From Tubulanus polymorphus (taxonomy: Eukaryota > Nemertea > Palaeonemertea > Tubulaniformes > Tubulanidae): 64,000 bases of DNA. The position numbers and the translations under genes are program-made. The notes under the pieces were generated by a model that worked only from the letters and a program-made list of their open reading frames with translations, had not been told where the DNA came from and ran no database searches. Location of the stretch: NCBI RefSeq assembly GCF_964204645.1, contig NC_134028.1, positions 12,133,001 to 12,197,000 of the forward strand, read 5' to 3'. Positions 1-64,000 of this stretch are shown piece after piece; position 1 is the stretch's first letter, and each line of letters begins with the position of its first letter.

Positions 1-125
1 TTTTGTGAACCAGAATTGATAGTCAAGAAAGCGTGGACACGTGATGGAGGTTTCAATTGTCCTCCACAAAATATATCTTTATTACTAGGGTACAAACATT
101 TGAAAGATTTATGCCTGAACAATTG

Positions 126-2039
126 ACCCTTGCGAAGTAAAACTTCTAATTGGGGCAAATGTGCCTAAGGCTCACTTACAATTAGATATACGCCATGGAA
201 AAGATTCTGAGGACCCAATTGCCGTCCGCACTCAGCTAGGATGGTATGTCCTCGGTCCCGTAGGTAGTATTCAAAGTAGTGAATGCTGTATAAATACTCT
301 TTCGATAAACAATGAAGCATTAAATAAAACAATCGAGCAATTTTGGTTAACTGAGAATTTTGGTGTAAATCCTAATACGGTAGAAAAGACACGATCCATG
401 GATGACAGTCGCGCTTTAGAGATTTTAAATACATCATGTCGGCTCGTCGATGGACATTACCAGGTAGGTATGTTGTGGAGATATTTCGAATCGGTCATGC
501 CTAATAACCGTTATTTAGCTGAAGTCAGATTAAAAAACATGAAATATCGTCTTAATAAAGATGAGTCCTTGAAGGAAAGCTATTGTAAAACAATGAATGG
601 ATACATAGCAAAGGGCCATGCACGTAAACTGTCAGTTGATGAGATGAACAACATAGGTGGTAAAAAGATCTGGTACCTGCCTCACCATTGTGTGATGAAT
701 CCCAATAAGCCTGGTAAGGTAAGGGCAGTTTTTGATGCAGCTGCCCTCTGGAATGGCGTTTCCTTAAATTATCAATTATTGACAGACCCAGACCTACTGA
801 ATAGTTTGCTCAGAGTATTAATGCGCTTCAGATTAAGCGCTGTCGCATTAGTAGCAGATGTGGAAGGTATGTTCACCAGGTTCGTGTACTCGAGAGTGAT
901 TCAAATGCCCTTCTATTTCTCTGGCAGGAGAATTTACGAGATCATGAGCCTGTTCAGATTTACAAGATGACTGTCCATATTTTTGGTGCTGCCGATTCCC
1001 CCATGTGTCGCCAACTATTGTTTAAAACGATGTGCAACAGACAGTGCGGGGATGCATAGTGAATTGGCTATTCAGACTATTCTTAGAAATTTCTATGTAG
1101 ATGATTTACTTAAATCTGTTTGTCTTCCTTCACAGGCTGTTCAGTTAGCTCATGGGGTTACAGAGATGTTGTGGAAAGGAGGTTTCACCTGACCAAATGG
1201 AAAAGTAATGACCGTAAGGTATTAGTGCAAATTTCTAAAGAGGAAAGGGCAAAGCCTGAGTTGGATTTCGATTTCGATGAGATGCCTGTAGAAAGAGCTT
1301 TAGGCGTGCGGTGGGATATCGAGTCCGACAGCTTCATATTTAACCCAACTCTCATGGAAGGAACACCAAGGAAACATCTAGTGGTTTCAACCGTAAGCCA
1401 ATTTTTAATCCGTGTGGTTTTGTCGCACCGTTTACTTTCAGATCGAAATGCTTGATCCAGGAGATATGGTGCCCGTTGACAGGCGGTGTTCTTGAGAAAT
1501 GGCTTGAGTGGGAAGACGAACTTTCTTTTTTGACTGAATTTCGGTTGAATCGACATCATATCGGTCTGAAAGTTAGTGTCAGTCAAGTAAAGCTACATGT
1601 ATTCTGCGATGCCTCCGAATTGTGTTTCAGTGTGGTGGCTTATCTGCGAATAGAAAACCCGAATGGCAAAGTTGATTGTTCTTTCTTAGTTTCGAAAACG
1701 AAAGTAGCTCCTTTGAAGACGCTCACAGTCCCGAAATTGGAACTTGAAGGCGCAGTACTCGCAGTTTTGCTTGCGTCTATTTTGAAGGAGGAACTCTTAG
1801 AATTGAACTTTGCCTGGATAGTGTATTGGTACGATGCTATATCAGTACTGAGATATATAAACAACAACTCTACTCGTTTCAAGACTTTCGTAGCCAATAG
1901 ATTGGTGAAAATCCACGATCACTCGAGTCCTGATCAACGGAAGTATGTTCCATCCGAACAAAACGCAGGCGATGTATGTACTCGCGGATTATCTGCGGTG
2001 GAGATTAGTAAGTGCGAGGCTTGGTTGTGTGGTCCTTGA
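126..2039 (+). pseudogene. BEL/Pao pol: protease linker, reverse transcriptase, RNase H (broken)
   Basis: The frame 161-970 starts with the family's linker (KAHLQLDIRHG, then GWYVLGPVG) and runs into RT. RT motif A appears as LVADVEGMF near 861-888, and the active-site box FYVDDLL is near 1091-1111, in another frame. RNase H begins near 1590 (VFCDASE) and continues with TVPKLELEGA near 1720-1760. At least two frame changes (around 970 and around 1190-1450) and apparent deletions separate the parts. The gene would make DNA from element RNA in a virus-like particle. It ends where the Penelope insertion begins. Confidence 0.8.
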
Positions 2040-2180
2040 TTTATTTGTCTATGCGAAACTGATTGGCCAGATCAATCAGTTGTTCGTGGACCAGTCCTCA
2101 TCGTTGAAAGTATTAAAACATCGTCATTACTTGTTCATTCGAATTTCAATAAAAGTAGTAATTTATGTACTCAAAGAATG

Positions 2181-2193
2181 AACACCGTTGATA
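2181..2193. repeat. 13-bp target-site duplication, left copy (Penelope insertion)
   Basis: AACACCGTTGATA occurs here and again at 4067-4079, exactly bracketing the Penelope element inside the BEL/Pao sequence. Confidence 0.85.
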
Positions 2194-2232
2194 GAACGAT
2201 GACCACACTCAAACGTGGTGAACGGATAATAA

Positions 2233-2243
2233 GATAAAATCCC
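2233..2243 (-). other. Conserved Penelope terminal motif
   Basis: The plus strand reads TAAAATCCCAC here. The same motif lies in both inverted arms of the other Penelope copy (33151-33205 and 33700-33754), so it marks the terminal repeat of this element group. Confidence 0.55.
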
Positions 2244-2311
2244 ACTATTTACAGATTAAAAGAATTTAAAAACCAGAATTTATTCATTAAATCTAAAATA
2301 TTTAAAAGACA

Positions 2312-2347
2312 CGACGTTTCGATCTCACCCTAGAGATCATCGTCAGG
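2312..2347 (-). ncRNA. Hammerhead-ribozyme-like core in Penelope 3' region
   Basis: On the minus strand a CTGACGA box is followed by a short hairpin (ATCTC paired with GAGAT) and then GAAAC. This is the CUGANGA - stem II - GAAA arrangement of the hammerhead core. Hammerhead motifs are known in Penelope-like elements. The stem III and cleavage-site side is not clear by eye, so activity is uncertain. Confidence 0.45.
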
Positions 2348-2427
2348 TGTGAGAAATAGACTAAAAACAGGGATATATATACAGAGGAGGACAGGTTAAT
2401 TGAGTAAATTGGTGAGTGAGTAAATAA

Positions 2428-2769
2428 TTAGTGTTTGGCAAGGCATGAAGTAATATACTTAGAAAGAAGGGAATTATGCGGAGAAAAGCCATTATTTAAA
2501 TTGGTACTAATATCTGAGTGACGAGTAATTAGGGCAGACTCAACTATGTGGCATTTAGTGTAATTGCTGGAAGTATAAATAATTTCGGCTTTATCAAAAT
2601 AAAAACGATGACCAGTTTTCCAAACGTGATTGGCTATGCCACTAGCCGGTTTTTGATTTATTATATCCTTTTTGTGTTCCGGAATTCGAGTTTTTAAATC
2701 ACGACCAGTTTCTCCAAAGTAAATTTTATCACAGCCAAAACAAGGAATTTTGTAAACTCCGCAGTCCAA
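2428..2769 (-). pseudogene. Penelope GIY-YIG endonuclease domain
   Basis: The frame begins with CGVYKIPC and contains IYFGETGRDLKTRIPEHKKD, the GIY-YIG core with its conserved arginine region. It ends with the family's NNGFSPHNSLLSKY tail and a stop. This domain nicks target DNA during insertion. The frame has no ATG at its start and is the C-terminal part of the broken RT protein. The paralogue at 33213-33593 has the same layout. Confidence 0.85.
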
Positions 2770-2855
2770 AAGAAGTGAAGGTATGCCTCGGCGTTGATAG
2801 GTTTACGGTAGACTGAGAAAATCAAATGAGAAAATTTATTGTCTAAATAAAAAAT

Positions 2856-3902
2856 TTAGTCTAAAAACGAAATTTGGTCATTTTGTTCCCATTCAAAAGT
2901 GAATTTCAAAGATGGATATTGGGAGTTGATGAAGTCAATAAAAGAGGTAAGATCAAAATTATCAGAAACTAAGCTCAGAATGTCATCAACATATCTAATC
3001 CAAAAGTTAGGTTTAGAGCCAGCGTACTTAGGGAGAATTTCGGATTCAAAGTGTTCAAGGAAAAGATTAGCCAAAATTGGGGATAATGGGTTACCCAGAG
3101 CGAAACCGAAAATTTGTTCATAGAATTTGTCTTGGAATTGGAAATATAAATTGGTAGTACAGAGTTCCAAAAGTTCAAGTAAACATTCTACAGGAATTGG
3201 GAGATCAAGATTGGAGTCCGGGAGTTTTCTTCTTAAGAAATTGAGAGTTGGTTCCAATGGTATATTAGTGAACAAGGAAACAGCGTCGAAAGATATAAAT
3301 TTTTGTCCATTAGGTTTGAGATTTTTGAGTTTGTCTAAAAGATCCATATTGTGCCGAATGTGAGAATCAGAAAAAGTACCCAAAGCCGGGGAGAGTACTT
3401 TAGCCAGATATTTGGAGAGCCGATATGATGGAGAATTGATATTAGAAATGATCGGTCTTAACGGTGAATTGGGTTTATGAATTTTTGGAAGACCATAAGC
3501 ATAAGGAAGATTTGGAAGCCGAGAGTTAAATTTGGAGAGGAAGTCCGAATGGTCAGGAAATTTCTTAGAGATGTTTTTTAAACCTAAATTAAAAGCTGAT
3601 TGCATCTTTTTCAAAGGGTTGTTTTTGATGGATTTGTAGAAATTGGAATCACCGAGAATAGCAAACATTTTAGAATTGTAATTGATCAAATCTTGAATAA
3701 CAATTTTGCCGCCTTTATCAGCCTTGGAGATGCGGATGGTTTTGATAGATTTAAGTTCCTGGAGAGCAATCGAAAATCTCCGAGGAAAGAACTGATTAGA
3801 TTGACCTTGAAGGGTATTCCAAATGGTGTCCAAATTCATGAATATAAAATTGTATTGAAAACTAGCCGGAGGAGATCTTTCCATACCTTCAACGAAATCC
3901 AA
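2856..3902 (-). pseudogene. Penelope reverse transcriptase
   Basis: About 350 residues are open. Visible landmarks are ADKGGKIVI near residue 60, YGLPKIHKP near 137, FDAVSLFTNIPL near 205 (RT motif A), FGFALGNPLSPILANLFLE near 264 (usually a glycine-rich SPL motif) and IRYVDDIL near 303 (active site). These define the Penelope RT, which is related to telomerase RT. The N-terminus before residue 1 is missing or out of frame. The product would reverse-transcribe element RNA at the target nick. The reading frame is lost after FLD at the 2856 end. Confidence 0.85.
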
Positions 3903-4066
3903 AATGTGTTGTTTTCTATGCGGGAGAAATTTAATCCTAAACCGAGAACTTGAATTTGTGTTTTGGTTAATTTAGCCGAAGATAGATTGACAACATTATC
4001 AGTAGCGCAAAATTTGGTCCAAGGGCTGTTGTCGATTAATTTATTCAGAATGGAAGAGAAATGCTA

Positions 4067-4079
4067 AACACCGTTGATA
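4067..4079. repeat. 13-bp target-site duplication, right copy (Penelope insertion)
   Basis: AACACCGTTGATA, identical to 2181-2193. BEL/Pao coding sequence resumes directly after it. Confidence 0.85.
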
Positions 4080-5515
4080 TTAGTCAATTTATTGCTGATA
4101 ACATTAACGTTGACAAATTCTCTTCATGGTTTGAGTTGCGTCGGTTTGTTGCCAGGGTGTTACGAGCTATAAAAAAGTTCTTGTCGTTTATTTCACACAT
4201 GCATGTTAGTCCTGTAAAGAGTGGTTGGCTTTTATTCCGCTCGGAAATAGATGAAGCGGCTGATGGGATTTTGCCTAGGAGAAGTTCACTGTTGCCTTTG
4301 CGGCCATTAATTAATGACAGTGTTCTTAGAGTAAGGGGGAGATTGTCTAGAGCTGATGTACCCTTCGAAGCGAAACATCAGGTTTTGTGCATCAAATAAC
4401 TCGATTGATCATTACTGATATCCATGAAAACTTATATCATTCTGGTCCTGAACATGTCATATCTGAAATTCGCCAGAGATACTGGCCATTAAAAGCACGT
4501 AGTTTGGTGCAGAGTGTTATTTGTAGGTGCATAGAATGTCGCAAAAGAACGATCAAACCAACAGTTCCAATCATGAGTGATTTGCCCATTGCGCGAATAA
4601 GCGGTTACACTCGACCTTTCACATTTACTGGTGTTGATTATTTTGGCCCGATGTTGGTTAAACAGGGAAGAAGTAGAATTAAACGATGGGGTTGCCTTTT
4701 CACATGTTTGGTTACTATAGCTATCCACCTCGAATTAGCGGATAGTTTGGAGACAGATGCATTCATTCTTGTGTTACGAAATATGATCGGGCGTCGTTCT
4801 AAACCTTCTGAGATATTTAATGATAATGGAACGAATCTAGTGGGTGCTGAAAAAGAAGCATGAAGCTTTATTGCAATTAAATCAGCATCAAATACACAAT
4901 TTTCTACTTCAGCGGGGAATTAAATGGCATTTTTCACCTCCCTGTGCACCTCACTTTGGGGGTGCATGGGAGAGACTCGTTAAATCAACAAAACGAGTAC
5001 TTAAACAGGTTCTCAAAGAACAATTGGTAACAGAATCCGTATTACGAACGGCCTTGGTTGAGACCGAAGCTGTTATCAACAGTAGGCCTATTACCTATAA
5101 TAGTACTGATCCAACAGATTTCACCCCTTTCACACCGAATCATTTTTTGTTGGGAGGTTCCTGTAATATTGAATGTCCAGGTGTATTTTGCGAGAAAGAA
5201 ATCAACAGTCGAAAACGGTGGCGTCAAAGCCAAATGATCGATGACCATATCTGGCGTCGGTGGTGTAGAGAATATCTACCCAATATAACGGTACAAAACA
5301 AATGGTTTAAAGACAGCCGCGTAATGAAAACTGGTGACTTGGTTTTGCTCGTTGACACCAACCTACCTCGTGGCCAGTGGTTTTGGCTAGAGTGATTGGA
5401 GTTTGCCCGGGTCCGGATGGTCGTGTTCGTGTCATTAGAGTAAGAACCAAAAATGGTTCCGAGTTTTTGAGACCGTTAACAAAGGTTGCTGTTCTTGAAG
5501 AAAGTGTGGATTAAT
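4067..5515 (+). pseudogene. BEL/Pao integrase (broken)
   Basis: Three overlapping frames (4061-4399, 4387-4863, 4844-5395) make one integrase. The zinc-binding H2C2 part is near 4400-4545 (H-x3-H spacing then CRCIECRKR). The catalytic core shows GVDYFGPM near 4633, IFNDNGTN near 4810 and WERLVKS near 4970, which supply the D, D and E positions. The last part near 5400-5510 resembles the usual C-terminal strand-rich tail. Two one-base frame changes (near 4390 and 4850) and a third near 5395 disable it. It would insert the cDNA into the genome. Confidence 0.8.
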
Positions 5516-5633
5516 TGAATATTTTCTTGGTTACTGCATTTTGCATTATGAAATTAATATGAATTGTATTAATATTTCTATTCAGCGTGTTTGAGTAATG
5601 AAATAACGTTTTGACGTCATCAAGTATCAGACG

Positions 5634-5647
5634 TCAAGGGGGCGCCG
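5634..5647 (+). other. Polypurine tract of BEL/Pao element
   Basis: CAAGGGGGCGCCG lies directly upstream of the TGTAACA start of the LTR, where plus-strand DNA synthesis is primed. Confidence 0.55.
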
Positions 5648-6184
5648 TGTAACATATTAAACTTTTTTTTTATTTTTTTTTATTTTGTGTGCTTTGATTA
5701 GATATTCATACTTTGTGTTTCTAGAGTTTGATTTCTTTGAATTAATCTACTGCATTTCTATATTCTGTTAGATTTCTTGCTTGAATTAAGCTTCCAGAAT
5801 TTACATTCATGCTATACATATCACATTCACCCGTGTATAGTTTACTGTACTGTAGAACTTTATTTAAAGTCATGGTGTAGCATATTTCGGGGCTTTTTGC
5901 CAGCATTAGACGTACACTCGACATGGTTCTTGTAAGTAAAAATCTGTTGGAATTAGAATTTAGGAAATATTTAGGCCTACTATGTACATTACTGATAATT
6001 CTTCTATTTATTTCTGTTAATTTTGTTAATTTGAATACTGTATTATTTGTTTATTTGTAGTTAACCACACATCTTCGTGTGTCAGAAATAAAACTTGTGC
6101 GTTAAAGAACCGTCGTAATTTTCTTTATGTCGCTCTCATCGACATGGAGGGAGAAATGAAACCTGCAACCTCAGTATCACAACA
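5648..6184 (+). repeat. BEL/Pao 3' LTR
   Basis: It begins TGTAACATATT after a purine tract and ends ATCACAACA, giving the TG...CA boundary. An AATAAA hexamer lies at 6087-6092. The 5' partner is outside the window, so the right boundary is by motif only. Confidence 0.6.
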
Positions 6185-7041
6185 TACCTGTACTTTCCAA
6201 TTGTGATGCACATTCTCCTCTATTGTCTGGACTGCTTTTATCTAGCACAGTTGGTAAATCCTCCCGCCTGGAAAGTAAACAAGACCTTTCAAGAATTAAT
6301 AAATAGCTTTAAATCATTAACCCAATATTGGCACTTCTTAAATGCTCACACCAATTGTGTTTGTGAGGAATTTCAAAATGGGAATCCAATTAAGATGAAT
6401 GGCATCAAATTCAGTGCCAGGACTGTGAAAAGAATGGCCTCCAATTTGGCAGTGTTCAGGTTGCACAATAGGCCATTTCAATTGTTACTAAAATATGTGC
6501 ATTTAGGGTTTCAACTGGTCACTCTTCCCATTTGCATTATTTGATGATTCAAAGCCAAAAGAATCTTGATTCGGCTTAAGGGAAAACTCTAAACTGTAAT
6601 TAATACGCCATTATACCTCAGTATATTTTTTAAGTGAACAAGAGATGTCTCACACAAATTGAGTGACGCCATATTACCCTGCTCATTCAAAGAGAGAAGG
6701 GCAATCACGGTATAATTATCAATTTGCATATTGAATTCAGGTGAATAGACTAAGGACTGTAAAATAGGTTTGTGATCAATTGGCCCCAGATATTTTTTTG
6801 GGGGTAAAATCAAGTAGATGAGTTAGGAGTTCCTCCATTGACTAATGGCTGCTTAAAACCAGGACATATAGAAAATTCAGGCTCCAGAAAACCTGATATT
6901 GCTTCATCAAATCAAACTTTTTTTATTCAAATGTGTATTTGAAAGTAAATCTAATGCCCACCTTTGAGTGCCACATCAATAGGTTACATTATTAGTGTAT
7001 TGTTAGAAAATTAATCTACAAGGTCCTTCTTCAGGACTTAC
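6185..7041. other. Unassigned DNA
   Basis: No recognisable gene. An open stretch on plus (6203-6544, about 113 residues) and one on minus (6813-6589) lack familiar motifs. The minus stretch contains an acceptor-like ACAG near 6770, but its phase does not fit the candidate exon at 7042-7123. Confidence 0.3.
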
Positions 7042-7123
7042 CCTTGATTTTGCCATGTATCCAAATCAGTTGTCAATTGTAAACTTTTATTTTCAAACGA
7101 GGAAGGAGCAAGCAAAAGTGGAT
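7042..7123 (-). CDS. Candidate internal exon, gene unassigned
   Basis: On the minus strand a good acceptor (TTTTCATTTTAG) precedes 82 bp that end at a strong donor (AAGG followed by GTAAGT). Only one frame is open across it; the peptide starts PLLLAPSSFENK and ends DTWQNQG. It enters after one codon base and leaves with two. The strand matches the KATNIP-like gene, of which it could be a downstream exon. The phase does not join 22769-22844 directly, so at least one exon would be missing. No domain is recognisable. Confidence 0.4.
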
Positions 7124-9851
7124 CTAAAATGAAAACAAAAAGTAAGAACACAGTATGAAAACAAAGATCATCCTCAACCACAATTTTCTCAACTAATATC
7201 AATAATGAACATTGCGCAGTTCCTAACTCTGATTTCTGGTTTCATCAGAGGTTTTTCATAATCATACGGACCAATCAGGACAGAAACTCTCAAGTTCTTC
7301 AAATTTGAGGCCAGTGCCAGTTACTGACGAAACAAAGTTGACATGGTTTTTACTAATTTCATGATAGGATTGCTTTAAGTAGCTTACATCTTCACTCAAT
7401 AGACAAATCGTCGATACGCGCGATATACACTGTAGCGCGCTTTATCTTTAACTGATACATACACACAGTGAACACATGAGTACAAGGCGATATTGCCTAT
7501 GCGACTGTAACCGACTGTTTAGAATGTGAACGCTCATCACTGTGCCACAGTTAACTAACTAATACAAATAATCAGGCTCCAAAAAATCAGGCTCAGTCAT
7601 GTAAATATCAGACCCATTTCCAAAAATCCGATGCTATCAGTAAATCAGCCGTGTGGCGAACATGGAAGTAAATTCCCGCATTGCGAAACCACATTTTCGT
7701 ATCTTGATGCAACATTACCGTATGCACGGGATATCAAAACTAGATGAATCATTTAACACATGGCGCACAATTAATTGTTATATCATACCCCTTGAGTATC
7801 AGTATTCGCACTACAAATGATGAATATCAACCTATTAAATTGTGCCGCCATTTTGTTTGTGAAATAATGCAAACCTGGTGATCTACCTCTATCAATGTTA
7901 AGACGTCATGATGGAAGTCAACCGGGTCAACACAAATTTTATTCAACCAAGATTTTGAGGGGTTTCATCTTTGAAAGCCCATAACCACCGAACAAGGCGT
8001 CGGATCTTGGTGATATGAAGGTCTTCCGGCACAAATAGCATTGAATTTTCACATGTGTTATTTTGGACTGTTAAACATGCTGCATAAAAAACATGCTTAA
8101 ATAAATTGAATTTTTTACACTTTTTGGTAAATTTATGAAATATGAAACACACAGCTTTCAACTTTGTGCACCATAAAGAAAAACCAATTACGAAATACAT
8201 TTTTGCTTTCCATTTTTGTTCAATTCCCTCGCCAATTAGTAGAGAAATTACAGGCTACAAAAATTGCATTTTAGTGTGCTAAAAATAGCTTTGAGCGTTG
8301 TGTATCAAGCATACAAACGATTATCGATCAGCCAGGCCGTTAAAATAGGCTCGCTAATGCAAGCCAACTAGAAAGATGCTTTCTAATAGCCTGACAAGAG
8401 ACGAGTAAGCTTGGTTGGTACACACTATACAGCGTTACAATTCTCCAAACATTTATGCAAGTCGGATCCAAACGAAGTTTCACTGTATCAGACAAAGAGT
8501 TGAGATTATAGACATTATACAATGTATTAACCCATTGGCATTCAATTGTGAAGTTGTGAAAAGATGAAAAGGGTATGCACTGCTGCTTATAGTCTCAATG
8601 ATAAACAAAACCATAATGATTAACAAGAATCTAAATTCTTAAGATCGACTTCCTGAAATTACAGCACTTATGCACGAAGATAATAAGATAACAACTATGT
8701 ATCTTGTGTTATGCATAAGTGTCACGCGATAGCAATAACGGACTTTGCTTAAGCGAAAGTCCATGAAAATTAACTTTGTTAATAGTTTATAAATCAGTGG
8801 GTTAAGGTCAAAAACGACTTGGCTAATGCTACAATTCTCGTATTTTCAGTGATTTATCAGTAGAAGCTGCACATTCATAGGATAAGACCGAAAGGAAGAT
8901 GACCCCATTGATTTTATTTAACTATGTAAGTCATATAAACCCGATTACTGCTCTGCTCTTATACTGCACTGCACTGCTCCATTCAGACAAGTTGAAATAT
9001 TGTATCTTACCTTTCAAATCAGTAGAACAGAGCCACTGTGGTTTAGCAGTCTGGTATATTTTTGATTTCCCACAGACACTGAAAAAAAATATTAAATATT
9101 ATCCAATATATATGAATAAAAGCGAATATTGTTTTCTGCAGCTCAGGGCATTTTTTACTTATCCCATATCAGGTTTCATGTGGCATGAAATTATTAGAAA
9201 TATGTAACATATTGGTCAATTGAATTTGAATATATATTGCAGTGTATAACTAGATGCTATTCTGCCTGTCCTACAGCTATTCTCCAAATATCAAGTCCAA
9301 GAGCCAAAAACCAGTAAAAAGCAAGACGAAAAGATATCAACACAATTACCTATTATTCTGTATTTACCAAGAGAGGGCAGCACCCTGCAGTTACAAAATA
9401 GAAAATGACTGATGGACAGATTCCATCACACCAACCCCTACAACTTGTTTAAACTCCAATTTGAACAGCTTAAAATTTACACCAAATATTGACATAAATT
9501 GACACAATGATACAGTAATATTATAAGTCATTCAAACTCCTCAGTATTCAGGATGCATCTAAGTGTCTCAGAACATGGAGGACACACGTTCTGGTGGTCT
9601 GTGATTCGAATTCGGGATGCATCTAAGGTTAGTGTCTAACCAAAAATATCTGTACCATCAAAAGGTAGATACGGCCAAAGGACACTAAAGCTGGCTTGCC
9701 TTTCTGTGGCATTTCCTTGTTCTAGAACTGAAAGATATAATTGCAAAGAAAACCGAAAGAAATTGCTTGAAGGAATGTGCTACAACTGAGGGGTCATGTG
9801 TTGTAGTATATGGACTGAATGGCTTTTTGTCACTAATATTACTAAGACCAA
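7124..9851. other. Unassigned AT-rich DNA
   Basis: No convincing exon, RNA gene or element was found. A GATGCATCTAAG motif occurs twice (near 9551 and 9615). Short open frames (7943-8200 minus, 8899-9207 plus) have no familiar motif. Confidence 0.3.
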
Positions 9852-10068
9852 GTGATCCCAGGTGAACCATTGTCAGGTTACAAAGGAAAGGTATGCAGAT
9901 GTAACCTACCACACGGATTATTTCCCGACAGTGCATGGCCGCCTTTTTGTAGGGGATCCCCACAAAATCAGAAACTTGGATATCAGTATGGTCTGCTTAT
10001 TGGAACCTGGTACGAATGGCGAACACACAGACAGGTCAACACACAGGGAGGAATGGAGGTCTGTAGGT
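9852..10068 (+). CDS. Candidate exon abutting DIRS element, gene unassigned
   Basis: Starting just inside an open plus-strand frame that follows an acceptor-like CCCAG at 9855-9859, about 69 residues read without a stop and end at a GTGAAA donor-like site near 10067. The composition is protein-like (for example YFPTVHGRLFVGDPHK and STHREEW). The DIRS element starts about 10 bp downstream, so the gene may be interrupted there. I do not recognise the protein. The frame also continues by chance into the DIRS terminal repeat. Confidence 0.35.
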
Positions 10069-10077
10069 GAAAAATCA

Positions 10078-10231
10078 CAATTTTTGGAACTAAAATTTGT
10101 ATTTCCGAGTAGTACTTACCCTTTCCTATGGTTTTTGCCAATATTTTTTGAATATGGATTGATCGCAGATGGTTTTTCTATACGACCCGGCCTTGCGGTA
10201 TTGCATTTAGCCACCGGCGAAATCCACCATC
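10078..10231 (+). repeat. DIRS inverted terminal repeat, left
   Basis: Shares CCCTTTCCTATGGTTTTTGC, GATTGATCGC and TTTCTATACGACCC, in order, with the reverse complement of 13590-13721. The two repeats differ by small indels. Confidence 0.85.
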
Positions 10232-10293
10232 TTTCTACGTCATAGCAGACCCAAAAATGCAGCTATGTGGGGCAGGTGGGGGGGGGGATTCCC

Positions 10294-10390
10294 ACCATAG
10301 GAAAGGGTAAGTACTACTCGGAAATACAAATTTTAGTTCCAAAATTGTAATATTTCCGTCGAGTACTGTACCCTTTCCTATGGTTTTTGC
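10294..10390 (+). repeat. DIRS internal complementary region
   Basis: Bases 10294-10347 are the reverse complement of the left outer end (10078-10131). Bases 10348-10390 are the reverse complement of the right outer end (13682-13721). The junction lies near 10347. In the known DIRS model this region templates circle closure. Confidence 0.85.
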
Positions 10391-10648
10391 TAGACTAGCC
10401 TAGCACAAGGATGGTGGGAAAGGTAGATAGAAAAACCACCGCTCAAACGCAAGGTAAGAGGGAAAAAAGAGAGCACTTACCCAAGCATGGAATGGAGCAC
10501 TGTAGCACAGGGAAGACCGGTTGGCCACAGTGAGTCCGTCCAGCTCAGGGGCCCCCCAAATTTTGCAAAATTAATACTTGCGAATATGAGCTCAAAATAT
10601 GCACATGGATACACCCCTTGTGATCCTGATAATACAAACATAAAAATT

Positions 10649-11535
10649 CTACGCTAAAGAGTCCGATCCGAAAGAGCGGACACCTTGAGCCATAACAACA
10701 GGACCGAGTGACGCTAATGAGCCTAACTGGCCTGAAACATCCCGTAAATAAAATAACGTGAGTGTCAATGGAGAATTCCAAAAGGCGGCCCAACAGACTT
10801 CTTCCAACGGAGCACCTGAAATGGCTGTGCGGGAAGTAGCCATAGACCTCACTTGATGAGAAACAACTCCCTCCGAGGAAAGATTCTCTTTCAATAAAAT
10901 GTCCTTGATCAGTGAAGAGACCCATCGGGGCACTGTGTCCCGAGAAATATCACCCTTTAGGTGATCCAGCAGCGGAATAAATAACCGCTCCCGCGAACCC
11001 CTTTGTGGAGCAGAGCAATCTAAATAGAAACACAACGCCCGTACAGGACATAACGACCTGTCCGGAAGACCCAGTTCGACGTTTTAGAGCTTCAATTCAC
11101 CATTGACCACCAACCGAGCCTGGCTGTTGGTTCTTTGCCAAAAACTCCAAAGCAGGCTGCAGCGAAACAAATTCCTTCGCTGGCTCGAAGACAATATTAC
11201 CTTGTCGCACTGAAAGTGCATGAATCTCAGAACGACGGGCCGAGCAAGCCAAAAACAGCAAGAATACAGTCTTTTTTGACAAATTCGCCAAAAATTGTAT
11301 GAGAAATGGCAGAGCGGTAACCTTTAATAGTTATGACCTGCCAACATTTTACTACAAATAGATGCAGAAAAAAATCTGCCAATTGAGCTACAGAGGGTGA
11401 GCATGGATCAATTTCCCCTGCAGCACACCAATCCGCAAAATTACCCCATTTGGCATCGTATATGGTACTTGTTGATGGCCGCTTAGATCCTGCCATAAAA
11501 GAGGCAGCCTGTTCCGAAAAGCCTGAAGCTGACAA
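10649..11535 (-). pseudogene. DIRS tyrosine recombinase (frameshifted)
   Basis: Three minus-strand frames cover it. 11535-11227 is the N-terminal core-binding part (STIYDAKWGNFADWC). 11291-11097 holds the first catalytic arginine (FLACSARRSEIHALS). 11035-10649 holds the H-x-x-R box (VSHQVRSMA) and the tyrosine region (LTLTLFYLRDVS). All four catalytic residue types are therefore present, but split by frame changes near 11280 and 11060. The enzyme would integrate the circular DNA copy by strand exchange. Confidence 0.8.
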
Positions 11536-12934
11536 GGATCACTGGACAATGGCCAGGCGAGCAGATTTAACCACTGGCTTTTTGGATGATGCCGAAAGTT
11601 CCCCTGAGACAGAAGCGATGGGAAATTCGGAAGAATCCTGGGGTTGTCGCACAGTAGGTTGAGAAGTGGTAGGAACCATTTCTGAGCCGGCCAACATGGT
11701 GCTACCACAACAATGTTGCAATTGACTGATCTCTCCATTTGATCCAGTAAGCGAGGGAGGACTGGTGTGGGCGGGAACGCATACACATGCATCCCCGACA
11801 AGTCCATAGAGAAGGCATCGACCCCCCCATGCTTTCGCGTCTGGAAACAGGGAAACAAAAAGAGAAACACCTCCGATTGAACCGGGTGGCAAACAGATCC
11901 AGCAGCGGATTACCAAACATGTCTTGAACTCGATTGGCTACTTCTTGGTGGAGAACCCATTCTGTCGCAATAGCCTGACCTCAACGAGGAAAGAGCATCG
12001 GCCATCACGTTCCTTTTCCCTGCTAAATGTGCCACAGTCATTTCCCTGCTAAATGTGCCACAGTCAGGGAAACGCCCTTTGTCTGGCAGCAAAGAAGAAT
12101 TTTGGCTGACAGATCCGTGAGGATTTCTGAGTGAGTGCCCCCTTGATTCTGAAGGTAAGCCCTCACCGTTGAATTGTCCGTGGCTAACCAAACGTGGTGG
12201 CTCTCCACTCTCCTGTGAAAGAACTTCAGGGCCTTCCACAAGGATCCAGATCTGGAGTTAGATCGGTTGGAGGTACGGGAATCAAAGTCTCCCAGTTGCC
12301 CTTCGCCTGAGACCAGAAGACCTTCCAATATTGTTGCAAGCGCCTGCTTCTGAGGCGGCCTAAGGGCACCACTAGACCCATGGAGCTGATGGAGCCTAGA
12401 AGCCGTGATCAGTAACGAGCTGTACTCAGGGTTATGGGCACTCCCGCTACAGCTTCTTGAAGAAAAGACTCTTGAAGACGGAAAGACTTTGCCGATTTGG
12501 AGATCGAAGTCCATGCCGAGATAAGTGAACTGTTGGGCCGGCGTCAACTGAGATTTTTCCCTGTTTACGCGTAACCCTAGCTGAGTCCAAGACTGAGGTC
12601 ATTGCCTCCCGACATTCTTGAGCCGAGTTTCGCGACTATTAACCAGTCGTCGAGATAAACGAACATTCGAACACCCCTTGACTGAAGTACCTTCTGAACG
12701 GATTTGACCAACTTGGTGAGAACCCACGGGGCCGTACTGAGGCCAAATGGAAGAGACCTGAATTGGAACTGGTGGCCTTTCCACTTTATCCTGAGAAATC
12801 GCCGAGATTTTGGGTGAATTGGAACCTGAAAGTAAGCATCTTTCAGGTCCAAAACTTCCTGCAATAACGATCGTAATCCCTCTCGCGATCAATCCTTGAT
12901 CTGCGAGAAGACCGTGCGCGTTTATTACGCTCAC
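11388..12934 (-). pseudogene. DIRS reverse transcriptase and RNase H (frameshifted)
   Basis: RT is near 12864-12600, with VLDLKDAYFQVPIHP, LPFGLSTAPWVLTK and the active site VYLDDWLI. RNase H is near 12547-11990 (YLGMDFDL, WLATDNSTVRAYL, VAHLAGKRNVMADALS). A C-terminal extension (PLLDLFATRFN, YAFPP) runs to about 11540 and is typical of DIRS pol. A 26-bp direct duplication near 12014-12065 repeats the VAHLAGK codons and shifts the frame. Further frame changes lie near 12560-12600. Confidence 0.8.
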
Positions 12935-13392
12935 AGAGTCTGGACCTAGTGGGAGAGCGAGCTCTATCCCTAGCGACGATGACTATGATTCGAAACATCA
13001 GAATCAGATGATGTACAAACCGGAAGTTTAGAACCGGGTGACGTCTGGACCGGATCGGTACCCAAACCGGTCCGGACCGGTAACCGAACCGGACCGGTAC
13101 TGAACGAAGGCTATACAATTTGAAATAGAATTAGAGACGTCGGTTGGCACGTCGGCCGAAACCGACAAATCCCTACTATTAACTCGACGATCTTTCAGCT
13201 TCCGGGCCTTATCGGCCCGAATACAAAGGTCCTCGGACCAAACCTCGCAAGTCTTGCAAGGATTACTCCTAGAACAGATTTGGCCAGATTTATGCCTACA
13301 CGACGCACATGCAACGTGGTCATTCCAGGCACCGAATAAATGTCCACATCCCTCACCGCCACGATGCTGACCTTAGGAGGGGGCGGCATAAT
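12880..13392 (-). pseudogene. DIRS gag remnant
   Basis: In one minus frame between about 13370 and 13180 a cysteine/histidine cluster (CGHLF, ACASCRHKSGQICSRSNPC, KTCE) resembles the zinc-binding start of DIRS gag. It is followed near 12990-12890 by an arginine-serine-rich stretch (RARSPTRSR, RSSRRSRIDRERD). The middle of gag appears deleted. The frame changes between the two parts. Confidence 0.5.
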
Positions 13393-13589
13393 TATTCAAT
13401 TAATCAGTCACAATAATGAATTAAATTAAATTAAATTAGTTAAATTATTTCGGGAAAAAAGAAACAAGGGATAGCCCCCAAACCGAACGGACTCACCATT
13501 ACGAGAGTGATTACTCCCTTAACTTCCTAATCCCTTTGATTCTTTGGCGAAAAAATCCAACGCGTTCATATATAGAAGAACGCCAAGAA

Positions 13590-13721
13590 AAAAGATGGCG
13601 GATTTCGCCGGCGGCTAAAGGCAATACCGCAGGGTCGTATAGAAAAACCATTGGCGATCAATCCAAATTTAGAAAATATTGGCAAAAACCATAGGAAAGG
13701 GTACAGTACTCGACGGAAATA
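13590..13721 (-). repeat. DIRS inverted terminal repeat, right
   Basis: Inverted counterpart of 10078-10231. Its outer 40 bases are repeated, complemented, at 10348-10390. Confidence 0.85.
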
Positions 13722-14388
13722 AAGGGGGACATAGGGGTCCTTGCTCTTGAGTAGCGCCATACCTTATGCAATCTCCTCCATCTACCCACCATAGTCGCTG
13801 GCATGGTTCATAACATGCGTGACCACAATGGCTCTTGCCTTAAATATGACATGCAGGAGGTACTCCAGCAAATCAGCGAGTCATTTCCCGGGGTGACAAG
13901 TGGCGATCGGACTGCTGCTACATAACTTATCACATGTAGAAACACACAGCTGGTTTGTTGTCCAACATTCTTTTTATAGACTTGGTAGTCCTTAGAATCT
14001 AGTATAAAAGGGACGAGGATACACAATAGCCTTGGTTTACCATGGTTTGCCGCTAACTAAAGCAACAGAAATACCAGCAAACGTCAAAGTACTTTTTCAA
14101 AGAATTTTAAGGCTTAAGGCATTGGGGGAATAGATAAAAGTCCAACATTGCCATATTCAACTGTGTTGAACATGGGTTAAATTAGATAAATTCATCACAT
14201 TCTGCAAAAAGATGAAACTCACCCAATAAAAGTCAAAATGGCGTGTATTCCTGGTTCATCTAACCTGGTTGTTATAGAGCGTTGATTATATGAGAGCACC
14301 CACGTGATTGTTGCAGATCACCTGGGAGACGAATGGATGTATTACCGGATGGAACATATATTGGTGAAAAAATACTGAACTTAAACGC
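13722..14388. other. Unassigned DNA
   Basis: No gene recognised. The open frame starting at 14333 is a chance frame running into repeat unit Y. Confidence 0.3.
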
Positions 14389-14620
14389 TAAATATAGCTG
14401 CACAGCAGCGATAACGGGTTTCTGCCTAAGTGGTTTAAATGGCGCACTGGGAAGCGCACAAAGATTTCATCGAAATAATTTTAATCGGTCCATAACATAT
14501 GACTATTTCCAAGAAGCGCAACCTGGGTCAACATTATGCTGGATATGTGGATCCATAAGGGCATCCACGTCAAAAGTACTGATGTTCTTAGTGTAGTCAA
14601 ATGGCTTTGAGGATACCGAA

Positions 14621-14625
14621 GATAT
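14621..14625. repeat. 5-bp target-site duplication (Mag-like Gypsy), left
   Basis: GATAT, repeated at 19167-19171. The unoccupied paralogous site in unit Y copy B near 38610 reads GAAGATATGGTCC with a single GATAT. Confidence 0.75.
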
Positions 14626-14753
14626 CGTAGAGTTAGCTAAATATATTGTACCACGGCATGGCGCCCTCTGGTGGAGTTTGATAGAAATAGAGTTTATAAT
14701 ATGGCGATTATAGAGTTGGTTGTTCATTTGTCGTAGCTAGAGGAATCCAAACA
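14626..14753 (+). repeat. 5' LTR of Mag-like Gypsy
   Basis: Matches 19033-19166. It contains GTTAGCTAAATATATTGTAC and GTAGCTAGAGGAATCC. It ends AAACA just before the primer-binding site. Confidence 0.8.
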
Positions 14754-14771
14754 TGGTGTCAGAAGTGGGAT
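14754..14771 (+). other. Primer-binding site of Mag-like Gypsy
   Basis: TGGTGTCAGAAGTGGGAT follows the 5' LTR directly, the position where a host tRNA 3' end primes minus-strand synthesis. The tRNA was not identified. Confidence 0.6.
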
Positions 14772-14955
14772 CTATTATATTCTGTCAGCCAAAAAGATAA
14801 ATAGTCTCGAATCACCAACAAAATCAGCTCAAGGTTGAAAAGCTCAGCTGAAAGACCAGCAACGTCAGCAGACGCAGACTCGTGACGTGGACCTTCCTTA
14901 AAACGATACAGCTAAGTACGTGACTACACTACACGTGTTTAAGGATATACAGCGA

Positions 14956-15777
14956 ATGATGGCCTCGTTTCAGATCGCGCCACCAGAACCGTTTGATTTA
15001 TCTAAGCCTACAGAATGGCCGAAATGGCTCCAGAGATTTGATAGGTTCAGTATAGCATAAGGCCTGTCAACAAAGGATGGGGCTACCCAGGTAAATACAC
15101 TGATTTACAACATGGGTGAAAAGGCTGATGAAATCTTACCTAGCTTCGACCTTACTGAACAACAATTATCTGACTTACCAACAGTCAAAGCGAAGTTTGA
15201 AGGACATTTTATTGTCCGTCGAAACATCATATATGAAAGAACCAAATTCAATCGTAGGACTCAGCTGTCGAGTGAGCCAGTCAATTCTTTCATCAAAGCA
15301 CTATACAGTCTCGCTGAACACTGTAATTATGGTGCTCTGCGGGAGGAGATGATACGGGACCGCATCGTAGTTGGACTACAAGATGAGAGACTCTCCGGAC
15401 GACTACAGATGAACAATGAGCTCACCTTACTAAAGGCCGTAAACATCGCGCGAGAGAGTGAGTCAGCAAAGACACAGCAACAAGCCATCAGAAATGGTGG
15501 TTCTGCATCTAACAGTGATGTTGAAGAGATTAGAGCTCATCATAAGCGATTTCAAAACCCTAACAAATCAGGGAAGGCCCGGTTCAGACCAAACATTGTG
15601 TCGCAGCCAGAGAAATCAAAAATGCGTTATTCCTGGTGTGGTTGTAAACCAAACGACGACCGTATGCGTTGCCCGGCGAAGGATGCAACATGCCGACAAT
15701 GTTCAAAGAAAGGACATTTTGCTGCCGTGTGCCGATCGGGGAAGCTGAAACCCGGTAGGAGTAGAGGAAGATGTTGA
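14956..15777 (+). pseudogene. Mag-like gag with CCHC zinc knuckle
   Basis: Starts at ATG 14956 and is interrupted by TAA at 15058-15060, then is open to 15777. The capsid-like region contains VNTLIYNMGEKADEIL and a helix-rich stretch (VNSFIKALYSLAEHCNYG). The C-terminus has CRQCSKKGHFAAVC, a CCHC nucleic-acid-binding knuckle, and a basic tail. It would form the virus-like particle. The single early stop suggests fairly recent decay. Confidence 0.8.
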
Positions 15778-15779
15778 TT

Positions 15780-17535
15780 CATTCCTGAATCAGGTGAAAT
15801 CATTGGTAGTTCCAGCAGTCCTTGGTCGGTCAAACTAAATCTGAAAAGCCAGGATATCCAGTTTAAGATCGATACGGGTGCGGACATAACAGCTATCTCC
15901 GAGAAAACTTATAATGAAATGCCGCGTCGCCCTAACTAATACCAACAGATCGCACGTTATATGGACCTGGTCGTGCGAAATTAGAGACTGTTGGGAAAAT
16001 TAGGTGTATGCTTGCTTTGGAATCCGCCAAGAATGGGAGAAAACATTCGGTTAGATCCCTACATATACATTGTCAGAAACCTTGTCAAGTCACTACTCGG
16101 AAGACCAGCTATTGAAGCACTCCACATTCTGTCAAAAGCAAACCTCGATACTGTCAAAGAGAATACAAGTATGCTTGATAAATACAAGAAGCTATTCCCG
16201 AAACTCTTCACAGGATTGAGGCAACTAGAGGGTGCGTACAAAATCGAACTGAGGGAAAATGCGCAACCATATTCGATTACAACACCCAGGAGAGTTGCTT
16301 TACCCCTCATGTCTCGAGTCAAAGACGAACTCATGCGCATTTAGAATTTGGGTGTCATCAAACCGGTCGATCAACCTACTGATTGGTGTGCGGGAATGGT
16401 CGTTTTTCCGAAACAAAACTCTGAACGTGTTAGAATCTGCATAGACCTACAACGGTAAAACGAAAGTGTCAAAAGGGAACTTCATCCACTACTGACAGTT
16501 GATGAAACCCTTGCTCAACTCAGCGGTGCAAAAGCATTTTTACGAAAATCGATGTTAATTCCGGGTTTTGGCAAATTAATCTAGATGAGTAGTCGTAGTT
16601 GCTTACAACATTCATGACCCCCTTTGGCCGCTTTGCTTTCAAGCGCCTGCCATTCGGAATTTCCTCTGCACGAGAGTACTTTCAAAAACGTATGCAGAAA
16701 ACTCTGGATGGGATAGAAGGGGTGGTGCGCGAAATGGATGATATTTTGGTAGCTGGCCCTGACCAGCAAACTCACGATAGTAGATTGTTTGAAGTATTGC
16801 GAAGACTAGAAGCTGCTGGTGTAACCTTGAACACCGATAAATGCGTCTTCTCAGTACTTTCAATCAAATTCGTGGGACACATCATTAGTGCGGATGGGAT
16901 CAGAGCCGATTCTTTGAAAGTGGCAGCTATCATGCAAATGAAGCAGCCTACGAACATCACGGAACTTCGAAGGTTCCTTTGAATGGCATATCAGCTTGGA
17001 AAATTCTCAGCGAGCCTAGCGGAAGATACGATACCTCGGTGCGACCTTCTCTCAAAGAAATGTGCTTGGTATTGGTCAGACACGCAGGAACAGGCTTTTA
17101 ATGACGTAAAAGCTTTGCTGAGCTCAACTCCGGTTCTTTCTATGTACGACATCCGTTCCGAGACCGTGTTATCGGCAGATGCATCGTCTTACGGTCTCAG
17201 TGCTGTTCTCGCCTAGAAACAATCTAATGGTCATTACAGCCCTGTTGCATATGCTTCGCGAGCGAGGACGCCGACTGAACAGAGACACGCGCAGATTGAA
17301 AAGGAGGCACTAGCCATTGCATGGGCGTGCCAACGATTTGATAATTTCCTGCTCGGATTACGGTTCCATGTCGAAACCGATCACAAACCCCTCGTGCCTC
17401 TGTTGAGGACGAAAAACCTCGAAGAGCTTCTGCCGCGTGTACAACGTTTCAAACTTAAATTGATGCGGTATTCGTTCTCGATCTCACATGTTCCCGGAAA
17501 GAAAATGACAACGGCCGACACGTAATCTCGTGCTC
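15780..17535 (+). pseudogene. Mag-like protease, RT and RNase H
   Basis: The protease is marked by KIDTGADIT at about 15865-15890. RT runs from about 16100 to 16990, with LGRPAIEAL, FAFKRLPFGISSA and the active-site box REMDDILV near 16725-16750. RNase H covers 16983-17535 (VLSADASSYGLSAVLA, VETDHKPL, ADT then a stop). Stops occur at 16342, 16456, 16980, 17214 and 17523, among others. All domains are recognisable and in standard Gypsy order. Confidence 0.8.
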
Positions 17536-17627
17536 CGACGAAAGCCGGGGTGGATGATTCATTCGAGGAAGAAACGACCGCGTATGTCAACACAATTTAT
17601 CAGGGATTCCCAGCGTCTAAATCATGA

Positions 17628-18881
17628 CTAGAGCAAATCCGAGAAAGTCAATCACGCGATGCCGTTTGCAAACTAATATGTGAGTATATTCAGTCTGAAT
17701 GGCCTAATCAACTAGACAACCGCATAAAAACGTACTGGAATGTTAAAAGCGATCTTACTTTCAATAATGGACTATTGCTCAGAGGTTGCAGAATCGTAAT
17801 ACCTCAGGAATTGCGACCTGAAATGCTCAAACGGATTCACGAAGGACATTTGGGTATAATCAAGTGTCGCGCGCGAGCGAAAGATTCAATCTGGTGACTT
17901 GGATTGAGTCGCGACATCAACGATTTAGTAAAATCGTGTGAAACATGCATCAAACGTCAACATGATCGTGCAGAACAGCTTATGCCGACAGATTTCCCGT
18001 GTCACCCGTGGCAAAAAGTGGGAACTAATCTGCTCAAGTTTAAAGGTCAGTTATACCTCGTAATAGTGGATTATTTTTCGCGATATGTAGAATTGGCAAA
18101 ACTACAGTCTACATCATATGTTGGTAAGATTCGTCACATAAAATCGATATTCGCATGGCATTGTGTTCCCAAAATTGAAATATCCAATAACGGTCAGCAG
18201 TATGCGTCAACGGAATTCCAGGATTTCGCAAAAATTTACGATTTCGTGCATACTACGAGTAGCCCTCACTACCCGCAAGCGAATGGGGCTGCGGAACATG
18301 CCGTGCAAACCGTTGAAAACATGTCACGTTCGTCTAAAGATCCGCATAAGGCCTTACCGGCTTATCGATCTACTCCGCTCGAAAATGGCTACTCTCCGGC
18401 AGAGCTGTTGTTTTGACGTAAAATTCGTTCAACTCTACCAGTAATACAGTCCAGTCTGAAGCCACAGAGTCCGGACATCACGCAATTACGTGCAAAAGAA
18501 CTACATCTTAAACAACGCCAGAAGTTGAACTACGACAATCGTCACCGTGCTAGGGAACGCTTCGCTCTAACACCCGGTGACAGAGTTTTCCTGCGAGGAG
18601 GTGATACCCCAGGAACAGTCATCAAATGTGAGGAGACCCCCAGGTCCTATGTCGTTAGAACAGAGAATGGTGACTTTAGGCGAAATTGTCGCCACCTTGC
18701 CGAAATTCCAGATACTTCCGATAACCGCGTTACGGTTCCGTCGAGTCCAGAGAAGTTATCTATGTCTCAGGCGACTGAGAATCCGAAAATTGATGTGTCT
18801 TCTCAGAATCAACATGTGACCGATGGAAACGTCACACGTTCAGGCAGGACAGTTAAGCCTCCAAGCCGTTTGGACCTATAA
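17628..18881 (+). pseudogene. Mag-like integrase (catalytic aspartates altered)
   Basis: The H2C2 zinc part is near 17820-17980 (IHEGHLGI, then CETCIKRQ), with a stop before it at 17895. The catalytic core is at 17990-18415. The first catalytic aspartate position reads asparagine (VGTNLL, codon 18027-18029) and the second also reads asparagine (ISNNGQQY). The glutamate region is AAEHAVQT. After a stop at 18414 the C-terminus continues (PGDRVFLRG, SGRTVKPPSRLDL). Integrase would be inactive even without the stops. Confidence 0.8.
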
Positions 18882-19021
18882 TTAATTCCATTTAAATTCA
18901 TAATTTAGTAACGACTGTTAGACATTTGAAATAAGACAATCAAATACCACGTCGAACTTGACTGCATAAAATCTTTATTAAACAAGGTAATTCATTTAAT
19001 ACATATATAATGTATAAGGCC

Positions 19022-19032
19022 TCGAAGGGAGG
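19022..19032 (+). other. Polypurine tract of Mag-like Gypsy
   Basis: TCGAAGGGAGG immediately precedes the 3' LTR. Confidence 0.55.
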
Positions 19033-19166
19033 TGTAGTGTTAGCTAAATATATTGTACCAGGGATTGGCACCCTCTGGTGGAGTTTGATAGAAATAGAGT
19101 TAATAATATGGCGATTATAGAGTTGGTTGTTCATTTGTCGTAGCTAGAGGAATCCAAAACACAACA
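19033..19166 (+). repeat. 3' LTR of Mag-like Gypsy
   Basis: Begins TGTAGTGTTAGC and ends CACAACA, matching 14626-14753 with a few substitutions and small indels. GATAT follows at 19167-19171. Confidence 0.8.
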
Positions 19167-19405
19167 GATATGGTCCCCCGGTGGCAGTTGTATCAACTTG
19201 AAAAAGTCTCGTGACGAGGCAGGTTGTGGCCAGAAATAGAAATATTTCCGGGAAAAATTTTTCGCAATGCAAACACACTTGTTGTTCACTTTTTTCCTAT
19301 TCTTCTTTTGAAATTGAAGTATTGTAATAGACAATAGATTTGGTTTGGTAGGTCACCTTGCTTAGGAGTCTGTTTATCAAAGCATCAAAGCAATACAGTC
19401 TTACT

Positions 19406-20058
19406 TGACGTATCGGCACCGCGCGGGATTTACGCGAAGCAGCAAACACAAACATGGCCACTATCTCAATTTTCAATGATAGAAATCGTGTGTGCATTTC
19501 AATTATTTCGGCTGTTAGGGTTTTAAGGCACAATATAAGTTGATGATGTTATATGGCGATGTTAATTAATGATAATTCCGCAGCGAAGCTAGTCACGAAC
19601 GGTGCCGATTGAGTGTACAGCTGCCAAAAACACTGAAATGTGTGTAGTTGCGTAACTATTTGCAGTGAATTGCAGACGAAACATGAAGCCTTAACGGCCG
19701 TTTAAAAGAAATTATACCAATCGCAATTGTAAAATAAAAATGAGATAGAACCTAAGTTAAAATTCTGGCCATTTCTAAAATGTTATTACTAATTTTTAGT
19801 CAGTGCCGAACGTTTAGTTTTCCAACAATAATGAGGGGTGGTAGGTAGTCGTGCAATTCAAGTCATCATTTATTACATGTTACTTCCATGTTGTTGAAAA
19901 TCTCCCGAGTCCTGCACCAAACCCCGTTGAACAATGTGATCTGTGTGCTGGCCACAAATGCACACAGATCACACTACACTACCCATCACATACTCCAGTA
20001 CCCAAACCTTTCATATATCCATCCAAATATTTAGAGTGTCTTTCTTCCTGGATTATGT
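19406..20058 (+). repeat. Repeat unit Z, plus copy
   Basis: Bases from GACGTATCGGCACC to CTTTCTTCCTGGAT are present, inverted, at 25052-25718 and absent from the matching place in unit Y copy B (near 38840). Z is therefore a separate mobile or duplicated unit. A frame with HKCTQITLHYP is open in both copies. No transposase is seen. Confidence 0.7.
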
Positions 20059-20428
20059 CTCACATGCAGCGTGGCAGGACGGTCATTATATTGCCCAACG
20101 TTCTTCAATGTGTAAACTCCATCGTACTCGGCATTATAGGACAGTGAGGAATTGAATTTTAGCCACCTGAGCCAACGGCTTGATTTGAGCAAAAGAGATT
20201 AAATGACTTCACAGAATTTGATTATGAGTCTAGGATTTTCTACATTTTTGAAGAATGCTTTCTCTGGTTTTGAGATCAATTCAAATTCACTCTTGAATAC
20301 ATAAAAATTAGTCAAATAGATTTTTATTTTATTGAAAGCAAATCTACTGGACACAGATTTTGAAATGAATTATGTGTCGATTTATCCAGACGAAATAATT
20401 ACAGCAAAATCAACAGACAATCAACAAA

Positions 20429-20587
20429 ATGGATTTTTCATTTATCTTCGATAATTTGTCTACCCCTGATGATACAATCATTTTGGCTACACCGTTTGAA
20501 ACATCAACACCTGATCTACACGCACCAATTAGTCAGCCACAGTCGATTTTCATGCCATCTGACCTCTTTCCACCTGTAATTAAGTGA
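20429..20587 (+). CDS. Small conserved reading frame in unit Y, copy A
   Basis: ATG at 20429 opens 52 codons to TGA at 20585. The peptide starts MDFSFIFDNLSTPDD and ends MPSDLFPPVIK. Copy B (about 39200-39362) keeps PISQPQSIFMPSDLFPPVIK almost unchanged, but has a frameshift upstream. A GTAATT inside the conserved end could act as a splice donor. The composition (acidic, proline-rich) resembles an activation-type N-terminus, but I do not recognise the protein. Confidence 0.4.
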   Translation: MDFSFIFDNLSTPDDTIILATPFETSTPDLHAPISQPQSIFMPSDLFPPVIK

Positions 20588-20604
20588 TCACATGTAAGAA
20601 TTAC

Positions 20605-21209
20605 CAGGGATAAGAACGCCGATCTGTAAAATCCGCAGGTTTTTTTTCTCGAAGTTACACACGCGAACCAGCACCAGCGAGCGCCGAAGACGCAAAGCTA
20701 TTGGGGGGGGGGGTTTGGATCTTGAACCCATGAACGACCATTATATTTTGGAAGGTAATGGCTAGTTCCAATGTGGTACATCCTCATTCTATGACATTCA
20801 GCATCTCATGCATTACGGGTCGAGCCCTGAATTATTGCAGTAAAAATGCGCCGATGAATGCTCACTAAAAATCATCACCCAGTAGTGTATAATATCTGAA
20901 GGTGTTCGCCACACACGCGCAGCAACAGTAAGTAAGCCTATATACATTACTACTGTTGCCGCACGCGCGTGTCAGCAATCGATCGATAAAATACATACAC
21001 ACTCATCGTAGTACAAATGTAGATACAAAATCACTGTGTTGCAATGAATATGCATTGAAATGCAATACTTTTACGTGACGATAAGTAAAACAGGAAATGA
21101 ACGCTTTTACGGTTCACCTGATTACCGATCGCGCCGGACCAATTGAGTGAGATCATTCAATACCGAATTCCGTGGGAAACCGCGGATCCGCGGGGAATTC
21201 TCATCCCTG
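20605..21209. mobile_element. 605-bp DNA transposon-like element, 6-bp target duplication
   Basis: It starts CAGGGATAAGAA and ends with the inverse of CAGGGATGAGAA. AATTAC flanks it at 20599-20604 and 21210-21215. Unit Y copy B has one AATTAC near 39374 and no insert, an empty-site confirmation. A related end (AAAATCCGCGG...CATCCCTG) lies at 29030-29056. No transposase, so non-autonomous; the superfamily is not determined. A poly-G run lies at 20705-20714. Confidence 0.7.
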
Positions 21210-21544
21210 AATTACTTAATGATAGATATCTTAGGAGACCAATTTAAATCATGCATTTGTCGTGAAAAATCTATGACTACTGTCTCGCAGAGCATAGACA
21301 CCATTAAGCCATGTGGAATTAGTATTCTAAGGACTTTTCAGTTTACTCCAAAACAAGTCTAATAAACTTTAAAAAGCTTCATATCAAGGGTAAGTCGCAT
21401 GACTCTTGACGCCCATGAATTATCATCCCATAATAACAATGAATCCAATTCTGCATGTACGTTTAGCACAACTAATCCAAATATTGTATACATGGCAATT
21501 GAAAAAAACAATTACACAAAACGTCAAGCACTTACCGCATCCGA

Positions 21545-21757
21545 GACCGCTGCGCTTAAGTTACGACAATAACGAAAAAGCTTCATTTGAATCGTATGCT
21601 TGCACACTGTAGTTTAAATTTATTTCTACCAGCTGTTAGAATCTGCAAAGCCAAAGGAATTGAAGACTGTAGTGACCAGTTCATTCCACGAATAATAGCT
21701 GGAAAGAAAGTACTCCAAATAAATAGATGTACAGAGTGTAAACCAGCCCCTTACTAA
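21545..21757 (+). pseudogene. Conserved reading frame in unit Y, copy A (second segment)
   Basis: Homologous to 39528-39713. It reads LAHCSLNLFLPAVR, then GIEDCSDQFIPRIIAGKK, and ends KPAPY before a stop. It differs from copy B by a six-base in-frame insertion near 21645. Upstream, copy A has TTACCG where copy B has TTACAG, so a splice acceptor may have been lost. Confidence 0.45.
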
Positions 21758-22110
21758 CTACTTAGGCTTTCCACTGGCTCTACACACTACATTTAGGGCC
21801 TTAATCTGTTCTAGGCGTATCCCCCCCCAAAAAGCTAGCTAAATTTAGGCTGTAGATACCGGTGGGTAGCCAACAATTATCATTGCTTCACCGAGTACTC
21901 ATTAGCTGCCATATGTACTGTACTCACAAGATCATGTAAAACATTCCCTGGTTAACGGATTCTCACCTTAAATTACATAAACTCTGCTGTTGTCGTTGTC
22001 ATCGATCCGAGTCGTCAAGTGAAAATGAACGCGGAAGAAAAATTTTGTATGAAAATTCCTGCCATTTCTGTCCATATTACATTGATTTGAGCCAGAAATC
22101 CCCGGAAAAT

Positions 22111-22768
22111 CCGAGAATTTTCCGTATTCACGTCAGAAACACAAAAATAGGTCTAAGCGAGGAACTTATAGAAAGCAAAGTATAACGCCCGAAAGGCTCT
22201 ATTTGATTAGCCAGTGCTGCCACCTGTGGTGTGCGCCGGAAGTGAGAAGCTTATCAGTCGGAGTGACAGATTTAATAATTTGTTCAGTAGTTATTTGGAG
22301 AAAACACGACGGTAAGCATTTCTATGCATTTAAAGTTTATGTTTCTAAAGATAATGGTATATTGGTGTATCATTTAAGCATAAATATTGCTTTGTAAGAT
22401 GTTTCACATAGCCAGGAAGGGTGATTTTGCAAAATATTCATATGACCTTGACCTTCCATTTTAGGTGAAATGTTTTTTGAACAAACCATTTACTATTGTA
22501 ATTTTGTATTTTCAGTCAATCGTAATCGTACTCGTATTCGTAATCGTACTCGTATTCGTATATTTCATTAGAAGGAATTGACGCTGTTTGACATAATTAA
22601 AATTAGAATCATGGAAAATAAACTTGGATACCGTAACTGAATTTTATGGACTTATTCGTTAATCGTATGATTCATACACAAAGAATTTTTGATGTTTTTT
22701 GCGTATGTTAAAGTGGTATAATTACATGGTAAGAGATGTTTATCTAAAAACAATGAAAACAAATTTAC
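22111..22768. other. Unassigned DNA with short tandem repeat
   Basis: No gene assigned. Bases 22519-22562 are an array of a six-base TCGTAM-type unit (AATCGTACTCGTATTCGT repeats). A CCGGAAGTG box lies near 22238 and a GTAAGC near 22311, which could mark a promoter and first donor; this is unproven. Confidence 0.3.
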
Positions 22769-22844
22769 CTCGCAATTTCACTCTCCACATCATCACTTCC
22801 ATCATAATCATATACCACTATATCAGTTTTTTTACTATTTGGCT
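22769..22844 (-). CDS. KATNIP: KATNIP-like gene, exon 4 of those visible
   Basis: On the minus strand the acceptor CCTTTTCTTCAG precedes 76 bp that end at GCGAG followed by GTAAAT. The exon enters after one base, which matches the one base left by 23195-23435 (G plus AG gives a GAG codon). It encodes a short acidic linker (TDIVVYDYDGSDDVESEIA). No catalytic motif is expected, since KATNIP is a scaffold. Its assignment rests on splice signals, strand, phase and adjacency. Confidence 0.6.
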
Positions 22845-23194
22845 CTGAAGAAAAGGTAGAAAATAGCAGTAAATAAATGAAACTGGATGTTAGTTAAGCC
22901 AAATTTTCCATTATCCTTCAAATCAATCTGTGGTAAAAGCAAAGTTTCTCCAGTTATGCTGTGTGTTTCTTTAGCAGAATGATTCTTACAGTTTTCTTCT
23001 TACTGACATAAAATAAATGAAATAGAATAGATGCAGATGAAGTGGAATTCAATTCAAAGCTGTAACCCATTGATAATCTTAGTTTTACTCAAATGCAGGT
23101 CACTTAAATGACAATGTACAAGTGTTTCACGTCAACTCAGTTTAACATTTCTGACATCATCAATACACAGGAGACAATGAAACCAGTTCACTAC

Positions 23195-23435
23195 CTGATG
23201 CAGGAACAACCTTTGTAGTACCTATGCCCAATTCAGAATTGAAGTAAGATTCAGGAGAGGAATACAATTTTGAGTCAGCAGTAGTATTGAAGCTATAATT
23301 ACGAATGATTCCTTGTAAGTCGATAGCCTGGTGATAATCGTAGACCTGGTTTCCACATCCCTTTTCTATTTGTCCATCATATACAAGTTCTCCACTTACA
23401 AATATCAGAACGTCTTTAATTCCAAGGCACAGATC
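23195..23435 (-). CDS. KATNIP: KATNIP-like gene, exon 3 of those visible (DUF4457, second half)
   Basis: The acceptor TATAATTTTGCAG and a donor CAG followed by GTAGTG bound 241 bp, entering in phase 0. The peptide LGIKDVLIFVSGELVYDGQI then EKGCGNQVYDY matches the pattern of KATNIP DUF4457 repeats, in which an IWNYN box is followed by GVKD-type and KGEI-type motifs. The C-terminal half is serine-rich linker. KATNIP binds katanin and microtubules at the ciliary base; that function is inferred from family. Confidence 0.7.
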
Positions 23436-24350
23436 CTGCAAAATTATACTGGACAAATTAATGCCTATCCCTTGAAACTGATATTTTGGGGGAGTGGACC
23501 ATTGAGAGGGCACTGAAAACCGATATAAAATTTCCCACTACCCAGTCCATAAAAATGACTGCATTAATGAAAAATCCACCATGATAACTTTCTGCTTGCC
23601 CACCCACTGGTTATTCATGAGAAATTTCAGCATTCAATAACCCTTTAACCGCAATCGGTCGCTAGCAACTGATTTGAAATAGACCAGCCATAGAGAATAG
23701 AATAGTCAAGTATTGATTTCTGTGAAGCCTTCTTACTCATTTTCCTGTGAGCAGATGGCAACACCAGACAGCATACAATGTCTAACAAAGCACAATATAT
23801 CATACATTTAGCAAACTATTTTGGCCCCAACTATTGCACAATTGTTAAAAATACATATTCTATTTTGCATATGGAAATTCCTCCCAAAAACCAAATTGAC
23901 TAAAGATATCACAGCAATCGCACCAGACGTACAATTTTCAATCAAAAACTTAACCTGAATGGAGAGCGGTAGTAATTCTTGGCTTACATATCAGAACTAG
24001 CCGACAGCTTAGCCATAAGCATTTGCAAGCACTGAAGGCCCAAAGCAATTTCTTGGGGGTAGGTGCAGCTTGGAGCCTTCCCCGAGAAAACTTTTGAAAT
24101 TAGAGTAGACACTGCCTAAACCGGTACAAATGGGAATGTTCATTAAGTACGTAGGCAAGCCCTAGATAGGACCTCAACAGCAAGAGCGTATGATCTTCGT
24201 ATAAAGCTAGGTAGGTATTTACACAACATTTTGGAAAATTGTTGGGTTTCACAACTTAGCCACATGGGGCTGAGAGTGAACTTGCTACTAAGGTATGGGT
24301 TTGCTAAAAAGGAAATTGATATTAGAGAGTGAATTCAGTATCAAACTTAC

Positions 24351-24497
24351 ATTTAAGTTCCTGTTATAATTCCATATTTTCATCTTTGATAAAGCTAAGT
24401 CAGCAATAGTGTCATCATGTTTACGCAAAGTGAAGAAAAATTCAAGAGGTCGATTAGGGTCTGTTGCACAACTCCACATATTGCAATCTTTTGTAGT
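24351..24497 (-). CDS. KATNIP: KATNIP-like gene, exon 2 of those visible (DUF4457, middle)
   Basis: The acceptor TTTATGTTTGCAG and donor AAT followed by GTAAGT bound 147 bp, exactly 49 codons, phase 0 at both ends. The peptide contains MWSCATDPNRPLEFFFTL and ends SKMKIWNYNRNLN. The MW...P and KIWNYN boxes are the strongest match to KATNIP repeats (MWL, RIWNYNKS in relatives). It joins without a frame change to exons on both sides. Confidence 0.75.
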
Positions 24498-25051
24498 CTG
24501 CAAACATAAATCCAGTTATAAAATGAAATTGGTGTGTCAAGGTGTTGTGTTTACTTTGGCCTTTGAAGAATTAACAAATTTGATTACTAGCTATTTACCA
24601 ACCCACTCATGCCTTATAGCATCAAGGAAACACTTCACTTAGCTTGAGACATGCAGGACATGCCGCGGACATTACCCAGGAACTATTGTATAACTGCTGG
24701 CTGTGCTTTACGCAATAATCAACCAGCTACACAATAACATGTTTTTTTATCAAAGATACGGTTACTTGGGAGCGATGAATTCGCATTGTGGTGCCCCTGG
24801 TAGCCTTGTCAACAAATTGTTTGATAGTAAACAATGGGTAACAAGACAAACAAGTATACCACGTTTCTTGAAAATATCCCTTATACTTATGGAGAAAATG
24901 TGACACAACTAAAAGTTGATGCCAGTCAGACGGACCAATGACGAATGGACAGATAACAATGGCTCATGCCCTAACCCTACAGCTCCACTCTTCCAGTCAC
25001 AGCGGTGTTAAGTAATTTGCCACAGGCAAAGTGGTTTACCTTTCTAGTATC

Positions 25052-25718
25052 CAGGAAGAAAGACACTCTAAATATTTGGATGGATATATGAAAGCTGGGG
25101 ATACTGGAGTGTGTAATGGGTAGTGTAGTGTGATCTGTGTGCATTTGTGGCCAGACCACAGATCACATTGTTCATTGGGGTTTGGTCCAGGACTCGCGGG
25201 ATTTTCAACAACACGGAAGTAACGTGTAATAAATGATGACTTGAATTGCATGACTACCTACCACCCCTCATTATTGTTGGAAAACTAAACGTTCCGCACT
25301 GACTAAAAATTAGCAATAACATTTTAGAAATGGCCAGAATTTTAACTTAGGTTCTATCTCATTTTTATCTTACAATTGCGATTAATATAATTTTTTTTTA
25401 AACGGCCGTTAAGGCTTCATGTTTCGTCTGCAATTCACTGCAAATAGTTACGCAACTACGCACATTTAAGTGTTTTTGGCAGCTGTACACTCAATCGGCA
25501 CCGTTCGTGACTAGCTTCACTGCGGAATTATCATTAATTAACATCGCCATATCACATCATCAACTTATATTGTGCCTTAAAACCCTAACAGCCGAAATAA
25601 TTGAAATGCACACACGATTTCTATCATTGAAAATTGAGATAGTGGCCAAGTTTGTGTTCTGCTGCTTCGCGTAAATCCCGCGCGGTGAGGCATCCACGCG
25701 GAGTGGGGCCGATACGTC
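25052..25718 (-). repeat. Repeat unit Z, inverted copy
   Basis: Reverse-complement match of 19406-20058, including CCGCGCGG-flanked ends and the HKCTQITLHYP frame. It lies inside the long intron between KATNIP-like exons 1 and 2. Confidence 0.7.
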
Positions 25719-26245
25719 TAGAAGAATGTACTATTATACATGTATTCATTTGAAAAGCTTGCGTTCAGTTAGTTTTGGTTTAAATATGACCAGAAAACTA
25801 TAAGGGCTCTAGGATTAGTATGACTCAAATTTGATATTGGCTGTGTTTTTGCAATTCATTTTATTTAGCATTAAAATCCAGGAAGCCAATTACACAGTTC
25901 CAGAATTCTCATTTTGAGCCTACCAGCTCTTTTTCCTCCTGATCAATGTGGCAATATTTTCCTACAGGTTTAGATTTTGTTCAATGCTGTATCCAATCAT
26001 TCCAGCAGTTTCAAACGGCATCTTGAAAGCAGATAGATGATGAGACAACAAATACTCATCAGAAAGTGACAAACCATAATTTATTGACTAACTTTTTGAA
26101 ATTACCATATAAAATCTTAGAACAAATAAAGGTTGAATCCCTGCAAAATTTCAAGCTCAAATATTCCTAACTGAATATTTTCTGAAAACAGATCAAAGTT
26201 TGGGTTAAGAAACAGAAAATATCAAAACTCTTTTGGCAATCAACT

Positions 26246-27130
26246 GGGGCCAGTTTAACAAAGCACACTTAACTTTAATTATAATTAGGACCTAAATCAT
26301 GATTAAATTTCATTAATTATGATTAGTTAATTGCGGTTAAAATTCGGTTTCACTAATTAGGGTTTCATAACAAAATTAACTAATTACATAATTAGGAAAC
26401 TTAATTACAATTTAACTGTATCAAAATGGTGGATATTTAGTTAGCTATTTGCTGTTCAAGCATCAACAACCTTCCTTGTTCAGAGAGGAAAAGAGAAACT
26501 CACTCCTTTGGGAGTTAAAGATTGCTCTGAAAGGTCTCAGGAACCAGTGGAACAACTTAGCAAGATGTCTCCAAAGTTTTTAAATAGAAACTCACCTCCA
26601 GTCAGCATCATAAAATCCTCAATGGGGTTTATTTCCGAGCAGTGATACTTTTTAACACCATAAATCCATAGATATGTACTCTACTGACGGAAATCTATCA
26701 TATCTATGGACAAAATCAATTAGGGGCCTAATTCAATACTTCTAAGTATGTGGTGGTCATGCTGACAAAAAATCGGATGTTTGAAAATAAATCAATAAAA
26801 TTTAGAGTATTATTTTTACAAAAGGCAAAAAATCCAAATTATTCAGCCAAATAATCTGAAAATCTTAATAAGTGTAGCAATTGCCTTCGTCAATTAATAA
26901 ACACCAAATTCCATGAATAATATCTGCAGCTTTTTGTTTTTAATAATAAACTAATGATGATTAAATGGTTTAATTACACTCTAGAGAACTAAATTTTATA
27001 ATTAACTTAATTATAATTTAAATTAATTACGTTTTGTGAAACACCTAACTTGATTTGATCATGATCATTTAATCATGATTAGTGATTTAATCATAATTAA
27101 GGGTTAATTACGCTTTGTGAAACCGGCCCC
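26246..27130. mobile_element. MITE with long AT-rich terminal inverted repeats
   Basis: Starts GGGGCCAGTTTAACAAAGC and ends with the inverse of GGGGCCGGTTTCACAAAGC. The repeats continue imperfectly inward through ATTAAT/ATGATTAAAT sequence. The interior is anonymous and has no transposase, so non-autonomous. Confidence 0.7.
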
Positions 27131-28939
27131 TGTTTTTAAAATGGTTAATTTCCCATTCTAGAAGTTCTAAAAACCTTTTGAGTATGTGGAGTTAAGTGGA
27201 CACCTTCCACCCCTTTGCTTACCCAGATACCGTAACATATAGTACATAGATATACATTATTGTTAAGATTTTTACATCGAGAAACAGCCGTAGAATTCGA
27301 TTTTTACCAGACCTTGAATTATATAACATTTTAAGGTAAGGCCAACCCAAAATAATTGTCTTTTCGTTGTAACACCGACTTAACTTTTCAGGATGAGTCA
27401 GTAGGTAGGTAGAAATTTTGTTATGCAAAATTTATCACCTTTTTTACAGGGAAACAATATCACAAATCTGCGTTGTGCATATGAAATTTGTCGAATAGCA
27501 TAGATTTCAAGAGTAATTCTAGATGGCTCCGACGATATCCAAATCACTAGAAAATGTTCATACTTAAATGAACTTGTCAGTAAATAGTAGAGTCCCAAGA
27601 CGAGCCCCTATCTATAATCTTCCATTCTATCACTCAAGCCAAGCGTATTCAGACCTGCCAACCCGTGTCTGACTAAATCAGAACAATATCATAAATTTTC
27701 AGTAATAACTGAATTTTTTCAGTAACACGCGTGTTATGTATAATATGACGCTGTATTGGAAAAAAACGGTTAATTTTACTTGATTTTGCGTTCTGTTTTT
27801 TCATTTCAATTGTCAATATGATATTGTACGTTTGTAATACCGGCATGAGACGTGTAGATTATAATTGTCAACTCCTAACACAACTAATACTTTGTCACTA
27901 GTCAGTACAAAAAAACAAGTGTGAGGCTCTACGAAACATTCATGCAAGACATTTAACAGTGTATCATCTTCAAATTGGTGGGCTTCCCTCTCTTTGTTGC
28001 TGGTTCGTTATTGATAAGGTTCATCACTTATATCAGATAAAATGACGTCTAAATCTATTAAATAATCGCAATCCTGGTCGCAGTAGCCGCCATGTACAGA
28101 CACACTGATTACAGCAGAGAACCGATGCGACTGGTTGGCGGTGAGAGGTCGTTGTTAAGAAATATTTTTTTTCTAATTTATTTTTCATTTTGACCAAATA
28201 GATGACGCAGAATCATTGATTGATATACAAATAAATTAACTTAGTCAGGTTACTTCTAAAAAATGATTCAACGCCTGCAAGCAATCGTCATTATTTTTAC
28301 AGCAATGTGGGCTGTATCTTTATGAGGCACGAGAGAGAGTATAAAAATTAGTAGATTGCCCCGGTGACAGCCAGCTGATAGATGTACTGTATCGAATGCG
28401 TGCAGGAAGCCACGTGTATGCCAGCGGTCTGTGTAACACAGTGATATTGATTGGATGTTAGGCGCGTATATCATCTACCAGAACGCACGGCGTGCGCTAA
28501 GAACTCCTATTTTAGTTTCCGATAATAAAATCAACATGTTGAAACTTCTTGTAAAACGTAATGAAAATAGACTAAAATCGTATTTTTGAACACCCAATTG
28601 TGTCAACGTAATTTGTCCTGTCAATCCGCAACGATTACGGGAAATTGTAACAGTTGGCATATCTGTGTATTGTACCTGAATTAAAACAATGACTTCTTCT
28701 ATTGAGCACGTAGGCTATGCTATGCTGTGTTGAATTGAAGCGCGCGACCGCCGATTCTAAATATAGAATTTCCACACAGCGCTTTTGCATGTATATATAT
28801 TATTGATCTGCACAGTAGTTCTAGACAACAGCCGTGTTTTGCAATGAAGTTGTAAAATAAGATTTCAGAGATCGTAGCACCGGTTTTATGAGACGCTTTT
28901 GCATTCTGTTCTTTAAGTATGCTACGATCTAACTATCAA

Positions 28940-29056
28940 CTTTTCCCCAGGACCCTAACCCCCCTATCATTTTCTCAATGGATCTACATCAATCTCAAGA
29001 ATGATAAAAATGGACCTCCAACCGCGAAAATCCGCGGAAGGTTTTCATCCCTGCAT
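28940..29056. mobile_element. End of a CAGGGATGA-type DNA element
   Basis: AAAATCCGCGGAAGGTTTTC then ATCCCTG matches the terminal part of the 20605-21209 element. The opposite end was not found. Confidence 0.4.
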
Positions 29057-29395
29057 AACATAGGTAAACCAAAAAGATGACCATGGACTCTAACACCACT
29101 AATGTAAAACGAGATGTGAGATCAAAGGGTCCAGCTGTCGATGCAAAAGGGATCGTAGCTACTTCAGATCGGACACCGAGTGTTTACGTTTATAGTCGAA
29201 CAACCTTTGAGCAAGAAATACGTCATATTGGATTAGAATGAGGCAAAGCCTCGAATGCCCCCGGCCTGAAATTCACCGCCACATGAAGTGACAGGGTTTG
29301 TGGTAAATGCGTTAGAAATATCATGGCTACAATTATTTCATTAAGAGTGATATTACAGAACATGTGTACAAAGTGTAAATAATTTATTAACAGTT

Positions 29396-30215
29396 GCAGC
29401 CTCTAGGCTGTTTTCCCCTGATGGCCATAATTTGAATCGGTCAACAATTGTGGCCTCTAGGCTGTTGACGTCGGCCCCCTGGTGGCAATAATTTAAATTG
29501 AATTGAACCCAATTTTAAATGGGCTTCTGGCCCTAGTGATATCCTACTTGTGTACCAAGTTTGTCGGTCACCAATTGTAAGGGGTTTCATTAGGGTATAT
29601 TCAGGCCTCCTCAGAAAATTGTTACCTATGTATTTGACACTGATACATTGTATACCATGGTGTTGATAACCTTTGGGCTAAAAAATAAGACAAATAATTT
29701 GAATATATGTGAACGTGAGGATGGACAGTTTCTCGTTCTTCATTATGGTTATTGGTGTCCGTTGCCATGACAACCGGATCAAAAGGGTCTAAAAATAGTG
29801 ACTGATTTCATTTTCATCATAAAAATCATTGCCGGCACTAAATCTATTTTCTGACTAAGTCTCAACATCTGAACTGCACTGTCATATTCGTTGTCACTCG
29901 CAATTTGTTCACGACCAAATTCCAAGTCACCAGCATCACTGTCAGCATCATATACGAGCTGCTGAACCGTTTCATCCAGCCAAATTGTTTTTTCAGGCTG
30001 CTGCCATCTTGGATTTTATGCAGATGGCTGCAACGGCTGATACTGATAGATATGCCCTTCTAGAAGAAGGTTAAGCGATACCGTATCACATAAGGTACGG
30101 GTATGCTAGGTTGCCAATTTGTATTGTATGCCATAGGGTAGTGGTATTGTAAGGGTTAAGCGAAAGTCCATAACAATCGGTCAACAATTGCGGCCTCTAG
30201 GCTGTTAACGTCACA
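29396..30215. repeat. Three copies of a GGCCTCTAGGCTGTT motif
   Basis: The motif occurs near 29398, 29452 and 30201. The last two are preceded by CGGTCAACAATTG. The copies suggest a small fragmented repeat family; no coding sequence. Confidence 0.45.
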
Positions 30216-30737
30216 TGCAGTGGCGGCGGCGTACTCAGACAGTGGTAAATCTATATGCCCCCTCTCAACTAAAGTTGAGCCAGGGGCATAGAAATGTACA
30301 CAGATTATACAACTAATAAACCAATGGAATAATCAATTTATGTAATTTTGTTATCTAAATTTCTATAAAGATAATACTCTACGAATTCCACAATGATATT
30401 CCCGAGTTTTGATGAACTTTGAATGATCGCTTACATATTGAACAGCTTGTTCGTTGAGAGTTAAATTGATCTAATTTGCCAATTTTGTAAACCAAATTAC
30501 TCACAAATGAAGCAATTGGTTATGTTTTAGTGATCTTATAATTACAAATGGAGCTAATTAACTTATTGATTCAGTTAACCTCCGGAACCGAGCATTATCA
30601 CAAACTATTCCATCTATATCTAACATATATAAGACCCATCTATTTTCATGGGCAGCTGTTCAATAATATCCTATCCCACTAGCCAGGTGTCAATTGATCA
30701 CTTATTTGCAGTGGATACTAGCACTTTAAATACGCGT

Positions 30738-30772
30738 GATTATTATTATTATTATTATTATTATCATTATTT
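30738..30772. repeat. ATT trinucleotide microsatellite
   Basis: Uninterrupted TTA/ATT repeats for about 30 bases, then one interruption. Confidence 0.8.
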
Positions 30773-31559
30773 TATTAATACTATTATCATTAACTAAATC
30801 TTTTTGACCACTAATATTTTCAATTATTTTAAATTGAACTCATTTTGATATTTGACCATAGCTTTAGCCACTGATAATTCAGGGAGTGTAGAATACTATA
30901 GACCACATCTACAGACACATGAGCTACGCACTCATCAGAATTGCAATTAGCCACACTGACAGGTAAAGTCACACGAATGCCAAAGTGCAGAAAGCAGTAG
31001 CTCGGATGCTATAGCAGAGATCAACGGCAGCATTTTTCGTTGCAAGTGCCTTCGTTTTAGAGTCCATGAAATGACTAACAACAAAATTGATTTCTGCATG
31101 AATGCATGCTATAGCGCACAACATTGAAATATGTATATCAACCTACACTTATATGAAAATGCTTACGTTTTAAGAAACTTACGCGGTGGATCAATGGATG
31201 ACAACCGTGTAAGGGCAGCCAACGATGGCATCATGGGAAAAATGCAGTTCGCATGCTCAATGTATCTAACGACGCAACTTTGATAGACAGCATGTTGATA
31301 CCATCAATCATATCATCGATCTTTCTTCTATTGTTTTCGACATCTAGTCTCATATACATAGTATGTTATTCAATTGCGAACTGTACAGGTATATCAATTT
31401 TCATAGAAATCTCTTAATCCCATTGAAAGATGTACATGAAAATGTTGTTTCTGATATTTTGTATGTAGCGCTAATGGATACCTAACCAGTCGAAAGATAA
31501 CTTTTTCTCACCAATGTTTTAACTAAAAACAAACCGCATAGTGAGCACATCGAGTCTGG

Positions 31560-31860
31560 GAACCATAAGATATATCCTGTAAAGATTGTAACATGATGTA
31601 TATCGGTGAAACGGGTCACAATCTTAGTCAACGTATAGATGAACATAGAGTAGATACCCGTAATGAAAAGCCTGAGAGTGGGATGGCAAATCATGTTTTT
31701 ACAACCAACGACCAATTTGACTTTCAGAATTCTAAACTCATATAAATTGTAAAGACATCCCTAAAAACATATTGGAATCAGCCCTTGTAAACTTTCAAAA
31801 TCCAACATATCTACCAATCTAAATACTGGTTTTTCTAGACAATTAATTATTATCTAGACA
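31560..31860 (+). pseudogene. Penelope GIY-YIG endonuclease remnant
   Basis: In one plus frame CKDCNMMYIGETGHNLSQRI then EHR and ESGMANHVF match the GIY-YIG core seen at 2428-2769 and 33213-33593. Stops and frame changes follow after about 31740. No RT part precedes it, so this is a 5'-truncated, decayed copy. Confidence 0.7.
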
Positions 31861-32821
31861 TATCAACTCTCTATTAGATTGTGGTTAATATCACTATGTG
31901 TCATACTGCTATCTCCAGCTATGTAACTTCTGTTTTCTGGTCATTCCACCCTATGATGGCTGTTAGTGAACAGCCAAAACATTGTGGTTTCATTTAAATA
32001 AATCATATCATATGAAATAGATTGTGGGACTTCTTCGATTATCTACAGTATACACAGATTAGAGTGTTTCATTCGATTACTAAGATAACTTTTAAGATAA
32101 CATTTTGTTCGAGAGAAATGCTTTCCTTTCTGGGAAATGTACTAATTACTAGGCACTACGAATTGCGCCAATATTGCTGAATTTAGTTTGAAGCTCAATC
32201 CATATGGGGGTCCCAATCTAAAACCTCATGTTTTTTTCAGAAACCCACTGCACAGTTTGTTGTGCATTACATTCAAATTAATCATTTGGGAAGCATTGCG
32301 AGGATAATGATGGGGACTGTTTTTCATTGCCCTTAGGTCGCCTCAAAACTATTCACCAGGAATTTTATTTTGTTTTTTATCAAATATCATCAGAAATTTG
32401 AGGACCTAAATACAACACGCGTGACCATAGCTAGTATCACGGAAACAGGCAGATGTCGTGTTACGAGCATTTTTCTATCAGATGATCAGTTCTATATGAT
32501 TGAGCGTTATGGCATTACATCTATAGAATTAGAGATACAACGGGTGTTATGTGGTGAATGGCAGGATATTTCCTACGGTAGATAAAATGCCTTTATGGTC
32601 TCCGACCGTAGAAAGGGCAATGCTTCAAGCATCTGAACCAATAGGGTATTCGTTCGTTCTGGCAATGGTGGTTTTTCTCAATCTGATTAAGAGTTATATG
32701 ATGTATATCATGCAGTTGCAAAACTGTATTACAAGGTGATGCCATCAGCAAATATATGTAGCTTGTCCAGCGGATTGGTTTGGGATCAATCGGTTGATTT
32801 TTAAAGATTTATCATACTCAC
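31861..32821. other. Unassigned intronic DNA
   Basis: No gene recognised. An open plus frame at 32370-32585 lacks known motifs and is crossed by the KATNIP-like intron. Confidence 0.3.
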
Positions 32822-33043
32822 TTTAAATTTGCCATTAATGAGCGAACCAATATCACCATTTGAATCAATTGCACCATACACAATTATGTCCTCCGGCTTA
32901 ATCTGTAATCTTCTGTTGTCCATGTCAATAAATTGAATTTCTGTCAGGCCAAGACGCTTTGGATGGCCCCAATTTGAAATTACTTTCATGTTTACTTCAA
33001 TAACTGAGTGATCTTCGCATTGACTTATTTTAAGCGGCATCAG
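32822..33043 (-). CDS. KATNIP: KATNIP-like gene, exon 1 of those visible (DUF4457, first half)
   Basis: The acceptor TTTTCATTCCAG and donor AAA followed by GTGAGT bound 222 bp, 74 codons, phase 0 at both ends. The peptide contains MKVISNWGHPKRLGLTEIQF then DMDNRR and GSLINGKFK. The S-x-W-G...GLT-x-I motif and the later L-I-N-G-K box match DUF4457 of KATNIP (STWGD...GLTGLE, KLIDG in relatives). Upstream exons were not identified, so only an internal segment of the gene is seen. Confidence 0.75.
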
Positions 33044-33140
33044 CTGGAATGAAAATGTTTGTGAACTAATGAAATTCCTTCATCAAGCCATAAAAAACCT
33101 TGAATACAATGTATTCTTTATAACGTAGACAACTACGAAA

Positions 33141-33152
33141 ATCCTGGGTAAC
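33141..33152. repeat. 12-bp target-site duplication, left (short Penelope copy)
   Basis: ATCCTGGGTAAC, repeated at 33793-33804. Confidence 0.75.
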
Positions 33153-33212
33153 AAGTAAAATCCCACAATAAAAGAATTAGATGATAAAATGTTTATTAAA
33201 ACATAATTTCTG

Positions 33213-33593
33213 ATGATATTTTGCTCCAATAACAATCTGAACCCTAATGTCCATTGTGGAGTTTATAAAATCAACTGTTCTGATTGTAACCTTTTTTACA
33301 TTGGGGAAACCGGTAGGAATATTAAGGATCGTATTAAAGAACATAAACAAGATGTATTTAATGGGGTTAAATTAGAAAGTGGGGTAGTCTCCCATTCTTT
33401 GGTTACCGGACACAATTTTGATTTTTCTGGAGCCAATATTATCTTTCCCAACAGTAGTCGCACTAAACGACATATAGTTGAATCTGCTTTGATTACTACT
33501 CATTCCGATCGTTCTGTCAACCTCAATAAAGGTTTCAGCCCCCATAATAAACTTCTTTTAAGTTATGTCAGTGCTCTAGTCCCCACAACGTAA
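33213..33593 (+). pseudogene. Penelope GIY-YIG endonuclease, open frame
   Basis: An uninterrupted frame of about 126 residues. CGVYKINCSDCNLFYIGETG, RIKEHKQD, GHNFDF and HIVESALI are the conserved GIY-YIG boxes, and FSPHNKLLLSYV closes the domain as in the copy at 2428-2769. The frame lacks the RT that normally precedes it, so it cannot make a full protein. It is much less decayed than the copy at 31560. Confidence 0.85.
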
Positions 33594-33660
33594 TGTGCAG
33601 CGATTCGTGTCCTATTTCATATTTCATGTATTAATACAGTATTTGGCAAGTCATTTTAGA

Positions 33661-33696
33661 CTGAAGAAGGGTGGTAGTAACCACCAGAAATATTTC
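33661..33696 (+). ncRNA. Hammerhead-like core in short Penelope copy
   Basis: CTGAAGA, then a stem GGTGG-TAGTAA-CCACC, then GAAAT. The same order is found in the other copy at 2312-2347 although the stem sequence differs, so the structure rather than the sequence is kept. Confidence 0.45.
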
Positions 33697-33792
33697 TTAT
33701 ATGTTTTAATAAACATTTTATCATCTAATTCTTTTATTGTGGGATTTTACTTGTATCGTTTTATCACGGATATTGTGATCTACCATTGATTC

Positions 33793-33804
33793 ATCCTGGG
33801 TAAC
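33793..33804. repeat. 12-bp target-site duplication, right (short Penelope copy)
   Basis: ATCCTGGGTAAC, identical to 33141-33152. Confidence 0.75.
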
Positions 33805-33857
33805 CCCTATTCCATGTGAGGAGATGACTCCTATGACAGTGATAGATAACATTTATC

Positions 33858-34340
33858 AAATATAGCTGCAAAGCAGTGATAACGGGTTTTCTGCACAGTC
33901 TTAGAATCCTGTTCAACAGTTAACACAGTTTTATTAGAGGAAGGTTGACAAACAGTCAATCAGACCTACTTGAAACCATGGACAACTGTACCAGATGGTC
34001 CTATTTGCCTATGGAAAATCGACTGTTAGGCCATAATTACTCTTAATGGATTCGACAAAGCATTTGATAAGGTACAACATCAGCCATTACTAAACAGGCT
34101 ATTAGGAAACAGTATCAATGATAGGTCGCTCAAATGGCTCAGCAGTTATCTCTGAACGAAAAAAAAACGTGGGGCCGAAATCAACAGAATGCCTCATCTT
34201 GGAATAAGTCGGTCTAACTAGTGTAGTCACGCAAGGTAGTATCTTAAGTTGTCTTCTCTTTAATGGCCTGATAAATGACATGCACAGTAATCCAAAATGT
34301 ACCGGACCGAGTAAATATCCAAAACGACCATAACACGCTG
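33858..34340 (+). pseudogene. LINE reverse-transcriptase fragment with unit-Y-type head
   Basis: Begins with AAATATAGCTGC...ATAACGGGTTTTCTGC, the head shared by four places in the window. Farther on, one frame reads FDKAFDKVQHQPLLNRLLGN and RSLKWLSSYL, and another VVTQGSILSCLLFN. These correspond to RT motifs A to B of a non-LTR retrotransposon. A parallel fragment with the same head lies at 40583-40970. Several stops; inactive. Confidence 0.65.
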
Positions 34341-34494
34341 TGTTCCGTACATTGCCAGAAACATAGAAGATGGGCTTCAACCTAAAAGGCATGGTATGGA
34401 TATTGGATACAAAGAAAACCCAGGTTCAGATTATACCTTTGTGTTCGAATTAGAAGATTATTTTTTTCGAATAAAGATTACCCTTGCAAAAAAT

Positions 34495-34795
34495 TCACAT
34501 ATGTTATGTGTGTGAATAACACACATTACATGTGTGAAAGACACAAAAAACACATGTGATTCCAGCCATCACACGTGTGATCTGTGTTGTGGAGCCCATG
34601 ACATGTGTGAATAACAAATGATCACACGTGTGATTGTGAAATACAAGGTGTCATTGAGAAATACATGTGTGATTCACACATGTGATTGGCTCAACAACAC
34701 AGATCACATGTGTAACCGCTGGGATCACATATATCATAGAATAACACATGTGATTAACATCAGTTATTCCAATCTGCAACATGTGTGATTGTACT
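34495..34795. repeat. Cluster of ACATGTGTGA palindromes, left
   Basis: At least eight near-copies of TCACACATGTGTGA or half of it in 300 bases, in both orientations and with variable spacing. Confidence 0.75.
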
Positions 34796-35681
34796 TGTGA
34801 TCACTTCGGATATGAACCATTCCCATGTTGGTTCCAAATTCTGAACATCTGCATTTTTGTCATAGAGTCCATTTTGGAATAAGAATATTTCCATTACTGT
34901 ACTTTTTATTTCAACATTCATAGATTTTATGCCGCGCCTACTGAGCAAAAACCTAGTACGAATGTCCATTCCTAGTTTGTGTTTTTATTCGGCTTAATTA
35001 ATGTTATTATATATTTTTGCATTCGCTGTTGAGTTTAAAAAAATATATATATTCAAAAACGAATTTGAAAAATTATCAGGTATTTACGGGATTCGAACCA
35101 TTCACGACGGCTAGCAAAGGACTGGGAATGAGCATGCAGGCATGCACGGCGCCATTTCAAATTATTTCGAGGATGTTTTTGCTGTTTTTGGTCAATTTTC
35201 ATGGTTAATTTCTTAGTTCGAACAGTCTGGTGTTTGAATTCAAGCTCCAAGGCAAGTATTATTGTGTTTCATCAAATATTTATAGTCGACGATGATGATT
35301 GAATTTACTGTAATCAGTAAAATCTGTGTCGTGTACTGGATCAATTAAATCAAATTCATCCAAACTTTATATGATGCATGGCAAAGTACAACACGTCCAT
35401 GCCTAGCTTCTTCAAGTAGGCCTAGATTACACCATGAACTCTTTTTAAATCACAATCTGTCCAGTCATGAAAATGACGCTAGTTTGCATACTATACTAAT
35501 CATTCCTTAACATTGAACTGAATGATCAGCCGGTATTGAACAGTATTTGCCAATTTTTTCTACATATGAAGAATTAATCACTTACAAATGAAAATGGAAT
35601 ATTCCATTATTAATTTAGGGAGTGAGTACATTTCCTTGAGTAGTGATTTATGTATATGAAAAATGAAACTTATACTTTCAG

Positions 35682-35723
35682 CTGGAACAAATTACTGGAA
35701 AAGAGGTCAAGAGTATTGTTATG
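35682..35723 (+). CDS. Candidate 42-bp exon between palindrome clusters
   Basis: The acceptor ATACTTTCAG and donor TTATG followed by GTAAGT bound 42 bp. In the frame that joins the next candidate exon it encodes GTNYWKRGQEYCY. The gene is not recognised. No upstream partner was found, so this may belong to an element carrying gene pieces. Confidence 0.3.
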
Positions 35724-35826
35724 GTAAGTGTGACCAGATGATTGATATTAGGGATATTGATTTATTGGTTTATTGTTTGGAATTGTGTGCAATATTAAAA
35801 AGTTTTATAAATTTGTCTCATTCCAG

Positions 35827-35843
35827 ATCATGTTTTGAAGTAA
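35827..35843 (+). CDS. Candidate terminal exon following 35682-35723
   Basis: The acceptor TGTCTCATTCCAG is strong. Joined to the previous candidate in phase, the frame adds DHVLK and stops at 35841-35843. Confidence 0.25.
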
Positions 35844-36049
35844 AGATCGGTGGTTACCGCAGCCTAAATTAGAAAGAAGATTGGACAAAACCTGAAACAG
35901 TATAAATCGACGAAGTAAATCTGCAAATATTAGAAAATAAAATTCCCATTAACATGTACACAAGCAAGTTATTACATTTGGTTGGTAATTTTGAAACTAC
36001 ATTTCAGATGCAGATCAAATGCGTTATAAATCACACATGACTGTTATAT

Positions 36050-36245
36050 GACATGTATGATTCATATTCAGGGCTGCATCACACGTGTGATTCAGATGTG
36101 TAAAAATGGTACAAAATCACATGTGTGATTTAGAAAATCACACGTGTGATGCAGCTTGAATGTGAATCACATGTGTGATTCACTTGTGTAAAAATGGGAC
36201 AAAATCACATGTGTGATTCACATACAGGGCTGTAACACACGTGTG
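36050..36245. repeat. Cluster of ACATGTGTGA palindromes, right
   Basis: About eight copies or half-copies of TCACAYGTGTGA. GTGTAAAAATGG occurs twice between them. Confidence 0.75.
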
Positions 36246-36570
36246 AAAACTATTTTTTTCGAACGAATGAAAGCAATTCTGTTCAATTGAAATACTTTAT
36301 ATTTTTGGTTCAAACAAAAAACTTTTAACAGTATACTTGTTCGAACAAAAAACTTGATGATCTGATAAGAAAAATTCGAAGAATGATTGTTCGAAAGAAA
36401 AACCGTTCATTAGGACAAAAAAAGTTTCTTCGAACGAACACAACTTCGCTCTAACGATTTTTTCAAATTGTTTCAATCGAACAGAATATTATTGGTTCGA
36501 AAGAAAAACTTTTTGTTCCAGTGAAAAGATTTTCGAGCGAAAGGTCTTTTGAACAAAAAAAAGATCTTTC
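36246..36570. repeat. TTCGAA-rich low-complexity stretch
   Basis: Runs of TTCGAACRAA and GTTCGAAAGAAAAAC variants in both orientations, likely a degenerate simple repeat. Confidence 0.55.
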
Positions 36571-36583
36571 TGGGGCTCCGCAG

Positions 36584-36931
36584 TAACTTAAAGCCAGACG
36601 TAGGTCGGCCTTGCGATGCGATCCTCGCGTTGCGTCGCAAGTGTGAGTGCAAGTCAGTTGCGACACGATTGTCAGCAACTGTGTGCGACTAGTTTCTGCC
36701 AGTCGCACAAGTGCGTAGGTCAGTTGCGACGGTCGTGTCGCGTCACAGAAAGTAGAACATGTGCGACTCATTGTGACTGGCGTCGCTGAGAGATGCAACC
36801 CGCTCCTGGCAGTCACGAGGGAGCGTAGGTAGATGAGTCGTTGCGACGCAATCATCGCTGGCAGTCGCAGTGAATGGCGTCGCAGTGAGTCACAAGCCGT
36901 CGCAAGGCTGACCTATGCCCGGCTTAAGTTA
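36584..36931. mobile_element. MITE with GTCGCAA-rich interior
   Basis: Starts TAACTTAAAGCC...AGGTCGGCCTTGCGA and ends with the inverse of TAACTTAAGCC...AGGTCAGCCTTGCGA. The interior has many GTCGCA/TGCGAC words in both orientations. No coding capacity. It is GC-richer than its surroundings. Confidence 0.7.
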
Positions 36932-36934
36932 TTA

Positions 36935-38377
36935 GGAATTAATGAAATACCAGTTTCATTTATGATGAAAAAACTCAAATGAATAGTCCCGCTTATAAAG
37001 CTGTCTGCTCGGACGAAATTTCAAATCTTCACTTTTGCCTATAAAATTGATAATTGTGATTGATCGTTGCAAGTCAGAACCAGTTAACATGCATTTTAAT
37101 AAATCTGATTCCTCCTTTACAGCTTTAACCTAGTAGAGGCTAATAGCCTTTGTAGGCCTATATATATGCGAAGGCCTAACATCCGGACAGATTGGTCGTA
37201 GGCCTATTTAATTACAACCCTCCTAAATATCGTATACACCTTATTTAACAGAGATATGTCTCTGGGGTATTGAATTCGTAAAATCAATTTCATTTTCGCA
37301 TTATGAAGAAAGAAATCTCTTGTACATCGTAGCAATGTTGCCAGAATTTTATTTCAAATTTTGTTTCGAAGTTCAATCCAATGAGTCCATTAATAAACAC
37401 AACAATTATACTGTGTTTGTTTTAGACAGTAAAGCACAGTGCCCGTAGGCCTAAAGCCTTAAGGTCGCATACAACTCGATAAACACTTCAAGCGACACAG
37501 CGAGCGATCTCCTTACTCCGAATGTCAAGTGTGAGTCATGCATACGGATAGGAGTGTGTTAAATACTTGTATTTATTAAATACCCTGTCCATTTGACAAG
37601 GATCGGTACGTACTGTAGGAAATATGGAGTTTAGATAAATGGTTGAAGCCCGTGGCCGAATAATATATAATATATTCTTTTAATTTGATACCTCGTCAAC
37701 ACAACAGCTTTTCTCCGCTACATCTCTTCGGCGTGTTTAGTTTAGGTCTACGACTCCCCGGTACTCTAATGATTATATTAGTAAATACACAGTAAATTTT
37801 GTATTGTAAAGAAAAATTGGTATTGTTAACTTAACTGCTTGAAGCCCGCGGCCAAATCACTGGTAGTAATAAATTCATTTGTACTTGATTTGGTTCTCAT
37901 GCCGAGGAGAAACTCGCAGTTGATCCCCGGAAGGACGATGTAGAGACACACGTCGATCTTTACGGCTCGACAGTGCTTTTAAAATCTAAAGTAGTAAATT
38001 TCCTGTGTATCGGTTATATGATTTGATGAGGAAAATGGGCTATTGTTAAAATTAGTTTTTAAAGACCGCAGCTTAATGTGCAATCTTTGGGTAATAAATT
38101 TGTTAATTTATGCTTGAATTGACAATCGACGTGACAAGAAACCTGCGGTAGATTTCGGAAAGACGACTTAGAAAAACATGTTGACTCTTTGAATGGGGCT
38201 CAATTTTCGATGTTTACCGCCTGACAGTGCTTTTGTAACGTTGATAGTTCAAAATACGCATGGAGTATTTGAAGATTGAAGTGAGCTGAATGATATCAGA
38301 CGGATTGTATCGGCAACAGCGGTAATGTAAAAAAGCCTATGAACTTTTGACAAAAAAAGTGTGGAAAAAATAATAAT
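36935..38377 (+). repeat. Dispersed repeat unit X, copy 1
   Basis: Aligns with 40977-41150, 53831-54440 and 56138-56700. Contains GTAGGCCTA and AGGCCTAAC words and no coding frame. It provides the empty site (TTAACATGCA near 37085) for the Gypsy insertion at 41151. Directly followed by unit Y copy B. Confidence 0.8.
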
Positions 38378-39199
38378 AAATATAGCTGCATAGCAGCGAT
38401 AACGGGTTTCTACCTAACTGGTTCATATATTGCAATGGGAAGCGTAAAAAAGATTTCATCGAGATTATTCAAATCCGTCCGTAATATAGGACTATATCCA
38501 AGAAGCGCAACCTGGGTCAACAATATGCTGGTTTATGTGGATCCAAAAGGGCTACCATGTAAAAGGTACTGATGTACCAAGTCTAATCAAATTGGCTTTG
38601 AGAATACCGAAGATATGGTCCCCCGGTGCCGGCAGTTGTATCAACTTGAACGTCGCGTGTCGAGGCAGGTGGTGGCCAGAAAAAGAAATATTTCCGGGAA
38701 AATTTTTTTGAAGACGCAAGGCATTGACTGATCAGTTGTGTTGTTTTCTTTCTTAATTTACATTTGATAATTGGCAGGTCATCTTGCTAGGAGTCCGTTT
38801 GTCAAAGCATCGAAGCAACACAGTCTAACTTGTTCATGTCTCAGATAATCCAAATTACACTTGCACAGCCCAACGTTTTTCAGTGTGTAAACTTTATCAT
38901 ACTCTGCATTGTAGGACATTGAGGAATTGAATTTTAGCCATCTGAGCCCTCGGCTTGATTCAAGCAAAAGACCTTAACTGACTTCACAGAATTTGATTAT
39001 GAGTAGGATTTTCTAAATTTCTGAAGAATACTTTCTCTGGTTTTAAGATCAATTCAATTTCAATCTTGAATACATAAAAATAAGTCAATTAAATTTTCAT
39101 TTTATTGAAAGAAATTCTACTGAACACAGATTTTGAACTGAATGACGTGTTGATTTATCCAGGCGAAAAAATTACAGCAAAATCAACTGATGATCAACG

Positions 39200-39365
39200 A
39201 GGTGAAGTTTTCATTTATCTTTGGATATTAATCTACCCCCTGATGATACAAGCTTTTTGGCTACACCTTTTGAAACATTAACACCTGATCTAATCGCACC
39301 AATTAGTCAGCCACAGTCAATTTTCATGCCATCTGACCTCTTTCCACCTGTAATTAAGCAATGAA
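39200..39365 (+). pseudogene. Conserved reading frame in unit Y, copy B (first segment)
   Basis: Matches the 52-codon frame of copy A (20429-20587). It keeps FLATPFETLTPDLIAPISQP through FPPVIK, then KQ and a stop. The first 15 codons are frameshifted relative to copy A and lack the ATG, so this copy is the broken one here. Confidence 0.4.
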
Positions 39366-39494
39366 ATGTAATAATTACTCGGTTATATAATATCATAGAG
39401 GAGTGAAAGAAAGTATAATAACTGATTACTTATCCAAATATTGTAAACATGGCAACTGAAAAAATGACAATTACATAAAACGTCAAGTACTTAC

Positions 39495-39713
39495 AGCATC
39501 TTAGACAGTTGCGCTAAAATTACGACAATGACGAAAAAGCTGGATTTGGAACGTACACTTGCACACTGTGGTTTAAATTTATTTCTACCAGCTGCAAGAG
39601 TCGGCAAAGGAATTGAAGACCGTAGTAACCAGTTAATTCCACGAATAATAGCTGGAAAGAAAGTAATTGAAATGAATAGTCGTACACATAAGTGTAAACA
39701 AGCCCCTTACTAA
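39495..39713 (+). CDS. Conserved reading frame in unit Y, copy B (second segment)
   Basis: Preceded by an acceptor-like AGTACTTACAG near 39485-39495. The open frame contains ATG 39528 and runs to TAA 39711-39713. The peptide includes LERTLAHCGLNLFLPAARVG then RSNQLIPRIIAGKKV and ends CKQAPY. Compared with copy A, indels keep the frame and many changes are conservative, which suggests past coding constraint. Protein not recognised. Confidence 0.4.
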   Translation, partial: SILDSCAKITTMTKKLDLERTLAHCGLNLFLPAARVGKGIEDRSNQLIPRIIAGKKVIEMNSRTHKCKQAPY

Positions 39714-40030
39714 CAACTTAGGCTTTCCACTGTCTCTATTCACTACATTTAGGGCCTATTCTAGGTGTATCCCCCCAAAAAAGCTAGGTAAAGTAGCTAG
39801 CCAACAATGATCATTGCTTCACCGAGTACTCATTTGCTACCATATGTACTAATATTATACAGAAATCATGTAAAACATTCCCTGGTTAACGGATTCTCAC
39901 CTTAAATTACGTAAAATCTGCTGTCGTTGTCATCGATCTGAGTTGTCAAGTGAACGCGGAAGTAAAATTCTGTATGAAAATTCCTACCATTTCTGTCCAT
40001 ATTACGTTGAATCGAGCCAGAAATCTTCAG

Positions 40031-40550
40031 GAAATGTAGCCAACGGAAATTGATTTACGAATAGAATTAACCAATTGACTCATTTTAAGGATCATGGTTT
40101 CGTGAAATTCATCATAAGGTCCTAAAACTCGCGATAAATTCAAGCCGAAAATGATTTCAACCATCCGCCATGTTTCATTCATAAGACACTTATTACGCAC
40201 CGGCTGTAGTTATCGTTCATGGGAAATGACGGAAACGGATTTACGGTTGACTTTGAAGCTCAAGGTCGTGCGGTAAATTTTAGGCTTTTCGGGGTGCACT
40301 TTTATCAATGGATGACGATTCTTTGCGTTATTCTTATCGCTGTTTAGACCCGGTAATTATGCGGGATTAATTCATAGAATACATTAATAGATTACTATAC
40401 GCAAATTCGAAATGGTCAGGCACTATTTCTGACAGAATTTAAAATTACGTTATAAGCTGTTGGTAGTCAAATCTGAGAAGAGTTACATTTTATGAAAAAA
40501 TTTTGGCTGGAAAGTGGACCATAAATAATAATAATCAACAGGAATACAAG
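40031..40550. other. Unassigned DNA
   Basis: No gene or repeat recognised between unit Y copy B and the hairpin at 40551. Confidence 0.3.
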
Positions 40551-40579
40551 AGGGTTTCTGCGAAAGCAGCAGAAACCCT
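40551..40579. repeat. Hairpin preceding unit-Y-type head
   Basis: AGGGTTTCTGC pairs with the inverse (GCAGAAACCCT) over a short loop, followed at once by AATAAATATAGCTGC. Related hairpins lie at 56734-56763 and 56791-56820. Confidence 0.6.
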
Positions 40580-40582
40580 AAT

Positions 40583-40970
40583 AAATATAGCTGCCAAGCA
40601 GCGATAACGGGTTTTCTGCACAGTCTTAGAATCCTGTTCAATGGTTAACACAGTTTTATAAGAGGTAGATTGACAAACAGTCAATTACATTACATCTACT
40701 TGAAACCATGGACAACTGGACCAGATGGTCCTATTTGACTCTGGAAAATCGACTGTTAGGCCATAATTACTGTTTATGGATTTCGACAAAGCATTTGATA
40801 AGGTACAACATCAGGCTATTAGGAAACAGTATCGATGATAGGTCGCTCAAATGGCTCAGCAGTTATCTCTGAATGAAAACATGTTGCCGAAATCAACGGA
40901 ACGCCTCATCTTGGAATAAGTATCCTAAGTCGTCTTCTCTTTTATGTCCTGATAAATGACAATAAACTCA
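40583..40970 (+). pseudogene. LINE reverse-transcriptase fragment, second copy
   Basis: Same head and same RT piece as 33858-34340 (FDKAFDKVQHQ, then SSYL), with additional deletions. Frame broken. Confidence 0.6.
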
Positions 40971-40976
40971 TTATAT

Positions 40977-41150
40977 TACAGAATTAATGAAATACCAGTT
41001 TCATTGATGATGAAAAAACTCAAACGAAAAGTCTGGCTTATAAAGCTGTCTGCTCAGATGAAATTTACAAAAAAAATTCATTTTTGCCAATAAAATTGAT
41101 AATTGTGATTGATCGTTGAAAGTCAGAACCAGCTAATCACTAATTAACAT
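40977..41150 (+). repeat. Unit X copy 2, first part
   Basis: Matches 36935-37087. Ends in ACAT, the target duplication of the Gypsy insertion, and resumes at 53831. Confidence 0.8.
41147..41150. repeat. 4-bp target-site duplication (integrase-first Gypsy), left
   Basis: ACAT, repeated at 53831-53834; a single copy is present at the empty paralogous site near 37087. Confidence 0.75.
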
Positions 41151-41424
41151 TGTTATGTACTGCAGATTTAGATATACGTACACATATATAACGCTTTTAA
41201 ACGTAACGCTTGTTAACCAGATAAGAGATTACTACATATAACACTGTGTTCTGAATACTACATATAATATTGAATTGTATTACCGTGGTTCATAAGTTCC
41301 ATTTATATTGAGTTGTATATAAGTTGTGTACATGTGAAATAAATCAGAGCTGTAATAAACTGCCTAAACTCCACACACGTCGATGTCTTAGCGTTGGTAA
41401 CTGGTTCTCTGTCCGTGCCGTAAT
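41151..41424 (+). repeat. 5' LTR, integrase-first Gypsy
   Basis: Starts TGTTATGTACTGCAG. Nearly identical to 53556-53830 over about 270 bases. AATAAA near 41339. Confidence 0.85.
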
Positions 41425-41429
41425 AGAAA

Positions 41430-41446
41430 TGGGGGCTCGTCCAGGA
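41430..41446 (+). other. Primer-binding site, tRNA-Pro type
   Basis: TGGGGGCTCGTCCAGGA, a few bases after the 5' LTR, closely resembles the complement of the tRNA-Pro 3' end used by several retroelements. Confidence 0.7.
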
Positions 41447-41691
41447 AGGAAAAAAATCATTTGGAAGAAACCGTACACGGAATGATGGTGCAGACCGATG
41501 GTTATTGTGGTTCGTTTTTCTATGCGTAGCTGTTTGTTTTACGTGGCGTTTTGCGGAAAATTTCATAATTTTTGTATCAGTACTCCGGAGGCAGATTCGT
41601 CGTTGTTTATAAGGTACTGTACCTGTTTTATTACCTTTACTGGTGTTATATAAAATTCTGTCCTTCGTTAAAATCGAAAATAGTGTGAATT

Positions 41692-41869
41692 ATGTCTCAA
41701 AAAGTCGTTGACTTTCAAACCTCTCCCACGTGGGAGTTTTTTAATTCGTTATTGAAGTCGGACTTAATTGTTCTAGCAGCCAATTATGAAATCTCAATTA
41801 AAACTTAAATACGAAAATCCGAAATCAAGGAATCAGTTGCTCAGCATATAATTCAACAGGGTGTATTAA
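41692..41869 (+). pseudogene. gag, 5' part, cut by Kolobok insertion
   Basis: ATG at 41692 opens SQKVVDFQTSPTWEFFNSLL. A TAA stop lies at 41806-41808, but the frame resumes and runs into the Kolobok TTAA site. Removing the transposon and one TTAA puts this frame in register with 49702 onward. Confidence 0.6.
41866..41869. repeat. TTAA target duplication, Kolobok left
   Basis: TTAA abuts AGGGGTCATGAAGAGGTTT; the matching TTAA is at 49702-49705. Confidence 0.85.
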
Positions 41870-44800
41870 AGGGGTCATGAAGAGGTTTAGGAAAAAATTC
41901 TAAATCTAATTTTTTTTGTATAAAATGATTACTATATGCGTCTATAGTAGTTTCATGGAAAAAAAAAATTAAATATCATTATCCAATCCCGAGAAAAGCC
42001 CGTAGCAACGGCCCCAGCAACAGGACGCTCGCGATTGCGCGTCGATATTGATGACGTCATTCTGAGAAGTCCTCTCCACAGGCAAACCCGGAAGCGTTCT
42101 ACTACTACGTTTATTCACCGAAGATTCCGCAAATTAACGCTAATTTTTCAACGATTTTGACAATGCCCCGCCGTTGTGTAGCCATGCATTGCTCTCACGA
42201 AGGCAGTTCGAAGTTTGAGTGGCCAAAAGACCAAGCGAGAGATAGGATATGGACGGCTTTCGTGCGCACGAAGAGGAAAAAAACTTTCAGCCCACTCCAA
42301 CCAGCCAACTTTGCTACAAGCACTTTTCTGACGAGGCTTTTTCTAACATGATGGCACATGAACTCGGATACGCAAAATCGTAAGCAGTTATTAGGCATAA
42401 TTCAAATACATTTTTCATTTATCTGACTGAATAGCCTAAGTCTTAGTCAGTTCTAAAAATTCGCTTGCCGAGCTCGCATGTCTTCGTATCCAGTTCAACT
42501 TGTTTTGCACCAAGAAGCCCACAGACCAGCAGTATATGTCTATAATATGACCTGACAGCACCAGTGATAATAATTAGCCAACTACTAGTTTCAATTTGAT
42601 GTTTAATTCTTATCCAAAACAAAAAATGGTCAATGGTTGGGCCAGGTGTAGGAGGCTGCTGGTTCAATAGGCCTATATAGTCAGAGATGATGTAGAGCCC
42701 TAGGTCCAATTACTGAAAGAGGTCATAATGTATTAATTGACAATTATTTTATCTTGAAGACTTCGTCTAAAGTCTGATGCCGTTCCCACAATTCATTTGC
42801 TGCAAGTCGAGTCTCCGCAGTCAGAACCCTCAGAAACATTTGTGTCTCCAACACCAAATATGTGCGCTAGTGAACCCAGGTCAGCCTATGCCAAGCGAGA
42901 GAGGCAACGGTTAGTGGATAATGCTGTCGCAGATACTTGTGATGATAGTCAAGTAGATTTAGACATCTCTGGAGTTGAGCCACTTTCTGAAGTGCACCAT
43001 AAAGGTAATTAATGGCTAAATCTTTTTAAGAGTTCATAGACACACCAAACTTGTTTTTCACTTATCATTTTGCAAAGTGACCAATCATATTATACATTTT
43101 GATTACTTTCTATTCTTTTAGCTTGCCAAACTTTGAAATACAAGCAAAAGTGCCTCACCTGTCAAAATAAAGTTCGACCACAGCTCATATCAGTAGGGAC
43201 TCAAGTTTCTTCTCCACAGTCCAAAAAGCGAAGGAGACTAGATACAGATGAGCAAGACGATTTTGGATCAGCAAGTGACAGCTCTGATACAGATACAGAG
43301 AGTGATAAAAGTTACATCCCAAGCGATGAAAATGAGGAGGAGGAGGAAAATGGTGTATTTCACGAAATGAAGTAGGTACACTCTACAAATATGATATAAT
43401 ACATTTTTTTTGAGGTTTAACAATTGATTTTGACTTTTTCCTTTGATTTACTCACAGAAGCGATGAAGATTTGCCTTATCAAAAGAGAAAGAAACACATA
43501 GTATTTGAATCCTTTCTGCTTCAACTTTTTGTAGTGTGTATCTTGTGTGGAGGAGAGAATGAGTGTTATAAACAGGTAGGTGGAGAAGGTTGCATTTTTT
43601 ATCATTTCAACTGAAAGAAAAACAGCTACCAGTACATGTTTTCTTTTTCCAGACTAAAGGTACTTTCTTACGAGTTCGTACCAAGTGTACTAATTGCGGC
43701 TTAACGAATGAATGGCAGAATCAACCACTGATCAAACAAATTCCAGTACTTAACATCTTACTGAGTGCGAGCATTCTGTTTACTGGCTCCAGCCCAGAAA
43801 AGGCACTTCGTATATTTCGGTACGCTATGAAAAAATGCCGATTAAACGAAAATATTACTCAATTATACGTATTTCATTAATCTATTGTATCTTTTCAGGT
43901 TTATAAATATACAGTGCCAAACTGTTAGGACGTTTTTTAACCATCAAGCTCGATTTCTTCATAAAGCAGTTAATGAAACATGGACAAAATCGAAAGCAAA
44001 AATATTAGAAAACTTGAAAGGCAGTCAGCTGATACTAGGAGGGGATGCTCGATGTGACTCCATGGGACACTCCGCAAAGTTCTCTAGTTTTAGCCTCATG
44101 GAGCTGAACTTGAATAAATTAATATCTGTAAACTTAGTTCAAGTAAGTTTTTTTTCACTCGCACAATTCATGCTGTTATTAAATCAGAATGAAATTTTTA
44201 TTCTCCTTCAGAGCAATGAAACCGGCAATAGTTACAATATGGAACTTGAGGGATTGAAACGATGTTGAAAGGACTTGGCTATTATAACCGATCGTCACCA
44301 CCAAGTTGCCAAATGGATTAGGGAATCCTAGAATATTCCCCATTATTTTGATTGCTGGCATGTAGTGAAAGGTGAATTTTTAGCAAATAGTCTCTAAGCC
44401 GTAAACTATGTACTTATCAAGTGACTTTGATGAAAGTTGTAAATTTGAAAACTTGTTATCTATTTTCAGGTTTGGCTAAGAAACTGGACGCCATCTCCAA
44501 ATCATTTTCTATTGTGAAATTGTGGATGAAGAGCATTACATATCATCTCTACTGGCTCTACTCAATCATCATCGCCTGGCGATAAAGAAGAAATCAGGAG
44601 GAAATGGGCTTCAACAGTTGAACATATTCAAAATATCCACCACAACTGTTGCCACGGTCCATTAGAAAAACCGAAGAAATGGTTGAGACCAGGTACACTT
44701 TATAACTAAAAAGAAAAATTTGATTATAATCTCTTTCGAAATGGTAATTAACTCTTTATATACAGGAAGTGAAGCTTGCGAGAAAGTTGTAAACCTGTTG

Positions 44801-45246
44801 ACCAAAAAGCTATTCGTTGGTGATGTGACAAACATGTCATCTCTTGGACAGACTAGCGGTGTAGAGTGTTACCATAGTGTGGTTAATCATTTTGCTCCAA
44901 AGATGTTAAAATTCTCATACCAAGGAATGTGCAGTAGGTATGTTATCTTCTAGCCAATTTGTATCCATTGGTGCCAGTACTTATATACATTTTTGAAATA
45001 CATGTATTGTGAAGATTATAATATCGGTATATTGCAGGATCTATCTTGCAGCTCTTCATTATAATGAGAATGCAGGGCGGCCTCAAGCTATGAATAAGTC
45101 AGGATGCGGCCAATACAATATTGTCTTTCCTAAATACAAGAAGGGTGGATATTCTGTAAGGAAGGTTCTAGTAAATGCATCATACAGTGAGTAGTTATCC
45201 AGTAGTTATTGTGAACAAAATAGGCTAATACATGTATATACATTGT

Positions 45247-45250
45247 TTAA
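45247..45250. repeat. TTAA target duplication, piggyBac left
   Basis: TTAA before CCCTTTGAACC; the partner is at 47828-47831. Confidence 0.85.
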
Positions 45251-47827
45251 CCCTTTGAACCCTGACGTTTGATATTACCTTTTACTATATACCCGGCTTC
45301 GGGGGCAAAAATTCCCTATATTCAAATAGCTGTAAAATTTTAACTAATAAAGATATCTACATGAAATAAAGTTTATTAGACATTACAGGAAGTAAGCTTC
45401 TCAAAAAACATATCAAACACTCACCCTACTCCCAGTATCTTTGAAGTGAATGCCACTTTCGGAAGCAGTTTTCAGCTTCAGTGCCGATACAGAGAAAAAC
45501 GTTACATAACATACACCTATATACAGTTTTGCGTCTTTTAGGTAGATTTTCATCCCCATTCCTTTTTGCACGCTTATATCGTTCATCACAAACAACACAA
45601 CGATTGTTAGAAGTAGCCTCTGCTCCCCTTTCAGGAAAATGTTGTCCAGCATTCAGTCTTTGTAGATCGTGTTCATGCTCACGACGTTGACCGAGAACAG
45701 GTTCGTCCCTATTTGCAACATGATCACTCACAAGATCATGACAGAGTTCATCAACAAAATCATGGAAGCAATAGGATGCTACTGGTGATGGATTGGTCTT
45801 TCTTTTGAGTATGTATGCATTATAAATGGCCCACATCATAAATTTGACCATAAGTCTACGCGGCCATCTGTAATGACGTCTGCACTTGACCATCTTTGTA
45901 TGTTGGTCATTGAGATCAACTCCTCCCATGTGCATATTATATTTTTTTACTATACTAGGAGCAGGGACTTGAACCCTGCCTCCTTCTGCAGCTATGTATC
46001 TCCTTACTTCAGTGTCAGGAGATTTTACATGAGCAGTAGAGAGGAAGTGGATTGGCTTTTTGTCCATCCACACAAGAGCGGCTACCTTTCCGTTGAAACG
46101 GCGCTTATATTCACCACGTGCTAAGTCGTTCGCTGTTTTGATACATACAGGAAATCTCTTTCTGTTTGTCATTGTAGTTCCAACAATACAAGTGTTCATA
46201 TTGTCCAGAAGATGTTCGCTAAGGAAAACACTACTGTAAAAACGGTCCACGTATAGGCAGTAACCATGGTTCGCAACGGGTTTGCAAAGACGTCGAACTA
46301 AATTCCCGGTTGCGCCGACAACTTCCACATCCTCAGGATCATTTTGTACACCTGTATATACTTCCGCGTTTATAATATATCCATTGTCACTGTCACACAA
46401 TAAAAAAGTTTTTATACCCCATTTTACGGGCTTGTCTTTGAGGTATTGTTTTATTGAGAGTCGATTTTTCGTCGGGATGATGCCCTCGTCTAAGGATACA
46501 TTTTCACCAGGCACATAAAAATTCTTGAGTTGAATTCTTTGTTGAGGGTGGGGTCTTCCTCATTTACACAGTGTAGAAAAGTCCATATTGCTAGGAATCG
46601 ATCCCTGCTCATAACTTTTTTGAAGCCCGGGGTTGATAAAAGCCAACTTTTTTGTCTCCAATAATCAGAATAGCGATTTTTATAAATCAGGCACTCCATG
46701 GTTATTCGCAGGCCAAAGAATGCTTTTAGTTCATTTATGGTCACACTACGCCAGGTTTTAGCATGATAAAATGTAGGCCTGGCCGCTTTTATGCGTCTGG
46801 CTTGACGATTTGTTTCCGCTTTGAGAAGGCGCCACAATTCATTGTCCCATACTAAATCTAAATGTTCAGCTAGTGAACTTTCAGCAGTGATGGTGTCAGG
46901 GATATTTTTCACACCAGGGAAAAGGAATTTCATTATGAGCAGCAACATTTTCTATCCAATTATCAATTATTGGTTGACGATTACCAATATGGCCACTAGC
47001 TCGACGACGCCTGCGGGCACGGCCCCCACGCGCCCCTCGATTTCCAGCTCTACCTATCTGACCACCACGTTGATTGCCACACTGACCTCTAAATGCTCGA
47101 CCACGTCCACGCTGCTGTTGGTTGATAGGAGGTACACGTAGGCCTACAGGTTTACTGTCAGAGTCACTTGACACGTGGTAATTTATCGGAGATCGTGACC
47201 GAACTCGAGCGCCGACTCCCCTTCCTAAAGGACGGCTCCTTGGATGAATATGGGAAGGAGTAGATGAATGTCGTTGTTTGTTAGAATTAGACAGTTCATC
47301 ATCACTGCTGCTGACATCATGAGTAGGTCTGTTCACAGCTCTACGTCCAGTACTTGTACTCGGTACAACATTGTCCATAATATTGTTCGTATGAGAAGCC
47401 GCAGTGGTAGGGAAAGGGTCAATGTCCGGTCCATTTCTATCACTACCTGATTCATAATTATTGTCATTTTGTGATGAATTATCAACTAACATCAACGTAC
47501 CTTCTTCAAAACTCTCATCTTCAGTCTCAAAATCACTTTCGTGTTCGTAATCTTCCTGGTCTAAATCCTCATCATCATCGTCTATCACAAGTTGCAAAGC
47601 TTGACTCACTGATAATTGTTTTTTATCCATTATTTTCACCAAAAACTTGAAAAAATTCCGGAATTTTCTTGAAACATTCGGGAAACACCTTTGCTGACGT
47701 CATTATGGAATTCCCCGCTGAAAAACGGCAGTAGTTTCGAGTCCCACATAATGGGCCGGTATTTCGGCCTTTCGGTATATAGTAAAAGGTAAATGGGCCG
47801 GTATTCCGGCCTTTCGGTCTCAAAGGG
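45251..47827 (-). mobile_element. piggyBac transposon in a Kolobok intron
   Basis: 2577 bp with TTAA duplications, terminal repeats CCCTTTGA (inverse at the right end) and subterminal inverted copies of TTACCTTTTACTATATA (near 45275 and 47776). Right end holds two GGGCCGGTATTYCGGCCTTTC repeats. It lies wholly between a transposase donor at 45187 and acceptor at 48193, so the host exons are uninterrupted. Confidence 0.9.
45426..47630 (-). pseudogene. piggyBac transposase (two frame breaks)
   Basis: ATG at 47630. The N-terminal ~240 residues are acidic then RG-rich (DDDDEDLDQEDYEHESD; RGGRARRRRR). A frame change near 46935 leads to the domain 46948-46490 (TFYHAKTWRS, LKAFFGLRI, MSRDRFLAI). A second break with missing residues near 46510 leads to 46514-45426. 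That part holds the three catalytic aspartates, in VSLDEG, LYVDRFYSS and GGVDLNDQ, and a C-terminal cysteine-rich zinc domain (CVVCDERY, YRCMLCNVFLC). It would cut and paste the element at TTAA. Confidence 0.9.
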
Positions 47828-47831
47828 TTAA
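47828..47831. repeat. TTAA target duplication, piggyBac right
   Basis: TTAA after TCTCAAAGGG. Confidence 0.85.
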
Positions 47832-48474
47832 ATGAATTTCCTTTTTCTATTTTTGTTTCACAGGCATCTGAGAAGTATCTTGTTTCTTTTGCCGTGTTTT
47901 ATTTCGATTAATACAGTACAACTATCTAACCATTGCTTTCTATAATATTGAAGGGTGCAATATTATAGTTAATTTTACAACATACCTGTAACTCAATCAT
48001 ACTCTATATCTATACTCTATATCTGTCAGCTTTTCTTCTGCTAAATGTGTGCACTTATTTATCTGTCCTGCTTCTTGGGTTTGATGTGATTAAAATATAT
48101 TTCATAATTATTTTCCATTCACACGCATTATTTCAGCATATTTCATATTGATGTAATTCTTCTTTAAATCCCGAGTACATGTATCTATTGTAGAGTATGT
48201 CGACCAATGCTTTGATAAGCTCATAACATGTGTCGAAAGAAATGAGGATCTACAAGCTGTTTCTAGGATAGAACCGGCACCGCTATGTGAATCATATGAG
48301 AGGCCCAACAAACATGAAGCAGTGGTTGGATAACTTAGATTTTAGTTTGTAAAAAAATAAATCCAAGACTTGTATCTTATCTTTGTATAGAAATCATTAA
48401 AATATATTTCTAAAAAAATTTTAATATATGAATTTTAAGCAGATCTTTACAATTATTTTTGGCACGTCTAGGTT

Positions 48475-48895
48475 TTATTTCTTGAGTTTAGGCCATTGAT
48501 GTCCCTTAAATTTAAAGTCCTCTTCTAAGCCAGGTGGTGGAAAATGTGCCCTTATACAAGACACAACACAAGAAGGTAACACCACCCTACAATCCTTGCC
48601 GAGATAGTTCCAGCACCGCCGTACAAACTGTCTATAAGCAATGTGTCGATATTTAGCATGAGCAGGTCCCTCAAAGCCACTGCCTTTATACTGTTGCTTG
48701 TATTGGGACCAGGCACACTGCAAGTTCCAAGGATCCAAACAATCCGAATTCAAACCGGGATGATCGGTCATACACGTGAATTCCATTTTTTGGATGACTG
48801 TTGCTTCGTCTAATTTGGAGACTACTTCTGGTATTTCCTGGCAACAAACACATTCACGGGCGAACCCCAATGGTTGAAAATGTCCGCATGTGCAC
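48475..48895 (-). CDS. Kolobok accessory gene, exon 2: P2X7-ballast-like cysteine-rich domain
   Basis: The acceptor ACTAACTATGTTACAG at 48896 opens the exon, which ends in TAA 48477-48475; an AATAAA overlaps the stop. The joined product has about 217 residues. Motifs: CTCGHF, ECVCCQEIPEV, FTCMTDHPG, CLDPWNLQCAW, KYRHIAYRQFVRRCWNYLGK, VVLPSCVVSCIRAHFP and a final FKGHQWP. This is the layout of the zinc-binding, cysteine-rich ballast in the cytoplasmic tail of P2X7 receptors. No transmembrane or channel part is present. No stop or frameshift, in contrast to the transposase. It converges on the transposase gene, whose stop is 141 bp away. Role in transposition unknown. Confidence 0.8.
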
Positions 48896-49270
48896 CTGTA
48901 ACATAGTTAGTGAATGTTATGTATTGTAATATCAGTAAGATGAACTAGATACCAAAATATCTGAACATCCTACCCAATGCTAGGCTAAAATTTAAAATTG
49001 TAGTCTAAAAAGTTAGTGTTTCGGGAATACAGAAGTAATATATAATAAAAGTAATAATAATGAATGAGGGTTTTGGCAGTAGCGGATAGATAGATAGATA
49101 AATAAATAGAATAAATTTTGATTTGATTGGATTGAATTTTACTACTTTCGTTTCATTCACCGTATTTGTCGATATCAATCGGCACACATGGTATTAGAAA
49201 CATCTGAGACAAACTTTGATCGAAATTATAATTTGTATGAAACAACTCGATGATAATTTCGTCTACTAAC
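48896..49270 (-). other. Intron of the Kolobok accessory gene
   Basis: 375 bp between a GTTAGT donor and a TTACAG acceptor on minus. Contains a GATA tetranucleotide run near 49086-49100 and no coding frame of note. Confidence 0.6.
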
Positions 49271-49503
49271 CAATCTTTCAAGCGATCAACCTCGGTCCGC
49301 CAAGCATCTTCCCAAACACTAGCCGAATAAACCTCGTCGTCCGACGCGTCGGGTTCAAAATCAAACGGATTTATGACCACTATCTCATCGTTAGAATTGT
49401 TTCCTTCTTCAATTTCGGAGATTCGGCTGGAATCTGATGACACCGAGTCGCTACGTTCACTTTCATCGCTGTCACTATACGTTTCTGATATACTCTCCGC
49501 CAT
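49271..49503 (-). CDS. Kolobok accessory gene, exon 1: acidic N-terminus
   Basis: ATG at 49503-49501, about 180 bp inside the right terminal repeat. 77 codons plus two bases, ending at GATTG followed by GTTAGT. The two leftover bases TG plus the first G of exon 2 give a tryptophan codon, so the product reads RLKDW then CTCGHF, as in stand-alone ballast-type proteins. The N-terminus is serine/acid-rich (SDSDESERSDSVSSDSS), followed by PFDFEP. The donor was chosen by phase and by this family match. Confidence 0.7.
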
Positions 49504-49701
49504 GATGTTTTGGTTCGGGTTCTCAGAATGACGTCACACTTCCGGGTTTGGAATGAATCGGCACGGGCCGATCAAAAGTCTAATTTTACAGTTATTCCAT
49601 AATGTTAAATTTATTTTTTGATCAACTAAACCAATACATAGGTTATATTTGATGATAAAAATTACTTAAGGCCATATCTCAAAAACCTCTTCATGACCCC
49701 T

Positions 49702-51250
49702 TTAAGTGAATCGCCTATTATTGAAAGTTCAAAAAGTTCTTCTTTAGAATTGCGTCGGTTGGAGTTAGAATATCACAAGCGGGAATGTGGAAGACAACAC
49801 GAGATTGCGCTGAAGGAGATGGAACTTCGTATGAAGTTGATGGAATTCCACGATAGTGGTTTACGTCGAACACGCCCTCAGCAGTTTGATGTCACCAAAC
49901 ATATACGACTGGTACTAAAATTCAATGAAGCGGAACCAGATAAGTATTGTTCCCTTTTCGAAAAGATTGCTGTGAACCTGGAGTGGCCTAAGCAATTTTG
50001 GTCACTACTACTGGTTCAGATTGTATTGGTGGGAAAAGCGCAGGAAGCGTACTCTGCGCTTTCGGCCGAGGAAAGTCAGGACTATGACAAGGTTAAATTT
50101 GCTGTATTGAAGTCGTATGAATTGGTACCTGAAGCTTATCGTCAGAAATTTCGAGATCGTAGAAAATATTCAACAGAAACATTTGTAGAATTTGCAAGGG
50201 GCAAACAAGATTTGTTCGATAAGTAATGTGATTCTATGTTAGTGCATAAAGATTTTGAGAAATTAAGACAAATTGTTCTAATTGAAGAGTTCAAAAATTG
50301 TTTAGGGATTGAGATTAGGACATATTTAGATGAAAAGAAAATAACTGATTTGAGTGAAGCTGCAATTTTGTCAGATGATTACGCGTTAACACATAGGATT
50401 ACATTAGGTAAATCAGATACATGTAGTAACAGTAATAGTACCAACTTTTCTATGAATCGTAAAATAGGTCCAAACAGCAAATTGGAATCAAGTCCTAAGA
50501 CTAATACTACTACGGTAGTTTGCAGTTATTGCAAAAAGGCGGGACACTTAATTTCTGAGTGTTTCAAATTACAAAGGAAAAGATCTCAATCGGTACAAAA
50601 GGTTCAGCTTACTTCTACGGTGGACACAAAGAGTTTGTTACAAAATTTCAAATTTGAGCAAAAACCATTTGAACCGTTTATTTCTGATGGCTATGTTTCT
50701 CTGCCAGGGTGTTCAGTTGAAAATTTGAATATAAAAGTTTTGTGGGATACAGGAGCTTCACAGACTCTTATGCTAACTGGTACGTTACCTTTGTCTGAAA
50801 AAACATATGTAGGGCGCAGTGATTTATTGAAAGGCGTTAGCGGAGAGATATTGGAGACTCCTTTACATAAGATTTACTTAAACACATCTGAAGTACAGGG
50901 TGAAGTAGAAGTTGGTATCAAGTCAGTACTACCAGTACCTGGAATTCATTTGTTATTGGGCAATGATTTAGCTGGAGGTAATATTCATTATGATCGAACT
51001 GTTTCTGACTCTCCCACTTTGGATTCTAAAGTGGAAGAGTTAGAAATTCCGGGTATTTTTCCTGCTTTCGCGGTAACACGTGCTATGGCTGCAAAAAAAT
51101 TAAGAGATGCATTGTCATCTTTTCAGCCCTCTGATAATGTATTGTCTTCTGATTCTTCAATTTCTGACGATTGTCAGCACAATTTAGATGATACTTTTTT
51201 GCAAACAAATTTTGAGTCTGTGGGAGAACAGTCCGAGCAGTCCAGAATTT
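49702..51250 (+). pseudogene. gag and protease of integrase-first Gypsy
   Basis: Frame 49693-50226 is helical gag (LELRRLELEYHKRECGRQHE, then AYSALSAEESQDYDKV and VPEAYRQKFR, a SCAN-like capsid segment). TAA at 50224 interrupts it, and 50236-51252 continues. That part has a CCHC knuckle (CSYCKKAGHLISEC, about 50521-50562) and an aspartic protease with VLWDTGASQT (near 50740). A C-terminal linker follows. The first part of gag lies before the Kolobok insertion. Confidence 0.8.
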
Positions 51251-51342
51251 AGTAGGGCACATTTGATTAAATTACAACAGCAGGATTCCAAAATTTTTAA
51301 ACTATGTAGTACTGCTTCATCTTCAGTTGAAGATTTTTAAAT

Positions 51343-52307
51343 GATAACCCTGTGGGTTATTTTATGCACGGTGGAGTACTGTTGAGGAAATGGCATCCAC
51401 CGGATGTCCCTGCTGATAATGAGTGGAACGTGGTGAATCAGATAGTGGTTCCCCCTGGGTATCGCAAGCATATTTTGCATCTGGCCACTGACAATTTAAT
51501 TGGTGGTCATTTGGGCGTAAAAAAACTTATAACAAGATTCTTGAGAATTTCTTTTGGCCAGGATTATATAAAGATGTATCAAAGTTCTGTGGTAATTGTC
51601 ATGCCTGTCAAATTAGTGGTAAACCCAATCAAACGATCCTGCCGGCTCCGTTAATTCCGGTGCCAGCATTTTCTCAACCGTTCTCAGAGATTTTGATCGA
51701 CTGTGTTGGTCCTTTGCCTAAAACTAGAGCAGGAAATGAATATCTTTTAACCATTATGTGTAAATCTACACGATTTCCTGAGGCAATTCCACTTCGTAAT
51801 ATTACGGCTCCAGTTATATGTAAAAACTTGGTTAAGTTCTTTACTACATTTGGTCTTCCTTCATCTATTCAATCAGATCAAGGTTCCAATTTCATGTCGG
51901 GTATATTTCAACAAGTTATGTTCCAATTAAACATTAAACAATGTTACTCGACGGCGTATCATCCACAGAGCCAAGGTGCTTTGGAGCGTTTTCATCAAAC
52001 ATTGAAATCCATGTTAAGTGTGTTCTGTAGTGAAAATGATCGTGATTGGGATGAAGGAGTACCATTGTTACTATTTTCTGTCCGTGAATCTGTTCAGGAT
52101 TCATTAGGATTTAGTCCTTTTGAATTGGTTTTTGGCCATAAAGTACGAGGTCCTTTACTGTTGATGAAAGAACAGTGGTTGGCGGACTCAATTAAAATTC
52201 CTTTATTGAAGTATGTAACTGAGTTTAGGAATAGAATGTGTAATACGTGGAAATGTGCTCGTGAGCACTTGACTGAATCACAAAGTAAGATGAAAACGTG
52301 TAGCTGA
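51343..52307 (+). pseudogene. Integrase of Gmr1-like Gypsy, located before RT
   Basis: The H2C2 region is near 51475-51620 (HLATDNLIGGHLGVKKLI, then a frame change). The core frame 51660-52307 shows FSEILIDCVGP, SIQSDQGSNFMSG and HPQSQGALERFHQTL, giving the D, D and E positions. The tail has GFSPFELVFGH. The C-terminal domain is cut short at a deletion near 52295 that fuses it to RT sequence. Its place ahead of RT is unusual for Gypsy. Confidence 0.85.
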
Positions 52308-53461
52308 ACCCAGTGATAGTGACTGGAGTTCTCCGTGTCTATTAATTCCTAAGCCAGATTTTCGTAAAGTCAATTCAGTGACTAAGACAGATTGTCATCC
52401 AATACCCAGGATAGATGATCTTGTCGATCAGATTGGTAAATCCAAGTATATTACTAAAATCGATTTAACCAAGGGTTATTGGCAAGTTCCTTTGACAAAC
52501 CGCGCTAAGAAGATAGCTGCATTTGTTACACCAAATGGTTTTATTTCAATATCGAAAGATGGCATTTGGTTTGAAAAATTCAGCGGCCACTTTCCAAAGG
52601 CTCATGAATAAGGTCGTGAACGGTCTAGTTTGCGTGATTGTATATATTGACGATCTTATCATTTTTTCAGATACTTGGGAGTCACATCTTCAGCAACTGC
52701 ATTCTCTATTTGAGAGATTGACTGAGGCAAACCTTTAGGTAAAAGTTTACTTAACTTAAGTTTACTTAACAGTAAACTTGCCTATAAGTGATTTCGGTAA
52801 AGCCATAGTAATCTATCAGGGTCAGGTAAAGCCTGTGGATGCGAAAATTAAATCAATATTAGATTTACCGTCTCCTAATGATCGGAAATCTCTTCTTCGA
52901 TTTTTGGGTATGGCCGGTTTCTATAGAAAGTTCTCTAGAAATTTTTCTGATCTAACTTGCTGTTTGACCCAGTTGCTGAGGAAGGGTGTCCCGTTTGTTT
53001 GGAATGAAGATTGTGAATTAGCATTTCGAAATGTCAAGTCTTTTCTTTGTAGTAGTCCTGTTTTGTCTGCTCCTAACTTTGAAAAACAATTCAAATTGAC
53101 TGTTGATGCTAGTGATGTCGCTACAGGGGCTGTGCTATCTCAAATTGATGATTCTAATATCGATCATCCATTAGCGTATTTTTCGAAGAAACTGAATAAC
53201 AGTCAGAAGAACTATTCTACTATAGAGAAAGAATGTTTGGCATTGGTTTTTGCTCTAGAACATTTTGAGGTGTATTATAGTATGCAATTATATCCTGTTC
53301 TTGTATTAACAGATCATAATCCGTTGAAATTTCTGAATTCAATGAAGAATAAGAATAAACGAATTATGAGATGGGCGTTATTGCTGCAAGAGTATAATTT
53401 ACAGATTGAGCATATCCGTGGAAGTAAAAACATAATTGCTGATGCTCTATCACGAGTTTGA
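52308..53461 (+). pseudogene. Reverse transcriptase and RNase H of Gmr1-like Gypsy
   Basis: RT begins near 52310 (EPSDSDWSSPCLLIPKPDF), lacks its first part, and continues with TKIDLTKGYWQVPL, FGLKNSAATFQRLM and VIVYIDDLIIFSD (active site near 52643-52654). Frame changes lie near 52570 and 52738-52780. RNase H and the tether (LRFLGMAGFYRKF, LTVDASDVATGAVL, VLTDHNPLKFL, NIIADALSRV) end at a TGA at 53459. The 3' LTR starts 95 bp later, with no integrase between. Confidence 0.85.
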
Positions 53462-53544
53462 TGTATATAAGTCATTGTGTTCTAGATATTGTAAGCTAAA
53501 TCGTGTATATTATATATTCTGGTATAATTCCATAAAAACTCTTT

Positions 53545-53555
53545 AAGGAGGGAAG
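53545..53555 (+). other. Polypurine tract of integrase-first Gypsy
   Basis: AAGGAGGGAAG immediately before the TGTTATG of the 3' LTR. Confidence 0.7.
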
Positions 53556-53830
53556 TGTTATGTACTGCAGATTTAGATATACGTACACATATATAACGCT
53601 TTTAAACGTAACGCTTGTTAACCAGATAAGAGATTACTACATATAATACTGTGTTCTGAATACTACATATAATATTGAATAGTATTACCGTGGTTCATAA
53701 GTTCCATTTATATTGAGTTGTATATAAGTTGTGTACATGTGAAATAAATCAGTACTGTAATAAACTGCCTACACTCCACACACGTCGATGTCATAGCGTT
53801 GGTTACTGTTTCTCTGTCCGTGCCGTAACA
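53556..53830 (+). repeat. 3' LTR, integrase-first Gypsy
   Basis: TGTTATGTACTG...GCCGTAACA, nearly identical to the 5' LTR, followed by the ACAT duplication at 53831-53834. Confidence 0.85.
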
Positions 53831-54440
53831 ACATGCATTTTAATAAATCTGATTCCTCCTTTACAGTGAACTTAGCTTTAACCTAGTAGAGGCTAGTAGC
53901 CTATGTAGGCCTATGTATATGCGTAGGCCTAACATCCCGACAGATTGGTCGTAGGCCTATTGAATTACAACCCTCCTAAACATTGTAAATTTTGTTTTGA
54001 AGTCCAATCTAATGAGTCCGTTAATAAACGCAACAATTAGACTGTGTTTGTTTGAGACAGTAAAGCTAAGTACCGGAAGGCCTAAAGTCTTAAGGACGCG
54101 TACAACTCGATAAACACTTCAAGCAACACAGCGAACGATCTCCTTTCCCCCACGGAATGTCAAGTGCGAGTCCAGCATATGGATAGGAGTGTGTTATATC
54201 CTTGTATTTAGTAAATACCTTGCGCATTTGATGAAGTTCGGTATGTACTATTGGAAATATAGAGTATTGATAAATGGTTGAAGCCTGCGGCCGAATTAAG
54301 TAATATCTTCTTTTATTTTGATACCTCGTCGACACAACAGCTTTTCTCCGCTATATCTCTTCGGCGTGTTTAGTTTAGGCCTACGACTCCCCGGTACTCT
54401 AATGATTAATCTTAGTAAATACATGGTTAATTTGGTAAAG
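53831..54440 (+). repeat. Unit X copy 2, second part
   Basis: Aligns with about 37085-37830. Continues at 56138 after an unrelated 1.7-kb stretch. Confidence 0.75.
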
Positions 54441-54936
54441 AAACAACAGGCCCATGGGCCTTGAAGCATTGGTAGATTATACTGTGGTATTAAGTGGTTA
54501 TAATGTTTTACATCTGCCGGCAAATCTTCTATGAGGATGTTGATTGGGAGGACCACAGACTTAAAGGTCTATTTGTCTAGTACGATTTTATTCCTGAAAA
54601 TGAATTTATTTTCTGCCTAGCTATTTAGCCTAGGCTATTTGTACTGTTAAACCTCATTAATGCGATTCTGTTAAAAAGACAAAACTAGTTTATTCTGATG
54701 TTTTCCATCATGTCCCAGCCAAGATATTTATATCAATCAAGATTTGGATACAAAAACCCATTTTTACGCATGAACTGTTAGGCCCCACTGAATAATGAAA
54801 ACAGAAACAGAACGATTTTTCTGAATGCAATTGCAAGACCCTCCGATCTTAGAGCTCCAAGCTCTGATGCATGTACGCATGCAAAACGTCGCAGAGAGCG
54901 ATGCCGGCGTTGGTGTCACTGAGGCCAGCTGGTGAT
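54441..54936. other. Insert in unit X copy 2, left part
   Basis: Absent from unit X copy 1. No gene recognised. Borders the SINE. Confidence 0.3.
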
Positions 54937-55153
54937 TGTTTGTTTGTCTTTTTGTTTGTTTGGCTTTACGTACATCGTTTGGATCTTGGTTTCCCAAGAC
55001 TATTCCTATTGGATTGTTCATTTAATCTCACGATGGTACGACCTTTGAAGTGTTGCCCACACACTGTTCGCAGCCAGCAGGACTCAAACCCACTCAGCAT
55101 TGATAGTGGATTCAACATCATCACGCCTTATCTCACTGAGCTACCGAGGCCGC
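54937..55153 (-). mobile_element. tRNA-derived SINE
   Basis: On minus the head reads GCGGCCTCGG then box A TAGCTCAGTGAG (55143-55132) and box B GGTTTGAGTCC (55090-55080), the internal RNA polymerase III promoter of a tRNA. A non-tRNA body follows, ending in a CAAACAAACA-type tail near 54937-54962. Target duplications were not found. No protein. Confidence 0.7.
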
Positions 55154-56137
55154 TCGATTCAATTCCAAAAAACCACAGCAGCGGCAAATAACCATCGCAA
55201 TATTGCAATTTACGACAATCAACGCGTAAATTCAATCACTGTTGTTTAACGCATAGAAAAGATAATAAAAGGTATTTTTTCCCGGCGCGCATTACAAAGC
55301 GAATCTCTGCCGAGGGCGTCAGAGGGTGCTACCGCCTTATGAGTGCGCAGCAGGCAGGTAGGGCGTCCTAAAGTGAAAACTTATATTAGAATATAGCCGA
55401 ATCGAATTTTACAATGTCAGTCAACTGATTGATGATACAACATGGTTGTTCTCGGTGTACTTAACAATGATATTTTCCTCCAATTAACAACTCTGGTAAA
55501 ATTGAATAAAATGATCTATCTTTATTGGTGATATCGTATCATGGTGGTAGCCTACCGTTTACCGTTTGATGTTTCGTGTCATCATGAAATTGTTTTAACT
55601 TTAGTAAAGGCGTTCCCGTACGATCACATACGGGTTTCAGTCACGAGTAGGCTGCCGTTCCACTGCTCTAGAAATACGTATTCTGACGCTGAGAATTAAT
55701 CCCAAATAATCCCATGGATACTGATAGTTGGAATAACAGTGATATCCAAACACTGTGATTTTTCTAAACCGGAGGTACATAATTTTATGTTTTTCTATTC
55801 AGAAGAGGCTGTTCCCCATTCTTAACTGCCAATGTCAATGCGGACATATCGCTACGCGATTGTTTAACCCACTCTCATCAACCAGATAATGAACGAGAAA
55901 AATGCGATCGAATAACTTTTTGGACCATTAAATCAGAAATCTGGCGACGCTATGTTGTGGGGAATAATTGAAACATTTTTTTGTAATTTTCAGCTGTTTC
56001 TAATGTTTTACGTGAACGGAGTGACAATTTGAAGTTTCTATGAAAATGAGAACAGTCGGCGCTATTTTTTCGTACTACTATTTTCGATCCATTTTACTAG
56101 CATTGGCATGACGTCATAGATGTCAACCAATGCTAAA
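55154..56137. other. Insert in unit X copy 2, right part
   Basis: Absent from unit X copy 1. No gene, repeat or RNA recognised apart from the neighbouring SINE. Confidence 0.3.
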
Positions 56138-56700
56138 AAGGTATTGGTAAACTAACTGCTTGAAACCGGTGGCCAAATCACAGGTAGTAATAAATTGATT
56201 TGTACTCAATTTGATTCTCATGATGAGGAGAAACTCGCAGCTGATACCCGGAACAACGATGTAACGACACACGTCAATTCGTCGATGTTTATGGCTCAAC
56301 AGTGCTTTTAAAATCTAAAGTGGTAAATTTCCTGTGTATCGGTAATATGATTTGATGAGGAAAATGGGCTATTGTTAAAATTAGTTTTTAAAAACCGCGG
56401 CTGAATGTGCAATCTTTGGGTAATAAATTTGTTAATTTATGCTTGAATTGATAATCGACCTGACAAGAAACGTGCAGTAGATTTCGGAAAGACGACTTAG
56501 AAAAACATGTCGGCTCTTTGAATGGGGCTCAATTTTCGATGTTTACGGCCCGATAGTGCTTTTGTAACGTTGATTCTTCAAAATACGCATGGAGTATTTG
56601 TAGATCAAAGTAAGCTGAATGATATCAGACAGAATGTATCGACAACAGTGGTTATGTAAAAAAGCCTATGCACTTTTGACAAAAAGAGTGTGGAAAAAAT
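56138..56700 (+). repeat. Unit X copy 2, third part
   Basis: Aligns with about 37825-38377 through GTGGAAAAAATAATAATA. Copy 1 then continues with unit Y; copy 2 continues with the hairpin pair. Confidence 0.75.
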
Positions 56701-56714
56701 AATAATAATAATAA

Positions 56715-56820
56715 TTATCACACGAATCTCAATAGGGTTTTCTGTGAAGAAACAGAAAACCCTAATAATAATTATCATGTGAATATCAATAGGGTTTTCT
56801 GTGAAGAAACAGAAAACCCT
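56715..56820. repeat. Two tandem hairpin units
   Basis: AGGGTTTTCTG and its inverse CAGAAAACCCT around a GAAGAA-type loop at 56734-56763 and 56791-56820, each preceded by an ATTATCA...AATATCAAT-type spacer of about 27 bp. Related to 40551-40579. Confidence 0.65.
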
Positions 56821-56924
56821 AAATATCAAGACTATAAGTCAAAACTTATGTGAAAGATCATGATAATTGATCAAATCGTTTTCAAAATTTTTCTTGAAAA
56901 CTTTGAAAGCTGATTTTGGCTAAC

Positions 56925-57940
56925 AACAATGGCTGCCACTTGGCAAAACCAGAAAAACGAAACAGATGAACCAGTAATCGAAAATCTCCGTATCCCTGAT
57001 GATATTGTGCCTGTAGACATTGACAAAATTTCTATAAATCCCCCATCAATTTAAATCAAACCATTAACATTTTGAGAGGTTTGAATTTCACTCACATGAT
57101 ACCATCCTTAGAAAATATGAGACCTATAACAGGGCGTAGTTAAGGGCACCTTTTGCTCAGAGAGTCCAAGCATTGGAAATGCTAACCTCAATGAACAATC
57201 CAGTTTTAGATGATTCTAATACAGTGCAATCTTCTGCTAAATATTGAAAGAAGATACTATACCAACTTGGGCAGCTACAAAGGTCACATCAGCCAGACGA
57301 TCAACCAAATACACAAAGTGGAATTGTTGCCCCTTGGTTAAAGAGATCTCCAACTGATTGTAGTGCTCTCTATACAGATTTGTGTCTTGCTCAAGGCATA
57401 TGAGCTTTTGTTGAAGGTCCTCATCGCAGAACAGTGTGATAACACTTGATCTGGACTTGTGTGAGAGGGCAACCAAGCTGCAATCTTCGACAGCAAATGC
57501 CAACAGGCTTTTGAAGCTGATCTATATTTTCCATCTACAAAATCCCCCAAATATTCACTGGAAAGTGATTTAGGCAAGGTGTAGAGTAAGTACCCCATCA
57601 TCAACATCATGGCCTGCTATGAACTGCTCTTAGAAGCATTTACACGGCAAGTAAAACCTGGAAACTATGGTCCAGATATGCCATAAACTCTGCAGTAAGC
57701 TACACAAGAGACAAGATGACATCACAGATATCTTTGAAGAAGTAAGTTCAAAGACAAGTATGCTCGACTTGTGCCAGTCTATGTTGCCCAAATGCAGTTG
57801 CTCAAGAAAACTTATCAAGACAACTGGAAAGCTCTGAAATGTCGTTATTTCATGGTATCTAAATCAGGCATTCCGTTCACAAGTGTTTTCAATGCATGTG
57901 ATCCCAACATTCTGAAGACGTGGTTGAACTAGGGGTGCAG
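56925..57940 (+). pseudogene. Decayed coding-like sequence, unidentified
   Basis: ATG near 56930 opens AATWQNQKNETDEPVIENLR then many stops. Farther on, pieces of different frames look protein-like (KYARLVPVYVAQMQLLKKTY near 57750; VSKSGIPFTSVFNACDPN near 57858). The pattern fits an old gene or element ORF broken by stops and frameshifts. I cannot name it. Confidence 0.3.
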
Positions 57941-58218
57941 GGACACCATGCCCACTTGGGAAAAGGTTTCAAATGCTCAACAATCTTATAATTCCAATAT
58001 TCAATGCCCCCTGGTGACCATATACAAAAACCAATGACCTTGAAACTCACCACAATCATAGAATGTCAGCAGCTATGATTTTGTAATTGATTGTGATAAC
58101 AAAATATGCTTCATTACCAAATTAATAAGGAAATACTAAGTTATTCTACTATTCAACGCCCCCTGGTGACCATATGCAAAACCCAATGACCTTGAAACTC
58201 ACCACAATCATAGAACAT

Positions 58219-58657
58219 GTTGTTGAAATCTATGTATATAGAGTTAAATTTGTGCTTCCTTTACCGGTATTGTTTAAGTTGTGTATTAGTACTGTTGGAT
58301 ATTTGTATACAGTATTATCGTATTATCCTTAAATCCTTCGCGTTTCGCTTCACGTAGAATTGAATAGATTTAGTAAACCATGAACTTCTATCTGTATAAA
58401 TTTTCGGGGCATTTCTGTAAATGCACAGCCTTATCCTGTCATTCGAATTTGAGGTATGCCAGCTCTATGCTATGGCTGGAGGTAGCAATTGTAAGTTACT
58501 GAATTATCACCATTTTCTGCTTATTTTATTGTATTGTCACTCATTTAGTTATTTTTGTATTGTAGCAAACAGGTACTTGTTGTTTTGTGCTAGTTAATAA
58601 ATCCGAGTTGAAGCTATTCCGTCCTTCCGTCGTTTTCGTTGATCGTAGTTGCTGACA
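58219..58657 (+). repeat. 5' LTR of second BEL/Pao element
   Basis: TGTTGAAATC start directly after an internal repeat unit, TGACA end, AATAAA near 58600, gag ATG 50 bp downstream. Its partner LTR is missing, so the boundary is provisional. Confidence 0.5.
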
Positions 58658-58706
58658 TAAAAGTTTGAATTGCTTACCGTAGCAATTATATAGTTCAAGT
58701 TACACG

Positions 58707-59782
58707 ATGTCGGTCGTCGACGAAAAATCTGTCGAAGAAACCGAAAGATACGAGATCCAGTTTAGCCGGTTGGTTGACACGTGCGATAGATAAGGCCGCT
58801 ACAATTACCTGTTCATCGGCCGTCGAATCTGCTAAATTGCGTGTTACTGGCAGTTTGAGTTCTCTTCAAACTGCACACAATCGTTATGTAACTTATTTGG
58901 AGGATGAACATGAAATTGAAAAAGCCGAAGATTGGTTCGAGGGTTATTACGAACGAGCAATGGATGCCCTCACGCGATTAGAAACCGTTCAGAGTTCCTA
59001 CTGCGGCTGGCTCAAGGTTAAATCCTACTGCTGTACCTTTTGCGAATGGCTCGCAATCGCAAGATGTGAGACAAAAATCCAGTACGGAGCAAGAAAAAGA
59101 GCCTAACCTGATGAATCGTTTAACAATTGATGCTTGGAACGATGATCTCATAGAAGGAATGGAAACGGTAATTGGACCGGAAACTGTAATTTCATATCTC
59201 GAGGAAGCTGTCGTCAAGATGCAGATTGACCAAGACTTGCCGAAGGTGGAACTGACAACATTTGATGGCTCCGCACTTCAATGGCCACGTTTCATTGAAC
59301 AGTTTCATGCTCAAATTCATTGCCGCCCCGGTATTAAAGATACCAGGAGAATGGATGCTTTACAGACACACGTAAAAGGTGAGGCAAAGAAGCTTATTCG
59401 GGGTCTTGGATTTAGTGGAAAGAATTATGCGCGATCCCTTAAAGAATTGAAATTTGTTTTTGGTCATCGTGTGCATGTAGCAAGAGCTTATATTGATTCC
59501 ATTACTAATGGTCCAGTAGTTAATCCTTATGACTCTATTTCATTACGTAATTTTTATATTTCTGTCAGAGATTGTTTAATTACATTGAATCAGATGAACT
59601 ATACCTCAGAAATAGGTAGTAGTGATTTGTTGCAAAAAACTGTCAAACGCTTACCAATTGACAAGCGTTCAAAGTGGAATGATTTTGCTCGTCGCATATA
59701 TCGGCAGCGGGATCTCACTTTATTAGATCTTGAAAATTGGCTCAAGGACTGTGTCGATGCTGATTTCGGTCCGTTTTCATAG
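58707..59782 (+). pseudogene. BEL/Pao gag (DUF1759 type)
   Basis: ATG at 58707 is followed by a frame change near 58760 into 58774-59106 (LTRAIDKAAT, LQTAHNRYVTYLEDE), then another near 59080 into 59066-59782. The last part has the DUF1759 capsid signature: LPKVELTTFDGSALQWPRFI, a Q...H...K...L...GEAK region and SISLRNFYISVRDCL. It would build the particle core. Similar in type to the first BEL/Pao, but the LTRs differ, so it is a separate family. Confidence 0.8.
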
Positions 59783-59879
59783 CAAAGTAAACCCAGGCGT
59801 GCTAGTAATTTCAATAATGAAAGCTTAAATAAGTCTAGAGTCAAACTACGAAATGTGTCCTGTGTTCGGAAAATCACAA

Positions 59880-60386
59880 TTTAAGTAAGTGTAGATTGTT
59901 TTTAGAGAAACCCGTTGAACAAAGATTCACGTTTGTCAAGTCTAATCGTTTGTGTATTAACTGTTTAGCTCAGGGACATTATCTGATACATTGTCTTGTT
60001 TGTCAACAATTAGGTGTAAAGAAACAGAATGTGGTAAAAAGCATCGTACACTATTGCATAATCAACTTCAGTCAAATTCAGTTACCTACAAATAATTCTG
60101 ATAATGTGTGGTCAAATTCTGGTCTTCTGGAAAGTCTGATGATTTTCAATGTAATATTGACTATAATACTGAAAAGGCAATTGGCCAAATTACGGTTTTG
60201 AGCGCTGAAAGTAATTGCACAAATGTATATTTTCAGGTATTACCGATCATAGTTCAAGGCAAGAACGGTCGTCAAATCGCCACATATGGTTTGCTAGACT
60301 CTGGCAGCAATATCACTATGATACAAGATAGTTTGGCCGCTGATTTAGAGCTGCCTGGTAACACGCAAATGCTAACAATAAATACT
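59880..60386 (+). pseudogene. BEL/Pao zinc knuckle and protease, cut by foldback element
   Basis: Frame 59896-60201 has a CINCLAQGHYLIHC zinc-binding box. Frame 60108-60554 has an aspartic protease core (YGLLDSGSNITMI, near 60285-60325) with DSGS rather than DTGA, as is usual for this group. The frame is cut at 60387 by the foldback element and faintly resumes near 60930 (NLPNAEVISISRAWST) before truncation. Confidence 0.7.
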
Positions 60387-60904
60387 CAACATTCTACTGT
60401 CTGTCACACCTACTCTCCGTGCGACGTTTTGGTCCGTAATTTCGTTAATAATCGGTTTATCTACCTTTATTATGCATCAATTTGTTCAGTGAGGAATTTG
60501 CATTCAGAAATAAACAACAATTTTCACTTAAGTTGTTTTTGTTTTCATTTATGAGCGATAGTTTACTCAGCATACGCTCCCGTAATGCTGAAAAATCCGC
60601 TCCGCGGACGCTCGGAAACGTTACAGTGACGTCATCACCTGCTCATTAGCATATCAAAATACAGTAGGTGGCGCCACGTGACGGGCCATAAAAGCCGTTT
60701 TTCAGCATTACGCGAGCGTATGCTAGGTAAACTATCGCTGATAGAAGAAAACACAAACAAATTTCTGCCAGTTCATGATTTATTTCTGAATGCAAATTCC
60801 TTACTAAACAAATTGATGCATAATATTTACAGATCAACCGATTATTAATGAAATTACGGACCAAAACGTCGCACGAAGAGCATGTGTGACAGACAGTAGT
60901 GTTG
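60387..60904. mobile_element. Foldback (long inverted repeat) element in BEL/Pao protease
   Basis: Arms of about 200 bases: TACTGTCTGTCACAC...GCGACGTTTTGGTCCGTAAT on the left is inverted on the right (60700-60904). The centre (60600-60690) contains GTGACGTCATCACC. No coding frame. Confidence 0.8.
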
Positions 60905-61004
60905 TTCGACCATAAAGTTGCATTTCTTTCACTGTTCAAGCAAATCTACCCAATGCTGAGGTAATATCCATTTCTCGGGCGTGGAGTACTTCTGGTCAGA
61001 TTCA

Positions 61005-61445
61005 TTGCAAAACCAAATGCCATGACCATATGCAAAACCAAATGACCTTGAAACTCACCACAATCATAGAACATGTCATGAACTACAACTTTGCAATTGA
61101 TCATGGTAACAAAATATCCCTAGGTACCAATCTAATAAGGAAATATCAAGATATTCTACTATTCAACGCCCCCTGGCGACCATATAGAATAACTTATGTA
61201 CTTGAAACTCACCACAATCATAGACGATGTCATGAGCTACAATTTTGTAATTGATTGTGGTAACAAAATATGCGTAGGTACAAATATAATATAGAAATAC
61301 TAAGTTATTGTATTATTCAATGCCCCCTGGTGGCCATATACAAAAAAGCAATGACCATGAAACTCACCAAAATCATAGAAAACGTTATGAGCTACAACTT
61401 TCCAATATATTGTGGTAACACAATATGCTTAGGCAACAATATAAT
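61005..61445. repeat. Tandem ~130-bp units, right block
   Basis: Three units with GACCTTGAAACTCACCACAA-type cores near 61042, 61195 and 61345, imperfect, as at 57994-58216. Confidence 0.7.
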
Positions 61446-62165
61446 GTGGAAAAACGTTTTCCCACCTACAAATGAGTACTGATGACGCCAAGATGGCTGC
61501 CAATTGCGCCATAATTGGCTGATCAAAAATACATGTCTCAGGTATAAAACATCCCTTTCCAAAGAATACCCATCACAAATTGCAATTAGAAATGGCAAAC
61601 CAGTAGGAAGCTACAGGACTCAGAATTTGGGCCAAAATTGACATTTTTGGGCACTAAAAAGGTCATAGGACGGCCATCTTGAGTCCGATCGACCCAATTT
61701 TTCTTATGTTGATGGGCCCTTGGGAGGTACAAATAAACAATCAAGGTTATTGATAAAAGTCTCTTCAAAATTTCCCTCGAAAACTTCGAAATCGTGTAAA
61801 AAGTGCTGATATTGGCGAACGACAATAGCTGCCAGTCGACCATCTTGAATCTGATAGGGCCCGTTTTTGGCATGAAGATGTGTCTAGGGTAGATACATGT
61901 ATAAACCAAATATCAAGACATTACCTTGAAGCGTCTTCAAAACTTCCCAAAATAACTGGATTCCGTCTACGGACGGACAGACGGACGACGGACGAAAAGT
62001 GAACGCAATAGCACGCTGGGACTAAAGCCCCAAGTGGGCTAAAAAATGGTATCTAACTTTTTTGAAATCAGCACACTTTAATTCATAAAGTAGGCCAATA
62101 AAATCAATTTTGGCATAAAAATCCAGCTGTAATACAAATCATACTGTACAAATTGTGAAACTTAC

Positions 62166-62286
62166 TGAACTATGTAATGAAGAAGCTGTCTTTTTATGGT
62201 CACTTAATAATACATCATCTGGTTTGGTTAAAGACAGTGCAATCTTTTCAATCATGTCTAATTCCTTAAGAAGCTTCTTCTGTTGG
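62166..62286 (-). CDS. Candidate exon, lysine-rich helix, gene unassigned
   Basis: The acceptor TTTTGTTTTTCCAG and donor TTCA followed by GTAAG on minus bound 121 bp. The only open frame reads QQKKLLKELDMIEKIALSLT then KPDDVLLSDHKKTASSLHSS, likely helical. It enters after two bases and leaves at phase 0. The upstream candidate exon 62692-62782 ends with two bases, so phases join. Not recognised; on the same strand as the KATNIP-like gene, 29 kb upstream of its visible exons. Confidence 0.5.
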
Positions 62287-62691
62287 CTGGAAAAACAAAA
62301 TAATATATCATGGTTTATTGCTCCAATAGAGCAATGCTGAAAAGTGCTATAACCCTGTGGGGTTGAGGAAATCTTCATGTTAGTGAAATACTGTCGAATC
62401 CTGTGATATGATATAAGTCAAATATTTTATAATTATATATATCTACAATTTCATATCAAACGCTTCATAATATTTCATATCTCTAACTGCATGAAATGTT
62501 AAATGATGATAATAATAATAATATCAATAATGTAATATAACTTTTGAATATTGTATCAATATGTGCTTAATGTCGTAATCAACATATCACATTACTCAAT
62601 ATGTATTCATAGTAATAAGCTCTACTGTCTTGTGAGGCCAAATCGGACAGCTCACTACAATTAGACGATCAACCGCAAAAATTGAAATTAC
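62287..62691 (-). other. Putative intron
   Basis: Between two phase-compatible candidate exons. AT-rich, with a short ATA/AAT microsatellite near 62508-62522. Confidence 0.35.
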
Positions 62692-62782
62692 CTTCAGCTT
62701 TCTTGATATAATTCAATTACATCTGTAATGCTTCCTAAACTGGGGATAAGATTATCAACGTATTTATCTCTTAATATATTCT
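62692..62782 (-). CDS. Candidate exon with in-frame TGA near its donor
   Basis: The acceptor GATTTTCAG and donor GAAG followed by GTAATT bound 91 bp. The open frame reads NILRDKYVDNLIPSLGSITD then VIELYQES and a TGA at 62696-62694, two bases before the donor. Phase is compatible with 62166-62286. The stop means either a pseudogene, a mis-called exon edge or a genuine terminator. Confidence 0.35.
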
Positions 62783-63026
62783 CTGAAAATCTTTTCTTAG
62801 AAATATGTAGATGATAAAATATAGTACTGTTAAGTATAATAGGTGAGCATGCTGCTCCAAAAAGAACTCTCTTGAACCAGAATGTAACAAACTTGGTGTT
62901 TTTGATAAATGTCGGACCAAGGAACTAGTATGCGTATTTGTTACGTCAAAATTCATAGGTACTGGAGCATAATCAACTCACACACAGACAGCACACAGAT
63001 CACAACGATCAAGTTAGTGTAGTTAA

Positions 63027-63314
63027 CCCTTTCAGTGCTGGCTAATTAATACCCTATAGTGCTGAAGATAATTTGAAAATTCTGAAAAATTCCACCCTAG
63101 TGTGTTGAATAACGGGAATAGCACTATAGTGCGTCTACACCCTGGCGCGGTGTATCGTTAGTTACAAATATTTCACTATGTTTGACAGGTGCTGCTATCT
63201 TTCAATGGAGATAATTAGTAATTACTAATTAAATCAATACACCGCAGTGCGGTGTACTAGCAAAATCCATGACTGATTCGTACACTGCACTGCGGTGTAG
63301 ACGCACTGAAAGGG
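63027..63314. mobile_element. piggyBac-type MITE, TTAA duplication
   Basis: TTAA at 63023-63026 and 63315-63318, terminal repeats CCCTTTCAGTGC and its inverse. The interior contains CACCGCAGTGCGGTG and CTATAGTG words, many palindromic. No coding sequence. The ends differ from the autonomous copy (CCCTTTGAACC), so it belongs to another subfamily. Confidence 0.75.
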
Positions 63315-63318
63315 TTAA

Positions 63319-63631
63319 TACGTCAAGGGAAAGGCAACATGTGAAATGAGGTAATAAACTAAAAGACCAAAGGTCCTGTACTCTCGAGGTACAGTTGTCG
63401 AGGAACGAGAATCGTGTATGATTACAGCGAATCAAAGCACACTATTTTTACAGTCATTGAATTAATAAAAGATCCAATTAACGGGGTTAAATCAGCTGCA
63501 AAAATAGATCTGTATTCAAGATTATTTTACATTATATAAGGTTGAATGGTGATGAAAATTGATCAAAAAAATATTAAGAAGATTTTTGAATATTTTATCA
63601 ATAATTCGTTTGGATAAATTTATTTCACAAG
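63319..63631. other. Unassigned DNA
   Basis: No gene recognised apart from the candidate exon that follows. Confidence 0.3.
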
Positions 63632-63720
63632 GTGAATTAATATCACTTGGCATAAATGGGCACCTTGCACTAACTATGGGTACCTTAGCAGTCTTAAATT
63701 CCTTGTTTCGTGCTGGGAAA
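63632..63720 (+). CDS. Candidate exon, gene unassigned
   Basis: The acceptor TTTATTTCACAAG and donor GGGAAA followed by GTAAGT on plus bound 89 bp. The open frame reads ELISLGINGHLALTMGTLAV then LNSLFRAGK. The frame is also open some 80 bp upstream, so the true 5' edge may differ. Hydrophobic helix; no family recognised. Confidence 0.4.
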
Positions 63721-64000
63721 GTAAGTGGGAGTCTTTAAATTTGAATAGTTAGCAGACAATGTCATTGAACGTGTAATTTTTACGGTTAGACCGAAATAAT
63801 TGCCAAGTTGTATGGCAGTGTGGCGTGCTTTTATTCATTTACTGCAGACGGTTTGCTTAGCAAACAGTCAGCATTCCTCATTAACAGGGTTCCCTATGCA
63901 TCGCAACAACCAATCAGAGCTACGCGCACCTGCTATGGAGTCCCGTCAATAGACTGTTTAGTAACACATTTTCCTTGCCAAACTTGTATTCTTGTAAATC
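63721..64000. other. Unassigned DNA to window end
   Basis: Nothing recognised. A CCAAT-box-like AACCAATCAGAG lies near 63907. Confidence 0.3.

Follow-up and report, generated by a model that had tools for sequence, protein, structure and literature searches.

The locus examined here raises the question of whether a gene found inside a transposon belongs to that transposon or came to it from the host. It lies in a stretch of 64,000 nucleotides (the window) on contig C4 of the 267.8-Mb Tubulanus polymorphus genome. A Kolobok DNA transposon in the window carries, opposite to its transposase, a two-exon gene for a cysteine-rich domain otherwise known as the cytoplasmic ballast of P2X7. The initial annotation had offered three options for this gene: an accessory transposition factor, a DNA- or zinc-binding regulator, or a captured host gene. 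The analysis makes it very likely that the locus is a decayed Kolobok copy of the Kol0 type and that the gene on the minus strand is KolX, the usual second gene of such elements, which would encode an accessory protein. The features are collected in Table 1.

Table 1. Features of the Kolobok copy and its KolX gene (positions within the window)
Feature	Position	Strand	Basis
Kolobok DNA transposon, very likely Kol0-type, including TTAA duplications	41866..49705	+	19-bp perfect TIR adjoining TTAA, both ends
Left TTAA and TIR, AGGGGTCATGAAGAGGTTT	41866..41888	+	TIR comparison
Transposase exon with THAP zinc finger, internal frame change	42163..42381	+	homology to sister THAP exons
Transposase exon X3	43662..43820	+	sister-element homology
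Transposase exon (D1), likely first catalytic D (GGDARCDSMGHSA)	43897..44145	+	sister homology, motif reading
Transposase exon (D2), likely second D (TDRH) and DCWH motif; TGA 44266, TAG 44329	44203..44373	+	
Transposase exon (Z), frame change after HLYW	44457..44692	+	sister-element homology
Transposase exon (E), likely catalytic E (GQTSGVECYH)	44771..44942	+	sister-element homology
Transposase exon (P), HYNENAGRPQA...FPKYKKGGYSVRKV	45036..45186	+	sister-element homology
Nested piggyBac, TTAA-CCC...GGG-TTAA	45251..47827	-	DDE_Tnp_1_7 E 3.5e-46; TTAA ends
KolX exon 2, cysteine-rich P2X7 ballast-type domain	48475..48895	-	splice reconstruction, Pfam, profile
KolX intron, 375 bp, GT-AG (GTTAGT...ACAG)	48896..49270	-	
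KolX exon 1, acidic Ser-rich N terminus, PFDFEP motif	49271..49503	-	splice reconstruction
KolX N-terminal motif	49351-49368	-	within KolX exon 1
Right TIR and TTAA	49683..49705	-	TIR comparison

The gene had been placed wholly inside a TTAA-flanked Kolobok, and its coordinates proved exact. Each end of the element consists of TTAA and AGGGGTCATGAAGAGGTTT, and the two TIRs agree at 19/19 positions, a match reached in none of 20 mononucleotide shuffles. The 4-bp TTAA target duplication typical of the Kolobok superfamily is present on both sides; without it, the element covers 41870-49701. The window element has AG...CT termini, as do those sister families for which termini could be read, in agreement with the 5'-RR...YY-3' termini given for Koloboks in PMC9587614. 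When the Kolobok flanks are joined with one TTAA, the gag-like frame of the host element stays open. The genome search at up to 3 mismatches found no empty paralogous insertion site for the window Kolobok.

The region 41151-53828 is a three-layer nest, in which the Kolobok sits at a TTAA within the gag-like frame of an LTR-type retroelement and itself contains a piggyBac, at another TTAA. A 273-bp repeat pair outside the Kolobok (41151-41423 and 53556-53828, 265/273 identical) looks like the LTRs of the surrounding retrotransposon-like element. The nest is flanked by a second set of direct repeats (37121-37775 and 53874-54408, pieces 85-95% identical), which is probably another repeat family. 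The nested piggyBac, whose transposase frames are fragmented in the ORF listing, is located 3' of the last recognised Kolobok transposase exon. Subtracting it leaves about 5.25 kb for the Kolobok, and complete sister elements have a similar size (L034, L035 and L042, 5.02-5.09 kb; L037, 5.26 kb). The idea that the ballast gene is piggyBac cargo was rejected, because the gene is not enclosed by the piggyBac ends and is also present in complete sister elements of 5.0-5.3 kb.

Homology across the sister elements orders the plus-strand transposase exons as THAP, X3, D1, D2, Z, E and P; the exon homology search did not recognise the final sister-element exon, T, in the window copy. GGDARCDS, TDRH, DCWH and GQTSGVE occur in this order, as in a DDD/E transposase with C/DxxH between the second D and the E, the catalytic residues being assigned from motif reading. 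Pfam THAP scored above the cut-off in three sister elements and below it in the window piece (E 0.035). For the window pieces 44391-44585, 44687-44953 and 44997-45194, Pfam returned nothing above cut-off. The window transposase has four lesions, namely the two stop codons of exon D2 and one frame change each in exons THAP and Z.

KolX starts with the ATG at 49503 and encodes 217 amino acids plus the stop. The spliced protein is identical to NCBI LOC141903823 of Tubulanus polymorphus (100% identity over 100%). It scored 29.3 bits against Pfam P2RX7_C (cut-off 23.5), while exon 2 alone reached 19.7 bits, under the cut-off. As a single sequence, the window KolX gave a weak PDB match to 6u9v (E 1.9). 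When a profile of 58 KolX homologs was compared with the PDB, the matches at E <=1 were exclusively P2X7 chains, with a best E of 1.3e-8 (6u9v), and 58/58 homologs scanned matched P2RX7_C. The Pfam score of the spliced protein and the homolog-profile match bear out the P2X7-ballast identity first read from the letters of the gene. NCBIfam assigned no family to three KolX proteins, and a scan of viral contigs with the KolX alignment gave 89 stretches that fit a pattern, none of them a relative.

The gene had also been described as intact beside a broken transposase. Its reading frame is indeed open, but two strongly conserved residues are replaced. The position of rat P2X7 C482 is Phe in the window KolX and Cys in 42/42 other rows, leaving six of the seven conserved cysteines, and at the position of W556 it carries Arg in place of a Trp found in 98% of 62 rows. 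His at F591 occurs also in P0003 (pipefish) and P0011, and Met at I507 occurs also in Tubulanus families A and C; neither was counted as damage. Because one of the seven cysteines and a near-invariant Trp are lost, the window KolX is open but probably decaying. It is a KolX by descent, and a working protein is not claimed. All four transposase lesions, which had been noted at the outset, were confirmed, as was the open KolX frame, but the contrast between the two genes weighs little, given these replacements and a probability of 0.21 (not significant) that all four lesions hit the transposase under uniform decay.

Homologs of the window KolX numbered 191. Among the 120 that were listed, many are metagenome or assembly proteins; those with a named source come from fish, hemichordates, cnidarians, a crinoid, an annelid and nemerteans. 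Residue conservation was read from 62 KolX-type proteins, with the window copy and rat P2X7 excluded. The positions of rat C477, C479, C482, C498, C499, C506 and C572 are Cys in 98-100% of the covering rows (41 to 62). R546, H547, Y550, R551 and R578 are conserved at 97-100%, and among them R546, H547 and R578 are near-invariant (97-98% of the 62 rows). A passage of PMC7016195 reports H547 as missing from invertebrates, or confined there to deuterostomes; in contrast, 97% of the 62 rows have His here, nemerteans and cnidarians included. An N-terminal motif, P-[YF]-x-[FY]-[ED]-P, was found in 21/23 full-length KolX-type proteins from several phyla, the two exceptions reading PHMFEP and GYLFEP. 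It does not occur in the rat P2X7 piece 470-594.

The linkage of KolX to transposase was counted across the genome with three queries for KolX, two for transposase exon D1 and one for exon Z; the counts are lower bounds. After merging, at least 72 KolX loci and at least 71 transposase loci were obtained. KolX was found within 12 kb of 53 of the 71 transposase loci, and in 53/53 linked loci it lies downstream of the transposase on the opposite strand. In 500 random placements within each contig's occupied span, the mean number of linked loci was 2.0 and the maximum was 8. With a single KolX query and only exon D1 for the transposase, 44/63 were linked. No KolX was detected within 12 kb of the other 18 transposase loci, and for 19 of the 72 KolX loci the search showed neither exon D1 nor exon Z of a transposase at that range. 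The linkage to a transposon, which had been proposed from this single locus, is supported by these counts. Because the arrangement is fixed in all 53 linked loci, KolX is very likely an ordinary component of the transposon, its second gene, and not a captured host gene.

This arrangement was followed at the DNA level in 41 KolX loci (the window, L002-L021 and L031-L050). A family TIR with TTAA stands on the KolX 5' side in 25/41, with 1 mismatch in L039 and 2 in L021. Transposase exons are present in 32/41, and the best match of each exon is always antisense to KolX. No transposase exon was found in the inspected DNA of L002, L007, L011, L040, L043, L044, L045, L047 and L050; for L007 and L011, the genome position search placed one about 4 kb off. 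When TIRs were sought with no family as a guide, 16/21 long loci yielded no pair. Five TIR families in the genome have KolX at the same place and in the same orientation. The element forms a single mobile unit whose two convergent genes are both conserved, and this layout is repeated in several families.

In family A (L003-L013), all 11 copies end at the same TTAA on the right. Over 2.1-2.7 kb, L003, L005, L006, L008, L009, L010, L012 and L013 share 99.1-99.8% identity with L004, and their flanks differ from those of L004. L007 and L011 are 99.5-99.6% identical to L004 over 1.17 kb and have their first flanking bases in common. In 10/11 copies, the KolX frame is stop-free in the matched part.

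Two further observations concern loci in which only one gene was seen. Three related transposase copies (C8:2503497, C8:3062369 and C8:3425870) are 60-61% identical to family C, and three KolX queries found no KolX within 150 kb of them. At L047 (C7:3961187-3971100), the KolX exons are open, and no transposase exon or family TIR was found in 9.9 kb; this KolX is a relic or a solo gene. An ORF beside it presumably corresponds to the AIR-synthetase part of GART, which it resembles.

Copies with the TIR of the window element were searched for at up to 2 mismatches, and 100 occurrences were found (48 forward, 52 reverse). Adjacent facing TIRs form 30 elements, 27 shorter than 3 kb and 3 longer. 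The short copies, 22 of which measure 0.9-1.5 kb (for example C4:12771485-12772744), are a non-autonomous family. Another TIR end of this type lies at C4:12197482, 482 bases past the window. A KolX or transposase match is enclosed by only 1/30 pairs, that of the window itself, and neither was found in the other 29, including the long C1:16284520-16291220 and C10:6227800-6232793. Absence of the gene from other copies had been named as grounds against its being part of the element. The 29 pairs do lack KolX, but they lack the transposase as well and resemble non-autonomous elements. A second gene-bearing copy of the window family, in which no TIR was detected, lies at C4:19103866-19105594; its two genes are convergent, with KolX 97% identical over 39 amino acids and the transposase 94% identical over 52 amino acids, with a stop.

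Selection on KolX was estimated for exon 2 as dN/dS (Nei-Gojobori, own script). KolX is clearly under purifying selection between subfamilies of one group, B, in which dN/dS was 0.108 (L014-L015), 0.177 (L014-L020) and 0.202 (L015-L020), and 0.099 (L014-L021), 0.112 (L020-L021) and 0.087 (L015-L021) at a dS of 1.4-1.7, near saturation. Near-identical B pairs gave 0.27 (L014-L016, 2 changes) and 0.80 (L014-L017, 4 changes), and A-type KolX (L004, L038, L039) gave 0.39, 0.53 and 0.33; dS was uncomputable in pairs involving L002 or the window. For the transposase, exon Z showed 0 nonsynonymous and 5 synonymous changes in 52 codons (L014-L015), dN/dS was 0.23 in exon P (L014-L021), and the tail exon T, compared between subfamilies, gave 0.33, 0.39 and 0.78, with a value of 0.81 for the pair L014-L017. 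KolX copies decay after insertion.

In a midpoint-rooted tree of 26 KolX and P2X7 rows, with rat P2X7 on a very long branch, the window KolX grouped with a goby KolX (95/91) within a fish-hemichordate group (94/88), and the five other Tubulanus KolX families stood apart from it. Among the goby and other fish KolX that grouped with the window KolX are P0002 and P0003. Such host-incongruent grouping is usual for transposons, but at 59% identity it does not prove a recent transfer.

Among the three options, an accessory transposition factor fits best, and a zinc-binding regulator is also possible. KolX would be a protein required for the movement or persistence of the element, and it may help transposition or control it. 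Its seven cysteines could hold a zinc-bound core, as in P2X7, where they bind zinc. Together with the conserved Arg-His...Arg residues, which contact GDP in rat P2X7, the cysteine domain may form a ligand- or partner-binding module, with the Arg-His/Arg set making an anion- or nucleotide-binding face, and the acidic tail with its PYxFEP-type motif might serve in docking to the transposase or to some host factor. The R546, H547 and R578 set occurs in KolX-type proteins of nemerteans, cnidarians, an annelid, a crinoid, hemichordates and fish. A stronger version, in which KolX is an essential nucleotide-sensing zinc protein and P2X7 inherited its guanine-nucleotide pocket (Arg546, His547, Arg578) from a transposon regulator, is speculative and on balance doubtful.

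A helper and a regulator of transposition would look alike in sequence. KolX as a repressor or anti-silencing factor, in place of a helper in the transposition reaction, is a possible though somewhat unlikely reading; it would suit the acidic, Ser-rich N terminus and the suggestion in PMC7016195 that zebrafish nanor is a transcription regulator, but nothing specific speaks either way. From the abundance of short same-TIR derivatives, in which neither gene was found, it can be suggested only that the two proteins are able to act in trans. It is very unlikely that the host has domesticated the window KolX, keeping its frame while the transposase decays. An open frame with an NCBI gene model beside a four-lesion transposase would be expected from such a history, but the uniform-decay probability given above and the Phe and Arg replacements argue against it.

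The remaining alternative, that this one Kolobok captured a ballast-type (nanor-like) host gene or overlies such a gene by coincidence, is extremely improbable. Stand-alone ballast proteins are described from many animals in PMC7016195, where the ballast is treated as an ancient animal module, and the 19 KolX loci without a nearby exon D1 or Z (e.g. C7:3969187) could be read in the same direction. However, three of these 19 (L006, L012, L039) bear a family-A end and other transposase exons, the 53 linked loci all agree, and KolX recurs at one place and orientation in five TIR families. The suggestion of a captured host gene is therefore unsupported, and KolX as the second gene of the element is retained.

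The central proposal for this locus is confirmed but not new. The pairing of KolX with a transposase in Kol0 Koloboks was published in 2022 (Kojima & Bao, PMC9587614), so that the linkage, offered as an inference of the initial annotation, was correct and already in print. The same article matches KolX with the P2X7 ballast through seven conserved cysteines, regards Nanor as a likely domesticated KolX, and reports a related C-terminal piece in a few piggyBac families. It also proposes that P2X7 arose in vertebrates by fusion of a KolX-type gene with a P2X4-like gene, so that the suggested route of the domain to a receptor gene is likewise a published proposal. The word stem 'transpos' is absent from the main text of PMC7016195. 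Among the papers listed, titles and abstract openings pointed to no other paper on the KolX-ballast link, and PMC9319628 mentions Kolobok and P2X7 once each. New here are the linkage count, the purifying selection between subfamilies, the conserved N-terminal motif and the evidence of decay in the window copy. The proposed derivation of the P2X7 tail from a gene of a transposon makes an appealing example of domestication, and the Tubulanus polymorphus genome gives the transposon side a quantitative footing, with dozens of elements, a recently mobile family of 99% identical copies, the convergent layout of all 53 linked loci and selection on KolX. The families with open KolX could be used to probe the role of KolX, and hence that of the ballast before its fusion to a receptor.

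Among known systems, the closest likeness is to the KolX of Kol0 Koloboks (Kolobok-1_XT in PMC9587614), a second protein of a TTAA Kolobok with a ballast-type cysteine domain. KolX stands beside the transposase here too, and the Kol0 placement, made by likeness to the published description, rests on KolX, the termini and the motifs. The Kol0 hosts named in one section of that article are vertebrates, annelids, cnidarians and sponges, whereas the present host is a palaeonemertean and a piggyBac interrupts the decayed copy in the window. KolobokP, KolobokD, KolobokE and KolobokH, also described there, are Koloboks that carry a further enzyme or an accessory domain, but their partners are nucleases or a helicase, unlike the KolX and short TIRs of the window element. 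KolobokP has terminal direct repeats of 450 or 660 bp and a His-Me nuclease; this identity was rejected, as no long direct-repeat pair lies at the element ends among the 20 largest of 48 repeat families in 36000-56000. Zebrafish Nanor is similar by its description in PMC7016195, a stand-alone ballast protein with a short N terminus. The rat P2X7 ballast (6u9v) has the seven cysteines in common with the KolX consensus and agrees with it at R546, H547, Y550, R551, W556, P570, R578, F581, P582, G590 and F591. P2X7 differs in having a channel part, in R574 of the GDP pocket, which is not common to KolX, and in K583, which aligns with a variable KolX site, whereas KolX has its own N terminus bearing the PYxFEP-type motif.
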